Source of the DNA: an uncultured Alphaproteobacteria bacterium
GTDB taxonomy: Bacteria > Pseudomonadota > Alphaproteobacteria > Micropepsales > Micropepsaceae
Length of the DNA stretch: 64,000 nt
Reading direction: 5' to 3'
NCBI GenBank assembly: GCA_903862715.1
Contig: CAIOYY010000063.1
Coordinates: 1-64,000 of the forward strand
Positions 1-64,000 of this stretch are shown here, piece after piece. The notes beneath the pieces were generated by a model. That model ran no database searches and had not been told where the DNA came from. It was given only the letters and a program-made list of their open reading frames with translations. How positions within the stretch are numbered: the first letter of the stretch is position 1; every line of letters begins with the position of its first letter. The translations under genes were made by a program, and so were the position numbers.

Positions 1-259
1 GGAAAACTCGCACCTTTCTGTGCGGCGACGAGAGCGAAAAATGCAGCGCTTCAAATCTCAGGGCCAGGCCCAGCGCTTCGTCTCCATCCATGGAGCCATC
101 TACAATCTCTTCAACGTTCAAAGGCACCTGATTTCACGATCTACCCTCCGCACCTTCCGGGCCACCGCCATGGAGGGATGGATCGCCGCGTCCGCCGCAG
201 CTGCGTGAATTTTCAGATCAAAAATGTCATGCGGCTGGCCGAGTTAACCTGACAACACC
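1..259 (+). mobile_element. Right end of an IS6-family insertion sequence
   Basis: The window opens inside an insertion sequence. A transposase 3' end (bases 2-208) is followed by about 50 bases of non-coding DNA ending in GTTAACCTGACAACACC near base 259. Immediately after, the reading frame of a tamB remnant becomes recognisable, so I place the element boundary at about 259. The terminal inverted repeat cannot be confirmed because the left end lies outside the window. The IS6 assignment rests on the transposase C-terminus. Confidence 0.6.
2..208 (+). CDS. IS6-family transposase, C-terminal fragment (5' part outside window)
   Basis: Frame 2 is open from the first bases and reads ENSHLSVRRRERKMQRFKS and then AQRFVSIHGAIYNLFNVQRH. 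This is the characteristic tail of IS6/IS26-type DDE transposases: the ENSH segment carries the catalytic Glu, followed by RRRER..M..FKS..AQRF and the N.QRHL motif. About 68 residues are visible; the family is usually about 230-240 residues, so most of the gene lies upstream of the window. The ATG-initiated ORF in the track (20-208) is only an internal start. Whether the full gene is intact cannot be judged here. Confidence 0.8.
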   Translation, partial: ENSHLSVRRRERKMQRFKSQGQAQRFVSIHGAIYNLFNVQRHLISRSTLRTFRATAMEGWIAASAAAA

Positions 260-591
260 TTTCGGCCTATGAGGCCATTCAGCTGGCGCAGCTTTCCGGC
301 GCGTTGGGCGGCTTCGGCGGCGGCGGGGGCGTGCTGGATTTTGCCCGGCGCGTCACCAGCCTCGACGTCCTGCGTATCGAACCGCCTGCCGGGGGCGATA
401 TCGCCAATCCTTCCGTTACGGCCGGGAAATATGTGACCGAGCGGGTTTATATCGGCGCGCGGCGCGACGCCGAAACCTCCTACAGCGCGATTGAGGTCCA
501 GATCGAGGTGACGCCCAACATCGCCGTTCAGATCGAGACCGGCAGCGACAACAGCCAGGCGGCGGGCGTGAACTGGCAATGGGATTATTGA
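260..591 (+). pseudogene. tamB: tamB 3' remnant (TamB/DUF490 C-terminal domain)
   Basis: From about base 259 the frame reads LSAYEAIQLAQLSGALGGFG and continues through GKYVTERVYIGARRD and VTPNIAVQIETG to the terminal WQWDY. This is the conserved C-terminal beta domain of TamB, the inner-membrane partner of the TamA/BamA outer-membrane assembly factor; the W-x-W-D-Y ending is typical. Only about 110 residues of a protein normally over 1000 residues remain. The frame hits a stop (TGA at 250) just before the recognisable segment, inside the IS end. The gene therefore looks cut by the adjacent IS6 element. The rest could lie beyond the left edge of the element or be deleted. Confidence 0.7.
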
Positions 592-716
592 CCGCCTCCG
601 GCATTCATGGCGTTCGTTTGGTTCGGCGCGCCAAATCGGGCTAGGCTCCTTCCTTACAAACGTTCCCGGCACGGTACCGGGGTGTTGGCGGCATTGCCGG
701 GAGGGGCGATCTGACC

Positions 717-2105
717 ATGGCCATGGCCGGCAAGGCAGTCCACGCGGACTCGATCATCAACGAGTCGAAGATCGGCCGTTTTCAGCTGCTGGTGCTGATC
801 CTTGGCGGCCTCGTACTGTTTACCGACGGCTTCAACACGCAAGATCTCGGTTACGTCGCCTTCGCGGTGCGCGACGAACTGGGTCTCGATCAAACCTCCC
901 TCGGCACCGTATTGTCGGCGGGCGTGCTGGGTCTCCTGGCGGGGTATATTCTGCTCTCGCCGGTCGCCGGATATATCGGCCCGAAGAAGATGGTCGTCTT
1001 CTCGGTCGGCATGTATGGACTTATGGCGATCTTGAGCTCATTCGCCAATGATGTGATGCAACTCATCGTGCTCCGGTTCTTCACCGGCGTGGCGCTGGCG
1101 AGCGCGATACCCTCCATCGTGGCGCTTGTGGGCGAATTCGCGCCGATGCGACGACGCTCGAGTTTCATCACTTTCAGCTATTTCGGTCTGTCGCTGGGGC
1201 AGATTTCCGCCGGGCTGACGTCGGACCTTCTGCTCACCGATTTTGGCTGGCGGGCCGTGCTTCTTTCCGGCGGTGTCATAGCGCTCGCCATCGTGCCGGT
1301 GCTCCTCTTTCTTCTGCCGGAATCGATCGAATATCTCGTCAATCGCGGGGGCAAGCCGGAACGCGCACTGCAGACTTTGCAACGTGCGGTGCCGGATGCG
1401 GCGCTGGGTGACAATACAGTTATCTTGGCAGGCGAGAGGGCAACGCAGCGTGTGTTCGTGACAGAACTTTTTCAGGAACGCCGGTCGCTCGGCACGCTCC
1501 TGATCTGGCTCGCCATCATGATGAACCTCATTCCGAACCAGTTCTTTGGAAACTGGCTCACCACCATTCTCGTAGACAGTGGCTTCAGCGAAAGTGAGGC
1601 CATCTATGTGAAGATGGCGAATGACGGCGCGGGGATGATCGTTGCGTTCATCATCGGACCGCTGATGGATCGCTATGGTCCTTATCGCGTGATGGTGGCG
1701 ACCTTCCTGCTGGGTTCGGTCTTTGTCGCGGCCACCGGCGTCACGCTGACCTATGGCGCGTTCATTCCGATCATCACGATGGCCATCCTTGTCGGTCTCT
1801 GCAACAGCGGCATTCAGAAGGGCTCGAATGCCGTCGGCGCGCATTTTTATCCCACGGCGTTGCGCTCGGCGGGGATTGGGTGGGGCCTCGGCGTCGGACG
1901 TCTTAGCGCCTTCGCCACGCCGATCATCGCGGGAATTCTTCTCGATCTCGGCTGGCCGCCAGCAAGCCTGTTCTATCTTGTGGCCGCGCCGTTGATTGTC
2001 GGCGCGCTGGCGCATTTTACCTTGCAGAAATTCTATGGCGCGCGCCGGGCTGCCGAGCCGCAACGCGAAGGCGCCGCGCAGGCGATCGTGACGCCCGCGC
2101 GCTGA
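717..2105 (+). CDS. MFS transporter, aromatic acid:H+ symporter (AAHS) family
   Basis: A 462-residue major facilitator with about 12 predicted membrane segments. The first segment carries the DGFNTQDLGYVA motif that replaces DGFD.Q..GY in AAHS carriers such as PcaK and BenK. A charged loop follows helix 2 (GYIGPKKM), PES appears at the end of the N-domain (LLPESIEYLV), and a second MDRYGPYRVM loop lies in the C-half. Its likely role is proton-coupled uptake of an aromatic or related organic acid across the inner membrane; the substrate cannot be read from sequence. The start is ATG 717, 10 bases after GGGAGGGG; a second in-frame ATG lies 6 bases on. It ends one base before the convergent glcF. 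Confidence 0.85.
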   Translation: MAMAGKAVHADSIINESKIGRFQLLVLILGGLVLFTDGFNTQDLGYVAFAVRDELGLDQTSLGTVLSAGVLGLLAGYILLSPVAGYIGPKKMVVFSVGMYGLMAILSSFANDVMQLIVLRFFTGVALASAIPSIVALVGEFAPMRRRSSFITFSYFGLSLGQISAGLTSDLLLTDFGWRAVLLSGGVIALAIVPVLLFLLPESIEYLVNRGGKPERALQTLQRAVPDAALGDNTVILAGERATQRVFVTELFQERRSLGTLLIWLAIMMNLIPNQFFGNWLTTILVDSGFSESEAIYVKMANDGAGMIVAFIIGPLMDRYGPYRVMVATFLLGSVFVAATGVTLTYGAFIPIITMAILVGLCNSGIQKGSNAVGAHFYPTALRSAGIGWGLGVGRLSAFATPIIAGILLDLGWPPASLFYLVAAPLIVGALAHFTLQKFYGARRAAEPQREGAAQAIVTPAR

Positions 2106-3392
2106 TTATTCTTCTCCCATGGCGACCGGACGGGGCCCCCCGCCGGCCCAATCAAGAAGTTCGGCAATATGGATCGCCGGCAGATTGCCACCGCCCGACA
2201 ATTGCGTGAGGCATCCGGCATTGCCCGATGCAATGACGCTGGCGCCGCTCGCTCTGATGCTCGCGAGTTTCTTCGCCCGCAGGCCTTCGGAAATCTCGGG
2301 CTGCAGCAGACTGTAACTTCCCGCGGATCCACAACAGAGATGGGGATCCGCAAACGTCGTCAAACGAAAGCCCGCTGACGAAAGCAGTGCTTCTCCGCGC
2401 CCCTGTAGGCGCTGTGCATGCTGCAGCGAACAGGGCGGATGATAGGCGACATTCAGGCTCAGAAAGGCAATCCAGTTGGGAGGTTGCGCCAGAGGCTCCG
2501 CAAGCTCGGTGAAGTCGCGCATCCTCGCGGAAAAATTTTTCGCGCGGGTCTCCCATTCGGCATCACCGGCGAACAGGCGGTCATAATCTTTCAGGAACGC
2601 GGCGCAGCCGGTTGCGGTGGACAGCGCTGCCGCGAGGGGTGCCTTGGCGTCTTCGGCCTCGAAAGCCTCGATCACGCGTTTCGCGCTTTTCTTTGCCAGC
2701 GCCTCGTCGCCCATATGAAGCGCCAATGCGCCGCAGCACCCGGCGCCTTCCAAGGGTTCCGCATGGGCGCCAGTTCTGGCCAGCATGCGCCGCGCCGCGA
2801 GATCAATGCCCGGTGCCAGCACTTTCTGCGCACATCCCTCGAGCAAGGCGATGCGTCGCATATCCGCGTTTGTTTCCGGTAATTTTCTGTGGACGTCCCG
2901 CAATTTTTGCCGGAGGGGAATTTTAACCGCCATCTTGCCGATCCTGCCTGGAAGCTGTCTGGCGATAGGACCAAAAATCCTGCCGACCGATGTCAGCACC
3001 GAGAACAATGCAGGCGTCATCAACACGCGAAGCACGAAGGTACGAAACAGCCGCTCGCCAAACGGGCGTCTATAGGTCTTTGCGATGTGAACACGCGCCG
3101 TATCGACCAGCGCCGCATAATCGACGCCGGACGGACAGGTTGTGCGGCAGCCGAGGCAGGACAGGCAGCGATCAATGTGGCGCACCGTGTCGGACGAGGG
3201 CGGCGCATCGCTTTCCAGCATATGCTGCATCAGCATGATACGGCCACGCGGCGAGTCGCGCTCGTCGCCAAGCAGCAGATAGGTCGGACAGGTCGCGGTG
3301 CAAAAGCCGCAATGGACGCATTTGCGCAAGGCCTGCTCCGCGCCCTTCATATGCGGGTCGGCAAGTTGCTCCGGCGTGAAAGCGGTACGCAT
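2106..3392 (-). CDS. glcF: Glycolate oxidase iron-sulfur subunit GlcF
   Basis: Electron-transfer subunit of membrane-associated glycolate oxidase GlcDEF, which oxidises glycolate to glyoxylate. The 428 residues show two ferredoxin-type 4Fe-4S motifs near the N-terminus (CVHCGFCTATCPTY and CLSCLGCRTTCPSG). Two CCG-type Cys-rich domains follow (GCCGALALHMG and CCGSAGSYSL), as in GlcF and other heterodisulfide-reductase-like subunits. The length is normal. The start ATG overlaps the glcE stop by one base (TGATG), so translation is coupled. It is the last gene of the minus-strand glcDEF operon and is tail-to-tail with the MFS gene with no gap. Confidence 0.95.
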   Translation of the reverse strand: MRTAFTPEQLADPHMKGAEQALRKCVHCGFCTATCPTYLLLGDERDSPRGRIMLMQHMLESDAPPSSDTVRHIDRCLSCLGCRTTCPSGVDYAALVDTARVHIAKTYRRPFGERLFRTFVLRVLMTPALFSVLTSVGRIFGPIARQLPGRIGKMAVKIPLRQKLRDVHRKLPETNADMRRIALLEGCAQKVLAPGIDLAARRMLARTGAHAEPLEGAGCCGALALHMGDEALAKKSAKRVIEAFEAEDAKAPLAAALSTATGCAAFLKDYDRLFAGDAEWETRAKNFSARMRDFTELAEPLAQPPNWIAFLSLNVAYHPPCSLQHAQRLQGRGEALLSSAGFRLTTFADPHLCCGSAGSYSLLQPEISEGLRAKKLASIRASGASVIASGNAGCLTQLSGGGNLPAIHIAELLDWAGGGPRPVAMGEE

Positions 3393-4600
3393 CAGACGTC
3401 CTCGTACATGCGGCCGGGATTGAACAGATGCATGGGATCAAAAGCGGTCTTGACCGCGCGGGTCAGTGCCGCGCGCGCGGGTGGCTCCGGCTCGAATACC
3501 GAAAGGCGCGACCGCGCCTGCGCGCCCGCACGCATCAGCATGGCGCTTCCCCCGAATTTGGCGGTGATTTTCCGTAAGCGTTCTTCTACTTCGCGCGAGG
3601 CGGGAAGGCCAAGCCACAAAACCTCCCCCGCCCAGTCGGCATACCAGAACGAGGCTTCGCTCTCCGCGAGGGCTTCATAGGCGCGGGTTGAGGGAACGAA
3701 CAACCGCCAGATATCGCTATTGTGCTGGCGGAACGGCGTGCCATTGCCGATTTCCGCGAAAAGCGCCGCCGTCACGTCGTCCTCAAGCACGGTAAGATTC
3801 TGTTTCGAAAAAATGTCGCGCAACCGGGCGATCTTGTCGATCACGGGGTCCTCTGCGCCTTCGATCCGGATCAACGCCAAGCCATTTGCCTGGGAAAGAT
3901 GGGCGGCGTGCAATGCGGTGCTCAGCGCGCAGAGTTGAGCTGGCAAATAGGCAAGACCTGTCGCTTCGAACGGCAACCCGGCCGCTTTGCGCAGCAGCGA
4001 AAGCCCTTCGTCGGCGTGACAATCGCGGATGGCGATAGCGGGCGCACGGGAAAGCGCGGGGACCACGCGAAAGGTCATCTCGGTCAGCGCGCCGAGTGTG
4101 CCGAATGCGCCGCACAGAAGTTTGGGCAGATCGAATCCGGTGACATTTTTTACCACGCGTCCGCCCGCTTTGATGGCTTCACCGTCACCATTGACGAAGC
4201 GGCAACCGATCAGATGATCGCGCACCGCGCCCGATTTGAAGCGCCGCGAACCACAGGCATTTGCCGCGGCCACGCCCGCCAGCGTTGCGCTCCCCGACTT
4301 TTCGCCGAAGAGCGGCCCCCAATCGGCGGGCGCAAAGGCCAGCATCTGACGGCGCGCGGAAAGCGTAGCCTCAATTTCGGCGATGGGCGTTGCCGCACGT
4401 GCCGTGAAAATCAGTTCGTCCGGCTCATAGGTCTGCATGCCGGAAAAATGGCTCAGATCGAGTAGTCGGTCGGCTTCCGTGACGCGTCCGTAAGATCGTT
4501 TGGTGCCTCCGGAAACAATCTCGAAACATAGACGATTGAGCGCCGCGTCGCGTACGGCGTCGGATAGTTCGGCCTCGGTCTGCGGTGTAATCCTCTCCAC
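3392..4600 (-). CDS. glcE: Glycolate oxidase FAD-binding subunit GlcE
   Basis: Second flavin-domain subunit of glycolate oxidase. The 402 residues begin with a PCMH-type FAD-binding fold (IVSGGTKRSYGR, then DLSHFSGM and TARAATPIAEIEATL). The segment FAPADWGPLFGEKSGSATLAG is followed by GGRVVKNVTGFDLPKLLCG, the GlcE signature. It ends in LFNPGRMYEDV, the usual end of FAD-linked oxidases. GlcE is shorter than GlcD because it lacks most of the substrate-cap domain. Three bases separate it from glcD upstream, and its stop overlaps the glcF start, so the operon order is glcD-glcE-glcF. Confidence 0.95.
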   Translation of the reverse strand: MERITPQTEAELSDAVRDAALNRLCFEIVSGGTKRSYGRVTEADRLLDLSHFSGMQTYEPDELIFTARAATPIAEIEATLSARRQMLAFAPADWGPLFGEKSGSATLAGVAAANACGSRRFKSGAVRDHLIGCRFVNGDGEAIKAGGRVVKNVTGFDLPKLLCGAFGTLGALTEMTFRVVPALSRAPAIAIRDCHADEGLSLLRKAAGLPFEATGLAYLPAQLCALSTALHAAHLSQANGLALIRIEGAEDPVIDKIARLRDIFSKQNLTVLEDDVTAALFAEIGNGTPFRQHNSDIWRLFVPSTRAYEALAESEASFWYADWAGEVLWLGLPASREVEERLRKITAKFGGSAMLMRAGAQARSRLSVFEPEPPARAALTRAVKTAFDPMHLFNPGRMYEDV

Positions 4601-4603
4601 GCA

Positions 4604-6091
4604 CTACATCCTGGGAATATTGGGATAGGGCAGATGGCCCCCATGCACGTGCATATGCCCCTGTTCGACGCAGGCATGCAGCGTCGGAAAGACTTTTCCC
4701 GGGTTGAGCAGCGATTGCGCGTCGAAGGCGCATTTCAGTCTTTGTTGCTGCGCGAGGTCGGGATCGGAAAACATTTCGCCCATCAGCGCTTTCTTCTCGA
4801 CACCGATACCGTGTTCGCCGCTGAGAACGCCGCCCACCTTGACGCAGAGCTTGAGAATATCCGCGCCGAAAGCCTCGGCACGCTCGAGATCGCCCGGCGC
4901 CATCACGTCGAACACGATCAGTGGATGCAGATTGCCGTCTCCGGCATGAAACACATTGCAGCAGCCAAGGCCGTAATGTTCGGACATGGCCGCGATTTCG
5001 CTGAGCACATGCGGTAACTCGCGGCGCGGGATCGTGCCGTCCATGCACAGCATGTCGGGTCTCAAACGTCCCATGGCGGCGAAAGCAGCCTTGCGGCCGG
5101 ACCAGACGCGGGCGCGGTCCGCATTGTCGCGGCAATCGCGAATTTCATGCGCATTCGATGCCCGTGCAATAGCCGTGATGCGCTCGCCCGCATCACGAAC
5201 TTCCGCATCCATGCCATCAATTTCGCAGATCAGGATGGCTTCGGCGTCGGCCGGATAACCCGGTGCACAAAACGCTTCCACCGCTTCGATGCAGCGTTTG
5301 TCCATGAATTCTAGCGCCGCCGGAATGATACCTTCCGCAATGATCGCACCCACCGCGCGCGCGGCGTCGGATACGGTAGGAAAGCCAAGCAGCATGGTGC
5401 GCGATGCCGGTGCGCGGGGAAGAATGCGTAACGTGGCCTCCGTCACGACGCCCAGAAGCCCCTCAGATCCGGCGACAATGCCGAGAAGGTCGAGGCCGCC
5501 ATCATCCGCATGTTTGCCACCCAGACGGACGCGCTCGCCGTCGAGCAGCGCCAGCTCCACGCCCATCAGATTATGCGTTGTCAGCCCATATTTCAGACAA
5601 TGAATGCCGCCGGAATTTTCGGCGACATTGCCGCCGATGGTGCAGGCGATCTGGCTGGAAGGATCGGGCGCGTAATAGAAACCGGCGGCTTCCACCGCGC
5701 GCGTCACCGATGCATTGGTCACGCCGGGCTGCACCACAATGCAGCGGTTCTCGATATCGATTTCAAGAACCCGGCTCATGCGGGTAAGGCTAAGAACGAT
5801 ACCATCGGCCAAAGGCAGCGCGCCGCCCGACAGTGATGTTCCGGCCCCGCGCGGCACGAGGCGGATATTCTCTCGTGTGGCATAAGAAAGAATGGCCGAC
5901 ACCTGTTCGGCCGTTTTCGGCAATACACATACAAGCGGTATCTGGCGATATGCCGTCAGCGCGTCGCCATCATAGGCAGTCAGTGTGGCATCGTCGGCAA
6001 CCACGCCGTCGGGCACGATGGTGCGCAGATGTGCGGCAATTTCAGCGCGACGCGCCATCACCTGTGGATCGGGGACGGGAAGGTTCAACAT
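4604..6091 (-). CDS. glcD: Glycolate oxidase catalytic FAD subunit GlcD
   Basis: Catalytic flavoprotein of glycolate oxidase (glycolate or D-lactate type 2-hydroxyacid oxidised to the 2-oxoacid). The 495 residues contain the PCMH FAD motif PRGAGTSLSGGALPL, the SSQIACTIGGNVAENSGG segment, and the C-terminal metal/substrate motifs HAGDGNLHPLI and SGEHGIGVEKK, all conserved in GlcD. The length is typical (about 499 in E. coli). It is the first gene of the minus-strand operon. About 150 bases separate it from the divergent permease gene, and that gap holds a perfect 8-base inverted repeat 20 bases upstream of the ATG. Confidence 0.95.
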   Translation of the reverse strand: MLNLPVPDPQVMARRAEIAAHLRTIVPDGVVADDATLTAYDGDALTAYRQIPLVCVLPKTAEQVSAILSYATRENIRLVPRGAGTSLSGGALPLADGIVLSLTRMSRVLEIDIENRCIVVQPGVTNASVTRAVEAAGFYYAPDPSSQIACTIGGNVAENSGGIHCLKYGLTTHNLMGVELALLDGERVRLGGKHADDGGLDLLGIVAGSEGLLGVVTEATLRILPRAPASRTMLLGFPTVSDAARAVGAIIAEGIIPAALEFMDKRCIEAVEAFCAPGYPADAEAILICEIDGMDAEVRDAGERITAIARASNAHEIRDCRDNADRARVWSGRKAAFAAMGRLRPDMLCMDGTIPRRELPHVLSEIAAMSEHYGLGCCNVFHAGDGNLHPLIVFDVMAPGDLERAEAFGADILKLCVKVGGVLSGEHGIGVEKKALMGEMFSDPDLAQQQRLKCAFDAQSLLNPGKVFPTLHACVEQGHMHVHGGHLPYPNIPRM

Positions 6092-6110
6092 TGGGGCATT
6101 GTTATAGGCC

Positions 6111-6136
6111 CTTACCCCGTCATGCCTAGGGGTAAG
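6111..6136. promoter_or_regulatory. Inverted repeat in the glcD/glcA divergent promoter region (candidate operator)
   Basis: CTTACCCC-N10-GGGGTAAG is a perfect 8-base inverted repeat. It lies 20 bases upstream of the glcD start and about 105 bases upstream of the permease start. Its symmetry and central position between two divergent glycolate operons fit a dimeric regulator site. No glcC-like regulator gene is seen nearby, so the binding protein is unknown. Confidence 0.4.
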
Positions 6137-6242
6137 AAAGGCGTTTCACAGGCCTTGCGCCCGTTGCTGCGCGCTGAGAATGTTGCCCTACGGGGACATC
6201 CGGACCGCGAAACAATAGAAGCGGCCGGGCAGGGGGGCTATC

Positions 6243-7910
6243 ATGGAAGTCTGGAGTCAGATTTACGATCCGTTCGGCAATACGGCCGTGTCGACGCTCG
6301 CCGCTGCCATCCCTGCGGTGCTGCTCCTCGGGCTGATTGCATCCGGCAAGATCAAGGTTCATCTGGCGGCGCTTGTGGCGCTGGCGGCAGCCGTCCTGAT
6401 CGCTATTTTTGCTTTCACCATGCCCGCCGGAATGGCGCTGCGCGCGACCGCTTTCGGCGCGGTGATCGGGCTGTTCCCGATCGGCTGGATCATTCTGAAT
6501 GTGATTTTTCTCTATCGTCTTACGGTCGAAAACGGGTCCTTCGACATCATCAAGCAATCGATTGCGAGCGTCACCCCCGACCGGCGTCTGCAGTTGCTTC
6601 TGATTGCATTCTGTTTCGGCGCCTTTTTCGAAGGGGCGGCTGGTTTCGGCACACCCGTCGCGGTGACGGGCGCCATTCTGATGGGCCTCGGGTTTTCGCC
6701 GCTCGCCGCGGCGGGGCTTTCACTTATCGCCAATACCGCGCCGGTTGCCTTCGGCGCACTTGGTACGCCCATTCAGGGACTGGCCACCGCGACAGGTTTT
6801 GATCCCTATATTCTCGGCGCGATGGTCGGACGGCAATTGCCGTTCTTTTCCGTTATCGTGCCGTTCTGGCTGATATGGGCCTTTGCCGGTTGGCGCGGCA
6901 TGATGCAGGTCTGGCCCGCGGCGCTGGTGTGCGGTGTGTCTTTTGCCATCCCGCAATTCCTGATTTCGAATTACATCAATCCCTGGATTGTCGATATCGG
7001 CGCTTCCGTCATTGCAATGGCGTGCCTCATCGGATTTTTCCGCTTCTGGCAGCCCGCCGAATTATGGACCTCACCGCGTCTGCGTCAGCGAGACGATTCC
7101 GCTGCGACCATGCCGCCGCCAAAACCGCTGGGTCCCAAGGTCAGCACACGCGAAACGCTGCGCGCCTGGGCGCCCTGGATTATTCTCTGTGTCGTCATCG
7201 GCATATGGGGCACGGACCAGTTCAAGCGGTTTGCCAATTCGCTGTTCGCGCCTGCCTTCCCAGTGGAAGGTCTGCATCAACTCGTACAGAAGATGCCGCC
7301 GGTCGCGCTCGAACCGCTGAACGAAGGCGCGGTGTTCACCTTCACCTTTCTGTCCTATTCGGGCACGGGTATTCTCGTGTCGGCGATCATCGCTGCCATC
7401 TATATGCGTTTCCCGATTTCGCGCCTGATCGCGGCCTATTGGGAAACGCTGAAAATCGTCCGCTACTCACTCGTCACCATTGCCGCGATGCTGGCGCTTG
7501 GCACGCTGTCGCGTTACTCCGGCGTCGACGCGACGCTGGGGCTGGCCTTTGCAGCCACGGGCTTTTTCTATCCCTTCTTCGGCACATTACTCGGCTGGCT
7601 CGGTGTCGCCCTTACGGGTTCCGACACGGCATCTAATGTGCTGTTCGGCGGGCTGCAGCGCGTCACTTCCGAACAATTGGGCATCTCGCCGATCCTGATG
7701 GGCGCCGCGAATTCATCGGGTGGCGTCATGGGCAAAATGATCGATGCACAATCCATCGTGGTGGCGTCCACTGCGACGGGCTGGTTCGGACATGAATCTT
7801 CGATCCTGAGATTCGTATTCTGGCATTCGATTGTACTCGCATCTCTGGTCGGCGTGCTGGTAATGCTCCAGGCCTATGTATGGCCCTTTACGGCCATGGT
7901 GCTGGAATAA
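6243..7910 (+). CDS. glcA: L-lactate/glycolate permease (LctP family), probable GlcA
   Basis: A 555-residue integral membrane carrier of the lactate permease family, with roughly 12-14 hydrophobic segments. It shows family motifs such as FGAFFEGAAGFGTPVAVTGA, then SLIANTAPVAFGALGTPI and LTGSDTASNVLFGGLQ. E. coli LldP and GlcA are close paralogues that take up L-lactate, D-lactate and glycolate. The glcDEF and glcB neighbours favour glycolate. It starts at an ATG preceded by GGGGGG and is followed 17 bases later by glcB, so the two are probably co-transcribed. The assignment to glycolate rather than lactate is inference from context. Confidence 0.85.
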   Translation: MEVWSQIYDPFGNTAVSTLAAAIPAVLLLGLIASGKIKVHLAALVALAAAVLIAIFAFTMPAGMALRATAFGAVIGLFPIGWIILNVIFLYRLTVENGSFDIIKQSIASVTPDRRLQLLLIAFCFGAFFEGAAGFGTPVAVTGAILMGLGFSPLAAAGLSLIANTAPVAFGALGTPIQGLATATGFDPYILGAMVGRQLPFFSVIVPFWLIWAFAGWRGMMQVWPAALVCGVSFAIPQFLISNYINPWIVDIGASVIAMACLIGFFRFWQPAELWTSPRLRQRDDSAATMPPPKPLGPKVSTRETLRAWAPWIILCVVIGIWGTDQFKRFANSLFAPAFPVEGLHQLVQKMPPVALEPLNEGAVFTFTFLSYSGTGILVSAIIAAIYMRFPISRLIAAYWETLKIVRYSLVTIAAMLALGTLSRYSGVDATLGLAFAATGFFYPFFGTLLGWLGVALTGSDTASNVLFGGLQRVTSEQLGISPILMGAANSSGGVMGKMIDAQSIVVASTATGWFGHESSILRFVFWHSIVLASLVGVLVMLQAYVWPFTAMVLE

Positions 7911-7927
7911 TCTAACGGGAAATCATC

Positions 7928-10093
7928 ATGCAGCGTGTCGAAGTGGCCGGGCTCAAGGTCGCGAAAATTCTTTACGATTTCCTCGCACGGGAAGCCCTTC
8001 CGGAAACAGGCATTACGGCAGAGCGGTTCTGGTCGGGTTTGGCGGAAATCCTGCGCGATCTGGCGCCCCGCAATCTAGCGCTTCTCGAATTTCGTGACCA
8101 GTTGCAGGCCCAGATAGACATTTACCACCGCACGAATGCGGGCCTGCCATTCGATATGGCTGCCTATGAGCGTTTCCTGCAGGAGATCGGTTATCTGCTG
8201 CCAGAGCCGAAAACCGGCAAGGTCACGACGACAAATGTCGATGACGAAATCGCCCGTATCGCGGGACCGCAACTCGTCGTGCCCCTCTCCAATGCGCGTT
8301 ACGCGCTGAACGCGGCCAATGCGCGTTGGGGAAGCCTGTTTGATGCGCTTTATGGCACGGATGCCATTGCGGAGGACGGCGGTGCCGAGAGAGGCAACGC
8401 GTTTAATCCGGTACGCGGCGCGCGCGTCGTCGCCCGTGCCAAGGCGTTTCTCGACGAAGCCTTCCCGCTTAAGGACGCCAGCCACACGGAGGCGGTGTCC
8501 TATGCCGTAATGGGCACGAAACTGATCGTCGGCCTCAACTCGGGTGCCCATACGGAACTGGTGTCGCTCGAAAAATTTGCAGGCTTTACCGGAAGCACCA
8601 ACGCCCCGTCGGGGATACTTCTGCGCAATAATGGCCTGCACGCCGAAATCCGTATCGATCCTACGCACGGCATCGGAAAAACCGACCCAGCCAGCATTGC
8701 CGATGTTATTCTCGAATCTGCCATTACCGCAATCATGGACATGGAAGACAGTGTCGCGGTAGTCGATGCCGAGGATAAGGCAGCGCTTTATCGCAATTTT
8801 CTGGGACTCGCCAAGGGCACGCTGACGGCGCGCTTCGAGAAGAATGGCCGCGAGACTGAGCGAAGCCTCAACGCCGACCGCATCTACGTAAATCCGTTGG
8901 GCGGAGAAATCTCATTATCCGGCCGAAGCCTGATGCTGGTACGCAATGTCGGGCATCATATGTACACCGATGCGGTACTTGATGCGGCGGGTAATGAAAT
9001 TCCCGAAACCATGCTCGATGCATTATTCAGCGCGCTCATGGCTCTGCACGGTTTGAAGGCCGGCAATCCTGCCCGTACCAGCCGCGAAGGATCGATCTAT
9101 ATCGTTAAGCCGAAAATGCATGGTCCTGCGGAAGTTGCCTTCGCGGTCGAACTTTTCGGTCGCGTCGAAGCCGCGCTGGGATTGCCGAAGAACACGCTGA
9201 AAATCGGTATCATGGACGAAGAACGCCGCACCACTGTGAATTTGAAGGCGGCCATCCTCGCCGCATCCGAACGGATTGTGTTCATTAACACCGGTTTTCT
9301 CGACCGCACGGGCGATGAAATTCATACGTCGATCGAAGCGGGCCCTATGGTGCGCAAGAACGACATGAAGACCGCCCGTTGGATCAAGGCCTATGAGGAT
9401 TCGAATGTCGATATAGGGCTCGAATGCGGCCTTCCGGGGCATGCACAGATCGGCAAGGGCATGTGGCCCGCGCCCGACAAAATGGCCGATATGATGACCC
9501 AGAAAATCGGGCATCTGAAAGCGGGTGCCAATACGGCCTGGGTACCGTCGCCGACCGCAGCGACATTGCACGCGTTGCACTATCACGCCTTCGACGTTTT
9601 TGCACGGCAGAAGGAACTGGCCGCTCGCGCACGTGCGCCGCTCGCGGATATTCTCTCGCTTCCAGTGTCGCGTTCCAACTGGCAGCCGGAAGAAGTTCGG
9701 CAGGAACTGGACAACAACGCGCAAGGCATTCTCGGTTACGTTGTGCGCTGGATCGATCAGGGTATCGGCTGCTCGAAAGTGCCCGATATCAACAATATTG
9801 GTCTCATGGAAGACCGCGCAACATTACGCATCTCCAGCCAATATATCGCCAATTGGATCGCCCATGGCATTGTTACCCACGATCAGGTTCTTTCTACCTT
9901 GAAACGTATGGCCGCGGTGGTGGACGCCCAGAATATCGGCGATCCCCAATATGTACCGATGGCGCCTGCCTATGACGGGGTTGCGTTCCAGGCGGCCTGC
10001 GATCTTGTTTTCAAAGGCCGTACCCAACCTAATGGCTATACCGAGTGGATATTGCATGGCCGAAGAAGAGAGGCCAAAGCCGCGCGTCCGTAA
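7928..10093 (+). CDS. glcB: Malate synthase G
   Basis: Condenses glyoxylate with acetyl-CoA to malate, using the glyoxylate made by GlcDEF. The 721-residue length and domain layout match isoform G: an N-terminal clasp, then the TIM barrel with [15 protein letters not shown], the alpha/beta insertion, [15 protein letters not shown], and the C-terminal segment ending [17 protein letters not shown] (catalytic Asp nearby). It sits 17 bases after the permease gene, forming a glcA-glcB unit divergent from glcDEF. Together the five genes make a complete glycolate uptake and assimilation module. Confidence 0.95.
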
Positions 10094-10156
10094 TGGTGCA
10101 AGCGGCGCTGTGTCGCGGTCTGAAATGTGTTGCGAGCGCAAACTGTAACCACGATG

Positions 10157-10168
10157 CGATAATTATCG
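10157..10168. promoter_or_regulatory. Perfect 12-base palindrome upstream of the ABC exporter
   Basis: CGATAATTATCG is a perfect palindrome about 97 bases upstream of the exporter ATG. Its core GATAATTATC resembles overlapping half-sites of the classical Fur box (GATAAT...ATTATC). The resemblance is only suggestive, because alphaproteobacteria often use RirA or Irr instead. Confidence 0.3.
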
Positions 10169-10264
10169 GCGACCGTTGAAGTATAGTCTGCGCTATTGCT
10201 CCCTATGGCTTTATAGGAATGCCCATGCGCCGCTGTTTCGTCACGCAAGATATTGCACCGCATC

Positions 10265-11947
10265 ATGGCCGCTAACGTCGATTTAATGGCGACAGGCGAT
10301 GCAACTGCGTCGCAATTGATCCGTTTCCTCGGCCGTGAATCCGGAAGCCTGAAATATCGGATCGCCATTTCTTCCACGGTTTCCGGTTTAAGTCGCGGAC
10401 TGTTGCTGGCGACCTTTAATGCCGCCGCCATTGTCGCGGCGCGCGGTGAATTTGATTTCTGGCTGGTCGGGGCATTTGTCGCAGCGCTGATCGTGCATCT
10501 CATCACGAAATATGATTCTGCCTATCAGGGCGAGCGCATGATGCGCCGAATGGTCCAGAATTTGCGTCTGGAGCTGTGTGAGAAATTGCTGTTCTCGCAA
10601 TTGCGTTTTGTCGAACGCAAAGGCGCCGCGGCGGTTTACGCTCATATCAGCACGGATATTTCGCAGCTCGGGCGGTCCGCTGTCACTCTGGTGCGAAACA
10701 TCGAGGCCTTCATCGTTCTTATATTTGCCCTCATCTATCTTGGTTGGTTGTCGCCGCCCGGATTGCTGGCGGCGGTCATCACCCTGACACTAAGCGCCAT
10801 TGTGTATCGTGTGCAGGACGGCAAGGCAGAACAATTGCTGCGGCTTTCTCGAGTCAAAGAGGACGAATTCTTCAAGGGTGTCTACGATCTGGTTCAGGGC
10901 TTTAAGGAATTGAAGCTCAATCGTGCCCAGCATGTCAGCCTCGCCGATCACCTCAGCACTGTGTCTAGCGAGTATCGCCGCCTTAGCGTTGCCGGAACCG
11001 CACGTCATCAAACAAGCCTCGTAACATCGCAGGCCTTTCTCTTTGGCCTTGTAGCAATTCTCGTCTTCATCCTGCCGCCATTGTTTCCGAGCGCTTCGGC
11101 CAGCGTGTTCCAGTTTCTCGCAACAGTGTTGTTCATCATCGGACCGGTGGAACAGTTGATTTCTTCGGCCGATCCCGTGACCCGTGCGCGCATCGCGCTT
11201 GGGGCGATCAACGACCTTGAAAAAGATCTCAACACCGGTCTCGCCAATCCCGAAGGCCGCGAACAGGCCGTGCTGCCGTTCCGCTTCGATACGATCGAGT
11301 TTCGCGACGTGCACTACGCGTTCGAGAACGCCGACGAGGAGGAGACATTCGGCCTCGGCCCGATCAATCTTCATCTGAAACGCGGGGAAGTGCTTTTCGT
11401 GCGGGGCGGCAATGGCGCCGGTAAGACGACGCTGCTGAAGCTTCTCGCCGGTCTCTATTACCCTTCCGCAGGGTCGGTGCTGGTCGATGGTCATGTTATC
11501 GGCGCGGGAGACCGGCAGCGCTACCGCGAAATGTTCACGGCGGTATTCAGCGATTTCTATCTCTTTCAAAAGCTTTACGGCATGGAAGATCCTGATCCCG
11601 TTTATGTCGATGCCCTTCTCGATGAATTGCAGATTCGCCATAAAACGCGGCTTGAAGGTGATCGCTTCTCCACTGTCAGCCTTTCCAGCGGCCAGCGTAA
11701 GCGTCTCGCCTATGCCGTCAGCCGTCTCAGCGACCGCCAGATTTATGTCTTTGATGAATTTGCCGCCGATCAGGATCCGGCTTTCCGCCGCTATTTCTAT
11801 GTGGCCATTCTTCCCGAGTTGAAGCGGCAAGGGAAAACCGTGGTGGCGGTAACGCATGATGACCGCTGGTTCACGGCCGGCGACCGGCTGATCAAGCTCG
11901 ATTACGGCAGGATTGCCGAAGAGACGTTAACGCCCGAAAGCGTATAG
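10265..11947 (+). CDS. Cyclic-peptide-type ABC exporter (SyrD/PvdE family), fused TM-ATPase
   Basis: A single-chain half transporter of about 560 residues. The N-terminal half has about six membrane segments. The C-terminal ATPase has Walker A GGNGAGKTTLLKLL, signature LSSGQRKRLAYA, Walker B IYVFDEFAADQDP and an H-loop VAVTHDD. The FDEFAADQDP variant and overall layout match exporters of cyclic peptides or siderophore precursors (SyrD, PvdE, YojI). It would export a peptide or small metabolite from the cytoplasm. No NRPS, RiPP precursor or siderophore gene is adjacent, so the cargo is unknown. The track start is TTG 10253; I prefer ATG 10265, four codons in. Confidence 0.8.
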   Translation: MAANVDLMATGDATASQLIRFLGRESGSLKYRIAISSTVSGLSRGLLLATFNAAAIVAARGEFDFWLVGAFVAALIVHLITKYDSAYQGERMMRRMVQNLRLELCEKLLFSQLRFVERKGAAAVYAHISTDISQLGRSAVTLVRNIEAFIVLIFALIYLGWLSPPGLLAAVITLTLSAIVYRVQDGKAEQLLRLSRVKEDEFFKGVYDLVQGFKELKLNRAQHVSLADHLSTVSSEYRRLSVAGTARHQTSLVTSQAFLFGLVAILVFILPPLFPSASASVFQFLATVLFIIGPVEQLISSADPVTRARIALGAINDLEKDLNTGLANPEGREQAVLPFRFDTIEFRDVHYAFENADEEETFGLGPINLHLKRGEVLFVRGGNGAGKTTLLKLLAGLYYPSAGSVLVDGHVIGAGDRQRYREMFTAVFSDFYLFQKLYGMEDPDPVYVDALLDELQIRHKTRLEGDRFSTVSLSSGQRKRLAYAVSRLSDRQIYVFDEFAADQDPAFRRYFYVAILPELKRQGKTVVAVTHDDRWFTAGDRLIKLDYGRIAEETLTPESV

Positions 11948-12145
11948 GCAGCGCGTCATCCGCTGGGACATGCCAAGCCACGGATTATGCTGACCTATTT
12001 GATTTGGTTTAAATTGTATTAGGTTTACTGTCCGGCTTCCGTTTAAGCATTCTTTGACGGAATTGCTCCATAGTCGCCTCCATAGCGGGTCCATTTCACG
12101 TGACCCGGCTCCCCTTTGTCGGGGATTACGACAGGCGAACGGAAC

Positions 12146-13312
12146 ATGACACGGCCGAGTTTGACCCCCAGCGTGATCGTACTGGCATTCGCGCTTTCGG
12201 CCTGTGCAAGCACTGCCGCTGTGTCGCCGACGCCTCCACCCGCCAATGAATTTGCCGGAACGATTGCGGAAGATATCGAAGGCGCCGTTCACATGGCGCA
12301 AATGCAGCGCGCCGCCGGAAATCTGGACGGCGCAACGATAACGCTGGGTCAGCTGGTACTGGTCGCGCCGAACAATCCGCGCGTGCTGGGTGAGTATGGT
12401 AAAACCCTCGTGGATAAGGGCGAGTTCGCGGATGCGCTCGCGTTTCTCCAGCGCGCTATAGAACTCGATCCTAGCGAATGGTCCTATTTATCTGCGCAGG
12501 GCGTCGCTTACGCACAGCGCGGCGAATACGACCTGGCGCAAACGGCCTTTGCGCGCGCATTGGCGCTGCATCCGAATGAGCCTGCCATATTGAACAATCT
12601 GGCGCTGACGCATCTCCAGGCGGGCAATCTGGATGAGGCCGAAACGCTGCTGAATCAGGCTGCCGCAAATGGCATGGCCTATCCCAAGATTGCGCAAAAT
12701 CTCGCGCTGGTGCGGCAGTTGAAGGCGTCGGGCGGAACGCGCGTGCCCGTGCCGAGCCCCACCTCTGAAGTGCAGGTACCGGAGACTGTCGCCGAGATCG
12801 CGGTTCCCGAAATGATCGAGGTTGCCTCGGTTGCGCCGCTTTCGCCGCCGTCTGTTGTTCAGGCGGCCCTGCCGGAAGTACCGGTTGCAACGGCCCCGCA
12901 GCAAAGTCCGCCTATGGTTGTCTCCGCCCCGGTACGCTCATCGCTGACGATCCCGTCGTCGGGTCCGATCTATCTCCAGGTCGGCGCATTCGCTTCGGAA
13001 GAAAACGCCGCACGTGTGTCGGACAACCTGGCGGATTTGAATCCGCATACAGTTCCCACTCTTACCGGCGAACGCGTTCTTCACCGTGTCAGCGTCGGTC
13101 CCTTCGCCAATGACGACGAAGCCCGCAGCGCGCTGGACGTGCTGCATGTGCGCGGCCTGCATGATGTGCAAATTATGACCCGTCTGCCGGAAGCCGTGTC
13201 CACCGCCGAAGCAGCGGAAGCTGTTCCGGTGCTAAAGCTTGAACCGGAACTGCCGCAATCCCCGGAGGCACCGGAATCGCCGCCGGATCTGCGCTTTTCC
13301 GAAAAACTCTGA
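12146..13312 (+). CDS. TPR lipoprotein with C-terminal SPOR domain (TadD-like TPR region)
   Basis: About 388 residues. The N-terminus is a lipoprotein signal (VIVLAFALSACAST, with Cys as the lipid site). TPR repeats follow at about residues 45-190, reading like TadD (LDPSEWSYLSAQGVAYAQRG, AILNNLALTHLQ, AQNLALVRQL). A Pro/Val-rich linker (about 200-275) leads to a SPOR domain (YLQVGAFASEENA...HRVSVGPFANDDEA) that binds denuded peptidoglycan. It is therefore likely an envelope protein anchored in a membrane and contacting the septal wall. No tad pilus genes are nearby, so a pilus role is not supported. ATG 12146 is chosen over TTG 12116 because it gives a clean signal peptide. It is convergent with the Sel1/TetR gene. 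Confidence 0.75.
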   Translation: MTRPSLTPSVIVLAFALSACASTAAVSPTPPPANEFAGTIAEDIEGAVHMAQMQRAAGNLDGATITLGQLVLVAPNNPRVLGEYGKTLVDKGEFADALAFLQRAIELDPSEWSYLSAQGVAYAQRGEYDLAQTAFARALALHPNEPAILNNLALTHLQAGNLDEAETLLNQAAANGMAYPKIAQNLALVRQLKASGGTRVPVPSPTSEVQVPETVAEIAVPEMIEVASVAPLSPPSVVQAALPEVPVATAPQQSPPMVVSAPVRSSLTIPSSGPIYLQVGAFASEENAARVSDNLADLNPHTVPTLTGERVLHRVSVGPFANDDEARSALDVLHVRGLHDVQIMTRLPEAVSTAEAAEAVPVLKLEPELPQSPEAPESPPDLRFSEKL

Positions 13313-13400
13313 ATTTAACGCGCACACGCCTGAAAGCCGCGCAGTAAAACGGCTCCTGATCGCTCAGGTGCTCGCATGTTCGTGCGCGTCTATCGGGTCT

Positions 13401-15263
13401 TCAGGTCTTCTGTGATTCGAATACAGGCGGTTCGTTGACCACCGGATCAAGCGGCGCCGGTTCAAAAGATTCGACCTCGGCCTGAACCCGCTCGAATGCC
13501 GCACGATCCATTTTTGGCGCGAGAAACGCCGCACGGTTCAGCGCGTCTTCGTCTCCCTGCGTCGCCGCGATAGCATACCATTTATAGGCTTCGGCGATGT
13601 CCTGCGGTACGCCGTCGCCGCGCTCATACAGGACGGCAAGGTTGAACTGCGCGACCTGGTAGCCGAGAGCCGCTGCGAACTGAAACCAGTGCGCTGCCTC
13701 CGTGGTGTTCTGCTCGGTTCCGAGACCTTGCGCATAGAACATGGCGAGATTGTTCATTGCCATGCGGTTTCCCTGTTCAGCGGCGGCTTCATACCAATAT
13801 TTGGCGGTCGCAGGGTCGAACATCGCATGGTCTTCGCGCGAATAAAGCGTAGCCAGATTATATTGGGCAACGGCCTGGCCACCTTCGGCCGCCCGTTGTA
13901 GCCAACGTACCGCCTCGTCTTCATTGGCGGCGACCGCATCGCCGTTCAAGTAATGAAGGCCCAGCGCCGTTTGCGCTTTCGCATCACCGATCTCGGCAGC
14001 CGCCATCAATTGGTCGAAAGGCGTTATCGTTTCGAGCGGCGAGGGGACGGTGCCGAGGGCCACGACCGTTCCCGGAGATGCAACCGCAGGCACGGCATCC
14101 GAAGACGGCAGCTCGCCCGCATCCATCGTGCGCGCCAGCGCCACCAATCCGACCGCGAGAAGAGCGATGGGTGCGACGCGGGTTAAGAGAAGGCTTTTGC
14201 CGCCACGCTCAGACTTTCGGAACCATTTTCCCCAGCTGGAGGTGCCGCCCTTTGCGTCACGCTTTTCGGCATTTCTGGGTTCGGCCACCGCTTTCTTGGC
14301 TGCCTGCCTTGCGGCGGCAAGAATATCTTCGAGGCCGCGTTCTTGGCTATCTTCCCCGGGTATCCCAAGGATATCGTCGAAAGAGACGACATTCGACGGG
14401 GTGACGGGCGCATCGCGCATCCCCGGCACGGAATCGGCGTGGCTGGGGCCTGCGGGCGGCGTCGCCTCAAGGATGCGCAGACGATCAGCATTATGTTTCT
14501 TGGTCGCGTCGAAATCGCTCGCGATGTCCATCAGGCGCTTTTCCAGCATTTCCAGACGGCCGCCAACGGAAGCTAGGTCCTTCGTTGAGAAGGTAGCGGG
14601 ATCGATCGGTTTCGCCGCCGCTTTTTCCGCCTGTTCGGCGCGTTCGACAAGGCTACGCTCGATGACGTAGACGCGCCGTTCCAGGCGGGCGACCGCGGCG
14701 TTGATGCCGCCTTCGCCCTGCCCGTCGCGCGAGGCAATTTCCTTCACAAGGCCATCGATTTCGCGCGCGCCCTGTCGGCGGGGAACGCGCGGTACGTCAC
14801 GGTGCGGCATCATATTGCCGCTGGAATCCGTCATTGCGATCTCAGACTTGTCGTCTTCCACCGCGTCGTCGTCTTCAGCGTCTTCGCCGGTGGAATCGTT
14901 TTCCTCGTCCGCGCCGGCAGCGGCGCGAGCGATCATGAAGCTCTCGACCATTTTCGGCAGATCGAGAATGCCCATGGACGCGGCGGTTTTCGGATCGGTA
15001 TTTTCGGTGTCGCGTGCGGCGCGCGAGAGTGCGGACAACTCATCGGCGGCAATCGACAGAAGCAATTCATCACGATTGCAGAAATAGGCGTAAACGATGT
15101 CATGCGACATGCCCGACTCGCGAACAACCGCTTCGGGCGAAAGTCCTTCCGAGCCATCGCGGATCAGGACGCGACGGGCAGCTTCTAGAATGGCCCGTCT
15201 GGCCGGCCGCCGCCGCCGGACCGCTTCCGGACGTTCGCTGCTCTGCGCTTGTTCTTCCGCCAT
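13401..15263 (-). CDS. Chimeric TetR-type HTH / coiled coil / single TM / Sel1-repeat protein
   Basis: About 620 residues in an uncommon order. Residues 20-75 match a TetR N-terminal HTH (AILEAARRVLIRDGSEGLS, then SGMSHDIVYAYFCNRDELL). An acidic stretch (EDAEDDDAVEDDK) and a helical, coiled-coil-prone region (about 185-265) follow. A single hydrophobic span, LLLTRVAPIALLAVGLVALA, lies at about 359-379. At least four Sel1-like repeats then run from about 420 to 575 (AVRWLQRAAEGGQAVAQYNL, YWYEAAAEQGN, HWFQFAAALGY, KWYAIAATQGD). The positive-inside rule puts the HTH in the cytoplasm and the Sel1 repeats in the periplasm, similar in plan to PodJ but with a DNA-binding head. The ATG at 15263 has GGAAA upstream; ATG 15317 (18 residues longer) is possible. 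Confidence 0.75.
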   Translation of the reverse strand: MAEEQAQSSERPEAVRRRRPARRAILEAARRVLIRDGSEGLSPEAVVRESGMSHDIVYAYFCNRDELLLSIAADELSALSRAARDTENTDPKTAASMGILDLPKMVESFMIARAAAGADEENDSTGEDAEDDDAVEDDKSEIAMTDSSGNMMPHRDVPRVPRRQGAREIDGLVKEIASRDGQGEGGINAAVARLERRVYVIERSLVERAEQAEKAAAKPIDPATFSTKDLASVGGRLEMLEKRLMDIASDFDATKKHNADRLRILEATPPAGPSHADSVPGMRDAPVTPSNVVSFDDILGIPGEDSQERGLEDILAAARQAAKKAVAEPRNAEKRDAKGGTSSWGKWFRKSERGGKSLLLTRVAPIALLAVGLVALARTMDAGELPSSDAVPAVASPGTVVALGTVPSPLETITPFDQLMAAAEIGDAKAQTALGLHYLNGDAVAANEDEAVRWLQRAAEGGQAVAQYNLATLYSREDHAMFDPATAKYWYEAAAEQGNRMAMNNLAMFYAQGLGTEQNTTEAAHWFQFAAALGYQVAQFNLAVLYERGDGVPQDIAEAYKWYAIAATQGDEDALNRAAFLAPKMDRAAFERVQAEVESFEPAPLDPVVNEPPVFESQKT

Positions 15264-15348
15264 CACATGTTTCCGGGACGCTGAAAACGCCGTCCGCAAT
15301 GCCTGAGTTTCAAGCATTGTTGTATCCGGATTGGATTAAAGTTCTTGT

Positions 15349-15366
15349 AATTCGGAGCGCCGAATT
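15349..15366. promoter_or_regulatory. 18-base palindrome upstream of the TetR/Sel1 gene (candidate operator)
   Basis: AATTCGG-AGCG-CCGAATT is a perfect 7-base inverted repeat with a 4-base centre. It lies 86 bases upstream of the preferred start, or 32 bases upstream of the alternative. Its size and symmetry fit a TetR-family operator, and TetR proteins usually autoregulate. Binding is inferred only. Confidence 0.35.
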
Positions 15367-15576
15367 TGAGAGATCGCACGGTGGATATGGTTATTTTTAA
15401 CTAAAGATTCGGTGGAAACGTAGGCGGGCTTCGCTTTGATCGACGATGCGACCGCGGTTTGGTTACCCAATCGTTGCAAATGCGGTTTGCCAACGACACC
15501 TATTCCGGCATCCCGGCTTTCGGTCGCGCCACCCGGCTCGGCGAGCGACACTTTCGGCAAAGCCTGCTCAAGGTCC

Positions 15577-15659
15577 CGTGCCGGGGTGGCCCGCCACCGG
15601 GGCTTGCGAGGAGGCAAAGGCCGAGCCCCCTTTGGCCGCCACACTGACGGCGGGGCACG
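15577..15659. ncRNA. Possible structured RNA in the 15.3-15.8 kb gene-free stretch
   Basis: About 500 bases between the TetR/Sel1 gene and tctC hold no convincing gene. Within it, CGTGCC (15577-15582) can pair with GGCACG (15654-15659), enclosing three shorter inverted repeats: GGTGGC/GCCACC (15585-15598), GGGGCT/AGCCCC (15599-15629) and CCGCC/GGCGG (15636-15653). This nested layout would fold as a multi-branched RNA or could be chance in GC-rich DNA; the first inner repeat has only a 2-base loop. I do not recognise the 4.5S, RNase P, 6S or tmRNA cores. The strand is undetermined. Translated ORFs here on both strands look like high-GC shadows. Confidence 0.25.
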
Positions 15660-15823
15660 CCCGACACGTTGCGACCACGTCACGCTTCCCTTGAAGCCCG
15701 GGGCAAATTCCACATGCCAAGCCAGTAAAATACCTCACACACTGGTCGCGAATGAAGGCGACAGGCGCACGCAATATGCTAGCTTCCCCGCCGCACGGCA
15801 CGACGGGAAGGACACAGAACGAT

Positions 15824-16792
15824 ATGCGCATTTCACGCGCTTTCTTCGGCGCCGCGGCTTTTCTGGCCGCGGCCTTCGGTTCGGGCCTCACGCTCGCGGC
15901 GGATACCCCGCTTGCCTACCCACACCGCGTCGTGACTCTCGTCACCCATTCCAGCCCGGGCGGCGGCAGCGATGTTTTTTTGCGCGACCTTGTCCGGCAT
16001 CTGCGCAAACATATCGATGCGACTTTCATCGTGGAAAACGTTTCGGGCGGCAGCGGCACGCGCGCGCTGGCACGCGTCGCCAATGCAAGTCCGGACGGCA
16101 GTGTACTCTACGCGACGACGCCCACTTACATTCTGACTTCGCTCCTCAGCCAGGCAGAGAACAGCTATGACGATCTTGAACCGTTGGTGAATTTTTTCAC
16201 GGACAGCGAAATTGTCTACACGCGCGCCGATGGACCCTTCATGACCTTGCGTGATGTGATCGATCATGCACGCGCCGGACGCGGCCGATGGGGCGCAGCG
16301 AATCCGGCCTCGCTGGAACGTCAGGCGGCGGAACAGCTCAAACGCGCCGCATGGGTCGATGCCGCAGTTGTGTCGCATGAAGGGGGCGGCGATCTGATGA
16401 TCAATGTCCTGAACGGAACGCTCGATATCGGCGTGGGCGAGATCGGTGAAACCCGCGCGCAGCTGGAGGCGGGACAGATACGCATTCTTGCGGTTTTCAA
16501 TCCCCATCGCATGGCGGCGTTCCCCGATGTGCCCACCGTGCAGGAATATGGATATGACGTCGTGATGGAAAAATTCCGCGGCCTCGCCGGTCCGAAAGGT
16601 CTGCCGCCGGAGATCATTGCGATCTGGAACGAAGCCGCTCAGAGATTGTTGGCCGACCCCGAATATGTCGCCTCCTATGAGGCTGAAAACCTGTTTGCCA
16701 ATTTTCAGTCGCACGATGATTATGCGCCATTCATCGCCGAATTCGCGGGCGACACCGAGGGCTTTCTGCGCGAGACCGGCGTCATTCCGTAA
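15824..16792 (+). CDS. tctC: TTT-family periplasmic solute-binding protein (TctC-like)
   Basis: Periplasmic receptor of a tripartite tricarboxylate transporter. It has a signal peptide (SRAFFGAAAFLAAAFGSGLTLA, cleavage near LAA-D) and then the TctC fold: YPHRVVTLVTHSSPGGGSD, VENVSGGSGTRALARVAN and the C-terminal VPTVQEYGYDVVM...GLAGPKGLPPE. At 322 residues it has the usual length. ATG 15824 is chosen over the track start because GGAAGGA precedes it and it opens the signal peptide. tctB and tctA follow in the same operon, so this is a complete three-part carrier. The ligand is a carboxylate by family, otherwise unknown. Confidence 0.9.
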   Translation: MRISRAFFGAAAFLAAAFGSGLTLAADTPLAYPHRVVTLVTHSSPGGGSDVFLRDLVRHLRKHIDATFIVENVSGGSGTRALARVANASPDGSVLYATTPTYILTSLLSQAENSYDDLEPLVNFFTDSEIVYTRADGPFMTLRDVIDHARAGRGRWGAANPASLERQAAEQLKRAAWVDAAVVSHEGGGDLMINVLNGTLDIGVGEIGETRAQLEAGQIRILAVFNPHRMAAFPDVPTVQEYGYDVVMEKFRGLAGPKGLPPEIIAIWNEAAQRLLADPEYVASYEAENLFANFQSHDDYAPFIAEFAGDTEGFLRETGVIP

Positions 16793-16837
16793 GTCCGGTC
16801 TCGTTTCTTCCGTCTTTCGAAGTAGGAGTGATGTCCC

Positions 16838-17305
16838 TTGAAAAAGGACCTGATCGCCAGCGCCCTTCTTCTGGCCGTTGCTGCCGCTTATTACGTTGCG
16901 ACCGTCCGCATTCCCGTCAGCACATTGGCCGATGAAGTCGGACCGCATGGTTTGCCGAAAGTCCTCGCCATCGCGCTTGCCGTGGTTGCTGTCGGCCTCG
17001 GCGTGCGGGCCTTGATCGCAAAACGTCCTGTGACGGTACCGGAAACCGCCGCGAATGATGATGATCCGGAAGCGACGCCCTTGCGCGCGCTCGGTCTTCT
17101 CGGCATCGGTGCACTCTATATGCCGGCGGCATGGATACTAGGCTATGTCCCGGCCCTCATTCTGCTGATCCTTGGAATCGCTCTCTATGAGGGCATGCGT
17201 CCTTCCTGGCGCGTGGTCGGCATTGCCATCGGTGGCGCCACGTTGTTCTGGCTTTTGTTCGTCGTCCTTCTCGGCGTGCCGCAGCCCGCCGGATTATTAT
17301 TCTAG
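16838..17305 (+). CDS. tctB: TTT-family small membrane subunit TctB
   Basis: A 155-residue membrane protein with about four hydrophobic spans (IASALLLAVAAAYYVATV, VLAIALAVVAVGLGVRAL, ALYMPAAWILGYVPALILLI, ATLFWLLFVVLLGV). This is the size and topology of TctB, the small permease subunit. The start is TTG with AGGAG nine bases upstream; the ATG at 16831 is out of frame. It sits between tctC and tctA. TctB sequences diverge strongly, so the assignment leans on position and topology. Confidence 0.85.
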   Translation: MKKDLIASALLLAVAAAYYVATVRIPVSTLADEVGPHGLPKVLAIALAVVAVGLGVRALIAKRPVTVPETAANDDDPEATPLRALGLLGIGALYMPAAWILGYVPALILLILGIALYEGMRPSWRVVGIAIGGATLFWLLFVVLLGVPQPAGLLF

Positions 17306-17316
17306 GAACGGGAACT

Positions 17317-18813
17317 GTGGAAGATTTTCTCCTAGCTGTTTCGCTGCTTTTCACAACGCCCCTGATCGCGGTCGCTATCGCGGGTCTCGTCTGGGGCATT
17401 CTAGGTGGCGCATTGCCGGGCATTTCGCCTTCGATCTCGATGGCGCTGCTTTTGCCTTTCACCTACACGCTCGACCCCATGTCGGCGATTGTGCTTCTGG
17501 CTACAGCCTATATCGGCGCCGAATATGGCGGCTCGATTCCCGCCATTCTCATTCGCACGCCGGGAACGAATGCCGCCGCGGCGACCGTCATCGACGGTTA
17601 TGAAATGCGCCGTCAGGGAAAAGGCGGCGAGGCGCTCGGCATATCGCTGTGGTCGGGTTTCATCGGCAGCATGTTCGGACTGGCGATGCTTGTCCTCCTC
17701 ACCGAGCCGTTGTCACAGCTCGCGCTCGCCTTTCGCCCCACCTCCTATTTCGCCCTCGGTGTACTGGGACTTTCGGTGATCGCGTCCCTGTCCGGAAAAT
17801 CGCTGTTGAAGGGCGCGGCGGCGGCCATTCTCGGCCTTATGGTCGCGACCATCGGCACCGATCCCATTTCCGGCGTTGGACGCTTTACGTTCGGCTCGCC
17901 CGATCTTCTGGAAGGCGTGGCACCGATTTTCGTCATGGTCGGCCTCTTCGCCGTCAGCGAATTGATGACGCATTCGGGTATCGCGGCGCACGCCATCGAT
18001 CAGAAGGAGACGATCCGCGTCCGACTGCCGTCGCTGGCGATGATGAACCGCCTTAAGCGCTCGCAGATCATCGGCTCCATCATCGGCACCTTCGAAGGCC
18101 TAATGCCGGGTGCGGGCGGCTCGATTGCGTCCTTTCTCTCTTATAACGAGGCGAAACGCTGGTCGAAGCATCCCGAGGAATTCGGCAAGGGCTCACCGGA
18201 AGGCGTTGCCGCACCGGAAGCTTCCAACAATACGGTCGCCAGCACGGCGCTTATTCCGCTTTTGAGTTTCGGTATTCCGGGTTCGAACTCCGCAGCGGTG
18301 CTTCTCGGCGGTCTTCTCATTCACGGATTGCTTCCGGGTCCCCGCCTGTTCGAAGAGAACACGGAAGTCATTCTCGGCCTCTATATGGGCTCCTTCGTCG
18401 CCATTGTGGCGATGCTGGTGGCGGGCATTTTGATCCTGCCGCTCTGCGTATGGCTGGTGAACCGCCCGCGTCCCTATCTGTCGGGGTTCATTTTCGCGCT
18501 CGTGCTGTCCGGCGTGTACACCGTGCATGTGACGCTGTTCGATGTCGGCATCGTTCTGGTGGCCGGGTTGTTCGGTTATGCGATGCGCTTCTTCGGATTT
18601 CCGTTCCTGCCCGCGGTGCTCGGCGTCGTCCTTGGCGAACTCGTTGAATCGAATTATCGCCGCTCGCTGGTGTTGTCCGGCGGTGACAATGCGATCTTCC
18701 TCGAAGATCCCATAGCCGTCGGGTTTCTTATTGTCGCCGTGTTGTTCGTGGTTCTCGCTCTAGTGGGGGAATGGCGTTCGGCGGCGCGTCTTCGCAAGGG
18801 AGTAAAAGCGTGA
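17317..18813 (+). CDS. tctA: TTT-family large permease TctA
   Basis: A 498-residue permease with about 12 membrane spans. It carries the paired family motifs GGALPGISPSISMALLLPF and YIGAEYGGSIPAILIRTPG in the first half, and MPGAGGSIASFLSYNEAKR and LLSFGIPGSNSAAVLLGG in the second. It forms the translocation pathway with TctB. The start is GTG 17317 preceded by GGAACGGGAA. The stop overlaps the next start by four bases (GTGA), coupling it to the MmgE/PrpD gene. Confidence 0.92.
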   Translation: MEDFLLAVSLLFTTPLIAVAIAGLVWGILGGALPGISPSISMALLLPFTYTLDPMSAIVLLATAYIGAEYGGSIPAILIRTPGTNAAAATVIDGYEMRRQGKGGEALGISLWSGFIGSMFGLAMLVLLTEPLSQLALAFRPTSYFALGVLGLSVIASLSGKSLLKGAAAAILGLMVATIGTDPISGVGRFTFGSPDLLEGVAPIFVMVGLFAVSELMTHSGIAAHAIDQKETIRVRLPSLAMMNRLKRSQIIGSIIGTFEGLMPGAGGSIASFLSYNEAKRWSKHPEEFGKGSPEGVAAPEASNNTVASTALIPLLSFGIPGSNSAAVLLGGLLIHGLLPGPRLFEENTEVILGLYMGSFVAIVAMLVAGILILPLCVWLVNRPRPYLSGFIFALVLSGVYTVHVTLFDVGIVLVAGLFGYAMRFFGFPFLPAVLGVVLGELVESNYRRSLVLSGGDNAIFLEDPIAVGFLIVAVLFVVLALVGEWRSAARLRKGVKA

Positions 18814-20165
18814 CGATTGCCGAAGAATTAGGGTCGTTTTCCGCAGCCGTAAATCCGGCGAAGCTGCCTCTTGCCGCGCGCGATACGCTTCGCTGGCTGC
18901 TATTCGATGTCGTCGGCCTCTGTGTCGCGGCACGCAACAATGACTATGTACAGGCCGCGCGCGCCAGCGCCATCCAGAACGGTACCGCCTCGGCGCTGGG
19001 ACATAGCGGAAGTTTCGGTCCCTATGACGCGGCGCTGATTAACGGAACGGCGGCGCATGGCGAAGATTACGACGATACTTTCGAAGGCGGTCCTGTTCAC
19101 GCTGGCGCGGTAATCGTACCGGCCGTTCTCGCCATTGCCGAAGAACGTGGCCTTACGGGCGATGCTGTCCTGCGCGGTATCGCGGTGGGCGTCGAATTGA
19201 TGTGCCGCATGAGCCTTGTGGCGCCCCAGGCCATTCACAAAGCGTGTTTCCATCCTACGGCCGTTCTCGGAGGTCCATCGGCAGCAGCGGCAGTCGCCGC
19301 GGCTATTGGGCTGGACGCGCAGAGAACAATGCACGCCATCGGCATTTCGGGAAGCCTTGCCTCTGGCATCATCGAATATCTCGCCGATGGTAGCTGGACG
19401 AAACGTCTTCATGCTGGTGCGGCGGCACAATCGGGTATCCGCGCGGCGCTTCTCGCCGAAGGAGGGTTCACTGGGCCCAAAACCGTTCTTGAAGGCGTGC
19501 ACGGCTTTTACAAAGCCTTCGCACCGTCCAAGAAGCCCGACTTCGCGCCGCTGCTCGACGGTCTTGGCTCGGAATGGGTGCTCGAAACGCTCGCCTTCAA
19601 GCCTTATGCCTGCGGAACCATGACCCAGCCCTTCATCGACTGCGCCGTCGAACTCGCGCAGCAGGGCGTAAAGGCGGACGACATTGTCCGCATGGAATGC
19701 GAAGTCGGCGAAGGCACGGTCCATCGCCTGTGGGAGCCGCTCTCCCTGAAACACGCACCGCCAAACGGCTACGCCGGAAAATTCTCGACACCCTATTGCA
19801 TTGCCGTTGGCTTTATCGACGGCAAAGCAGGCTTCGAGCAATTCACCGATGCGCGGGTTCTCGATCCGAAGGTGCGCGCACTGGCGGCGAAGGTTTCTTA
19901 TGTGATCGATCCCGCGAATGAATACCCGAAGAACTACACTGGCCATATACGTGCGACGCTGAAAGACGGCTCGGTGCGTGAAGCGCGCAAGGGGCATATG
20001 CGCGGCGGCGCACATGAACCCTTGTCGGATGCCGATATCGTGGCGAAATTTCGCGACAATGCGAAATTCGGCGGTTGGCAGGACAACCGGATAGACGCTA
20101 TGTCCGCCGCACTGGAACGCATCGCGGAGATGGGTGCAGTCGATTTACAGGCGGCAAGAGGATAA
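18810..20165 (+). CDS. MmgE/PrpD family protein (2-methylcitrate dehydratase-like)
   Basis: About 451 residues with the MmgE/PrpD fold: NGTAAHGEDYDDTFEGGPVH, PTAVLGGPSAAAAVAAAIGL, ADGSWTKRLHAGAAAQSGI and AFKPYACGTMTQPFIDCAVE. Family members dehydrate or isomerise tricarboxylates (2-methylcitrate, cis-aconitate). Its direct coupling to a tripartite tricarboxylate transporter suggests it acts on the imported compound. I choose GTG 18810, which overlaps the tctA stop as GTGA and has AAGGGAG upstream, over the ATG at 18771. The actual substrate is not known. Confidence 0.85.
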   Translation: MTIAEELGSFSAAVNPAKLPLAARDTLRWLLFDVVGLCVAARNNDYVQAARASAIQNGTASALGHSGSFGPYDAALINGTAAHGEDYDDTFEGGPVHAGAVIVPAVLAIAEERGLTGDAVLRGIAVGVELMCRMSLVAPQAIHKACFHPTAVLGGPSAAAAVAAAIGLDAQRTMHAIGISGSLASGIIEYLADGSWTKRLHAGAAAQSGIRAALLAEGGFTGPKTVLEGVHGFYKAFAPSKKPDFAPLLDGLGSEWVLETLAFKPYACGTMTQPFIDCAVELAQQGVKADDIVRMECEVGEGTVHRLWEPLSLKHAPPNGYAGKFSTPYCIAVGFIDGKAGFEQFTDARVLDPKVRALAAKVSYVIDPANEYPKNYTGHIRATLKDGSVREARKGHMRGGAHEPLSDADIVAKFRDNAKFGGWQDNRIDAMSAALERIAEMGAVDLQAARG

Positions 20166-20166
20166 A

Positions 20167-20916
20167 ATGCGGGAACTGGACGGGCTTTCTGCCATCGTAA
20201 CCGGTGCGGCGAAGAATATAGGCCGGGCTATTGCCTTGGATCTCGCGTCAGGCGGCGCCTCAGTTGCCGTAGTGACAAAATCCGATATGGACGGCGCGAA
20301 TTCGGTTGCAGCCGAAATCGTCGCGCAAGGCGGCAAGGCTGTAGCGCTGCAGACCGACATTACCGATGCCGTAGCAGTGAAGCGTATGGTCGAGGAGACG
20401 GTCGGCGCGTTCGGGCGACTAGATATTCTCGTCAACAATGCGGGCGTCCGTCCCGAAACGCCAATGCAGGACATGACGATAGCGGAGTGGCGCGGCGTCA
20501 TGGGTGTCATTTTGGAGGGGGCCTTTTTATGCTGCCAGGCGGCGCTTCCCCACCTGGAAAAGGGTGGACAAGGCGCTATCGTCAACATCGGCGGCCTCAC
20601 TGCCTATACCGGCGCGGCCCATCGCGCCCATGTGGTTGCGGCAAAAGCAGGTCTTGATGGACTGACCAAGGCACTCGCCGTCGAGCTCGCACCACGTGGT
20701 ATCACGGTTAATCTCGTGTCCCCTGGGCTCATCGATACGGTGCGCGGCAAAAGCTCGACGGCTGTTCCCGATCATCACAAGAAGCACGCCACGCTCGTCG
20801 GGCGGCGGGGGAAACCCGAGGAAGTCTCGTCCATGGTCCGCTACCTTGCGGGACCGAATGGCCGCTACCTCACGGGTCAGACGGTTCACGTCAATGGCGG
20901 CGTATTTCTGCCCTAA
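20167..20916 (+). CDS. SDR-family protein lacking the catalytic Ser and Tyr
   Basis: A 249-residue classical short-chain dehydrogenase fold with cofactor motif TGAAKNIGRAIA and NNAG (DILVNNAGVRPE). At the active site the segment is IVNIGGLTAYTGA...RAHVVAAKAGL: Lys160 is present, but Tyr is replaced by Val156 and the usual Ser by Gly143. The C-terminus is normal (VSPGLIDT, LTGQTVHVNGG). It may act by another mechanism, bind without turnover, or belong to the RAHV..AK subfamily in which Tyr is missing. ATG 20167 starts two bases after the MmgE/PrpD stop, preceded by AAGAGG, so it is the last gene of the transporter operon. Confidence 0.8.
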   Translation: MRELDGLSAIVTGAAKNIGRAIALDLASGGASVAVVTKSDMDGANSVAAEIVAQGGKAVALQTDITDAVAVKRMVEETVGAFGRLDILVNNAGVRPETPMQDMTIAEWRGVMGVILEGAFLCCQAALPHLEKGGQGAIVNIGGLTAYTGAAHRAHVVAAKAGLDGLTKALAVELAPRGITVNLVSPGLIDTVRGKSSTAVPDHHKKHATLVGRRGKPEEVSSMVRYLAGPNGRYLTGQTVHVNGGVFLP

Positions 20917-20959
20917 TCGCGATGCAACCCTTACCGGTGGTGATTTGTATCGCCATCCT

Positions 20960-20974
20960 GGACAAGTCCTGTCC
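20960..20974. promoter_or_regulatory. GGACA-N5-TGTCC inverted repeat upstream of iclR-type gene
   Basis: A short perfect inverted repeat (GGACA AGTCC TGTCC) lies 80 bases before the IclR-family start. IclR proteins commonly bind palindromes of about this size near their own promoter. With only five paired bases this could be chance. Confidence 0.2.
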
Positions 20975-21053
20975 GTTGAGGCGAGGCTACGGTCATTGAA
21001 GGATCAGGTTCGCGTTCAAACGGCCAGCGCTGGCTTCAGCGCGAATTTCTAGG

Positions 21054-21830
21054 TTGTATGCATTGACGAAAGCGGAAACAAGTCACGAGCGAATGCTGCG
21101 GGTCCTCGACATTATCGAGGGGCAAAGCGGCGGGGTGACGACTGAGGACATGTTGCAGACGCTCGGCTTCACGCGCTCGACTCTCTATCGCTATCTGAAA
21201 ACGCTTTCCTCCGCGGGGCTCGTTACGTCGCTGCCGAACGTCGGCTATACGTTTGGTCCGCGTATTGCCGAACTCGATTATGAGATGCGCAATCGCGATC
21301 CGCTCATCATTGCCGCAAGGCCGGTAATGGCGGATCTGGTGCGCGATATTCCGGGCATTTCGCTTCTTTGCCGCAGATACCGTGACCGGGTTCTTTGTGT
21401 TCATCAGCAGCGCGGTGACGTGGATTTCACCAGCGCCTATGAACGCGGTCTGGCGCGGCCGCTTTCGCGCGGTGCCGCTTCGCGTATTATTCTTGCTTAT
21501 CTGCCGACCCGGAACATCGCCAAACTTTACGAGGAGCAACCCACCGCCTTTGCCGAGGGCGAACTCGGTTATTCGCTCGGCGATGTGAAGACGGCCCTCA
21601 AGCAAATGCGCGCCCGCGGGTGGGACATGACGCAAGGTCATGTGGCACCCGGTGTCACAGGCGTTGCCGTGCCGATCTTCGATAATCGGGGCGTCATACT
21701 CGCCAGCATGAGCCTGACAGTCGGTAAGCCTCGTTTGGCGGAAGCCGAACTTCAGGCCGTGGCCGAACGTCTCCAATCCTGTGCGCGGATCGTTACGAAG
21801 GCCGTTCGGGGCGCCAGCTCACCCACTTAG
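21054..21830 (+). CDS. IclR-family transcriptional regulator
   Basis: A 258-residue regulator. The N-terminal winged HTH (residues about 10-70) includes MLRVLDIIEGQSGGVTTEDM and TRSTLYRYLKTLSSAGLV. The C-terminal effector domain includes LSRGAASRIILAYLP and HVAPGVTGVAVPIFDNRGVI, the IclR ligand-domain signature. IclR proteins regulate organic-acid and aromatic catabolism. It sits between the TctCBA/MmgE operon and the Rieske operon, and could control either. The start is TTG 21054 in the track; TTG 21063 is also possible, and the nearby ATG is out of frame. Confidence 0.88.
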   Translation: MYALTKAETSHERMLRVLDIIEGQSGGVTTEDMLQTLGFTRSTLYRYLKTLSSAGLVTSLPNVGYTFGPRIAELDYEMRNRDPLIIAARPVMADLVRDIPGISLLCRRYRDRVLCVHQQRGDVDFTSAYERGLARPLSRGAASRIILAYLPTRNIAKLYEEQPTAFAEGELGYSLGDVKTALKQMRARGWDMTQGHVAPGVTGVAVPIFDNRGVILASMSLTVGKPRLAEAELQAVAERLQSCARIVTKAVRGASSPT

Positions 21831-21853
21831 TAGAAAATCCCACATTACGCGAC

Positions 21854-21882
21854 TTGACACTATTTCTCCCCGGGGGAATAAC
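21854..21882 (+). promoter_or_regulatory. Probable sigma-70-type promoter of the Rieske operon
   Basis: TTGACA, a 17-base spacer and AATAAC lie 51 bases upstream of the oxygenase alpha-subunit ATG. The -35 is a perfect match and the -10 matches four of six bases. The spacer holds a CCCCGGGG palindrome between the two boxes, a plausible operator position. This is the best promoter match seen in the window. Confidence 0.5.
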
Positions 21883-21933
21883 TACGCCCCGGCCTGAAAA
21901 AGGCCCAGTCCTAATCTGTTGGATTCCTGCCTG

Positions 21934-23211
21934 ATGCGAGACGCCTTCATCATTGATGATGCCCGGGAGAAGAAATTCCTTCTCAACCGCGAGGCGCTGG
22001 TCTCTCCTTCTGTCCTTCAGGCGGAGATGAAGAAGGTCTTCGCCAAGTGCTGGATCTATGTCGGGCATGCCTCCGAAATCAAAGCCCCGGGCGACTTTGT
22101 CACCCGCCGTGTCACCGGAAGGCCCATCATCTTCTGCCGCGATCATTCCGGCGAGATACATTGCTTCTTCAATACCTGCCGCCATCGCGGCGCCATTGTC
22201 TGCACCGAGCCCGCCGGCAACCGGCGGGGTTTTCGCTGCATCTATCACGGCTGGGCTTATGTGAATGACGGCAAGCTGGCGGGCGTTCCGGGCGCTGATG
22301 CCTATGCTGATACATTCGACAAAAATGAACTGGGGCTGCGCCGCCCGCCGCGTTTCGAGAGCTATCGCGGCTTCTGGTTTCTTTGCCTCGATAAGGATGC
22401 GCCCTCGCTGGAAACCTATCTCGGCAAGGCCAAGGATTATATGGACCTGGTTCTCGACCAGTCCCCCTCTGGCACCATGGAAATCCTTACCGGCGTGCAG
22501 GATTACGACATCGCCGCCAATTGGAAATTGATGGTGGAGAACAGCGTCGACGATTATCACATCCCGACGACGCACTCGACCTGGCTCGCTTACATGGCGA
22601 ACTCCGGCGTGGGCATTCATGTCCCGCAGGGCGAGGGCCTTGTGCTGCCGACCAAGGGCTGGGCTATTGATCTCGGCAATGGCCATTTCACGACCGACAA
22701 CATCAATTTCCGTGGCCGTCCGGTGGCGAAATGGATTCCCATCTATGGTGAAGACGCGAAACCCGAAATGGATGAAATCCGCCGTGAGCTTGTGGAACGG
22801 CTGGGGCCTGACCGCGCAAATCGCGTCGCCGACACCAACCGCAATCTCGTGATCTTCCCGAACCTTGTCATCAATGATGGATCGTCCGTCACGGTACGCA
22901 CTTTTTACCCGGAAAACGCCGCCAAAATGCATGTCAGCGCCTGGGCCTTCGGTCCTGTCGAGGAAAGCGAAACCGCGCGCGCACGCCGCCTTGATGCGTT
23001 TCTCACCTTCTATGGCCCCGGTGGGTTCGCGACACCGGACGATGTCGAGGCACTGGAACTGGTGCAGCAGGGCCTCGCCAATTGGGAAGATGATCCGTGG
23101 TCGGAAATGTCGCGAGGCATGGGCAAGGAAAGCGCGCAGCTTAACAGCGACGAGCATCACCTCCGCATTTTCTGGCGCCGCTGGAATCAGTTAATGGAGG
23201 CGGCACAGTGA
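21934..23211 (+). CDS. Rieske non-heme iron oxygenase, alpha (catalytic) subunit
   Basis: A 425-residue ring-hydroxylating oxygenase large subunit. The Rieske 2Fe-2S ligands are C-x-H and C-x2-H in NTCRHRG (about residues 82-84) and CIYHGW (102-105). The mononuclear iron site is in ENSVDDYHIPTTH. It would hydroxylate an aromatic acid or similar compound in the cytoplasm, using electrons from a reductase. ATG 21934 is used because the TTG at 21919 has no advantage. The stop overlaps the beta-subunit GTG by four bases. No ferredoxin or reductase gene is in the window. Confidence 0.92.
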   Translation: MRDAFIIDDAREKKFLLNREALVSPSVLQAEMKKVFAKCWIYVGHASEIKAPGDFVTRRVTGRPIIFCRDHSGEIHCFFNTCRHRGAIVCTEPAGNRRGFRCIYHGWAYVNDGKLAGVPGADAYADTFDKNELGLRRPPRFESYRGFWFLCLDKDAPSLETYLGKAKDYMDLVLDQSPSGTMEILTGVQDYDIAANWKLMVENSVDDYHIPTTHSTWLAYMANSGVGIHVPQGEGLVLPTKGWAIDLGNGHFTTDNINFRGRPVAKWIPIYGEDAKPEMDEIRRELVERLGPDRANRVADTNRNLVIFPNLVINDGSSVTVRTFYPENAAKMHVSAWAFGPVEESETARARRLDAFLTFYGPGGFATPDDVEALELVQQGLANWEDDPWSEMSRGMGKESAQLNSDEHHLRIFWRRWNQLMEAAQ

Positions 23212-23711
23212 ACGCGCCGTCCAATGCGATCCGTGTTTCCCGCGCCGAGGTCGAGGATTTCCTCTATCACGAGGCCGCGCTCCTCGATGAATGGCGGCTC
23301 GACGAATGGCTTGAGCTTCTCACCGACGACGCTATTTACGAGGTTCCCCCGAACGATACGCCCGGCGGCAGCTCGAAAAATACGCTGTTCATTCTCGCCG
23401 ATGACATCGTGCGCATCCGCGAACGCGTGAAGCGGCTGAAAAGCCCGAATTGCCATGCCGAATTTCCTCACTCGCGCACGCGCCGCCTGATCACGAATGT
23501 CCGCATTCTCCAAACCGAAGGTAATCTCGTGACCGTCGCGGCGAATTTCGTTTGTTACCGGTACCGTCGCCACGAACGTATTCGTGAATTCGTGGGCACC
23601 TACCGTTTTGTGCTGCAGCACACCCATGACGGTTTTCGAATCAAGGCGCGGCGCACCACGCTCGATGCCTATGAACTGGGGTCCCTCGGCGCCGTGAGCT
23701 TTATTCTTTAG
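23208..23711 (+). CDS. Ring-hydroxylating oxygenase, beta subunit
   Basis: A 167-residue protein of the SnoaL-like beta-subunit family. Typical features are VEDFLYHEAALLDEWRLDEW near the N-terminus, LTDDAIYEVP, the central VKRLKSPNCHAEFPHSRTRR, and VGTYRFVLQH at the end. It forms the structural partner of the alpha subunit, usually alpha3beta3. The start is GTG 23208, overlapping the alpha stop (GTGA). The pairing makes a two-subunit terminal oxygenase. Confidence 0.92.
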   Translation: MNAPSNAIRVSRAEVEDFLYHEAALLDEWRLDEWLELLTDDAIYEVPPNDTPGGSSKNTLFILADDIVRIRERVKRLKSPNCHAEFPHSRTRRLITNVRILQTEGNLVTVAANFVCYRYRRHERIREFVGTYRFVLQHTHDGFRIKARRTTLDAYELGSLGAVSFIL

Positions 23712-23777
23712 CCGACATTCTCTATCGTTCCGCCCTCAGGACGAGACCCGGCAAACGGGTCCGGAAAAGGCGAGGCG

Positions 23778-24896
23778 ATGGCGGACAGGACAGCGGTACC
23801 CGAGGAACTGGCGAAGAAATTCGCTACGGAAAAAGACTGGGACACGCCCTATCAGCGCTGGATTCGCGCCGAAGGCCTCGACATCATCCCCGCCCATTAC
23901 ATCCCGAATTTGCGCACCGTTGAATTGAAACCCTGGCTGCGCCGCGAAGCCAAGGGTCTCTATATCAATCACGAAGCCTCCCGCACCTCGAATGATTGTT
24001 ATGTGTGCGAAATCGCACCGGGCAAGAAGATGGCGCCGCAGCGCCAACTCTTCGAGGAAATGGTGCTCATACTTGACGGACGCGGTTCGACCGCCGTCTG
24101 GAACGATAAGGGCGACCGTATCACCTTCGAATGGAAAGCAGGCGCCATGTTCGCGGTGCCGCTGAATTGCTGGCATCAGCATTTCAACGGCTCGGGCTCA
24201 GAGCATGTTCGCTTCGTGTCGGTCACGAACGGCCCGTCTGTGATGAATCTCTACGACGATGCGGCTTTCGTCTTCGACACCGAATATGATTTCGCCAATC
24301 GCTTCACCGGCGAGCCGGATTACTTCACCGCCAAGGGCGAACAGAAAGGCTTTCTGCTGGAATCCAATTTTGTCTCCGATGTCGTCAATCTGCCGCTGAT
24401 CTATGCGCGTGAACGCGGCGCGGGCGGAGGCCATATCCGCTTCAACATGGCGCGCGGCTCTATCCCGAGCCACATTTCCGAATTTCCGGTTGGCACCTAC
24501 AAGAAGGGGCATTGTCACGGGCCCGGCGCCCATGTCGTCGTGTTGTCGGGCGAAGGCTACACATTGATGTGGCCCGAGAATGAAGAACCGAAACGCTATG
24601 ACTGGGAAGTCGGTACGCTGATTGTTCCGCCGAATCGCTGGTTCCATCAGCATTTCAACACCAGTGCGGAGCCGGGCCGCTATCTCGCCTTCAAGCATTT
24701 TTCGCCGCGCAACCCGCAAGGCGTTCCGCTTTCCTGGGTCAGCAGGCGCAAGGGCGGGAACCAAATCGATTATGCCGACGAACCCGCTATAGTCCGGCAG
24801 ATGTATGAGGAAAATCTCGCGAGGAATGGCCTGACATCGAAAATGGAAGATGTCTATCGCGATGAGCTGACCACGCTACCGCCGTTAAAGGCTTGA
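23778..24896 (+). CDS. Bicupin protein downstream of the Rieske oxygenase
   Basis: A 372-residue protein with two cupin barrels. The first (about 75-155) has a weakened metal motif (PQRQLFEEM instead of H-x-H) but keeps NCWHQHFN. The second (about 230-315) keeps KKGHCHGPGAHVVVLSGEG and RWFHQHFN, so one full metal site is likely. Cupins beside Rieske oxygenases can be ring-cleaving dioxygenases (gentisate type) or accessory proteins; which applies here is not clear. It follows the beta subunit by 66 bases, with the start ATG after GGCGAGGCG. Its stop is close to the lipoprotein gene. Confidence 0.8.
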   Translation: MADRTAVPEELAKKFATEKDWDTPYQRWIRAEGLDIIPAHYIPNLRTVELKPWLRREAKGLYINHEASRTSNDCYVCEIAPGKKMAPQRQLFEEMVLILDGRGSTAVWNDKGDRITFEWKAGAMFAVPLNCWHQHFNGSGSEHVRFVSVTNGPSVMNLYDDAAFVFDTEYDFANRFTGEPDYFTAKGEQKGFLLESNFVSDVVNLPLIYARERGAGGGHIRFNMARGSIPSHISEFPVGTYKKGHCHGPGAHVVVLSGEGYTLMWPENEEPKRYDWEVGTLIVPPNRWFHQHFNTSAEPGRYLAFKHFSPRNPQGVPLSWVSRRKGGNQIDYADEPAIVRQMYEENLARNGLTSKMEDVYRDELTTLPPLKA

Positions 24897-24922
24897 ATTC
24901 TGCCGCAACAGAGAGGATCGCC

Positions 24923-25972
24923 GTGCTGATATCCGGCCTGAAACGCGCTGCTGGCATTATTCCCCTTGCCGTATGGTCTCTCTTTGTCGCCGCGTGCTCA
25001 CAGGAAGCCGCAACGCCACAGGCGGCTGAGCCCGTTTCCGAACGCGTCGCGGCGCTTATCGAAGATGCACGCGAAGAAGGCTCCGTCACCGTCTATTCGT
25101 CGCTTCCCGTTCCGATCATGAACGATGTTGCGGCGGCATTCCGTGAAAAATACGGCATCGACATAGAAATCTGGCGCGGAGGTTCGGAAGAAATCCTGCA
25201 GCGCGCGGTCGCGGAAGCGCGCGCCGGGCGGCATATGGTCGATGTCGTGGAATCGGCCGCCCCCGAAGTCGAAGCCATCGCGCGCGAGGAATTGCTGGCG
25301 AATGTCACCTCACCGGTCTTTGCCGAACTGATGCCCGGTTCCTATGTCGAGGGGCGTCCCTGGATCAATTCCCGGCTGATTGTCTTTGTGGCTGCCTACA
25401 ACACCAACGAAATCGCGTCGACGGACGCGCCCACGCGCTTCGAAGATTTGCTGGACGCGAAATGGAACGGGAGACTGACGGTTGAAGCCAATGATTTCGG
25501 CTGGCTGAAAGGCATGGCCGATGAACTCGGCGAGGAACAGGCGCTATCGCTTCTGCGTAATATCGTCACCACGAACGGTGTCAATGTGCGTGACGGCCAT
25601 GGCCTCATCACCAATATGCTGGCGTCTGGCGAAGTGCCGTTCACCTTCACCCAGTATTACGAACAGGCCGCGCATGCGCGCGACGAAGGCGCACCCATCG
25701 AAGTAGCGTTCCTCGACCCCGTGATCGCGCTCCCGACCGGCCTTGGCATCATGCGCAATGCGCCCCATCCCGACGCTGCGATGCTGTTCATGGAATTTTA
25801 TCTGACCGACGCGCAGGGCATTCTCGCCGGATATGACTACATCGGTTCGAATGTGACACGGCAGGTGCTTCCCGAAGGCATGAACCCCGTCGTCGTCGAA
25901 ATGTCCGATTATCTCGACGAATATGAGAAGTGGCACAATCTGCACCGCGAGATTTTCGCCGCGCGTCGGTAG
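24923..25972 (+). CDS. Extracellular solute-binding lipoprotein (iron/thiamine-type SBP fold)
   Basis: About 349 residues. The N-terminus is a lipoprotein signal (PLAVWSLFVAACSQEA, with Cys as the lipid site). The mature part has the bacterial extracellular solute-binding fold: EGSVTVYSSLPVPIMNDVA, FREKYGIDIEIWRGG, EVPFTFTQYYEQAAH and NAPHPDAAMLFMEF. This resembles FbpA-like and polyol/acid binding proteins. I choose GTG 24923 with GAGAGGA six bases upstream rather than TTG 24893. No permease or ATPase gene is adjacent, so the rest of the transporter must be elsewhere, or the protein may serve another role. Confidence 0.8.
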   Translation: MLISGLKRAAGIIPLAVWSLFVAACSQEAATPQAAEPVSERVAALIEDAREEGSVTVYSSLPVPIMNDVAAAFREKYGIDIEIWRGGSEEILQRAVAEARAGRHMVDVVESAAPEVEAIAREELLANVTSPVFAELMPGSYVEGRPWINSRLIVFVAAYNTNEIASTDAPTRFEDLLDAKWNGRLTVEANDFGWLKGMADELGEEQALSLLRNIVTTNGVNVRDGHGLITNMLASGEVPFTFTQYYEQAAHARDEGAPIEVAFLDPVIALPTGLGIMRNAPHPDAAMLFMEFYLTDAQGILAGYDYIGSNVTRQVLPEGMNPVVVEMSDYLDEYEKWHNLHREIFAARR

Positions 25973-25998
25973 ACGTTTTCCTCTCCCAGCGGCGGAAG

Positions 25999-27138
25999 CT
26001 ACAGAGCGATCTCGCGTGCCTCGCTCGCTGAAGTCAGAATGGCGAGGCAGGTTTTCAAATTCTCGCGCCCCCATTCGCCGTTCGGAAACACGTCACGGTC
26101 TTCTGCAATCGCGTCGCGCAATTCGATCAATTCGGCCGCGCGCCCAAGGTAGAGCGGCAGCGTGACCTCCTCGCGTCCTTCTTCGGTGTAAATAAACAAT
26201 CCTTGCGGCGATTGGCGAACGACGCCGCGCTCGAACGATACAATATGAAGGCCGAAAAACGGCATGGCGTCGGTTGAGGTCGGGGTTGCGGCTTGAGCCG
26301 GTGTCGCCAACCCTGAGAATTTCTGGCCGTCGGTTAGCGCAACATTGCTTCGTGGGCGCGGCCTTGCGCTGCCTGCACCCGGTTTTGTCGCGCCGAAGGT
26401 GCCGATGTCCCAGGTCAATTCACTGGTGTCGAAATAGCCATAGCCATTAAGGCTGAGGCTGGCGAAGGCGCCCGATGCATAGCGAATCTGCACATGGGCG
26501 TTTCCCTCGCTAGACACATGCGGGTCCCATCGCCCCGTGACCGCGCTGAGCGCGACCGGGGCTGCATTCACGATATAATGCGCGATGTCGATCAGATGCG
26601 GCGCTTGCCTGAGAACAAAGCCCGCGCCCTTTTTCTTGTCCAGTTCCTCAGGCAAACGCGGGCGGCGCAGCCAGTCATTATAAAGCCAGCTATCAATCTG
26701 GATGACTTTTCCTAGGCGACCGGAGCGGGCGATCTCGCCCATTGCGCGAATTGGCGGATCGAAAATCTTGGAATGTCCGATCAGTATCCGCACGCCGTTC
26801 GCCCGCGCGGCCTCCATCATCCTGTCACATTCGGCAACGCTGGCGGCCATCGGCTTCGCCACGATGACGTGCTTTCCGCCCTCGGCCGCCGTCACCGCGT
26901 GTTCGCAATGAAGGTGATTGGGGGTCTCAATCCAGACGGCATCGACCATATCGGATCGGGAAAGTTCGGCGACGCTGTCAAAGGCGGGCAGGGAATAGGC
27001 CGCCGTGAAGCCCGCGCGCGCCTTAGGCCTGATATCGGCGCCGGCCGTCAGGCGCACATTTTGGACCTGACCGACATAGGGTAGGACGAGATTCGCCGCC
27101 GTCCCCAGTCCGGCAATGCCCAGTTTCAATTCGGCCAT
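25999..27138 (-). CDS. Gfo/Idh/MocA-family oxidoreductase
   Basis: About 379 residues with an N-terminal NAD(P)-binding Rossmann motif (LGIAGLGTAANLVLP) and the family segments VDAVWIETPNHLHCEHAV, GGKHVIVAKPMAAS (conserved Lys-Pro) and GHSKIFDPPIRAM. Substrates are usually sugars or cyclic polyols; this family also includes aromatic dihydrodiol dehydrogenases such as Pht4, which would fit the Rieske neighbour. The ORF track extends it to 27492, but ATG 27138 has GGGGAG directly upstream and starts at the Rossmann strand. It is divergent from the second Rieske gene and convergent with the lipoprotein gene. Confidence 0.87.
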   Translation of the reverse strand: MAELKLGIAGLGTAANLVLPYVGQVQNVRLTAGADIRPKARAGFTAAYSLPAFDSVAELSRSDMVDAVWIETPNHLHCEHAVTAAEGGKHVIVAKPMAASVAECDRMMEAARANGVRILIGHSKIFDPPIRAMGEIARSGRLGKVIQIDSWLYNDWLRRPRLPEELDKKKGAGFVLRQAPHLIDIAHYIVNAAPVALSAVTGRWDPHVSSEGNAHVQIRYASGAFASLSLNGYGYFDTSELTWDIGTFGATKPGAGSARPRPRSNVALTDGQKFSGLATPAQAATPTSTDAMPFFGLHIVSFERGVVRQSPQGLFIYTEEGREEVTLPLYLGRAAELIELRDAIAEDRDVFPNGEWGRENLKTCLAILTSASEAREIAL

Positions 27139-27222
27139 GCGGCTCCCCATTGGACCCAAGGACGGGCTACTGACATAATGAGTAAAGCAGGCCCGCATAA
27201 GACCCGCACGAGGAAATTCTCG

Positions 27223-28509
27223 ATGATCACCGCAGAAGAAAACGAACTCCTGACCCGTATCGGTCCCGGTACGCGCATGGGCAATTTGTTGCGTCGCTAC
27301 TGGCAGCCGGTGGCGGGCCTTTCGGAAATGACCGAGCGCTGGACCATGCGGGTGCGGATGCTGGGCGAGGATCTCGTTCTCTTTAAAAGTCGTGCGGGCG
27401 GGTTCGGGCTTATCGCCGAGCAATGCCCCCATCGTGCGGTATCGCTCCTCTACGGCATTCCGACCGAGGAGGGCATTCGCTGCCCCTATCATGGCTGGAT
27501 GATGGATGGCGAAGGCCGTTGCCTGGATCAGCCGAACGAAGCGCGCAATGCGTTGAAGGGCACCATCGTCACCACCGCCTATCCGGTGCAGGAAATGGGC
27601 GGGCTGTTATTCGCTTATATGGGCCCGAGCCCTGCGCCGCTTCTGCCGCGCTTCGACGGTTTTGTCGAACCGCGTGCCATCCGTCATATCGGCAAGGCGA
27701 TCATCGACTGCAATTGGCTCCAGATCATGGAGAACTCGGTCGATCCGGTGCATACGGAATGGCTGCACGGCAAGCTCTACGAATTCCTGAACGAGAAAGA
27801 CGGTGCCAAGGTTGCGATCTCGCGGCATCACGCAAAAATCGCCTTTGACGAATTCGAGTTTGGGATCATCAAGCGTCGGTTGCTCGAAGGCCAGAGTGAA
27901 GACGCGGATGATTGGAAGACAGGCCATCCGCTGGTATTCCCGAACACGCTGGCAGGCGGCAGCGGCGGCGGCGCGTGGACACAGAAAATTTTCCAGGTTC
28001 GGGTTCCCGTCGACGATACGCATACGCGGCATTTCTGGTACCACGCCTATGTTCCGCCGAAGGATACCCCGGTGCCCGCGCATCTTCTCGACAAGGTGCC
28101 GGTCTATGAACCGCCGGTGAAGGATGAGAAGGGCGAATATCTGCTCAATTACATTCACGCGCAGGACATCATGGCCTGGGTCAGTCAGGGCCCGATTGCC
28201 GACCGCACCCGGGAAAAACTGAGCGCCAGCGATATGGGCCTCGTGATGTATCGTCGCATGCTGAAACGCGAAGTCGAAAAGGTTGAACGCGGTGAAGACC
28301 CGATCGGGACATTGCGCGAGGCCTCGCATAACCGCGTCATCGATCTGCCGCGCGAGCGTGGCAAGGATATGTATTCCGACGGCTTTGTCAGCCACATCCG
28401 CCGACAGATGTCGATTTTCTCGCCCATCGCCGAGGACCTGATCGAGGTTTTCACCAAAGATCGGGGTCAGCGCGAAGCTGCACGGGAATCCGTCCCGGCC
28501 GCCGAATAG
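27223..28509 (+). CDS. Rieske (2Fe-2S) oxygenase, phthalate-dioxygenase-like
   Basis: A 428-residue single-subunit type oxygenase. It begins MITAEENELLTRIGPGT, as in phthalate 4,5-dioxygenase-like proteins. The Rieske ligands are in EQCPHRAVSL and RCPYHGWMMD, and the mononuclear iron motif is MENSVDPVHTEWLHG. It probably hydroxylates or demethylates an aromatic acid. ATG 27223, seven bases after GAGGAAA, is preferred over ATG 27178. It is divergent from the Gfo/Idh gene and followed 11 bases later by the S46 peptidase gene. It differs clearly from the alpha/beta oxygenase at 21.9 kb. Confidence 0.9.
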   Translation: MITAEENELLTRIGPGTRMGNLLRRYWQPVAGLSEMTERWTMRVRMLGEDLVLFKSRAGGFGLIAEQCPHRAVSLLYGIPTEEGIRCPYHGWMMDGEGRCLDQPNEARNALKGTIVTTAYPVQEMGGLLFAYMGPSPAPLLPRFDGFVEPRAIRHIGKAIIDCNWLQIMENSVDPVHTEWLHGKLYEFLNEKDGAKVAISRHHAKIAFDEFEFGIIKRRLLEGQSEDADDWKTGHPLVFPNTLAGGSGGGAWTQKIFQVRVPVDDTHTRHFWYHAYVPPKDTPVPAHLLDKVPVYEPPVKDEKGEYLLNYIHAQDIMAWVSQGPIADRTREKLSASDMGLVMYRRMLKREVEKVERGEDPIGTLREASHNRVIDLPRERGKDMYSDGFVSHIRRQMSIFSPIAEDLIEVFTKDRGQREAARESVPAAE

Positions 28510-28520
28510 CAGAACTCTAG

Positions 28521-30581
28521 ATGCGTCGCGCTCTTTTCCTTGCGTCTCTTTCTCTCCTTACCGCGGGTCCCGTATCCGCCGATGAAGGCATGTGGACGTT
28601 CGACAATTTCCCGGCCGAAATCGTTTCCGAAAAGTACGGCGAGACCATCGACCAGTCCTGGCTCGATCATGTACGCCTCAATGCCGGACGCATGTCGAAT
28701 GGCTGTTCGTCTTCCATCGTTTCGTCCGAGGGCCTGGTCCTCACCAACCATCACTGCGTCATCGGCTGCGTGCAGAATCTTTCAACGCCGGAACGAGACT
28801 ATGTCGAGACCGGCTTCTTCACTGCGACGCGCGACGAGGAGCGACCCTGTCCCGCCATGCAGATCGATGTGCTGGTTTCCATCGACGATGTGACGGCGCG
28901 TGTGTTAAGCGCAACCGATGGCAAGACGGGCGAGGATTACACACGCGCGCGCGACGCCATGGTGGCCATGCTGGAATCGGAAAGTTGCGCGGGAAGGACG
29001 GATACGCATCGCTGTCAGGTCGTCACGCTCTATCAGGGCGGTCAGTTCAAACTCTACTCTTACCGCAAATATACCGATGTGCGGCTTGTCTTCGCGCCCG
29101 AAATCGGCGCGTCCTTTTTCGGCGGGGATCCCGACAATTTCAATTTTCCGCGTTATGCCTTCGACGCGTCCTTCCTGCGCCTCTACGAAAATGGCGTCCC
29201 GGTCCGAACGCCTGAACATCTTACCTGGAGTACGGAAGCGCCCTCAGAAGGCGATCCCGTCTTCGTGGCGGGAAATCCCGGCGGCACCAGCCGTCTCCTG
29301 ACCGCGCCGCAACTCGCCTTGCTGCGCGATGCCATTTATCCCGACAATCTGTTTTTGATGTCCGAATGGCGCGGTCGTCTGACCGAATTCAGCCGGATCG
29401 ACGCCGAACATGAGCGTATCGCCACCAGCGATCTGTTCACGACCGAAAACAACATCAAGCGCCTTCGGGGCGAATTGAAAGCCCTTTCCGATCCGGCGCT
29501 GTTCGAAATCAAGCGCGCGTCTGATGCCGAACTGAAAGCCTATGTCGACAATGATGCCGCATTGGCGGCTACAGTCGGCGATCCCTGGACCGAAATAGCG
29601 GATGCCCAGCGAGAGCGGGCGGCGCTCTATTCCACTTATTACTTTCTCGAATCCCGCGCCGGATATTTTTCGGAACTGTACGATCACGCCGTCGATCTTG
29701 TGCGCGTGGCGGCTGAGCGCGGCAAACCGAATGCCGAGCGCCTGCCGGAATATGCCGATGCGCGCCTTCCCATTCTCGAGCGCCGTGTGCTTGCGGAAGA
29801 GCCCATCGAGCCTGAACTTGAAGCGTTGAAGCTCGAATTCTGGCTGACGAAACTGCGCGAATACCTGACCGCCGATGCGCCGGCGACGCGTACCTTTATT
29901 GGGCGCTCATCGCCCCAATACTTGGCGCAAAGCCTTTCCGCCTCCCGGCTCGCCGATCCCGCTTTCCGCAGAGCGCTATGGGAAGGCGGCATGGAAGCCA
30001 TCGACGCCTCGGACGATCCGATGATTGTCTATGTCCGCGAGACGGATGCCGCGGCCCGCGCGATCCGCAAAGATTATGAGGAGCGCGTCGAAGGCCCGAC
30101 CGGGCGCGGCATGGAGCGGATCGCCCAGGCGCGTTTCGCGGCCTATGGCACAGGGGTCTATCCCGACGCGACCTTTACGCTGCGCCTTTCCTACGGCGCA
30201 GTTGAAGGCTGGGAAGAGAATGGCCGTGTCATCGCGCCCTTTACCTATTTCGCCGGTCTCTATGCCCGCGCGACCGACTATCCTCCTTTCCGGCTTATCC
30301 CTGAATGGTCCGCAGCCGAAGATACGCTCGATCCCGGTATCGTGTTCAATCTCGTTTCGACCAACGACATTATCGGAGGCAATTCGGGTTCGCCGCTGCT
30401 GAGTGCGGAAGGTGAGGTCGTCGGCGCGGTGTTCGACGGAAATATCCTGTCGCTCGGCGGAAATTTCCATTTCGATCCGGCCGTCAATCGCACGGTTTCC
30501 GTCTCGACGGCCGCGATCACCGAGGCGTTGGAAAAAGTCTATGGACGGGCCGCGCTGGTCGCCGAATTGACCCAGCCCTGA
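28521..30581 (+). CDS. S46-family serine peptidase (DPP7/DPP11 type)
   Basis: A 686-residue exported dipeptidyl-peptidase-like enzyme. It has a signal peptide ending PVSA-DEG, the WTFDNFP start typical of S46, a catalytic His in LTNHHCVIGC (about 77-78), and a catalytic Ser in IIGGNSGSPLL (about 622), followed by GAVFDGNILSLGG. The helical domain insertion between the two halves is present, and the length is normal for S46 (about 690-720). It would cleave dipeptides from peptide N-termini in the periplasm. The gene begins 11 bases after the oxygenase gene and ends next to a convergent hydrolase. Confidence 0.9.
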   Translation: MRRALFLASLSLLTAGPVSADEGMWTFDNFPAEIVSEKYGETIDQSWLDHVRLNAGRMSNGCSSSIVSSEGLVLTNHHCVIGCVQNLSTPERDYVETGFFTATRDEERPCPAMQIDVLVSIDDVTARVLSATDGKTGEDYTRARDAMVAMLESESCAGRTDTHRCQVVTLYQGGQFKLYSYRKYTDVRLVFAPEIGASFFGGDPDNFNFPRYAFDASFLRLYENGVPVRTPEHLTWSTEAPSEGDPVFVAGNPGGTSRLLTAPQLALLRDAIYPDNLFLMSEWRGRLTEFSRIDAEHERIATSDLFTTENNIKRLRGELKALSDPALFEIKRASDAELKAYVDNDAALAATVGDPWTEIADAQRERAALYSTYYFLESRAGYFSELYDHAVDLVRVAAERGKPNAERLPEYADARLPILERRVLAEEPIEPELEALKLEFWLTKLREYLTADAPATRTFIGRSSPQYLAQSLSASRLADPAFRRALWEGGMEAIDASDDPMIVYVRETDAAARAIRKDYEERVEGPTGRGMERIAQARFAAYGTGVYPDATFTLRLSYGAVEGWEENGRVIAPFTYFAGLYARATDYPPFRLIPEWSAAEDTLDPGIVFNLVSTNDIIGGNSGSPLLSAEGEVVGAVFDGNILSLGGNFHFDPAVNRTVSVSTAAITEALEKVYGRAALVAELTQP

Positions 30582-31400
30582 CTATTCCTTCCGGACATTT
30601 TTCGTGAAGTCGTAATTGGCGCGGCTCTCGCCCTCGAAGCGCCACACCACGCGATCCTTAGGCCATGCGCCCGAGAATACATTGCGTAGAAATTCCTGCT
30701 GTGCCGTCCATCCGGCCACCGCCTGTGCCATGCGGTAGCGTCCCGGCATGGTGTCGTTGAGCCAGCCATGCGGCGCACCCTCATAAAGATGCATCTCATA
30801 GCTCTTGCCGTGTTCCTCGAGCGCATTTCGAAGGCGCCTCACATCGTCGATGGCGATGATATGGTCTTCCGCGCCGAAAGCGGCGAACAGGGGACAGTTA
30901 AGGCGCGCGATCAATTCTTCCAGCGGCTTTGGCTGACGCTCGGTCACGCCCCATTCGCGTTTTGACGCCGCGCCGTACCAGACGATAATGGCGGACACAT
31001 CGACCTCTGAGGCCAGCACCAGAGGATGGCGTCCTGTCTGGCAGTAACCAGCCACCGCGACCTTCGTCGTATCCGCGCCGTCGAGCGTCGGAAGAATGGC
31101 GATCGCCGCCTTTAAAAAATCCAGCGCGTCGGGGTCGCTCAAATCGCAGCGTGAATCGCCCTTGTTCAACAGGGGTTGGTCCGGATGGCGAAAGAAAAAA
31201 TTCGGCGCGAGGACAAAAAATCCCTCCCGCGCGCAACGCGTCGCCAGATCGCGCGTATGGGCGACCAGCCCATAACGCTCATGCATCAGGATCACGCAGG
31301 GAAAATCCACATCTTCGGCGGGGCGCGTGTAAAACGCAGGCATTCCATTGGCGCAGATGATCTGGCCGCTTTTGACGCGTGTCGGATCGGGTACGGACAT
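30582..31400 (-). CDS. Dienelactone hydrolase-family protein
   Basis: A 272-residue alpha/beta hydrolase. The catalytic triad is seen as Cys in AGYCQTGRHP (the usual motif is GYC.GG), Asp in AFGAEDHII and His in EGAPHGW. The N-terminal ILMHERYGL matches the family's H-E-x-x-G oxyanion segment. Dienelactone hydrolases open lactones formed in aromatic degradation, though many members have other substrates. It lies five bases after the isochorismatase-fold gene and ends one base from the convergent S46 gene. Confidence 0.88.
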   Translation of the reverse strand: MSVPDPTRVKSGQIICANGMPAFYTRPAEDVDFPCVILMHERYGLVAHTRDLATRCAREGFFVLAPNFFFRHPDQPLLNKGDSRCDLSDPDALDFLKAAIAILPTLDGADTTKVAVAGYCQTGRHPLVLASEVDVSAIIVWYGAASKREWGVTERQPKPLEELIARLNCPLFAAFGAEDHIIAIDDVRRLRNALEEHGKSYEMHLYEGAPHGWLNDTMPGRYRMAQAVAGWTAQQEFLRNVFSGAWPKDRVVWRFEGESRANYDFTKNVRKE

Positions 31401-31404
31401 TCGT

Positions 31405-32049
31405 TTAAGGCCTCATCAGGGCAACGGTCTGATCGACGGTCAGTACGCGTCCCATGCGCGGGAAAACCCGCTCCATGAAAAACTGATTGTTGGAACCGCG
31501 CGCCGAATAGCAGCCGTCGCTGACGACGACGATGCCATAATCCATGTCGCGCGCAGCAAACACGGTGCTAGCAATGCCGACATCGGTGGACCCGCCGGCG
31601 ATTACAATGGTGTCGATGCCGCGCACGCGAAACTGCACTTCGAGATTGGTTTGATAAAATGAATTCCAGCGGTTCTTGGGAACGATGACATCGCTCGCAA
31701 GCGGCGCGATCTCCGCCGCGATCTCCGCTTGCTTGGTGCCCTTGTAGAAATAGGGCTTGATCGGCTTGTCCGCGCCGCCGCCTGGCATCAGATCCATGTC
31801 GGTATCGGTGAGGCGCGCAACGGTATCCGATCCATCCTCCGCATGCGCCGCCGAAGGATAGAAGGTCGTCATGCCCACCTTCCGCGCCCCCGCGAGTAAG
31901 CGTTGCAGATTGGGCAGCACGTTGCGTTCGTTCAAAAACGCGATCTTCGCGGGATTATCGGGGTGCAGATAGCCATGCAGCGCATCGAACAAGATCAGTC
32001 CGGTGGTCGCTGCGCTCAATTCACTGTTCAGGCGCGATATTTTCGCCAT
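31405..32049 (-). CDS. Isochorismatase-fold protein lacking the catalytic Cys
   Basis: A 214-residue member of the cysteine-hydrolase (isochorismatase) fold. The first catalytic Asp (FDALHGY, D22) and the Lys (VPKNRWNSFYQT, K125) are present. The nucleophile position in the usual T-N-V-C-V-x-S-T segment reads TDVGIAST, so Cys is Gly158. Without the Cys it cannot act like nicotinamidase or carbamoylsarcosine hydrolase. EntB-type isochorismatases also lack Cys, so an isochorismatase-like or other Cys-independent role remains possible. The start is preceded by AAAGGGGAAAA. It sits between tctC and the dienelactone-hydrolase gene. Confidence 0.82.
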   Translation of the reverse strand: MAKISRLNSELSAATTGLILFDALHGYLHPDNPAKIAFLNERNVLPNLQRLLAGARKVGMTTFYPSAAHAEDGSDTVARLTDTDMDLMPGGGADKPIKPYFYKGTKQAEIAAEIAPLASDVIVPKNRWNSFYQTNLEVQFRVRGIDTIVIAGGSTDVGIASTVFAARDMDYGIVVVSDGCYSARGSNNQFFMERVFPRMGRVLTVDQTVALMRP

Positions 32050-32106
32050 GCTTTTTCCCCTTTTTGACGGCGCCTCTAAGGGTGCCCTTCTTTTTCTCTA
32101 CACCGA

Positions 32107-33138
32107 TCAGGGCGCGGATGTCAGGGCCCTTAACCGCGTCACGACATCCGCAGGGATCGCATAGGTCTCGTTGATGATAGCCTGCAGTTCTTCGCCGCTG
32201 CGTGGGTCGGTAGCGTCCAATCCGATGCGGTTGGCATCGCGGCGGAAGGCCTCGTCGTTGAACGTATCGAGAAAGGCCTGACGCATCAGCGCCACCCGGT
32301 CTTCGGGAACACCCGGCGGCATCAGATAGGGACGGCCCAATGCCAGCGAGGCAAACCCGGCCTGCAACAGGGCGCGGTCTTCCACTGCGGTCACAAGATC
32401 CATAATGAATGGAACCGCATCAAGGCCCTGCTGGCGTTGCGGCCCATATTGCAGCAGCAATTTCACTTTCCCGTCGCGCAGCCAGTCGGGTTTCGTGGCG
32501 ACGAGTGAGCTGTAGAAAATGCTCGGTACGCCATCGAGCTCGCCGCGCTCCATCGCGTTGAACGATTCCGCCTGACCCGGATAGCCGACAATGATCTTCA
32601 TCTGCGTATGGAGCGTCTCGTTGATCAGGCGGGTGTAAAAGGTCGGGGTGGAATTCGCGCCCGTCGAGCCGACCACGATCTCGTGGGTTTTCACATCCTC
32701 GATCGTTTCGACCGGAACCGTATGCCACACCACAACAAGCGCGGTCTCGACGCTGGGCGAGCCGAGCCATTGAAACTGGGTGGCGTCGTATCGCGCCTGC
32801 GCCGTCCCGAACAAGGGCTCAAAGGGTGTGTTGTTTTGCACCCCGCCGATCACTGAACCGTCCTTCGGCGCGATCGCGTAAAGATAATTCGTCGCCGAGA
32901 TGCCACCGGCGCCCGGCATGTTCTGAACGACAATGGTGGGGTTGCCGGGAAGGTGCCGGGAGAGGTGCTGTGCCAGGATGCGGCTCATCGCATCGTAACC
33001 GCCGCCTACCGCGGAGCTGAGCACAAGGGTCAGCGTACGCCCGTCATAGAACTCCGTTGCGTCCTGCGCATAGACCGGCAGGGCGTTTGCGGCGAGCGCG
33101 ATCGAAACCGCGAAAGCAAGACCGAAGCGTTGCAGCAA
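32107..33138 (-). CDS. Solo TTT-family solute-binding protein (TctC-like)
   Basis: About 343 residues. The signal peptide is LLQRFGLAFAVSIALAANALPVYA. The mature part matches TctC: DGRTLTLVLSSAVGGGYDAM, NMPGAGGISATNYLYAIAPK and the C-terminal PPGVPEDRVALMRQAF. I choose TTG 33138 with AGGGGGG eight bases upstream; the ATG at 33142 is out of frame and the track start (33297) adds a non-signal extension. No TctA or TctB is adjacent. Such orphan receptors are common in proteobacteria with many TTT paralogues. Confidence 0.85.
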   Translation of the reverse strand: MLQRFGLAFAVSIALAANALPVYAQDATEFYDGRTLTLVLSSAVGGGYDAMSRILAQHLSRHLPGNPTIVVQNMPGAGGISATNYLYAIAPKDGSVIGGVQNNTPFEPLFGTAQARYDATQFQWLGSPSVETALVVVWHTVPVETIEDVKTHEIVVGSTGANSTPTFYTRLINETLHTQMKIIVGYPGQAESFNAMERGELDGVPSIFYSSLVATKPDWLRDGKVKLLLQYGPQRQQGLDAVPFIMDLVTAVEDRALLQAGFASLALGRPYLMPPGVPEDRVALMRQAFLDTFNDEAFRRDANRIGLDATDPRSGEELQAIINETYAIPADVVTRLRALTSAP

Positions 33139-33239
33139 GCATGCCCCCCTAGTCGTATGACGGGGCAGTGTGGCGAAAGCGGGAGAGGAAAAGCAAGTAA
33201 GGTTGCCGCGCGTCCTGAAACAGGCAGCGGCACGCCGGA

Positions 33240-33497
33240 TCAGGCCTTTGCCTCTTCCGGCGCCTTGCCGGCCAATTGTTTTTCGACCAGGCCGCACAGA
33301 TCGCGGAACGTCGCCGAGGCGGCTTCTTCGTCGTTCTGCGGCAACTGGATTTGATATTTGTCTTCGATCTCGAACACGATCTCGACGACGTCGAGACTGT
33401 CGAGGCCGATCTCGGTCAGTTTCGAATCGAGGTCGAACTCCGTCCCCTCCGGCGCCTTCTTCATGATGATCGTGCGCAGATCGGCTTCAACGCTCAT
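33240..33497 (-). CDS. Acyl carrier protein
   Basis: An 85-residue carrier protein. The phosphopantetheine site is Ser34 in EIGLDSLDVVEIVFEIED, flanked by acidic helices typical of ACPs. The start MSVEADLRTII is preceded by AGAAGG; the track's 116-residue version is an upstream extension. It lies 97 bases downstream of the ketosynthase gene on the same strand, forming a dedicated ketosynthase/ACP pair distinct from the housekeeping acpP, which normally sits with fabD/fabG/fabF. It probably carries a specialised acyl chain. Confidence 0.88.
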   Translation of the reverse strand: MSVEADLRTIIMKKAPEGTEFDLDSKLTEIGLDSLDVVEIVFEIEDKYQIQLPQNDEEAASATFRDLCGLVEKQLAGKAPEEAKA

Positions 33498-33594
33498 TCT
33501 TAACGAACCTTCTTCCCAGCCCGGGGAATTTTGATAATCCCTAGGCGCAATGTCTAGTCCCGTAGAGCCGCTTTCGTGCTCCGCGGTCAAGAAC

Positions 33595-34815
33595 TCAATA
33601 TTTCCGTGCCACCAGCACCGCGTTCAAACCCCCGAACGCGAAAGAGGTCGAAACCGCGACCTCGCTTGTAATTTCCTGGGGTTCCAGGACCAGCGGCAGG
33701 TCGCATTCCGGGTCTGGCCCGACGTAGTTCAGAATGGGCGGGGCCACTTTCGCCCGCAATGCCAGAACCGCGATCAGGAATTCCATCGCACCGGTCGCAC
33801 CCAGCATATGGCCATGGGCCGATTTGGTGGCGATCACGCGGTGGCGGTCTATACTCGACGGGTAGGCGAGGCGAAGGGCTGTGGTTTCAGACTTGTCGTT
33901 GAGCTTCGTTCCCGTCCCATGTGCGCTGATCAGGATCGAGCCTTCGTCCGAAGCACCCGCATCCTTATGCGCGGCGAGGATGGCCGCCGCCGCGTTTTCA
34001 GGGTCCGGCTGGGTGATGTGCCGTGCATCCGCCGTCGAACCGGAGCCCGCGACTTCGGCATAGATCTTGGCCCCGCGTTTTCGTGCATGGCCTTCTTCTT
34101 CGATGATCAGCGTGGCGCCGCCTTCGCCGATCACCATGCCCTTGCGGTTGATCGAGAACGGGCGGCAGGAATCCGGGGCCATGGCCTGCAGCGCGGCCCA
34201 GCCGCGAAGAGAGCCGAAGGTTAGGCTGGCGTCGCTGCCGCCGGTAACGACCACCGACGCGCGGCCGGAGCGGATCATATGCATGGCTTCGCTGATGGCA
34301 TGGGCCGATGAGGCGCAGGCGCTGGATACGGCGAGGCAATGGCCGCGAATGCCGAACATCATCGACAGATGCGAGACGCTGGCGCTGCTCATATAGCGCG
34401 GGATCGACATGGGGTGGATATTGGGCAGCCGGTTCAGGAACACGCGCTCATAGGCGCTCTCGATGGCGGCGTTTCCGCCGCTGGCGCTGCCGTAAATAAT
34501 CGCGGCCTGATCGAGCCGTTCCTGGTCATCCAGAAGACCCGCATCCTTCAACGCTTCCAGCGTCGCTGCGGCGCCGAAATTGGAGAATGGATCGACGCCC
34601 GAAATCTGTTTCTCGGAAAATTTCTTGCCGAGTTCTTTGAGCGCTTCCGGAACGGCCGGCGCCGCAGCGCCCTTAAAGTTCTGTTCCAGATTCTTTACTT
34701 CGATGATCTTGGGCTGAATGGCGCCCTTGCCGGCAATCAGACTCTCCCATGTCGAGGGAACGTCCGCGCCAAGACCCGAAACGCAACCTATGCCTGTTAT
34801 GACTGCCTTATTCAC
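33595..34815 (-). CDS. Beta-ketoacyl-ACP synthase (FabF/NodE-type)
   Basis: A 406-residue thiolase-fold condensing enzyme with a complete Cys-His-His site: Cys167 in AVSSACASSAHA, His299 in ISAHGTGTKLND and His336 in ATKSAHGHMLGATG. The start ITGIGCVSGLG and end STSFAFGGLNAVLV are as in FabF. It would elongate an acyl chain on the adjacent ACP. The variant KSAHGH instead of KSMTGH and the isolated pairing with an ACP recall NodE/NodF-like or specialised lipid systems. Located upstream of the ACP and downstream of the membrane protein at 34.9 kb. Confidence 0.9.
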   Translation of the reverse strand: MNKAVITGIGCVSGLGADVPSTWESLIAGKGAIQPKIIEVKNLEQNFKGAAAPAVPEALKELGKKFSEKQISGVDPFSNFGAAATLEALKDAGLLDDQERLDQAAIIYGSASGGNAAIESAYERVFLNRLPNIHPMSIPRYMSSASVSHLSMMFGIRGHCLAVSSACASSAHAISEAMHMIRSGRASVVVTGGSDASLTFGSLRGWAALQAMAPDSCRPFSINRKGMVIGEGGATLIIEEEGHARKRGAKIYAEVAGSGSTADARHITQPDPENAAAAILAAHKDAGASDEGSILISAHGTGTKLNDKSETTALRLAYPSSIDRHRVIATKSAHGHMLGATGAMEFLIAVLALRAKVAPPILNYVGPDPECDLPLVLEPQEITSEVAVSTSFAFGGLNAVLVARKY

Positions 34816-34895
34816 GCTTCTATGTCCTTAAACCGCGCATGGAACGCGCGCATTCGCGGCGGCCGCCAGCGTGGGGCCTGTCCTGCGCAACAAAC

Positions 34896-35660
34896 TCATG
34901 CACTTCGGAGGCGGGGTGCAACTTCCCTGTAATGCCGGCGCATTTCGAGAAACCCGGCCATGGGATAAGCGAAGAAACAGAAAGAGAGAAGATACTCCGT
35001 CCCGACATAAATGAGTTGCTTGGTGTAATGGTCGAGCGGAAGCGCATCATCGTAATTGAGGAAAAGATAGACGAAGAACAGCGATGAGACGAGAACCCCC
35101 GCCCCCGCAATGCCGCGCAGGCGGATGCCGCGGCGCTCGATGGGGCCGATCTGCTGTGGCGCAATCCGCGAGAACCACACCGAGAACGAATAATCGAGGA
35201 TCAGCGCGAAAACCTCGCACACATAAAAACCCCATGACGCCATCATGTGCATGTCGCGGCCGGAGGTCAGCGGATAGACCGACAGCAGCACAAGGAAGGT
35301 GGCGGCGACGAGGCCGAATAGACAGGCCGCGGCGTTTAACGATGCGGGGCCGCGAAGCTGGGAGGGGCTTCCCGCCAAGTTCAGGCGGTCCATATTCATG
35401 CGCAAATTCAGGAGCCAGGCGATGCAGATGCACACCGTTACCGCGAACATGCTCCACATGAAAAAGTCGCTGGAGGGCGGACGCGAGGCCGTACCGCTGA
35501 TCGAGGGCGGATTCCGAAGGAACACTTCCGGTCGCATTTGCCAATAAATATAACGGGTTATGATAAGAGACGGGGCTCCGATGGCGAAAATCATCACGAG
35601 GCTCCAGCTCAGGCTGTGGGGCCAGCTGATCCATCCCGCCCGCCCGCCGGAGGCTTTCAC
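34896..35660 (-). CDS. Frag1/DRAM/Sfk1-like six-TM membrane protein
   Basis: About 254 residues with six likely membrane segments. After TM1 comes NPPSISGTASRPPSSDFFMW, matching the extracytoplasmic P-x-IS-x-T...PP...FF motif of the Frag1/DRAM/Sfk1 superfamily. FLVLLSVYPLTSGRDMHMMA (with the conserved His) and the final YVGTEYLLSFCFFAYPM (E in the last TM) fit too. Eukaryotic relatives include PGAP2/FRAG1 (GPI-lipid remodelling) and Sfk1 (PI4P pathway). The track ORF starts at 36026, but the first 120 residues look non-coding; I suggest GTG 35660, with real uncertainty. It is divergent from the DevB gene. Confidence 0.65.
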   Translation of the reverse strand: MKASGGRAGWISWPHSLSWSLVMIFAIGAPSLIITRYIYWQMRPEVFLRNPPSISGTASRPPSSDFFMWSMFAVTVCICIAWLLNLRMNMDRLNLAGSPSQLRGPASLNAAACLFGLVAATFLVLLSVYPLTSGRDMHMMASWGFYVCEVFALILDYSFSVWFSRIAPQQIGPIERRGIRLRGIAGAGVLVSSLFFVYLFLNYDDALPLDHYTKQLIYVGTEYLLSFCFFAYPMAGFLEMRRHYREVAPRLRSA

Positions 35661-35943
35661 CGCGCTTAACTCGGACACACACACCCCCAGAACCCAACCG
35701 GCGGGCGGAACGTTGGTCCGGCCACGCCTGGCGCCTTCGCGGCTGCCGCCGAACAAATAGGGCATTCCCCCCGTAACGGGCAACACGCCTGACGCCGCGC
35801 GCGGTGAAAGCCTCTGCGGCGCTGCATTGAACGAAACGGTCTGCCGCCTTGCTGCCGGGAGGGATGGGAACGACGGTGGGCCGAGCGGGTTCGTTCTGCC
35901 TGTCTGCACGTGGGCGCCTCCCGCGCGCGTCGGGTGAAAGCCT
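35651..35943. repeat. Three copies of GGTGAAAGCCT in the divergent promoter region
   Basis: The 11-mer GGTGAAAGCCT occurs at 35803-35813 and 35933-35943 on the plus strand and as its reverse complement at 35651-35661. The first and second copies extend to a 16-base perfect inverted repeat (GCGCGGTGAAAGCCTC, 35650-35665 versus 35799-35814). The leftmost copy overlaps the suggested GTG start of the DRAM-like gene. The region (35661-36044, 384 bases) otherwise holds only the divergent upstream sequences of the DRAM-like and DevB genes; I see no further gene in it. Confidence 0.6.
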
Positions 35944-36044
35944 ATGAAAAGGCTAATGAAATGCTTAGAGTGAGTGATCCACCCTTCCCTTCGCGGGCAG
36001 TGGTCGGCGGGAAACGGATCGCGCATGCGGAGAAGCGGGCACAG

Positions 36045-36944
36045 ATGAGATTTATGACCGAGCGTCCGTGCCGGATATTGCTCGTATCGCTGTTTGCAGG
36101 GGTCGTCTTTCTTGGGTTTTCGCGCCCGGTCCTAGCGGCGGCAGAAAATTCGGGTGCCATCGGGACGATTGTTCCCGCAGGCGGGCTCATCTCGCTGGGC
36201 GGTCCTGTGGGTGCTTTCGTGGACGAGGTGAAGGTCGCGCCGGGCGATGTCGTCACGGCGGGCGCCGTCCTGATGACCCTAAAGGGCGAGGGTGTTACCG
36301 CCGAGCGCGATGTGGCGGCGGCCGAGCTTGAGGCGTCGCGTACCCGTTCGGCCTCGGAAGTTGCAGCACAGAGACTTGCGGTCGATCTCGCCCGCCAGCG
36401 TCTTGAGGAAGCGACGCGGCAGGTGACGGGTTACCGCTCCATCGGTCCGCAATCGACCTCGGCCAATGAACTCGCCCGGTTGGAAGGCGCGGAGAATCAG
36501 GCCCGCGTCGCGCTGCAGATCGAACAGGCCAAGCTTCGCACCGCGAATGCGGAATCGGCCCGTCTCGTCGGCGCAGCGGAGGAACGTCTGGCGTTGGCGT
36601 CGTCATCCCTGGAAATTCGCGCGTCCACCGACGGCACGGTGCTGCGCGTCGACCGCCGCGCAGGGCAGCGTCTCGGCGCGGAGCCAGCCATTCACATGGG
36701 CGACCTGACAAAGATGTATGTCCTTTGCCAGGTCTATGAGGGCGACCTTCTGCAATTGCGCCCCGGCATGACCGCAACTATCCGCAGCGCGACGCTTGGC
36801 GAGCCCATGACGGGCACTGTGGAAGATGTCGCCTTGATGGTCGACACGCGCGCGCGTCTAGGCGACGTGCGGATACGGCTCGACAGCGTGGCGCCCGCGA
36901 ACCGGCTTGTCGGCATGGAAGTCGAAGTGGTGATCGCGCGGTAG
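36045..36944 (+). CDS. Periplasmic adaptor (HlyD/DevB-type membrane fusion protein)
   Basis: About 299 residues. An N-terminal export segment (ILLVSLFAGVVFLGF) precedes half a lipoyl domain (AFVDEVKVAPGDVVTAGAVL). A helical hairpin (about 85-195, Ala/Arg/Glu-rich) follows, then the second lipoyl half with SLEIRASTDGTVLRVDRRAGQ and a beta-barrel domain. It bridges the inner-membrane permeases and TolC. ATG 36045 follows GGAGAAGCGGG and opens the export segment. It is the first gene of an operon with two permeases, an ATPase and a TolC homologue, as in cyanobacterial DevBCA-TolC glycolipid exporters. Confidence 0.88.
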   Translation: MRFMTERPCRILLVSLFAGVVFLGFSRPVLAAAENSGAIGTIVPAGGLISLGGPVGAFVDEVKVAPGDVVTAGAVLMTLKGEGVTAERDVAAAELEASRTRSASEVAAQRLAVDLARQRLEEATRQVTGYRSIGPQSTSANELARLEGAENQARVALQIEQAKLRTANAESARLVGAAEERLALASSSLEIRASTDGTVLRVDRRAGQRLGAEPAIHMGDLTKMYVLCQVYEGDLLQLRPGMTATIRSATLGEPMTGTVEDVALMVDTRARLGDVRIRLDSVAPANRLVGMEVEVVIAR

Positions 36945-37003
36945 AATTTGCGAGGGCGGAACCCCGCTGTCGCTGTTGAGGTTGGCATTTGGGAATCCCC
37001 GCG

Positions 37004-38170
37004 ATGCTGTCGCGCGTCCAGGAAATGTTGTCGCGCAATCGCGGATGTTTTTTCATCGCGGTGGCGAATTTGACCCAGCGCAGGCTCCGCCTGATCGTTG
37101 CGCTGGCCGGGACCGCCGTTCCTATCGTCCTTCTCATGATGCAGATGGCGTTCCTGAGCGGCGCCCGCATCCAGGTGACCCAATTCTACGACCTGTTCGA
37201 TTTCGACCTTGCAATCATCTCGTCCGACTATCAGTTCTTGATCGAAAGCGGCGAGATGGACCGGGTGCGTCTTACCCAGGCGGCGGCATTGCCCGAGGTC
37301 GCGGAAACCTTCGCCATCCGGATTGCCAGCAATGACTGGACGAACCTTGAAACCGGACGCCAGTCCACGACACTGACCTTCGGCCTCGACGAAGCCCCTG
37401 ACTTTCTCCGAGATCCGCTGTTGCGCGAAGGCATGGCGTCCTTGCGCACCGATCGTGCGGTGCTGGTCGATGAATATTCTGCGGGCGATTTCGGTTCTTT
37501 GGCGGATGGCACGACCGCGGGGCTTTCCGGCACCGATGTCGATATTGCCGGACGATTTCGCCTCGGCCTGTTCTTCTATGCCGATGGCAGCACCATTGTA
37601 CGCAATACTGATTTTGCGCGTTATGAACGCGGCGATCCCTTGAGCATCGATATAGGCTTGATCCGACTGAACGAGCGTGCCGACCCAGCGCAAATCGCGG
37701 CGCGTCTTGCGGCGTCCATGCCTGCCGATGTGCGCGTGCTGACGCGAGATGCGCTGCTCGCTCAGGAAAGGGCGTTCTTCATCTCGACGAAGCCCATCGG
37801 CATCATGCTGCAGATCAGCATGTGGATCGCGTTTCTCGTGGGCTCCGTCATTCTCCTTCAAGTGATTTCCACCGACATCGTCAATCGGCTGAAGGAATTC
37901 GCAACCCTGAAGGCGATGGGCTTCGTACCTGAATTTGTGTTCGGCGTCGGGCTCCTGGAAGCGTTGATTCTGGCCACCGGCGCCTTTCTGATCGCCCTCG
38001 TGGTCGCAATGATTGTTCTCGGCATTGTCGAAGCGACCACACATCTCCCCGCCGGCATTACTCCGCTTCTAGCCTTGACCACCCTTGTCATCGTTCTGGT
38101 CATGTCGGTCTTGTCGGCAATCTCGGTCGTGCGGCGCATCGCCAAAGCCGATCCGGCGGAGCTGTATTGA
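37004..38170 (+). CDS. DevC/FtsX-type ABC permease, first copy
   Basis: About 388 residues with a first TM near the N-terminus (LIVALAGTAVPIVLLMMQMA), a large extracytoplasmic domain, and three C-terminal TMs from about residue 265 (ISMWIAFLVGSVILLQVI onward). This is the four-TM FtsX/MacB/DevC plan. DevC hallmarks are IVNRLKEFATLKAMGF and the C-terminal ADPAELY. It pairs with the second permease, probably as a heterodimer. The start is ATG 37004 or TTG 36989. Its stop overlaps the next start (TGATG). Confidence 0.88.
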   Translation: MLSRVQEMLSRNRGCFFIAVANLTQRRLRLIVALAGTAVPIVLLMMQMAFLSGARIQVTQFYDLFDFDLAIISSDYQFLIESGEMDRVRLTQAAALPEVAETFAIRIASNDWTNLETGRQSTTLTFGLDEAPDFLRDPLLREGMASLRTDRAVLVDEYSAGDFGSLADGTTAGLSGTDVDIAGRFRLGLFFYADGSTIVRNTDFARYERGDPLSIDIGLIRLNERADPAQIAARLAASMPADVRVLTRDALLAQERAFFISTKPIGIMLQISMWIAFLVGSVILLQVISTDIVNRLKEFATLKAMGFVPEFVFGVGLLEALILATGAFLIALVVAMIVLGIVEATTHLPAGITPLLALTTLVIVLVMSVLSAISVVRRIAKADPAELY

Positions 38171-39321
38171 TGCGCTGGCGTGATTGGCTTCCGCTGCAAC
38201 ATCCGCCGGGAATCGGCGTACGGCTTATTGCTTTTAATCGTCTGCGCCTGCTGGCGGCCTTTGCCGGCATCGGTGTCGCCGTCGCGGTGATGTTCGTCGA
38301 GTTCGGCCTCCTGATGGGCATATTGAATTCGCAGTCGCTGATGGCGACGCTGGTGCGTGGGGAGCTCGTGGTCGTCAACGAGGCACGGACCAACCTGCAT
38401 AAATGGGACAGTATGAACCGCATCCGCCTGAACCAGATTGCAGCGGATCCCGATGTCGAACGCGTCATTCCCGTCTATCTGGGCAACATGGGTTTGCGCG
38501 ATCCCGCGACCAACAGCGTGCGACGTATTCTGGTCGTAGCCTTTCCTTCGGGGGAGCTTCCTTTCGCGATTGGTGATCCCGACGCGGTCGCGCGGGCGCT
38601 GCGCTCCCCCAACACCGTTCTGTTCGACCGCCTGTCGCGTCCCATCTATCCCGACATCGTCGCCGATGGTGAGGCCGAACTGAACGGGCTTTCGTACCGT
38701 GTCGCGGGCTATGTCGATCTGGGGCCTGACATCATTCATGACGGCGCCATCGTGATGAGCGATGCCTCGTGGTTTCAGCGCAATCCCAATGCAAGGCCGA
38801 TCATGGGCGTGATACGGTTGGCGGAGGGAGCGGACACCGACGCCGTGCGCGAGCGTTTGATTGCAGCGCTGCCCGATGACGTATCGTTTTTCACGCCCGA
38901 AGAATTGCGGCAGCGCGAATTCGATTTCACGTTGCGCTCGGCCCCGATAGGAATCCTTTTCGGTATCGGCATGTTGGCTGGCCTTGTGATCGGTTCAATC
39001 ACTTGCTACCAAATCTTGTTCAACGAGATCGTCGATCGTTTGAAGCAATATGCAACGCTGAAGGCGATGGGGTTTTCCGAAGTGTTTCTTCGCGGCATCA
39101 TCATCGAGCAGGCGCTTCTTCTTGCATGCGGCGGGTTTCTCGGCGGGCTTATTTTTGCCTGGGGTAGTTACATCTATATCGCCGACAGAACCGCGCTTGC
39201 CGTCACGCTGAGTGTCCCCAGTGTTCTTCTGATTTTCTTCATGGCGGCGGGAATGTCGGTGGTGGCCGCGCTGATCGCGCTCCGCCGCGTGGTGACCGCG
39301 GATCCGGCGGAGCTTTATTGA
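38170..39321 (+). CDS. DevC/FtsX-type ABC permease, second copy
   Basis: About 383 residues, a paralogue of the preceding gene: TM1 (LLAAFAGIGVAVAVMFVEFG), extracytoplasmic domain, three C-terminal TMs, the EIVDRLKQYATLKAMGF loop and an ADPAELY end. The extracytoplasmic domains differ between the two copies, suggesting specialised halves. The ATG overlaps the previous stop, and its own stop overlaps the ATPase start (TTGATGG). DevC exporters normally use one permease gene; two distinct ones in tandem is a notable variation. Confidence 0.88.
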   Translation: MRWRDWLPLQHPPGIGVRLIAFNRLRLLAAFAGIGVAVAVMFVEFGLLMGILNSQSLMATLVRGELVVVNEARTNLHKWDSMNRIRLNQIAADPDVERVIPVYLGNMGLRDPATNSVRRILVVAFPSGELPFAIGDPDAVARALRSPNTVLFDRLSRPIYPDIVADGEAELNGLSYRVAGYVDLGPDIIHDGAIVMSDASWFQRNPNARPIMGVIRLAEGADTDAVRERLIAALPDDVSFFTPEELRQREFDFTLRSAPIGILFGIGMLAGLVIGSITCYQILFNEIVDRLKQYATLKAMGFSEVFLRGIIIEQALLLACGGFLGGLIFAWGSYIYIADRTALAVTLSVPSVLLIFFMAAGMSVVAALIALRRVVTADPAELY

Positions 39322-40037
39322 TGGCGCGCATGGATTCGTCTTCGAAGAGCTCGGCGGATATTGCAGTCGTCGCAAGCGACGTCGATTACGCTTACGGCAC
39401 CGACGCCAACCCCAAGCCCATCTTGCGTTCGGTCGATCTCACCCTCGCCCGCGGCGAATTCGTCATCCTCACCGGGCCGTCGGGCGCGGGCAAAACCACG
39501 TTGATGACGCTGATCGGCGCGCTGCGCTCGGTGCAGAAGGGAAGCATCAAGGTACTGGGTACCGAGCTCGCCCGTCTTCCGGCCGCAGGTCAGCGTGATG
39601 TACGCCGCCGCATCGGCTTCATCTTTCAGGATCACAATCTGTTCGACGCGCTGACGGCCTTCCAGACGTTGCGTCTCGCCATGGAACTTGCAGAAAAACG
39701 TCCGTCCTATGACGAGGCCCTTTCGCGGGCAGGCGATCTGATGGCGGCACTCGGCATGGAGAAGCACCTCCATGCCCGTCCGGGCGAGCTCTCCACTGGG
39801 CAGAAACAGCGCGTCGCCATCGCCCGCGCGCTGATCAACGATCCGTCCCTTATTCTGGCGGACGAGCCCACCGCTTCGCTCGATCAGGGGTCGGCAGGCG
39901 CGGTGATCGACATTATCCGGGACCGAATTGTGCGGGCAGGGGCGGCGGCGCTTATGGTGACGCATGATACCCGTCTGTTCAGCGTTGCCGATCGCGTTGT
40001 ACGAATGGAAGACGGACGGGTGGTGGAGCCCTCCTGA
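39321..40037 (+). CDS. ABC ATPase (DevA/LolD-type)
   Basis: A 238-residue ATPase with Walker A GPSGAGKTTLMTLIG, Q-loop GFIFQDHNLF, signature LSTGQKQRVAIARAL, Walker B LILADEPTASLD and H-loop MVTHDTRLF. It belongs to the MacB/LolD/DevA group that powers FtsX-like permeases by mechanotransmission. Overlapping stop/start junctions (TGATG) on both sides tie it to the permeases and TolC gene. It would energise export through the DevB-TolC conduit. Confidence 0.92.
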   Translation: MARMDSSSKSSADIAVVASDVDYAYGTDANPKPILRSVDLTLARGEFVILTGPSGAGKTTLMTLIGALRSVQKGSIKVLGTELARLPAAGQRDVRRRIGFIFQDHNLFDALTAFQTLRLAMELAEKRPSYDEALSRAGDLMAALGMEKHLHARPGELSTGQKQRVAIARALINDPSLILADEPTASLDQGSAGAVIDIIRDRIVRAGAAALMVTHDTRLFSVADRVVRMEDGRVVEPS

Positions 40038-41533
40038 TGCGCCAGAGGAAATTTATGTTCAGGGATGGTCTGCCTGCTTCTTTGCTGTCGCGCTCAAAGT
40101 GCGTCTCCGGTCTGCTCGCTTGGTGCCTGATGGCCGCGCCGGTTTGCGCATCGGCACAGACCGTGCTGCTCGAAGACGTTGTGCGCTCAGTCCTGACGCA
40201 GAGCCCGCAAATTCTTCTCGAGAATGAACGTGTGCGCCGCGCCGAAGGACAATTACAGCGGGCGCAGGGTCCCTTCGACTGGACCGCAAGCGGCGAGAGC
40301 GGTTGGGAGCGGCTTTACGTTTCCGAAGCGAATAACGGTGTTCTTACCGATAATCTGCGCGAGATCGACGCTTGGCGCACAACCATCGGTGTCGGACGGC
40401 AATTCCGCAACGGCATTACAGTACAACCCGGCGTTTCTTTCTACGCCAATGCCGGTGGCACCGAGGCGCAAACGCAGGGGCTCACCAAAGTGCGTCCGGC
40501 CCTTAATCTTACCATTCCGCTGCTGCGTGGTTTTGGTGAGGACAGCGAAGTGGCGACGAATGAACGCGCCGCGGTCCACGGCCTCGATGCCTCGCGCCAT
40601 GGACGCGAATATGTCGCCCAAAGCGCTCTGACCAATGCGGTTCTCGTCTTCTGGCGCTGTCTTGCGCTTAAACAGCAGCTTGCCATCGTCGAAGAGGATC
40701 AGCGCGGGGCGGCGGATTTTCTGGAGTCGATAAGGGCTTTCGTGGAAAGCGGCGAAGGCGAACCGGCGGCGCTCGATCGCGCTTTGGCAAACCAGGCGGT
40801 GCAGAACGTCACGCTCTCGCGTACCCGCGCCAGCATCCAGACGTGTCGCCGCGATCTTGATGTCGCGATGGGGGGCGATGGCACGCGCGAACCCGTGCCG
40901 GAAGGCGCCTTTCCGGAAATGGACGGCGTGACGGAGCCTGCTTCACGGTTGAACGGCGTGACCCTGGCGGATGATGCCCTCGCACGGCGCGAAGATGTCC
41001 GCGCATTGTCATTGCAGAATGCGGCTCAGGCCGAACTCGTGCGCGGCGCGCGCGACGGCATGCAGCCACAGGTAAATGTCTCTGTCGACCCGCAACGCGT
41101 CATGGTGCGGGTTTCGCAAAGCCTTGGACGCAGCGCGCAGGAAGGCGCTTTGTCGGAGGCGCTGGCGGGAGAAAGCGAATCCCGCATCAATCTGCGCCAG
41201 CAGGAAAGCCAGGTGCGCCTTGAAATTGCGGAAAATCTGCGCGGCTTGCAGGACGCGCTTATCAATTGGCAGGCGTTGAAAGAGTCCGCTGCCGCGATGG
41301 AAGTCATCGCGGGCGAAGCCGAACGGCGCTATCAGACCGGCTTTTCAACGCGTCAGGAATATCGCTCGGTACAGGAAGAAACCGCCGCCATTCAGCGGCA
41401 AGTGATCGAAGCCCAGCTTCAATATGCGTCCTATCTGGGCGCCTTGCGTCTCGCGCTCGGCAGAATCGATGCGGGTGAAGATGTCCCCACCGAAACCCTC
41501 ACCGCTCAGTTTCGTAGCCTCCCCGTCAACTAA
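40037..41533 (+). CDS. TolC-family outer membrane efflux protein
   Basis: A 498-residue outer-membrane channel. The signal peptide ends APVCASAQ and the mature part starts LLEDVVRSVLTQSPQILLENE. Two TolC repeats follow, with long Ala/Glu/Gln-rich helices, for example EIAENLRGLQDALINWQAL and GEAERRYQTGFSTRQEY. It would complete the periplasm-spanning exporter with DevB. The ATG overlaps the ATPase stop (CTGATG). The CdsA-like gene begins 28 bases after its end, suggesting the operon continues. Confidence 0.88.
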   Translation: MRQRKFMFRDGLPASLLSRSKCVSGLLAWCLMAAPVCASAQTVLLEDVVRSVLTQSPQILLENERVRRAEGQLQRAQGPFDWTASGESGWERLYVSEANNGVLTDNLREIDAWRTTIGVGRQFRNGITVQPGVSFYANAGGTEAQTQGLTKVRPALNLTIPLLRGFGEDSEVATNERAAVHGLDASRHGREYVAQSALTNAVLVFWRCLALKQQLAIVEEDQRGAADFLESIRAFVESGEGEPAALDRALANQAVQNVTLSRTRASIQTCRRDLDVAMGGDGTREPVPEGAFPEMDGVTEPASRLNGVTLADDALARREDVRALSLQNAAQAELVRGARDGMQPQVNVSVDPQRVMVRVSQSLGRSAQEGALSEALAGESESRINLRQQESQVRLEIAENLRGLQDALINWQALKESAAAMEVIAGEAERRYQTGFSTRQEYRSVQEETAAIQRQVIEAQLQYASYLGALRLALGRIDAGEDVPTETLTAQFRSLPVN

Positions 41534-41560
41534 TCCGAACCTCCCGTTTTGGAGAACGCG

Positions 41561-42460
41561 ATGCCGCCGCAGAGTAGCGAGGTCCTGTTCGTGATCGGCG
41601 GTGCTTTTGCGCTCGCCGCGCTGGCCATCTTCGTGTCCGGTTTTTTCCCTGCCGCGCGCAAATCCTCTCAAGACTTGTGGGCGACGTATCTTTCGGAATT
41701 TTTTCTGGTAGGTGCGATCATTATTCCGGCGGCGCTCGGCGCCTGGGTTTTCACGCTCCTGCTCATGCTTGTTGCAGCGCGCGGACAGTTCGAACTCGCG
41801 CGCCTGTTCACGCTTCGTGATTGGAGTGTACCGCAACTCCTCGCTGTCGCCGTGGGCGCCCTCGTCATTGCCTGTGTCTGGCTGGGCTATGCCGGGGCGG
41901 TACCGGCCCTTCTCGGCCTCGGCGTCGTCGTCATAACGCTGGGCGCATTTCTTTCACCCGTCGCCACGCGCGCGCTCACACTGCCAGTGACGGTTCTGGG
42001 ACTCTTATTTCCGGTGTTATGCTGTGTGATGGCGGCGGCATTGCGCAATGCCCCCCAGGGCTTTGTCTGGATCGTCGTTGCGTATGCGATCGTCGAAATC
42101 AACGATGCCAGTGCCTTGCTGGCGGGAAAACTTTTTGGCACGCGGCGTATTTTGCCTAGGCTGAGTCCTGGAAAAACGGCGGAGGGATTGGCCACAGGTA
42201 TCGCTATTGGCGGCGCCAGCGGAATCGCGCTCGGCCATTGGCTGCTCGATCTACCGCTGCCTATGGCCGCGTTCCTCGCGATGTTCGTTCTCGTGGCGGG
42301 CATTGTCGGCGATCTCGGCACCTCGGCGCTGAAGCGCGCGCGGGGGCAAAAGGATTTCTCGCCCGTGCTCCGTCGTCATGGCGGCGTACTGGATATTTAC
42401 GACGCGTTTCTTGCCGCGGCGCCCGCCGCTTATGTATTTCGCGTCGTAACCGGGGTCTGA
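41561..42460 (+). CDS. CdsA-like CDP-diglyceride synthetase family protein
   Basis: About 299 residues with about seven membrane spans. The C-terminal cytidylyltransferase region has ILPRLSPGKTAEGLATGIA and then SALKRARGQKDFSPVLRRHGG-VLDIYD. The family consensus is S..KR....KD....PGHGG..DR.D, so PG is RR and DR is DI here. It probably makes a CDP-activated lipid from CTP and a phosphatidate-like substrate in the inner membrane, but the changes may alter specificity. ATG 41561 follows TTGGAGAACG. Placement at the end of the DevBCCA-TolC operon and next to Ino1 points to phospholipid head-group synthesis. Confidence 0.82.
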   Translation: MPPQSSEVLFVIGGAFALAALAIFVSGFFPAARKSSQDLWATYLSEFFLVGAIIIPAALGAWVFTLLLMLVAARGQFELARLFTLRDWSVPQLLAVAVGALVIACVWLGYAGAVPALLGLGVVVITLGAFLSPVATRALTLPVTVLGLLFPVLCCVMAAALRNAPQGFVWIVVAYAIVEINDASALLAGKLFGTRRILPRLSPGKTAEGLATGIAIGGASGIALGHWLLDLPLPMAAFLAMFVLVAGIVGDLGTSALKRARGQKDFSPVLRRHGGVLDIYDAFLAAAPAAYVFRVVTGV

Positions 42461-42462
42461 AA

Positions 42463-43545
42463 CTAGTTCGCTTCGCTGCCGTCGATGAAACGTTCCACGC
42501 GGCGCAGTGCTTCATTGTCGTCGAACTGCGTCGGGGGCGATTTCATGAAATAGGACGAGGGCCCGATCAGCGCGCCGCCGATGCCGCGATCGAGCGCGAT
42601 CTTGGCGCAGCGAATGGCATCGACCACAACGCCGGCCGAGTTCGGCGAGTCCCAGACTTCCATCTTCAATTCGCAGCTTAAAGGAACTTCACCAAAGGCC
42701 GTTCCTTCGAGGCGAATGAAACAGATCTTGCGGTCGGTCAACCAGGGAACGTAATCGCTGGGGCCGACATGCACGTCGCCCGCAGGAAGTTCGTAATCGA
42801 GCTGGCTCGTTACGGCCCGCGTTTTCGAAATCTTCTTCGATTCCAGTCGTTCGCGTTCGAGCATGTTCATGAAGTCGGTATTGCCGCCGACATTCAGCTG
42901 ATAGGTGCGGTCGACGCGTACGCCGCGTTCGCGGAACAGATTGGTGAGGACACGGTGAACGATGGTCGCTCCGACCTGGCTCTTAATGTCATCGCCAACG
43001 ATCGGAAGCCCTGCTTTCACAAAGCGTTCGTTCCATTTCTGGTCCGAGGCGATGAACACAGGAATGCAGTTCACGAAACCACAGCCTGCTTCCAGCGCCG
43101 CTTCGGCATAATATTCGGTGGCCTTCTGAGAACCGACCGGAAGGTAGCAGACCACCACATCGGTTTCGGTGCGTTTCAGAACTTCGGCGACATCGACAGG
43201 CGCTTCGGGGCTCTCGTCGATAATGCCGTTGAGATACTTGCCGAGACCATCCAGCGTCGGGCCACGCTGTACCTTCACGCCGTTATGGACGGTCTTCACA
43301 AAACGGATGGTGTTGTTCGGTTCGACACCGATGGCGTCCCCAAGACTGAGGCCCACTTTGTCCTTGTTCACATCGAAGGCGGCGGAGAATTCGATGTCGT
43401 CGATCCGGTAGCCGCCGAGGTTCACATGCATCAAACCCGGAACCTGCTCCTCATTTCCGGACTTGCGATAGAACTCCACGCCCTGCACCAGGGAGGACGC
43501 GCAATTGCCGACGCCGACGATCGCTACTCTGATTTTGCCTGTCAT
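42463..43545 (-). CDS. ino1: Inositol-3-phosphate synthase (Ino1, actinobacterial-type)
   Basis: Converts glucose-6-phosphate to 1D-myo-inositol-3-phosphate with NAD. The 360 residues show the Rossmann motif [16 protein letters not shown], a catalytic-region [27 protein letters not shown] and [19 protein letters not shown]. Size and motifs fit the short bacterial form. ATG 43545 is preferred; the track start adds 11 residues. It is tail-to-tail with the CdsA-like gene (2-base gap) and near a CDP-alcohol phosphatidyltransferase, which together could make a phosphatidylinositol phosphate. Confidence 0.92.
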
Positions 43546-44107
43546 GGTTGATGTGCGCTCTCGAAGCTCAACGCGCACGGGCGTTGATGAGCAGCGCTAG
43601 GCTGCGGATATACACGTCTAAATTGCAGTGGATCACTTTTACCCCTTGAATGCGAAATTCTGCTTCTCGGAGAAGCCTTTAGCTCCTCCAGAGGACGCAG
43701 GAATAGAAGCACCGTTACCCCAGTCACAAATCCTATACACAACCACATCGCAGAGAAAGCAGGGCAAATCCGGTAAAAAGTGTGTTTAGACCGACTTTTT
43801 CCGGCATCTCTGCACCTGCCATCCTGATGGCGAGCTTTATCTACGCTTTTTATCCAAGGGAAGCGCTACCCGTCTTTTCTTTTGACGCAGTCTGGTTAAG
43901 GCCCGGGGCGGCCCCGTTCCCCTCCTTCAACGCATCGCACCCCGTTTTGTGCCCGCTGGGCCTTTGCTGGTTAAGTTGGGGGCGGCGTTCCCGCCCGTGA
44001 AATGCCATCGAATCAAGGTCTTTCCTTGGTACCGTCTTGTTTCCGCCAAGGTCGGTCCACACTATAAGCAGCGGAGTTGGGCACGACAGAGATAGGAGTA
44101 CCCCTGC
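43546..44107. other. Gene-free divergent region between ino1 and the DUF3108 gene
   Basis: About 560 bases without a credible gene, noticeably more AT-rich around 43.6-43.87 kb than its surroundings. It should hold the promoters of ino1 (minus) and the DUF3108 gene (plus). A good -10-like TATAAG lies at 44063-44068, but the -35 spaced 17 bases away (TTTCCG) is poor. A small CAAGG-TCTTT-CCTTG repeat and the tract GGCCCGGGGCGGCCCC are also present, without an obvious role. Confidence 0.4.
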
Positions 44108-44968
44108 ATGCTGGTCGCGTCGGCCCGGTTTCTTGCGCTCTTTCCCGTGCTGCTTTCTGCCATTGTCTTCCCCGGTTCCGTATATGCGGCAGGCGGAGAG
44201 ATCGCGGACGACCCGTCCTCGACGCTGGAGCTGGAATATAGCCTCTATGCCGGGGGGATACCCCTCGGCCGGGTCGATCTGAATGCGCGGATTCGGGGCG
44301 ATTCCTATACTGCGGCCTCGACCCTAGAGACGGTCGGGGTAGCGAGCGCATTGTGGGAAGCCAAGCTTGAGGCGACCTCCTATGGCGTCCTTGCGGGACG
44401 CGATCTTAGCCCCGCTAATTACGATGCTTTCTCGATCCATGCCGCCACCAACTGGAGACGTCAGCAGGTGACGCTCTCCTACATCAACGACGTTCCGACG
44501 GTGACGCCGAACCCGCCTTATTCGCGGCCGATCGAAATGGCCGACGACGACAAGCGCGACACGCTCGATCCGGTCAGCGCGCTTGTATTCTTCACCACCA
44601 GCTTCGAAGCGAACGAGGAAAATCCCTGCGGTCTTATGGCGCCGGTGTTCGATGGGCGCCGCCGTTACAACGTGTCGCTGGATTTCGTCCGCAACACCAA
44701 CGTCAATATGGATAACGGCCTCTATAACGGTGAGGCCGAGGTCTGCAAGCTTGAATATGAACGCGTCGCGGGGCCGCGCCAGCGCGTTTTCGAGGGCGAT
44801 GATGTGCCGGAGGTTTTTGGCTGGATCACATCGCTTCAGAGTACGGCCGATCCTGCGCGCACCTATCTTCTTCCCCTGCGCCTGTGGGTGGAGACCGATT
44901 ACGGGATGATCGTCGCGCTGCTCACGAGCATTCGGCTCGACGGCACCAACCTTACGAAGATTAATTAG
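44108..44968 (+). CDS. DUF3108-family periplasmic protein
   Basis: A 286-residue protein with a signal peptide (LFPVLLSAIVFPGSVYA, cleavage near YA-AG). The mature part starts LELEYSLYAGGIPLGRVDLN and continues FFTTSFEANEENPCG, YNVSLDF and PLRLWVETDYGMIVALLTSI. This is the DUF3108 pattern of beta-rich periplasmic proteins with no settled function. The start ATG follows AGATAGGAG. The gene lies between ino1 and the FGGY kinase gene, 100 bases from the latter. A role in lipid or envelope handling is a guess from context. Confidence 0.78.
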   Translation: MLVASARFLALFPVLLSAIVFPGSVYAAGGEIADDPSSTLELEYSLYAGGIPLGRVDLNARIRGDSYTAASTLETVGVASALWEAKLEATSYGVLAGRDLSPANYDAFSIHAATNWRRQQVTLSYINDVPTVTPNPPYSRPIEMADDDKRDTLDPVSALVFFTTSFEANEENPCGLMAPVFDGRRRYNVSLDFVRNTNVNMDNGLYNGEAEVCKLEYERVAGPRQRVFEGDDVPEVFGWITSLQSTADPARTYLLPLRLWVETDYGMIVALLTSIRLDGTNLTKIN

Positions 44969-45070
44969 AAAAGCGCGCCTGAAGCGCGGGCCGTACCGCC
45001 AATTGCAGCGCGCTCCCCCCGTGTGACACACTCTTTGTCATATTGAATCGGGGAACGGGGCATTTCGCAC

Positions 45071-46642
45071 ATGACGCTCGCCGCCGGCGGCTTGGTCCTC
45101 GGCTATGATTTCGGTACGTCCGCCGTAAAAGCCGCGCTCTTCCGACGCGACGGCAGCGTGGTTGCGCGTGCCAATGTTGCCTATCCGCTGTCACTGCCCG
45201 CGCCGGGCTGGGCCGAACAGGATCCATCGCATTGGTGGGCGGCGATGCGCGACGTGACGGCGCGCGTTCTTGGCGCCGCCAATGTTGATACGGGTGAGAT
45301 CGAAGCCATCGGTATTTGCGCCCAGATGTGCGGCGTCGTGCTGGTCGATAAATCGGGCAGTGCTCTCGGAAAATGTCTGATTTGGCTCGATACGCGTTCC
45401 GGCGCGCTGGCGCGGCGGGTGTTTGGCGGCTGGCCGAATGTTGCCGGTTACAGCCTTCCCAATCTGATCCGCTGGCTGCGGTTGACCGGTGGTGCGCCCA
45501 ATCTTCAAGGCAAGGACGCGACCTCGAAAATTCTCTGGCTGCGCGCGGAAGATGCGAGTGCCTGGGAACAAGCCGAGAAAATTCTCGACGTTAAAGATTA
45601 TCTTGTGCGCCGCTGTACCGACCGCTCGGTCACAAGTTTCGATTGTGCGCATCTGACCTGGGTTTTCGATTCCCGCGCCGGGAAGAAGCACTGGTCGAAA
45701 GTACTGATGGATCGTCTGGGCCTGAAAGAAAGCCTGTTTCCGCGCATTGCCAGTGCAACCGATGTGGCGGGAAAACTGACGCCGGTCGCCGCATTCGAAC
45801 TGGGTCTTGCGCCCGGCATTCCGGTTGCCGTCGGGCTCGGCGACGTATCGGCGGCGGCGTTAAGCTCAGGCGCTATCGACGACGGCGCACCGCATCTCTG
45901 CGTCGGCACCAGCGCCTGGTTGGGCGCCCATATTCCGAAATCGAAAGTCAGTCCTTTGACCGGCATTGGCAGCATCTGTCGTGCCGACGGTATCGGTTAT
46001 TTCCTGATCGCGCCGCAGGAAAGCGCCGGGGCCTGCATCAAATGGGCTACCGAAGCCTTGGGCTTTGGCCGCGACGGTTTTGCCGAATTCGAACGCAGCG
46101 CGGCGGAAGCGAACCCTTCCATTGAAGCGCCTTTGTTCATGCCGTGGCTCTATGGCGAGCGCGTGCCCATTCAGGATGAAAATATTCGCGGGGGTTTTCT
46201 AAATATCTCCATCGCACATACCCGTGCCGACATGGCGCACGCGGTCTATGAAGGCGTTGCGCTCAATATGCGCTGGGCGATGACCGAGTTCGACCGCCTG
46301 GGCGCCTGCGCTGGTAAGCCCCTTCGCCTTGTCGGTGGTGGGGGCGGCAGCGCCGTGTGGTGCCAGATTTTCGCCGATGTGCTGCAGCGGCCCGTCGAAT
46401 TGATGGAAGATTCCGATCTCGGCGGCGCCAAGGGCAGCGCCATGGCGGCTTCGGTCGCGGCAGGCTGGTATTCCGATCTCGCAACGGCCTCTGCCATGAC
46501 AAAGGTCGCGCGCGTCTTTGCACCCGACCCGACTTTGGCTTCTCTTTATGCCGCGCGCTTTGCGCGTTTCACCAAAGCCTATAAGCGTGTTCGTGCGTGG
46601 TATCGTCCGACGGCAATACCGGCTGACAAAGGGAGTGCCTGA
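45071..46642 (+). CDS. FGGY-family carbohydrate/polyol kinase
   Basis: A 523-residue sugar kinase of the xylulokinase branch: phosphate-1 loop VLGYDFGTSAVKAALF, APGWAEQDPSHWW, GTSAWLGAHI and the adenosine motif LVGGGGGSAVWCQIFADVL, with DLGGAKGSAMAA near the end. It phosphorylates a pentulose, polyol or similar compound with ATP. Its stop abuts the start of a CDP-alcohol phosphatidyltransferase gene (TGA-ATG), so its product may be the head-group precursor or its recycling partner. That link is inference. Confidence 0.85.
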   Translation: MTLAAGGLVLGYDFGTSAVKAALFRRDGSVVARANVAYPLSLPAPGWAEQDPSHWWAAMRDVTARVLGAANVDTGEIEAIGICAQMCGVVLVDKSGSALGKCLIWLDTRSGALARRVFGGWPNVAGYSLPNLIRWLRLTGGAPNLQGKDATSKILWLRAEDASAWEQAEKILDVKDYLVRRCTDRSVTSFDCAHLTWVFDSRAGKKHWSKVLMDRLGLKESLFPRIASATDVAGKLTPVAAFELGLAPGIPVAVGLGDVSAAALSSGAIDDGAPHLCVGTSAWLGAHIPKSKVSPLTGIGSICRADGIGYFLIAPQESAGACIKWATEALGFGRDGFAEFERSAAEANPSIEAPLFMPWLYGERVPIQDENIRGGFLNISIAHTRADMAHAVYEGVALNMRWAMTEFDRLGACAGKPLRLVGGGGGSAVWCQIFADVLQRPVELMEDSDLGGAKGSAMAASVAAGWYSDLATASAMTKVARVFAPDPTLASLYAARFARFTKAYKRVRAWYRPTAIPADKGSA

Positions 46643-47257
46643 ATGCTCGACGGGTTGAAACGCGATTGGGCGGAACCGATGTGGAAGGCGCTGGCGAAGC
46701 CCCTCGCCAATGCCGGATTTTCTCCCAATCAGGTCACCATCCTCGGCTTCGTCCTCATCCTCGCCAATTGCGCCGCATTCTACTGGCACCACAGCACGCT
46801 GTGGTTCGGCATCGGTCTCATTCTCTCTTTCGCCTTCGACGCGCTCGATGGGGCCGTTGCGCGGATGCGCGGCATGACGAGCAAATTCGGCGGTTATCTC
46901 GATGGCGTCATCGACCGCTATCAGGAAATCGCCGTCTATGCCGTGATTGCGTGGATGACGGGCTGGTGGGCGGCGGCATTTTTTGCCATGACCGGCTCGT
47001 TGATGGTCAGCTACAACAAAGCGCGCACCGCCATCGAAATTCCCATCGAAAATCACAATTGGCCGGATCTTCTCGAGCGCTTCGAACGCATCGTCATTCT
47101 CTGCGTCGCGCTGGTGCTGGATTCCTTTCTGGTCCTTCCCGAAATGCTCGGTACGCGCGTGTTGTTCCTCGCGCTGCTGGTCATCGGCGTGCTGTCGCAC
47201 ATCACGGCGGTACAGCGCTTTTTCCGGGCGAAATCCATGCTGGTCGGCAAAGGCTAG
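46643..47257 (+). CDS. CDP-alcohol phosphatidyltransferase family enzyme
   Basis: A 204-residue membrane enzyme with the complete family signature D..DG..AR........G...D...D, read as DALDGAVARMRGMTSKFGGY-LDGVID. It has about six membrane spans. It transfers a phosphatidyl group from CDP-diacylglycerol (or a similar CDP-lipid) to an alcohol such as glycerol-3-phosphate, serine or inositol phosphate. The ino1 and CdsA-like genes nearby favour inositol phosphate, as in PIP synthase; the sequence alone does not prove it. It starts directly after the kinase stop. Confidence 0.87.
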   Translation: MLDGLKRDWAEPMWKALAKPLANAGFSPNQVTILGFVLILANCAAFYWHHSTLWFGIGLILSFAFDALDGAVARMRGMTSKFGGYLDGVIDRYQEIAVYAVIAWMTGWWAAAFFAMTGSLMVSYNKARTAIEIPIENHNWPDLLERFERIVILCVALVLDSFLVLPEMLGTRVLFLALLVIGVLSHITAVQRFFRAKSMLVGKG

Positions 47258-47352
47258 AACCGGGCCGCTTCGCCGGTTGATTTCGCCAAGGCTTCTGGTA
47301 GCGTCCGAAATTAGGGGATAGATCAACTAATTTCCCGTCACGGATTTCGAAC

Positions 47353-48153
47353 ATGCCTATCGGTGCCGCATTGGAAGAACTTGAACTCAGCTCCCCCCAG
47401 GTGCGTGAGCTTGCCGAGTTCTATGCAGAAAGTTTCAGTCTGCATCGCAGCTTTCGCGGCGCGAATGCGCTTTGCACGGCACCGGGGCGCACGCTAAAAC
47501 TCGTTCCAGGCGACGCCAACCGCCTTGTGGGCGCGCAGTTCCGGTTTTCTTCCCGGCCCGATTTCGATGCCTTTACGGAACACCTATCGGCATCAGGTAT
47601 TTCCGTGGCCGAAAAGACCGGCGGCGTGTCTGTGACAGACCCCGAGGGACATATATTGCGCTTCCGCTATGGCACGGATCAGAACCCTGCCAATGGGGAC
47701 GCCCGGCTGCAGCATTTCGCGCTACGCACACCCGATCCCGAAACGCTGGTGGCGTTCTACGCCGATAAACTCGGCTTCATCGTGTCCGATTTTGTGCGCG
47801 ACGAAGAAGGCGTGTTGCGCGCCGCCTTTCTGCGCACCGATGACGAGCATCATGCATTGGCCATTTTCCGCTCCGCCGAAGCGCGCTTCGACCACTTCTC
47901 CTGCGAAGTCGAGAGCTGGACGGAATTGCGCGACTGGGCCGACAGGGTTTGCGCGAACGGCATCCCGCTCGCCTGGGGCGTCGGACGCCACGGGCCCGGA
48001 AACGACACCTTCTTTATGGTGAAGGATCCCGACGGCAATCTCGCCGAGATATCGGCCGAGCTGGAACGCTGTGCTCCCGAACGCGCGACAGGTCTGTGGC
48101 CGCATCGCCCCGAGACGTTGAATCGCTGGGGCGTTGCGATCATGCGCAGCTGA
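47353..48153 (+). CDS. VOC-superfamily extradiol-type dioxygenase
   Basis: A 266-residue two-module vicinal-oxygen-chelate protein. The second module has a complete 2-His-1-Glu triad: His121 (LQHFALRTPD), His181 (FDHFSCEVES) and Glu232 (LAEISAELE). The GRHGPGNDTFFMVKDPDGN segment is typical of type I extradiol dioxygenases such as 2,3-dihydroxybiphenyl dioxygenase. It probably cleaves a catechol next to the diol. The FAD monooxygenase begins 19 bases after its stop, so they are likely co-transcribed in one aromatic pathway. Confidence 0.83.
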   Translation: MPIGAALEELELSSPQVRELAEFYAESFSLHRSFRGANALCTAPGRTLKLVPGDANRLVGAQFRFSSRPDFDAFTEHLSASGISVAEKTGGVSVTDPEGHILRFRYGTDQNPANGDARLQHFALRTPDPETLVAFYADKLGFIVSDFVRDEEGVLRAAFLRTDDEHHALAIFRSAEARFDHFSCEVESWTELRDWADRVCANGIPLAWGVGRHGPGNDTFFMVKDPDGNLAEISAELERCAPERATGLWPHRPETLNRWGVAIMRS

Positions 48154-48172
48154 CGCGCGAATCCCGCCCTCC

Positions 48173-49726
48173 ATGACCGGAACCCGGCAAACCGATGCGG
48201 ATGTGCTGATCGTGGGCGCGGGCCCCGTGGGGCTGACGCTCGCCAATCTGCTCGGCACCTATGGTGTTTCGACTGTCGTCATCGAGCGCAATCCCGGTAC
48301 GGTGGGTGAGCCGCGCGCGGTCTCCATCGACGATGAATCCTTGCGCACCATGCAGGCCGTCGGTCTGGACGACGCGGTTTTGAAAGACGTCGTGCAGGCC
48401 TATGGCGTGCAGTATTTCTCCTGGCGCGGCGAACCACTCGCGCAAATTCTTCCGACCCGCCAGGAATTCGGCTTCCCGAAACGCAATGCCTTCCGCCAGG
48501 TATTGTTCGAACGCACCCTGCGCACGGGCGCGGAGCGGTTTGCGAATGTCCGAATGCTGTTCGAACATGAACTCCTGTCGTTCGAAGAACGCGATGGTGT
48601 GGCGCTCTGTCAGGTCCGCAACCCTGAAGGCGTAACCGAACTCCGTGCCAAGTGGATGGTGGGTTGCGACGGTGGGCGCAGTCCGGTGCGCGAAGCCTGC
48701 GGCATCGCCATGGCGGGCAATACCTTTCCGCAGCGCTGGCTGATCGTCGATCTCGATGGCCGCACCACGCCTCTGCGTCATACCCAGACCTTCTGCGATC
48801 CCGTGCGCCCCGCCATCCGGCTTCCCGGCCCGCATGCGACATTGCGTTATGAATTCATGCTGCGCCCGCATGAGGACGAGGCCTTCGCCCTTGATGAGAA
48901 CCGCTTTCGCGGCTGGATCGCGGATCGCAACCCCGCCGATCGCGATCTCCATCTTGTGCGCAAGGTCGTCTACACCTTTCATGCGCGCGTCGCCGAGCGT
49001 TGGCGCAAGAGCCGTGTTTTTCTCGCAGGCGATGCCGCACATCTCAGCCCGCCTTTTGCGGGGCAGGGCCTGAACAGCGGCATCCGCGATGCCTTCAATC
49101 TCGGCTGGAAACTGGCGTCCGTTTTGAAATGGGGCGCACCCGACGCGCTGCTCGATTCCTACGAGCCCGAGCGCCGTCCGCATGCGGCGGCGCTTATTCA
49201 GATGTCGCTGCGCATCGGTGTCTTCATGCAGCCGAAATCGCGCCTTCACGCGATGCTGATGCAGACCGCATTGAAGCTCGCCTGCCTTATTCCCTCCGCG
49301 CGCGATTACATTCTGCAACTGAAATTCAAGCCGAAACCCTATCTCTATGAAGGCTTCTTCGAAAGAACCGCGAACGCGCCGCATTCCGAAATGCTGCCGC
49401 AGCCTTTGGTCGAATGTCCCGACCGCACCACCTGCCGTCTCGACGCGCTTCTGGGTGAAGGTTTTGCCGTGATCGGCTGGGATACGCCCGAATTTCGCAA
49501 GCGCGCCGCCTCGCTTACGCCTTTTAACGCGCCTATTCGCGTGGTCGCGCTCACCCGTACCCATGAGGATTTTATCGATGCCGCGCCCGAACATATTTTA
49601 CGCGCGCGCGATCCCGGCGGTACGCTCGATGCCTTTCTGAAGGACCGGAACGCCGAAGCCATTGTGGTGCGGCCGGACCGTTTCTGGTCGCGTATGGGAA
49701 AGTTGCTGCAAGGAAATACCGCATGA
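48173..49726 (+). CDS. FAD-dependent aromatic monooxygenase (MhpA-like)
   Basis: About 517 residues of the PheA/TfdB/MhpA hydroxylase group. The FAD motif is DVLIVGAGPVGLTLANLL, the DG motif GCDGGRSPVREACG and the GD motif VFLAGDAAHLSPPFAGQGLN. The length and the RAVSIDDESLRTMQAVGL segment resemble 3-(3-hydroxyphenyl)propionate hydroxylase MhpA. It would hydroxylate a phenolic acid, using NAD(P)H and oxygen, to feed the adjacent extradiol dioxygenase. ATG 48173 is preferred over TTG/ATG upstream. Its stop overlaps the CitE-like start (ATGA). Confidence 0.88.
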   Translation: MTGTRQTDADVLIVGAGPVGLTLANLLGTYGVSTVVIERNPGTVGEPRAVSIDDESLRTMQAVGLDDAVLKDVVQAYGVQYFSWRGEPLAQILPTRQEFGFPKRNAFRQVLFERTLRTGAERFANVRMLFEHELLSFEERDGVALCQVRNPEGVTELRAKWMVGCDGGRSPVREACGIAMAGNTFPQRWLIVDLDGRTTPLRHTQTFCDPVRPAIRLPGPHATLRYEFMLRPHEDEAFALDENRFRGWIADRNPADRDLHLVRKVVYTFHARVAERWRKSRVFLAGDAAHLSPPFAGQGLNSGIRDAFNLGWKLASVLKWGAPDALLDSYEPERRPHAAALIQMSLRIGVFMQPKSRLHAMLMQTALKLACLIPSARDYILQLKFKPKPYLYEGFFERTANAPHSEMLPQPLVECPDRTTCRLDALLGEGFAVIGWDTPEFRKRAASLTPFNAPIRVVALTRTHEDFIDAAPEHILRARDPGGTLDAFLKDRNAEAIVVRPDRFWSRMGKLLQGNTA

Positions 49727-50634
49727 CCGATGTCACGCCGCAAAACGCGAGCCGGCGTTTTCGTTCCTGGCTTTATGTGCCGGGCGACCGTCAGCGCATG
49801 ATCGAGAAGGCCCTTGGTCTTCCGACCGACGCCATCATGTTCGATCTCGAGGACGGCGTTGCTTTAAGCGAAAAGCCGGCTGCGAGGCGTCTTGTGTCGG
49901 CGATGCTGGACTCATTTGCGGGCGCGCCGTCCGGCGGCCCCGCGCGCTACGTCCGTGTCGGCGTGGTCGCCTCGGCTGAGATCGCCGCCGATCTCGATGC
50001 CGCTGTGCGCGCGGGATGCGACGGCATCGTTCTGCCCAAAGTGGAACGCGCCGAAGAAATCGTAACGGCGGCTTCGCAGATCACGGCGCTGGAATCCGCG
50101 CGCGGGTTACAGCCGGGCGCAATGCGTCTTCTCGCCAGTATCGAAAGCCCCGCCAGTCTTTTCAATGCGCACGCCATCGCATTGGCGTCGCGCCGGATCG
50201 TAGGACTCATTTTCGGTGCGGAGGATTACGCCCGCGCCATGGGGCTTCCCTTGCGCCGTGAAGGGGAGGCGGTCGATCTTCTTTACGCCCGTTCGCATAT
50301 CGCAACCGTCGCTGCGGCGGTGGGCATACAGGCGGTCGATGGCATCTGGCCGCACCTCGCTGACAACGAGGGGCTCAAAGCTTATGCCACACAGGCGCGT
50401 CGCCTCGGCCTCACCGGCATGTCCCTCCTTCATCCAAACCAGATCGATCCCGTGAACGTGGCGTTCGCGCCTACGGCGGGAGATATCGTCTATGCCGAAT
50501 CGGTTCTGAAGGCTTTTTCGGAAGCGCAGCAGCGCGGCTCAGGTGTCAGCGCGCTGAACGGTCAGTTTCTCGATGCGCCGATTGTCGAACGCGCGCGTCA
50601 GATTCTGGAACTCGGCAAATCCCTGAAGGTATGA
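49723..50634 (+). CDS. HpcH/HpaI aldolase / citrate lyase beta (CitE-like) protein
   Basis: A 303-residue TIM-barrel lyase: SWLYVPGDRQRMIEKAL, IMFDLEDGVALSEK (Mg-binding Asp/Glu), LLASIESPASLFNA and IFGAEDYARAMG are the CitE/CitE-like signatures. Stand-alone homologues act on malyl-, methylmalyl- or citramalyl-CoA, or related hydroxy-acyl-CoA esters. The ATG overlaps the monooxygenase stop by four bases, making a three-gene operon with the VOC dioxygenase. It may cleave a downstream intermediate of ring cleavage. Confidence 0.88.
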   Translation: MTDVTPQNASRRFRSWLYVPGDRQRMIEKALGLPTDAIMFDLEDGVALSEKPAARRLVSAMLDSFAGAPSGGPARYVRVGVVASAEIAADLDAAVRAGCDGIVLPKVERAEEIVTAASQITALESARGLQPGAMRLLASIESPASLFNAHAIALASRRIVGLIFGAEDYARAMGLPLRREGEAVDLLYARSHIATVAAAVGIQAVDGIWPHLADNEGLKAYATQARRLGLTGMSLLHPNQIDPVNVAFAPTAGDIVYAESVLKAFSEAQQRGSGVSALNGQFLDAPIVERARQILELGKSLKV

Positions 50635-50643
50635 ATAAAAAGC

Positions 50644-51231
50644 TCACAAATCCGCGGGAGGCTGCCAGTTCTCGTGACCATCGAGAAGCTTCGACGGCGG
50701 ATAATCGACGACCTTCTGAAACAGAAGGTGCATGAAAAGGAACAAAGGCTTTGCCTTGAAGACCAGCATCACCGCGCCGTCTTCATAGGCGAAATGCTGA
50801 TGCACGCAGCCATTCTCGACCAGCATCACGTCGCCCGCTTTCCATTCGATGCGCCGCCCGTCGTGAACGTCATATCCCGCGCCGCGTAGGACGAAGAAGC
50901 ACGCGCTGTTCAGATGGCCGTGTTTCTGGCCATAGGCCCCGGGGCCATAGGCTTCGATATGGGTTTCGATGGATTGCGTAACGCGGTTGCGCTGCGGGCT
51001 GATGACGAATTTGCCGTAATGCTGCGGTCCGCCCTTCCAGGGCATATCGGTCGAGGAATAGACGCGCGGCTGATCCAGCAACTCCTTGGTCAGATGGCTA
51101 TAGGTGCCTTCCAGCGCGCGCACGAACGTGCGCTTCTTCTGCCAGGCTTCCCAGATGACAGGTTTTTCGCTGTTATGCCCATGCCCCGGTTCGCCCTGCG
51201 AATGGGCTTCGTGTTCGTCCTTGACGGTCAT
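50644..51231 (-). CDS. Cupin-domain protein
   Basis: About 195 residues with one cupin barrel. The metal motif GAYGQKHGHLNSACFFVLRG-AG keeps H-x-H-type ligands, and GCVHQHFAYED supplies the later His. Its VHQHF motif resembles the bicupin at 23.8 kb (FHQHFN). ATG 51231 with GGGGACACG upstream is preferred over 51258. It is convergent with the CitE-like gene (nine-base gap). The function is unknown; such cupins accompany aromatic catabolic genes. Confidence 0.75.
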   Translation of the reverse strand: MTVKDEHEAHSQGEPGHGHNSEKPVIWEAWQKKRTFVRALEGTYSHLTKELLDQPRVYSSTDMPWKGGPQHYGKFVISPQRNRVTQSIETHIEAYGPGAYGQKHGHLNSACFFVLRGAGYDVHDGRRIEWKAGDVMLVENGCVHQHFAYEDGAVMLVFKAKPLFLFMHLLFQKVVDYPPSKLLDGHENWQPPADL

Positions 51232-51300
51232 CGTGTCCCCGTTTGTTGCTCCAACCATAACCCGTAACGGGGAGCGGTCAAATTCCTCGGACCAACCGGC

Positions 51301-51651
51301 TCACAGGGGCCCTCGAAAAACGAAATAGGCGCCGCCGGCGATCAGCGAGAACCCGACCAGATGGTTCCAGGTAAAGGATTCTTTCAAATACAGTACCGAG
51401 AACCCGGCAAAGACGATCAGCGTGATCACCTCCTGCATCGTCTTTAACTGCGCCGTCGAATAGACCGCGCTGCCCCAGCGATTGGCGGGCACCGCGAGGC
51501 AGTATTCGAAGAACGCGATGCCCCAGCTCACAAGGATGACCAACAGCAAAGGCGCGGTCTTGTATTTCAGATGCCCGTACCAGGCGAAGGTCATGAAGAC
51601 GTTCGATGCGGTGAGAAGAAGAATGGGTGTCAGTGCGGCAGGAAAAGTCAT
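51301..51651 (-). CDS. DUF486/DMT-like small membrane protein
   Basis: About 116 residues with four hydrophobic spans: PILLLTASNVFMTFAWYGHL, LLLVILVSWGIAFFEYCLAV, TLIVFAGFSVLYLKE and HLVGFSLIAGGAYFVF. NVFMTFAWYGHLKYK and the QEVITL segment identify the DUF486 family, related to small multidrug-resistance-like DMT proteins. The function is not established. The start could be ATG 51651 or 51666; no clear ribosome binding site decides. It follows the cupin gene on the same strand but 69 bases upstream. Confidence 0.85.
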   Translation of the reverse strand: MTFPAALTPILLLTASNVFMTFAWYGHLKYKTAPLLLVILVSWGIAFFEYCLAVPANRWGSAVYSTAQLKTMQEVITLIVFAGFSVLYLKESFTWNHLVGFSLIAGGAYFVFRGPL

Positions 51652-51792
51652 GACCGTAAGGCCCATGGGTTCGAGGATTCGGGTGACGCCAGCCTAGCGG
51701 GAAACCCAACAACGCGTCAGAGATATCGATTCAGAGATATACTGGCGCAATCCTGTCTCATCGGCGCATGCTGGTCGCGTTAAGGAAATGAG

Positions 51793-52461
51793 ATGCGCCA
51801 CAAAATTCTTCTAACGGGGTTCGGGCCCTTTCCGGGCATGGAGGTCAATCCGACTGGGCTTCTGATGGCCCGCATCGCGGGCGGTCTGCCGCTGCCGCCT
51901 CGCGCTGACGTTGAAGCTCTGGAGCTCGACACCTCCTACCGCCGCGCGGGCGAACAGCTTGAAGCCGCCCTGGCGCGTTTTCAGCCGGACGCGCTTCTCT
52001 CCTTAGGTGTGGCGGTGGGCGAGCGCGTCTACCGGATCGAACGCCTCGCGGTGAACCTGAACGATTCCGCGTCGCCCGATGCGGATGCCGACCTTCGCAT
52101 CGCGCAGGTGATCGTGGAGGAAGGCCCCGTGGAATATGGTGCAACGCTTCCCCTCGCGGCATTGGAGAAGGCGCTGCGCAAGGCGGGTATCACGGTACGC
52201 ATTTCCGATTCCGCCGGGCGGTATGTGTGCAATCACATCTTCTATTCGGCGTTGCACGCTTTGACGCAGACACAGTCGCTCTGCCGCGCCGGGTTCCTTC
52301 ATGTGCCGGACCCCGGCGCAGGTAACGATTGGCAGATCGGTGAGTACATGGCGACGCTGGAAACCGTCGTCCGGATCAGCGTCGAGGTTCTCTGTGCTGA
52401 TCTCGACGCCGCGAAGCTCAGCCCGGGATCATCTCCGCCAGAAGCTGCCCATACCCTTTGA
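51793..52461 (+). CDS. pcp: Pyroglutamyl-peptidase I (C15)
   Basis: Removes N-terminal pyroglutamate from peptides. The 222 residues begin KILLTGFGPFPGMEVNPT and carry the triad Glu83 (YRIERLAVN), Cys146 (AGRYVCNHIFYSAL) and His170 (GFLHVPD). The length is typical. The released product is 5-oxoproline, and an oxoprolinase-family HyuA/HyuB pair lies 0.8 kb downstream, which may or may not be linked. The 3' end overlaps the convergent Asp/Glu-racemase-like gene by 44 bases. Confidence 0.9.
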   Translation: MRHKILLTGFGPFPGMEVNPTGLLMARIAGGLPLPPRADVEALELDTSYRRAGEQLEAALARFQPDALLSLGVAVGERVYRIERLAVNLNDSASPDADADLRIAQVIVEEGPVEYGATLPLAALEKALRKAGITVRISDSAGRYVCNHIFYSALHALTQTQSLCRAGFLHVPDPGAGNDWQIGEYMATLETVVRISVEVLCADLDAAKLSPGSSPPEAAHTL

Positions 52462-53152
52462 CCGGCTGGCGCACCGAAAGCCGGTGCTGGATTTCCCAGC
52501 ATCGCGCCGGCACCGGATGGATCACCGGCACGCCGAGATCCTGTTCCAGCGTGTCAATGATGTTCAGGACCCGCCATCCGGAACCGAGCAGATAAATGCC
52601 CTGCGCCTCCTTACGGTGTTTCAGGAAGGCCTTCTTCACATGCGCATAGACGACTTCGGACGACAGCGAACCGACATCGTCGAAGGCGACGTCGATGCCG
52701 TCCATCGCAAGCACGTCGAACCCGGCCTCGCGGAAATAGTTGGCGAAGGTCTCGTTGATCTTGCCCGTGAAATACGACGCCCCCACAAAGCGCTTGATGC
52801 CCAGCGCCTTCAGCGCGCGGATATGGTTGGTGCCGGACGTGAAGACCGGCACCTGATAGGTCTTCTCCCAGGTCTTGATCAGCCTAGCCTCGCCCTCATG
52901 GCCGAGGAGCATGAAGGGCGGCGCGCCTTCCGGGTGGACAAGGTCTACCTTTTTCTCGGCGAGCCGGGCGATCAGGGGCTCATAGAGCCTAATCCCCCGG
53001 TCGAACTCCTCTTTGGCGCCCTTCTGGACGTCCAGAAACAGCGGAATAACCCCGATTCCGTCGGGGAGCATGCGGATAAGCTCCTCCATGGAGCCGGGCC
53101 GCATGGTCGGCTTGATGCACCCCACCACGCCGCGCCAGGATGTGAATGCCAA
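52418..53152 (-). CDS. Asp/Glu-racemase-superfamily protein without catalytic Cys pair
   Basis: A 244-residue protein resembling maleate isomerase/arylmalonate decarboxylase by size and repeats (PVFTSGTNHIRALKALGIKR, YLLGSGWRVLNIIDTLE). At the two positions where these enzymes carry a nucleophilic Cys, the sequence reads DLVHPEGAPPF and LLGSGWRV, with no Cys. Catalysis, if any, must differ. The only Cys near the end, in PARCWEIQ, is outside those motifs. It is divergent from hyuA (117-base gap), suggesting a shared regulatory region and pathway. Confidence 0.75.
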   Translation of the reverse strand: MAFTSWRGVVGCIKPTMRPGSMEELIRMLPDGIGVIPLFLDVQKGAKEEFDRGIRLYEPLIARLAEKKVDLVHPEGAPPFMLLGHEGEARLIKTWEKTYQVPVFTSGTNHIRALKALGIKRFVGASYFTGKINETFANYFREAGFDVLAMDGIDVAFDDVGSLSSEVVYAHVKKAFLKHRKEAQGIYLLGSGWRVLNIIDTLEQDLGVPVIHPVPARCWEIQHRLSVRQPVKGYGQLLAEMIPG

Positions 53153-53269
53153 ATTGCCCTCCCGAAGGTGATGCTGCCGTTAAAACTGGCATTGAAGCGG
53201 GGGCATTCAAGCATTAAGCGATAGAGCAAGCGAGGCCATCCAGCGCCTCCAAAAACATATGGGCAGGGA

Positions 53270-55330
53270 ATGGGGTATCGGGTCACGGTCGATACGGGGG
53301 GTACCTTCTCCGACTTCGTTTATCTGAACGAGGCGACGGACGAAATTTCGGTCGCCAAGCTCCCTTCCACCCCCGACGATCCCTCGCGCGCTATTCTCGC
53401 CGGCGTTCAGGTGCTGATCGACAAGGGGGTCGATCCGAAAGACATAAGCTATTTCTGCCACGGCACGACGGTCGGCACGAATGCGTTGCTCGAAGGCAAG
53501 GGTGTAAAAACCGGCCTTCTGGTGACGAAAGGCTTTCGCGCTATCTATGAGGTCGGCGAACAATCGCGCCCCTATGGCCCGGCGATCTTCGATATTCTCT
53601 ACGACAAACCGACCATGCTGGCGCCCGCCCGCCTCACTGGCGAAGCGCATGAACGCGTTGCAGCCAATGGTGACATTATCCTGCCGCTGGATGAGATTGC
53701 CTTGCGCGAGACCATCCGCGAGCTGCGCACCGCGAAGATCGAATCCCTCGCAGTATGTTTTCTGTTTTCGTTTCTGCGTCCCGCGCATGAGGAACGCGCC
53801 CGCGCGATTATGGCTGAGGAAATGCCGGGATGCAGCGTGTCGCTGTCCTCCGACATCGCGCCGCAGATCCGCGAATATTACCGTCTCTCCACAACGGTGA
53901 TTAACGCCTATCTCCAGCCGATCCTCGCGCGTTACATCGAGCGGCTCGAAGGGCGTCTCAACGGGGCGGGCGTGAAGACGCGCCAGAAATACATCATGCA
54001 GTCGAATGGTGGCATGGCGACCTTTGGCGCGTCGGCGAAAAAGGCCGTCGCCACCGTGCTTTCCGGCCCGGCGGGCGGCGTCAGCGCCAGCATTGAGGCC
54101 TGCCGCGCGACAGGCGAACAGAATCTCATCACTTTCGATATGGGTGGCACGTCCTGCGATGTCGCGCTGATCAAGGACGGCGAAGCCTCCGTCTCGACCC
54201 GCGGCAAGATCGACGGGCGCGATATCGCGCTGCCCATGATCGACATCAATACGGTCAGCGCAGGCGGCGGCACATTGGCGCGGGTCGATAAACTTGGCCA
54301 GCTGCGCGTCGGCCCCGAAAGCGCGGGCGCGGTACCGGGGCCGGCTTGCTACAGCCGCGGCGGCACGGAGCCCACGATTACTGATTGCAATCTCGTGCTC
54401 GGCTATCTCGGCGAGGACAATTTTCTCGGCGGCGGCATGCGCCTCGATGCGCGCGCCTCGCATGCCGCCCTCGAAAACAACGTCGCGACGCCGCTCTCGT
54501 TAAGTGTCGCTGATGCCGCGGAAGGCATTGTCCGCATCATCGATGTGAAGATGCAGGAAGCGATCAAGGCCATCTCAACTATGCGCGGGCATGATCTACG
54601 TGATTTTCATCTGCTGGCGTTCGGCGGGGCAGGGCCGCTTCATGCCGTTCGGATCGCGGAAAATCTCGGCATGGCGGGCGTCGTCGTGCCGCTTTACCCC
54701 GGCGTCTATTCCGCCATGGGCCTTCTCATCTCAGATGTGAAGCATGATTACGTCCGCTCGAAGATGAGCCCGCTCGCCGAAACACACGACACGGACATTC
54801 TGCAGATATTCGACGAGCTCGAAGAACAGGCGCTGGCCGATCTCCACGCTGAAGAGTTCTCCGACGACCGCATCGCCATCGAACGCGCGCTCGACATGCG
54901 TTATGCAGGCCAGGGTTACGAAATCACCGTGCCCTGTGCCTATCCTCTCGGCGCGGAAGGCATGCGCCGTTTGCGCACGCTATTTGACGAACAGCACAAA
55001 CAGATGTTCGGCCACACGGCGCCGCATGAGCCCGTGGAGATCGTTTCCTATCGCCTGCGCGGCATCGGACGCGTGCCGCCCGTTACCCTCCGTGAATTCA
55101 CGAAAACCGGCGCAGCGCTGAACGATGCCTTGCGCGAAACGCGGCCTGCGCGCTTTGACGGCAAGACGCTCGATTGTCCGGTGTATCAGCGCGAAAAGCT
55201 TGACGTCGGCATGGTTTTCTCAGGTCCCGCCATCATCGATCAGCTCGACTGCACCACTGTCGTTCCGCCGGGGCACAAGGTTTCCATCGATAAATTCCGC
55301 AATCTCCTGATCGTCCGGGAGGCAAGGTAA
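53270..55330 (+). CDS. hyuA: Hydantoinase/oxoprolinase family protein, HyuA-type subunit
   Basis: A 686-residue ATPase-fold subunit: VTVDTGGTFSDFVYL, FCHGTTVGTNALLEGKG, IMQSNGGMATFGASAKK, ITFDMGGTSCDVALI and LLAFGGAGPLHAVRIAE. This family includes ATP-dependent N-methylhydantoinase, 5-oxoprolinase and acetophenone/acetone carboxylases. With HyuB it hydrolyses or carboxylates a substrate at the cost of ATP. The start ATG 53270 has CAGGGA just upstream. Its stop overlaps the hyuB start (TAATG). The substrate is not known. Confidence 0.9.
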   Translation: MGYRVTVDTGGTFSDFVYLNEATDEISVAKLPSTPDDPSRAILAGVQVLIDKGVDPKDISYFCHGTTVGTNALLEGKGVKTGLLVTKGFRAIYEVGEQSRPYGPAIFDILYDKPTMLAPARLTGEAHERVAANGDIILPLDEIALRETIRELRTAKIESLAVCFLFSFLRPAHEERARAIMAEEMPGCSVSLSSDIAPQIREYYRLSTTVINAYLQPILARYIERLEGRLNGAGVKTRQKYIMQSNGGMATFGASAKKAVATVLSGPAGGVSASIEACRATGEQNLITFDMGGTSCDVALIKDGEASVSTRGKIDGRDIALPMIDINTVSAGGGTLARVDKLGQLRVGPESAGAVPGPACYSRGGTEPTITDCNLVLGYLGEDNFLGGGMRLDARASHAALENNVATPLSLSVADAAEGIVRIIDVKMQEAIKAISTMRGHDLRDFHLLAFGGAGPLHAVRIAENLGMAGVVVPLYPGVYSAMGLLISDVKHDYVRSKMSPLAETHDTDILQIFDELEEQALADLHAEEFSDDRIAIERALDMRYAGQGYEITVPCAYPLGAEGMRRLRTLFDEQHKQMFGHTAPHEPVEIVSYRLRGIGRVPPVTLREFTKTGAALNDALRETRPARFDGKTLDCPVYQREKLDVGMVFSGPAIIDQLDCTTVVPPGHKVSIDKFRNLLIVREAR

Positions 55331-57087
55331 TGACGGGAAGCGCACCGCAATTGGATGCCGTCGCCATCGAGATCGTGAAGGCAAGCCTTGATGGCATCGT
55401 GCAGGAAATGCAGAACTCGCTGTTTCGCACCGGGTTCTCGACCATTGTGCGCGAGTCGCAGGATGCGTCCTGCGCCATCATGAACCCGGTAGGCGATGTC
55501 GTGGCGCAGCATGTGGTGCTGCCTCTGCATATCGGTTCTTTCCCGGCCTGCTGCCGCGCGGTGTTGAGAGCCTATGACGACATTGCCGAGGGGGACGCCT
55601 ATATCATCAATCATCCCTACGAGGGCGGCAGCCCCCATGCGCCCGACATGGCGGTGATCACGCCGGTGTTCTCGGGCACCGAACTTGTCGCCTTCTGCGC
55701 TTCCATCGCGCACAAAAGCGATATTGGCGGACCGGTGCCGGGTTCGTGCTCGGGCCAGGCGAAGGAAGTCTTCAACGAAGGCCTGCAGCTTCCGGCGCTG
55801 CGCTATCAGCGTGGAGAGACGCGCGATTTCGGAATCGAGCGCATCATCGCCGCCAACAGCCGCACACCCGAACTCGTGCTCGGTGATATTCGGGGCCAGG
55901 TCGGCGCCAGCCGCCTCGGCGAACAGCGCGTGCTGGAATTGATGGGAAAGTTCGGCAAGGACAACACTATCGCCTCTTTCGCCAGATTGATGGACTTGTC
56001 CGAGCGCAAGATGCGCGCCGCCATCGCCGAATGGGGCGATGGGCGATTCGAAGCCGAACGTTTCGTCGATGATGACGGCGTCGAACTGAACAAGCCCGTT
56101 CGCATTCATGTCGTCGTCGAGAAAAAAGGCGACGCCATCCATCTCGATTTCACTGGCTCCGCCGATCAGACCAAGGGCCCTGCCAATGTGCGTCCGCCTC
56201 TCGTACAGGCCGCCATCGGCTATTGCCTGATCTCGCTGGTCGATCCGCACATCTTCATCAATAGCGGCGTGATGCGCGCCTTTACCTTCACCGCCCGGGA
56301 GGGCAGCGTGGTGAATCCGCGCTTCCCCGCGCCCGTGAACACCTACAATCCGACCGTGCATGCGCTGGTGGAGGCGGTCTTCGCCGCGCTGGTCAATATC
56401 CTGCCCGAACGTGCCCGCGCCGATGGCTGCGCCAGCCGCTCGATCATTCTCGGCGGGCGTTCGACCTCGGCGGGCAAAAGTTATGTGCAATACGAAATTC
56501 TCGGCGGCGGAGGCGGCGCGCGCGCTGGGAAGGACGGCGTCTCCGGCACCTCAGTCAATCAGTCCAATGCAAAAATCGCCTCCATCGAGATCATCGAAAG
56601 CGAATTCCCGACCCGTATCCTCAAATTCGAACTCATTCCGGATTCCGGCGGCGCGGGGGCTTATCGCGGCGGCCTCGGCATGCGCCGCGAATATCTGAAT
56701 CTGCAGGACGCGCGCTTCTCCATCCGGTCGGCCAAGCACGTCATCGCCCCCCATGGCGCAAATGGCGCGGGCGATGGGCGCACAGGCGATATCCTGATTA
56801 ATCCGGGAAGCCCCGAGGAAAAGCGCCTTCCCACCCGTTATGCCGATTACCCCTTGAAAGCAGGCGATATTTTCCGCCTCGACACGCCGGGCGGCGGCGG
56901 TTTCGGCGCTTCACGAGACCGCGATCCGGAAAGGGTTTTGGCCGACGTGAAAGAAGGCTATGTGTCCCGCCACGCGGCGCGGGACGTCTATGCGGTCGTG
57001 CTCAAGGAACAGGACGGGGTCGTAACCCTGGACAGGGCGGCAACGGAAGAATTGCGCGGGGAAATACCCCCGCGCCCCAAAGCTTGA
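55330..57087 (+). CDS. hyuB: Hydantoinase B/oxoprolinase family protein, HyuB-type subunit
   Basis: A 585-residue partner subunit: LFRTGFSTIVRESQDASCAI, INHPYEGGSPHAPDMAVI, HLDFTGSADQTKGPANV and AYRGGLGMRREYL are the hydantoinase B signatures. Its length is as expected for two-subunit members; the fused 5-oxoprolinases are about 1,250-1,300 residues. The ATG overlaps the hyuA stop by one base, so the two are translationally coupled. A 3-hydroxyisobutyrate-dehydrogenase-type gene follows 31 bases later. Confidence 0.9.
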   Translation: MTGSAPQLDAVAIEIVKASLDGIVQEMQNSLFRTGFSTIVRESQDASCAIMNPVGDVVAQHVVLPLHIGSFPACCRAVLRAYDDIAEGDAYIINHPYEGGSPHAPDMAVITPVFSGTELVAFCASIAHKSDIGGPVPGSCSGQAKEVFNEGLQLPALRYQRGETRDFGIERIIAANSRTPELVLGDIRGQVGASRLGEQRVLELMGKFGKDNTIASFARLMDLSERKMRAAIAEWGDGRFEAERFVDDDGVELNKPVRIHVVVEKKGDAIHLDFTGSADQTKGPANVRPPLVQAAIGYCLISLVDPHIFINSGVMRAFTFTAREGSVVNPRFPAPVNTYNPTVHALVEAVFAALVNILPERARADGCASRSIILGGRSTSAGKSYVQYEILGGGGGARAGKDGVSGTSVNQSNAKIASIEIIESEFPTRILKFELIPDSGGAGAYRGGLGMRREYLNLQDARFSIRSAKHVIAPHGANGAGDGRTGDILINPGSPEEKRLPTRYADYPLKAGDIFRLDTPGGGGFGASRDRDPERVLADVKEGYVSRHAARDVYAVVLKEQDGVVTLDRAATEELRGEIPPRPKA

Positions 57088-57118
57088 ACAGCTTAATCAG
57101 AAAGAAGGAATGCGTTTC

Positions 57119-57928
57119 ATGACAGTCAAAAATGCAGGCGTGATCGGTCTCGGTGCGATGGGCCATCCTATGGCGAAGCACATGGCGGCGAAGGGTTTCG
57201 TCGTTTCGGGCTACGACGTGTTTGAAGGCGCGCAGGCGAAAGCGAAAGAAGTCGGCGTGAAGATCGTCGGCTCTCCTGCCGAAGTCGGCGCCAATGCCGA
57301 CGTGGTTGTGGTGATGGTGGCGACCGACGACCAGGTTGTCGATGTGGTCCTGAATTCGGGTCTGCTCGATAAGTTGCAGAAGGGCGCGGTCATCTGCATC
57401 GCCAGCTCCTGTTCGCCGACCACCGCGCAGGATCTGGAAAAGGCCTGCAACGATAAAGGCATTGGCCTTCTCGATACGCCGGTCGTGCTCGGTCAGGAAG
57501 CGGCGGACAATGGCACGCTCACCGTGTTCTGCGGCGGCAAGCAGGATGCCTTCGATAAGGCGAAGCCGGTTCTCGACGCGTTCGGCAAAAGCGTCATGCT
57601 GGTCGGGCCGAGCGGCATGGGTCAGCTCACCAAGACCTGCAACAATCTTCTGCTCTGGGCCTGCATGTCGGCGAATTATGAAACGCTGACCTTCGCCAAG
57701 GCGAATGGCGCCGACGTGAACAAGATGATCGCGGCCTTGCAGCACTCTTCGGGTGCGAACTGGTCGCTGTCGCGCTGGGGCAAGTCCACCGGCAAATGGG
57801 CCGAGAAGGACATGGACGTGGCGCTCGATCTCGCGCAGGACGCCAAGGTTCCGATGCCGTTGTCCGCGCTCGTCGATCAGCTCATGAAGGGCATGAACAA
57901 CGAGAAGATGAAGGCCTTGATGTCGTAA
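57119..57928 (+). CDS. Beta-hydroxyacid dehydrogenase (3-hydroxyisobutyrate dehydrogenase family)
   Basis: About 269 residues. The N-terminal cofactor motif is GVIGLGAMGHPMAKHMAAKG. The substrate motif is TPVVLGQEAADNGTLTVFCG (D.PV.GG..GA...TL), with catalytic Lys in GPSGMGQLTKTCNNLL. It oxidises a 3-hydroxyacid with NAD(P). ATG 57119 is preferred because AGAAGGA lies ten bases upstream; the track ATG 57110 is too close to it. It ends the hyuAB operon, with hairpins after its stop. Confidence 0.9.
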   Translation: MTVKNAGVIGLGAMGHPMAKHMAAKGFVVSGYDVFEGAQAKAKEVGVKIVGSPAEVGANADVVVVMVATDDQVVDVVLNSGLLDKLQKGAVICIASSCSPTTAQDLEKACNDKGIGLLDTPVVLGQEAADNGTLTVFCGGKQDAFDKAKPVLDAFGKSVMLVGPSGMGQLTKTCNNLLLWACMSANYETLTFAKANGADVNKMIAALQHSSGANWSLSRWGKSTGKWAEKDMDVALDLAQDAKVPMPLSALVDQLMKGMNNEKMKALMS

Positions 57929-57938
57929 TCTGAGTGAT

Positions 57939-57971
57939 CTCCTCATGCTGAGCCTGTCGAAGCATGAGGAG
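57939..57971. repeat. REP-like palindrome CTCCTCATGCT-N11-AGCATGAGGAG
   Basis: A perfect 11-base inverted repeat with centre GAGCCTGTCGA. The full string (CTCATGCTGAGCCTGTCGAAGCATGAG) resembles a widespread alphaproteobacterial extragenic repeat. It lies 11 bases after the dehydrogenase stop. I noticed only this copy in the window. Confidence 0.55.
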
Positions 57972-57981
57972 AAACGAAACA

Positions 57982-58020
57982 GGGCCTCACCCGTCAATAC
58001 TGGGTGGGGCCCATTTTTCC
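57982..58020 (+). terminator. Rho-independent terminator after the hyuAB-dehydrogenase operon
   Basis: GGGCCTCACCC-N9-GGGTGGGGCCC forms an 11-base GC-rich stem with one G-T pair, followed by ATTTTTCC. It lies 54-92 bases after the dehydrogenase stop and 13 bases before the SDR start. It would end the upstream operon, leaving the SDR gene with its own promoter or read-through. Confidence 0.75.
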
Positions 58021-58032
58021 TAAGGATACCGC

Positions 58033-58794
58033 ATGAAACTCGAGGGTCAGGTCGCCATCGTCACAGGTGCTGGACGTAACATCGGCGAGGGCATTGCAAA
58101 ACTTCTGTCGTCGGAAGGCGCATCGATTGCGGTGGTCGATCTCGACAAGGCTCGCGGGGACCGGGTCGCTTCCGAAATCAACGCATCGGGCGGCAAGGCA
58201 AAAGCCTATGTCTGTGACGTTTCGAAGGAAGCGGACATCATTGCGACTGTCAAAGGCGTTGCCGCCGATTTTGGGCGCATTGACATCCTGATCAACAATG
58301 CCGCGATTTCCGACAACAAGCACATTCTCGATATCACCAAGGAACAATGGGATCTGACGCTCGCCGTCACGCTCACTGCGCCCATGCTGTTCGGAAAATA
58401 TGTTGCCAAGGAAATGATCGCGGGCGGCCACGGCGGCAAGATGGTCAATACATCATCGACCTCTGGCTATTTCGGCCGTCCCCGTTCCATCGCCTATACG
58501 GCGGCGAAAGCGGGCATTCTCAATCTCACGCGCTCGATGGCGATCCAGCTTGCGGCCTATGACATCCGGGTCAATTGCGTGGTGCCGAACAAGATCGGCT
58601 CGCCCGTCGGCAAGGACGAACACAATCCCGATCGCAACGTGCTGAATTTGCGCAAGCGCGAAGGCACGCCGGAAGACCTCGCCAAAGCGGTGCTCTTTCT
58701 CGTCTCCGACGATTCCGACTTCATTGATGGCGCGCATCTGATGGTCGATGGCGGCTGCAGCGCTTTGATGCCGGGCGGCGACTACAAGGGATGA
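58033..58794 (+). CDS. SDR-family oxidoreductase (intact active site)
   Basis: A 253-residue short-chain dehydrogenase: cofactor motif VTGAGRNIGEGIAKLL, ILINNAAISDNKHIL, catalytic Ser in VNTSSTSGYFG and Tyr/Lys in SIAYTAAKAGILN, with the C-terminal DGAHLMVDGGCSALM. Unlike the SDR at 20.2 kb, the Ser-Tyr-Lys site is complete. It would reduce or oxidise a keto/hydroxy compound with NAD(P). The start is ATG after AAGGATACC. Its stop overlaps the next start (ATGA). Confidence 0.92.
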   Translation: MKLEGQVAIVTGAGRNIGEGIAKLLSSEGASIAVVDLDKARGDRVASEINASGGKAKAYVCDVSKEADIIATVKGVAADFGRIDILINNAAISDNKHILDITKEQWDLTLAVTLTAPMLFGKYVAKEMIAGGHGGKMVNTSSTSGYFGRPRSIAYTAAKAGILNLTRSMAIQLAAYDIRVNCVVPNKIGSPVGKDEHNPDRNVLNLRKREGTPEDLAKAVLFLVSDDSDFIDGAHLMVDGGCSALMPGGDYKG

Positions 58795-59513
58795 GCTACG
58801 CGCCGGTCGTTCCCCGCGCTCGCATCGGCTTCATCATTCCGTCCTCGAACCGGATGGTGGAGCCGCAGATGCAGCGCTATCTCCCCGCCGGCATCGTTCC
58901 CCACTTCACCCGTATCGGCATGACCAACCGGCACAAAAGACCGTTGCCCGAACTCCTGCCGAAAATCCTGGAGGCCGCCGACCTCCTGAACGATTCTAAA
59001 TGCGACGTGATCGTCTTTCAGTGCACCGGCACCTCAATGTCGGGCGGGGTCGATATGGACCACCATGTCGTCGAGGAAATTGCGAAAGCGACCAGCCGCC
59101 CGGCGATCAGCACCGCCTCTGCCCTGAACGCGGCCTTCACGGCGCTCGGTGCCCGCCGTCTGGCCTTCGTGTCGGAGACCGCCGAGGCGGGCCACGCGAA
59201 GAAGCTGGCCTATCTTCGGGAAGCCGGTTTCGAGATCGTCGCCGACCGCGCGGTGGGACTTGCCGGCTCCGATGCCTATTGTACGGTGCCCCCGGAATTC
59301 TGGCGTGATACCGGGCTCGCGCTTTCCGCCGACTCGGCGGAGGCCATTTTCCTTTCCTGCGCCAACATCTCCGCTATTGATGCCATCGAGGAATTGGAAG
59401 CGGCGACCGGAAAGCCAGTGGTCACCAGCAATCAGGCGGCGCTCTGGTCCGCCCTCCGAACCGCCGGAATCCGCGACCAAATCCCGCGTCTCGGGGCGTT
59501 GATGCGCCGGTAA
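58791..59513 (+). CDS. Maleate isomerase / Asp-Glu racemase family protein
   Basis: A 240-residue member of the maleate cis-trans isomerase family with both catalytic Cys: Cys78 in IVFQCTGTSMSG and Cys190 in IFLSCANISAID. The start RIGFIIPSSNRMVEPQM is typical. It could isomerise maleate-type acids or racemise or decarboxylate a related compound. The ATG overlaps the SDR stop by four bases, making a two-gene unit. It contrasts with the Cys-less family member at 52.4 kb. Confidence 0.85.
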   Translation: MSYAPVVPRARIGFIIPSSNRMVEPQMQRYLPAGIVPHFTRIGMTNRHKRPLPELLPKILEAADLLNDSKCDVIVFQCTGTSMSGGVDMDHHVVEEIAKATSRPAISTASALNAAFTALGARRLAFVSETAEAGHAKKLAYLREAGFEIVADRAVGLAGSDAYCTVPPEFWRDTGLALSADSAEAIFLSCANISAIDAIEELEAATGKPVVTSNQAALWSALRTAGIRDQIPRLGALMRR

Positions 59514-59716
59514 CGTGAAACTTGGCGTGGATACAGGCAATCCGCGGCATTTTTCCCCCAGCTCTGCATTCGCTCGCGCGGAAAGAACGTTGCAATGACT
59601 CCCCCAAGCGGGAGATAATAAAAAATGTTGCTCCGGTGGAGATCCGACCTGTCGTAATTGGTAGGGCAGGTGAGGCGCCGAAGCTGCAACTGGGAAGAAT
59701 ACAACCAAGGCGTGTA

Positions 59717-62700
59717 ATGGGCGCTCTGCCGAAACAGGGTCTTTACGACCCAAGCCGAGAGCATGACTCGTGCGGCGTTGGATTTGTGGCCAATATAAAA
59801 GGCCTCAAGTCGCACGATATTGTCAGCCGTGGTCTTGAGGTTCTGGTGAATCTCGACCATCGCGGCGCTGTGGGCGCGGACCCTCTGGTCGGTGACGGCG
59901 CTGGCTGTCTCATTCAGATTCCGGACCGTTTGCTGCGCGACTGGGCCGGCAAGAATGGTCTGACGCTGCCGCAACCGGGCGATTATGCCGTGGCGCAGTG
60001 TTTCCTTCCCCGCGACGAGAAGGCCTGCAAGCTCGCGGTCAAACAGTTCGAGCATTACATCAAGGTTGAAGGCCAGTTAATCGTCGGCTGGCGTGATGTG
60101 CCGACCAACCACGAAGGCATCGGCAAGCGCGTGCTGGCCGAGATGCCGGTGTTCCGGCAGGCCATTGTCGCCCGCGGCCCCAAGACGAAGGACCAGGATG
60201 CGTTCGAGCGCAAGCTCCTCGCCATCCGCAAGCAGACGCAGAATCCGCTCGCGGGTCTTGCCGAAAAGCACGGCCTTCCCGATCTGACCGATTTCTATAT
60301 GCCGTCCTTCTCGACGCGGACCATTGTCTACAAGGGAATGATCCTCGCGACGCAGCTCGAAGGCTTCTACGCCGATCTCACCGATCCGCTGACCGAATCG
60401 GCGATTGCGATGGTGCATCAGCGTTTCTCGACCAACACTTTTCCATCGTGGAAGCTAGCGCATCCCTATCGCTTCATCGCGCATAATGGCGAAATCAATA
60501 CTGTGCGCGGCAACGTCAACTGGATGTATGCCCGCCGCCGCACGATGGAATCCGATCTTCTCGGACCCGATCTGGACAAGATGTGGCCGCTGATTCCGCA
60601 TGGTCAGTCGGACACTGCGTGCCTCGATAACGCGCTCGAACTTCTCGTCGCGGGTGGTTATCCGCTGGCGCATGCGATGATGATGCTGATCCCGGAAGCC
60701 TGGGCGGGCAATCCGCTGATGGATTCCAAGCGCAAGGCTTTCTACGAATATCATGCCGCGCTGATGGAACCGTGGGACGGCCCGGCAGCGATTGCCTTTA
60801 CCGATGGCCGTCAAATCGGCGCGACGCTCGACCGCAACGGCCTGCGCCCCGCGCGCTTCATCGTCACCGACGACGACCGCGTGATTATGGCGTCCGAAGC
60901 GGGCGTGCTGACGATTCCCGAAGACAAGATCTTGCGCAAATGGCGCCTGCAGCCGGGCAAGATGCTGCTGATCGATCTGGAAGAAGGCCGCATCGTCGAA
61001 GACGACGAAATCAAGCGCGACCTCTCCGAGCAGGAACCTTACGAAGAGTGGCTGAAGGACACGCAGTTCAAGCTCGCCGAGCTTCCCGATCTGCCCGAAC
61101 CTCCCGCGAAACATGCTCTCGCCAATGAGGCGACGCTTCTCGACCGCCAGCAGGCCTTTGGTTATACGCAGGAAGACGTGCAGTTCTTCCTCGAGCCCAT
61201 GGGCCGCGATGGTGACGATCCTATCGGCTCGATGGGCACTGATACGCCCATCGCCGTGCTCTCGCGCAAGGCGAAGCTTCTGTACAATTATTTCAAGCAG
61301 AACTTTGCGCAGGTCACCAATCCGCCGATCGATCCAATCCGCGAAGAATTGGTGATGTCGCTGGTGTCGATGATCGGGCCACGTCCTAATCTTCTTGGTC
61401 ATCACGCGGGATCGCATAAGCGTCTCGAAGTTTCGCAGCCGGTGCTGACCGATTCCGATCTGGAGAAGATCCGGTCGATTTCCGAACTGCTCGACGGCGC
61501 TTTCCGTACCGCGACCATCGACGCCACCTGGCCCGCCAGCGAAGGCGCGGCGGGTTTGGAGAGAGCCGTCGAACGCATCTGCCGCGACGCGACGGAAGCG
61601 GTGCTGGCCGACAACAACATTCTCATTCTGTCGGACCGCGAAGTATCCGCCGACCGCATTCCGATTCCGGCGCTGCTCGCCACCGCCGCCGTGCATCATC
61701 ATCTGATCCGCCAGGGCCTGCGCATGCAGACGGGCCTCGTGGTCGAGACCGGTGAAGCGCGCGAGGTGCATCATTTCTGCGTGCTCGCGGGCTATGGCGC
61801 GGAAGCGATCAACCCCTATCTGGCGTTTGAGTCGCTCGAGCATATCCGTGTGGAAAACAAGGTGCCGCTTGACGCCTATACGGTGCGCAAGAATTTCATC
61901 AAGGCCATCGGCAAGGGCGTCTTGAAGGTCATGTCCAAAATGGGCATCTCGACCTATCAGTCCTATTGCGGCGCGCAGATTTTCGACGCGGTCGGTCTTT
62001 CGACCGCGTTCCTCGACAAATATTTCACGGGCACCGCGACCGCCATCGAAGGCGCAGGCATCAAGGAAATCGCCGAGGAATGCGTGCGCCGTCACCGCGA
62101 CGCCTATGGCGACAGCCCGATTTACAAGCACCTTCTGGATGTCGGCGGCGATTATGCGTTCCGCATCCGTGGCGAAGACCATGCCTGGACGCCGGAATCG
62201 GTCGCCAGCCTGCAGCATGCGGTACGCGGCAATCAGCCGGATTCCTACAAAACCTTCGCGGCTTCGATCAACGAGCAGAGTGAACGTCTGCTCACGATCC
62301 GCGGCTTGATGCAGTTCAAATTCGCCGACACCCCGATTCCGCTCGACGAGGTCGAACCCGCGTCCGAAATCGTCAAACGTTTCGCCACCGGCGCGATGAG
62401 CTTCGGTTCGATCAGCCGTGAGGCACATACGACGCTGGCGATTGCCATGAACCGCATCGGCGGACGTTCGAACACGGGTGAAGGCGGTGAAGAAGCCGAC
62501 CGTTTCAAGCCGCTGCCGAACGGCGATTCCATGCGCTCGAAGATCAAGCAGGTGGCGTCGGGCCGCTTTGGCGTGACGATTGAGTATCTCGTCAATTCCG
62601 ATGACATTCAGATCAAGATGGCGCAGGGCGCGAAGCCCGGCGAGGGCGGACAATTGCCCGGCCATAAGGTCGACAAGAACATCGCCAAGGTGCGTCATTC

Positions 62701-64000
62701 GACGCCGGGCGTTGGGCTCATCTCGCCGCCGCCGCATCATGATATCTATTCCATCGAAGATCTAGCGCAGCTGATCCACGATCTGAAGAACGCCAATCCG
62801 AAGGCGCGCATCTCCGTCAAGCTGGTGTCCGAAATGGGCGTGGGCACCGTCGCGGCGGGCGTTTCCAAGGCGCGCGCCGACCATGTGACGATTTCCGGCT
62901 TCGAAGGCGGCACCGGCGCTTCGCCTTTGACCTCGCTCACCCATGCAGGTTCGCCCTGGGAAATCGGCCTTGCCGAAACCCAGCAGACTTTGGTGCTGAA
63001 CGAACTGCGTGGCCGTATTGCCGTGCAGGTCGATGGTGGTTTGCGCACCGGACGTGACGTCGCCATTGGCGCGCTATTAGGCGCTGATGAATTCGGCTTC
63101 TCTACCGCGCCTTTGATCGCGGCCGGCTGCATCATGATGCGTAAATGCCATCTGAACACCTGCCCGGTCGGCGTTGCGACGCAGGATCCCGTCCTGCGCG
63201 CCCGATTCACCGGCATGCCCGAACACGTTATCAATTATTTCTTCTTCGTTGCCGAAGAGCTGCGCGAAATCATGGCGAAGCTCGGTCTTCGCACCGTTCA
63301 GGAAATGACCGGACGCGTGGACCTTCTCGATACGCGCCGCGCCATCAATCACTGGAAGGCCGGGGGCGTCGACCTGACCAAGGTGCTCTACCGCGTCCCG
63401 AAGGAAGGTGTCGCGATCTATCAGTGCGAAACCCAGAATCACAATCTGGAAAAGGCGCTGGATCACGAATTGATCGCCCAGGCAGGCGCGGCCATCGAAC
63501 GTGGCGAACCGGTGCGCATCGAAAGCCAGATCCGCAACGTCCACCGCACCGTCGGCGCGATGCTTTCGAGCGAGATTGCCAAACGCTATGGCCATGCGGG
63601 TCTGCCGGAGGACACGATTTCGGTGCGCCTCACCGGCACGGCGGGCCAGAGCTTCGGCGCGTTCCTCGCGCGGGGCGTGTCGCTGGAACTCGTGGGCGAC
63701 GGCAATGACTATGTCGGCAAGGGCCTTTCCGGCGGACGCGTCGTCGTGCGTCAGCCGCCGGGCTCGAAGCGCGCCCCCACCGAAAACATCATCGTCGGCA
63801 ATACGGTTCTCTATGGCGCCATCGCGGGTGAGGCCTATTTCGAAGGCGTGGCAGGCGAACGCTTTGCCGTGCGCAACTCCGGCGCGCTCGCCGTCGTCGA
63901 AGGCGCGGGCGATCATTGCTGCGAATATATGACCGGCGGCGTCGTCGTCGTTCTCGGCAAGACGGGGCGCAATTTCGCCGCCGGCATGTCGGGCGGCATT
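59717..64000 (+). CDS. gltB: Glutamate synthase large subunit (partial, 3' end beyond window)
   Basis: Makes glutamate from 2-oxoglutarate and glutamine-derived ammonia. I translated this frame by hand because the track lists only closed ORFs. It reads [20 protein letters not shown], with the class II amidotransferase nucleophile Cys19. The 1,428 codons to the edge include the central domain, the FMN/2-oxoglutarate region ([32 protein letters not shown]), the 3Fe-4S cluster Cys ([15 protein letters not shown]) and the start of the GXGXG domain. The family is about 1,500 residues, so about 80 residues are missing. An in-frame stop at 59699 fixes ATG 59717 as the start. Confidence 0.95.

Follow-up and report, generated by a model that had tools for sequence, protein, structure and literature searches.

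Domain layout and predicted structure

A single gene on the minus strand of the 64,000-nucleotide stretch of Micropepsaceae DNA analysed here (the window) encodes a TetR-type DNA-binding head, an acidic linker, a coiled coil, one transmembrane (TM) helix and an array of Sel1 repeats (Table 1). The full open reading frame (ORF) extends over 13401..15317(-) and comprises 638 codons. The start at 15263 is likelier than the upstream ATG, because GGAAACATGTG stands before it and the head domain begins soon after it, as in the homologues.

Table 1. Features of the TetR-Sel1 gene in window coordinates, with residues numbered from the start codon at 15263.
Feature	Coordinates	Strand	Description or basis
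TetR-coil-TM-Sel1 gene	13401..15263	-	620 codons; 638 codons from the alternative ATG at 15317
TetR_N DNA-binding domain, residues 25-70	15054..15191	-	Pfam; AlphaFold helices; TetR matches in the PDB
Predicted recognition helix HDIVYAY, residues 54-60	15084..15104	-	AlphaFold helix; column composition
Acidic, mostly disordered linker, residues ~88-185	14709..15002	-	Charge; pLDDT
Coiled-coil segment, residues 184-267	14463..14714	-	Two long helices, pLDDT ~68-93
Juxtamembrane motif AARQAAKKA	14283..14318	-	Alignments; family consensus YLxxARRAAxxAA; also in PodJ-like paralogue L046
Single TM helix, residues 356-380	14124..14198	-	Hydropathy scan; AlphaFold helix; flank charges; predicted N-in/C-out
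Sel1 repeat array, residues 415-598, predicted periplasmic	13470..14021	-	Pfam; Foldseek

The Pfam model TetR_N matches the window protein at 33.0 bits (gathering cutoff 24), and at least four Sel1 repeats are matched at 112.3 bits (cutoff 30.7). The coil segment has a weak match to the coiled-coil model PF23991 that lies under its cutoff, and the linker carries a charge of -13 across residues 90-185, with pLDDT <50 at residues 119-163. In an AlphaFold2 model built from an alignment of 44 sequences, the head forms TetR-like helices at residues 12-36, 43-50, 54-60 and 64-87 (mean pLDDT 92-98 for residues 21 to about 80), and the Sel1 array is modelled at pLDDT 90-98. When the head is modelled alone, the PDB matches listed by Foldseek are solely TetR-family or unspecified regulators, with query-normalised TM-scores of up to 0.72. 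The E-values for this short chain are modest, the best being 0.0036. Sel1 proteins, LpnE (6deh) among them, are matched by the full model. Codon-position GC follows one coding pattern through the head, linker, coil, TM and Sel1 regions, and there is no frameshift signature. The first-pass annotation had described one ORF with a TetR helix-turn-helix, an acidic and coiled-coil linker, a single TM helix and four or more Sel1 repeats, and Pfam and AlphaFold2 bear out this description.

Residues K and R flanking the TM helix average 5.2 on the N side versus 2.1 on the C side among 46 homologues, and the N side has the surplus in 41 of these. Because of this surplus, and because there is no signal peptide ahead of the N-terminal head in the window protein, the head is predicted to be cytoplasmic and the Sel1 array periplasmic (N-in/C-out). 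The same membrane-anchored arrangement had been proposed earlier; it stands as a prediction, and it is kept in 46 genes.

Distribution of the fused family

There are 46 distinct ORFs in which a profile search finds a TetR head and Sel1 repeats with a TM helix between them, compared with 45 PodJ-like ORFs. The genomes searched were 61 relatives, 96 of the order (all from family f1, which is Micropepsaceae as judged by a named relative), 385 of the class and 399 of the phylum, along with named genome contigs. The search for this architecture in other genomes that the first-pass annotation had called for therefore finds it repeatedly, and the homologues are fused instead of being separate TetR and Sel1 proteins. 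Across the order, class and phylum samples, which consist of partly incomplete metagenome-assembled genomes (MAGs) and were searched with a profile that fusions made elsewhere from different partner sequences would escape, full-profile matches are confined to two genera of f1. There is no full-length match outside f1 in the class (385) and phylum (399) samples, where the TM/Sel1 part is matched alone or, in the longest matches, together with part of the coil. Likewise, no record among the plasmid relatives spans 80% of the protein, and the best of them match the TM/Sel1 part only.

The TetR_N model scores above its gathering cutoff in 8 of 10 homologues; the other two are cut by a contig end (G004) or head-less (G002). 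In a set of 44 proteins, 40 of them fused (set A2), TetR_N is found at E<=0.001 in 37. There is one member, in G063, whose head (L078:1109-1822) and coil-TM-Sel1 part (L078:1396-2778) lie in different frames, which represents either a real frameshift or a sequencing error.

Two probable parent genes and the likely origin of the fusion

The genome that contains the window also carries a gene for a PodJ-like paralogue of 888 residues (L046:6960-9626, contig C37). The coil-to-Sel1 part of the fused protein is homologous to this paralogue, with a common juxtamembrane motif and about 49% identity across the Sel1 region. No PodJ model in NCBIfam matched the paralogue, and its identity as PodJ is one of architecture, so we call it PodJ-like. 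An earlier remark that the overall shape of the window protein recalls PodJ has thus become a case of sequence homology, which covers the coil, the juxtamembrane region, the TM helix and the Sel1 part.

The nearest relative of the fused head is a stand-alone TetR protein in the same genome and on the same contig (L046:13300-13896). A hidden Markov model of the fused heads scores 76-88 bits on stand-alone TetRs that are linked to PodJ-like genes and at most 49 bits on the other TetRs examined. The PodJ-linked TetRs fall inside the group of fused heads in a moderately supported head tree whose root is arbitrary. In 40 genomes, some of them from genera that lack the fusion, a PodJ-like gene shares a contig with a stand-alone TetR gene of this kind at a distance of 6-28 kb, measured between the starts of the matches, and this pair is more widespread in f1 than the fused gene is. 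A tree built from 146 Sel1 modules groups the fused proteins with each other or with head-less members, apart from the PodJ-like proteins; they form two blocks whose relation to each other is not firmly supported.

There is an invariant GAATC (GANTC) about 20 nucleotides before the start of the linked TetR gene in all nine promoters examined. Promoters of the PodJ-like gene carry a CtrA-like box, CTAAC..TTAAC, near -150 in 10 of 10 cases and a GANTC at -8 in 8 of 10. The box in all ten and the GAATC in all nine suggest that the parental locus is under cell-cycle control. For the fused genes, control through GANTC or CtrA sites was considered and set aside, since such sites are not common to them. 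The window gene has one GANTC, at -147, which is unremarkable at 1.9 per kb. Only the fused gene in L213 (genome G088) has the parental GANTC element: upstream of position 10338 (-) it retains the stand-alone TetR promoter element GAATCATCTATGGTG at the same distance to the start. This 16-bp element scores 17.7 bits, where the background frequency is about 2e-4 per 100-mer, and is a single case.

Most likely, the gene arose by the fusion of two genes of one polarity locus. The 5' part of a PodJ-linked TetR gene would have been joined to a duplicated coil-TM-Sel1 part of a PodJ-like gene, probably before the two genera radiated or early in that process. In the simplest history the linked parents predate the fusion, which is the derived state; this direction is suggested by the taxonomic distribution and the one retained promoter, the root of the tree being unsupported.

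Such an origin bears on the parents as well. Gene fusion is a strong hint that the separate products act together, and it predicts an unrecognised link between a PodJ-like scaffold and a TetR protein in Micropepsaceae. The conserved linkage implies that, elsewhere in the family, the separate PodJ-like protein and the linked TetR share one pathway.

Conservation and loss of the head

The median dN/dS of the head is about 0.18 (range 0.05-0.75, ten close pairs), compared with about 0.19 for the Sel1 part, 0.15-0.19 for the free heads of the linked TetRs and about 0.28 for the looser middle region. These values indicate that the heads are under purifying selection. Position 64, the residue that contacts the DNA backbone in TetR proteins, is K or R in 95% of fused heads, and 73% of them have a basic residue at position 54. 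Tyr58 of the recognition helix is retained in only 47% and replaced by Arg in 34%. Most heads therefore look capable of binding DNA, either with altered specificity or, for some members of the family, perhaps in an altered role. The head in the sister species G006 is divergent and has a net charge of -6.

The head is gone in G002, in G095 and in the pair G103/G105, where the orthologue begins in or after the linker and keeps the coil, TM helix and Sel1 repeats. A tblastn search found no remnant of a head beside these orthologues. Head-less members nest among fused genes in the Sel1-module tree, and at least three lineages dropped the head. Since the head was lost and the rest retained within the fused clade, the scaffold part must, to judge from these losses, have a function that is independent of the head. 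These natural head-less orthologues are a ready control for separating scaffold functions from DNA functions.

Comparison with known systems

A survey of transmembrane transcription regulators (TTRs) reports 50,302 such proteins with more than 100 kinds of DNA-binding domain (PMC10269533). The first-pass annotation was right that TetR proteins are normally soluble, though TTRs as a class are common, as the survey makes plain; neither TetR nor TetR_N is named in its main text. In Alphaproteobacteria, HigX is presented as the first TTR to be characterised (PMC13384398). The window family resembles CadC, ToxR and HigX in having a DNA-binding domain and a TM anchor in one chain (PMC10269533, PMC13384398), and it further resembles CadC and ToxR in having one TM helix and an N-terminal, cytoplasmic DNA-binding domain. 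It differs in its TetR_N head, in its PodJ-type periplasmic Sel1 array and in the acidic linker and coil between them. The OmpR-type winged helix of the ToxR/CadC family is absent from the window protein, where TetR_N is the sole DNA-binding domain found.

Compared with PodJ, a polarity scaffold of Caulobacter (PMC9684454), the window protein has the same cytoplasmic coil, single TM helix and periplasmic repeat domain. However, it carries the TetR head where the paralogues have the PodJ-like N-terminal motif WNVxGIxxEAREAAR, and no C-terminal peptidoglycan-binding domain is matched by Pfam. It shares the N-terminal helix-turn-helix with TetR-family regulators, but their C-terminal ligand and dimerisation domain is replaced by the linker, coil, TM helix and Sel1 repeats, and there is no TetR_C match. 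SlmA and RefZ, which act in cell division (PMC3573117, PMC6657595), offer a parallel in which TetR proteins serve spatial control and not simple repression, although both are soluble, full TetR dimers without a TM helix or Sel1 repeats.

By the definition in the TTR survey (PMC10269533), a TTR binds DNA, controls transcription and has a predicted DNA-binding domain and at least one predicted TM region; the two predicted features are present here (the TM region at residues 356-380). By prediction, then, the family falls within the TTRs while lacking two PodJ features and one feature of TetR regulators, and it can be regarded as a TTR variant made from PodJ-family and TetR parts. In the open-access literature, TetR, Sel1 and PodJ occur together only in a visualisation of the Caulobacter pole, and the phrase 'membrane-bound TetR' returns nothing relevant. 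The family would consist of TetR-based transmembrane DNA-binding proteins whose evolutionary path is clear, with both parents still present and linked in the same genomes.

Possible functions of the fused protein

The reading that we prefer, and hold with middling confidence, is that of a DNA-binding protein tethered to the membrane on a PodJ-type scaffold, with an envelope partner or its position controlling the heads. TetR proteins dimerise through their C-terminal domain to bind DNA. Because that domain is absent here, the coiled coil is the likely dimeriser of the cytoplasmic heads. The TM helix would serve as the anchor, and the periplasmic Sel1 repeats would bind a partner in the envelope. 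Binding or release of this partner, or else position along the envelope, might then set whether the paired heads touch DNA. There is a precedent for periplasmic Sel1 proteins as signalling partners in ExoR, which acts on ExoS/ChvI (PMC7327166). Both DNA binding and envelope sensing would be activities of the fused protein, and the family may link the cell envelope to DNA. The three or more head-less lineages that kept everything else, and the Arg that so often replaces Tyr58, argue against a simple, obligatory sensor-to-DNA device. We consider rather doubtful the more specific proposal that a polarity scaffold gained its own DNA-binding head by the fusion of two genes of one cell-cycle-controlled locus, and so couples an envelope or pole position signal to specific chromosomal sites in one protein.

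Another possibility, tenable if somewhat unlikely, is that the head no longer binds DNA and has become a protein-interaction module on the PodJ-like scaffold. RodZ is similarly membrane-anchored, and its helix-turn-helix contacts MreB. Repeated loss of the head with retention of the rest would fit such a role, as would the Tyr58-to-Arg change in a third or so of the heads (34%) and the divergent, negatively charged head of G006. In addition, no operator-like motif common to the fused genes was seen upstream of them, either in alignments of close pairs or among inverted repeats in the window. However, the basic residues at positions 64 and 54 are widely kept, dN/dS of the heads is as low as in free TetRs, and TetR_N is still recognised in most homologues (8 of 10 above the gathering cutoff, and 37 proteins of set A2 at E<=0.001), all of which speaks for heads that bind DNA.

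The protein might instead be a DNA tether or landmark and not a gene regulator, in which the Sel1 repeats and coil occupy a particular place in the envelope and the head keeps chromosomal sites there, much as SlmA and RefZ do. We judge this to be distinctly unlikely, though the C-terminal part belongs to the PodJ family, the promoters of the linked PodJ-like and TetR genes (10/10 and 9/9, above) suggest cell-cycle control of the parental locus, and TetR proteins have a precedent in spatial control (PMC6657595). Against it, the fused genes have no common GANTC/CtrA pattern, with L213 as the sole carrier of the parental element. That an assembly or sequencing artefact joined two genes, a concern already raised in the first-pass annotation and natural for a single MAG contig, has next to no probability, as the 45 other fused genes, the continuous codon bias and the G006 orthologue in the same gene order rule out a frameshift or chimera.

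Gene neighbourhood

In the sister species G006 the orthologue keeps its place and orientation within a collinear block that spans some 30 kb. The TetR-Sel1 protein is 32% identical between the two, whereas most of its neighbours in the block are 55-80% identical, which indicates that it evolves fast. The adjoining tctCBA transport operon was considered as a regulated target and dropped as evidence, because gene order is kept with G006 over the whole of the ~30 kb regardless. The link to FTR1 and cupredoxin neighbours that exists in part of the sister genus was not found in the genus of the window.

The convergent neighbour at 12116-13312 (+) encodes a protein that has TPRs at its N terminus and a SPOR domain at its C terminus; it is 36% identical to its counterpart in G006 and thus also fast-evolving. 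Four genomes of the genus carry this neighbour together with the TetR-Sel1 gene or with an orthologue that is truncated or has no head. Another TetR protein, highly conserved and marked by the motif RKPESLAKLKRAARKLFVERGYHATRPQDIAREAGLGHGTFYLHYPDK, is repeatedly encoded within several kb of the TetR-Sel1 gene in the sister genus, and examples are found in L177, L178, L197, L208, L209, L213, L138, L144 and others.
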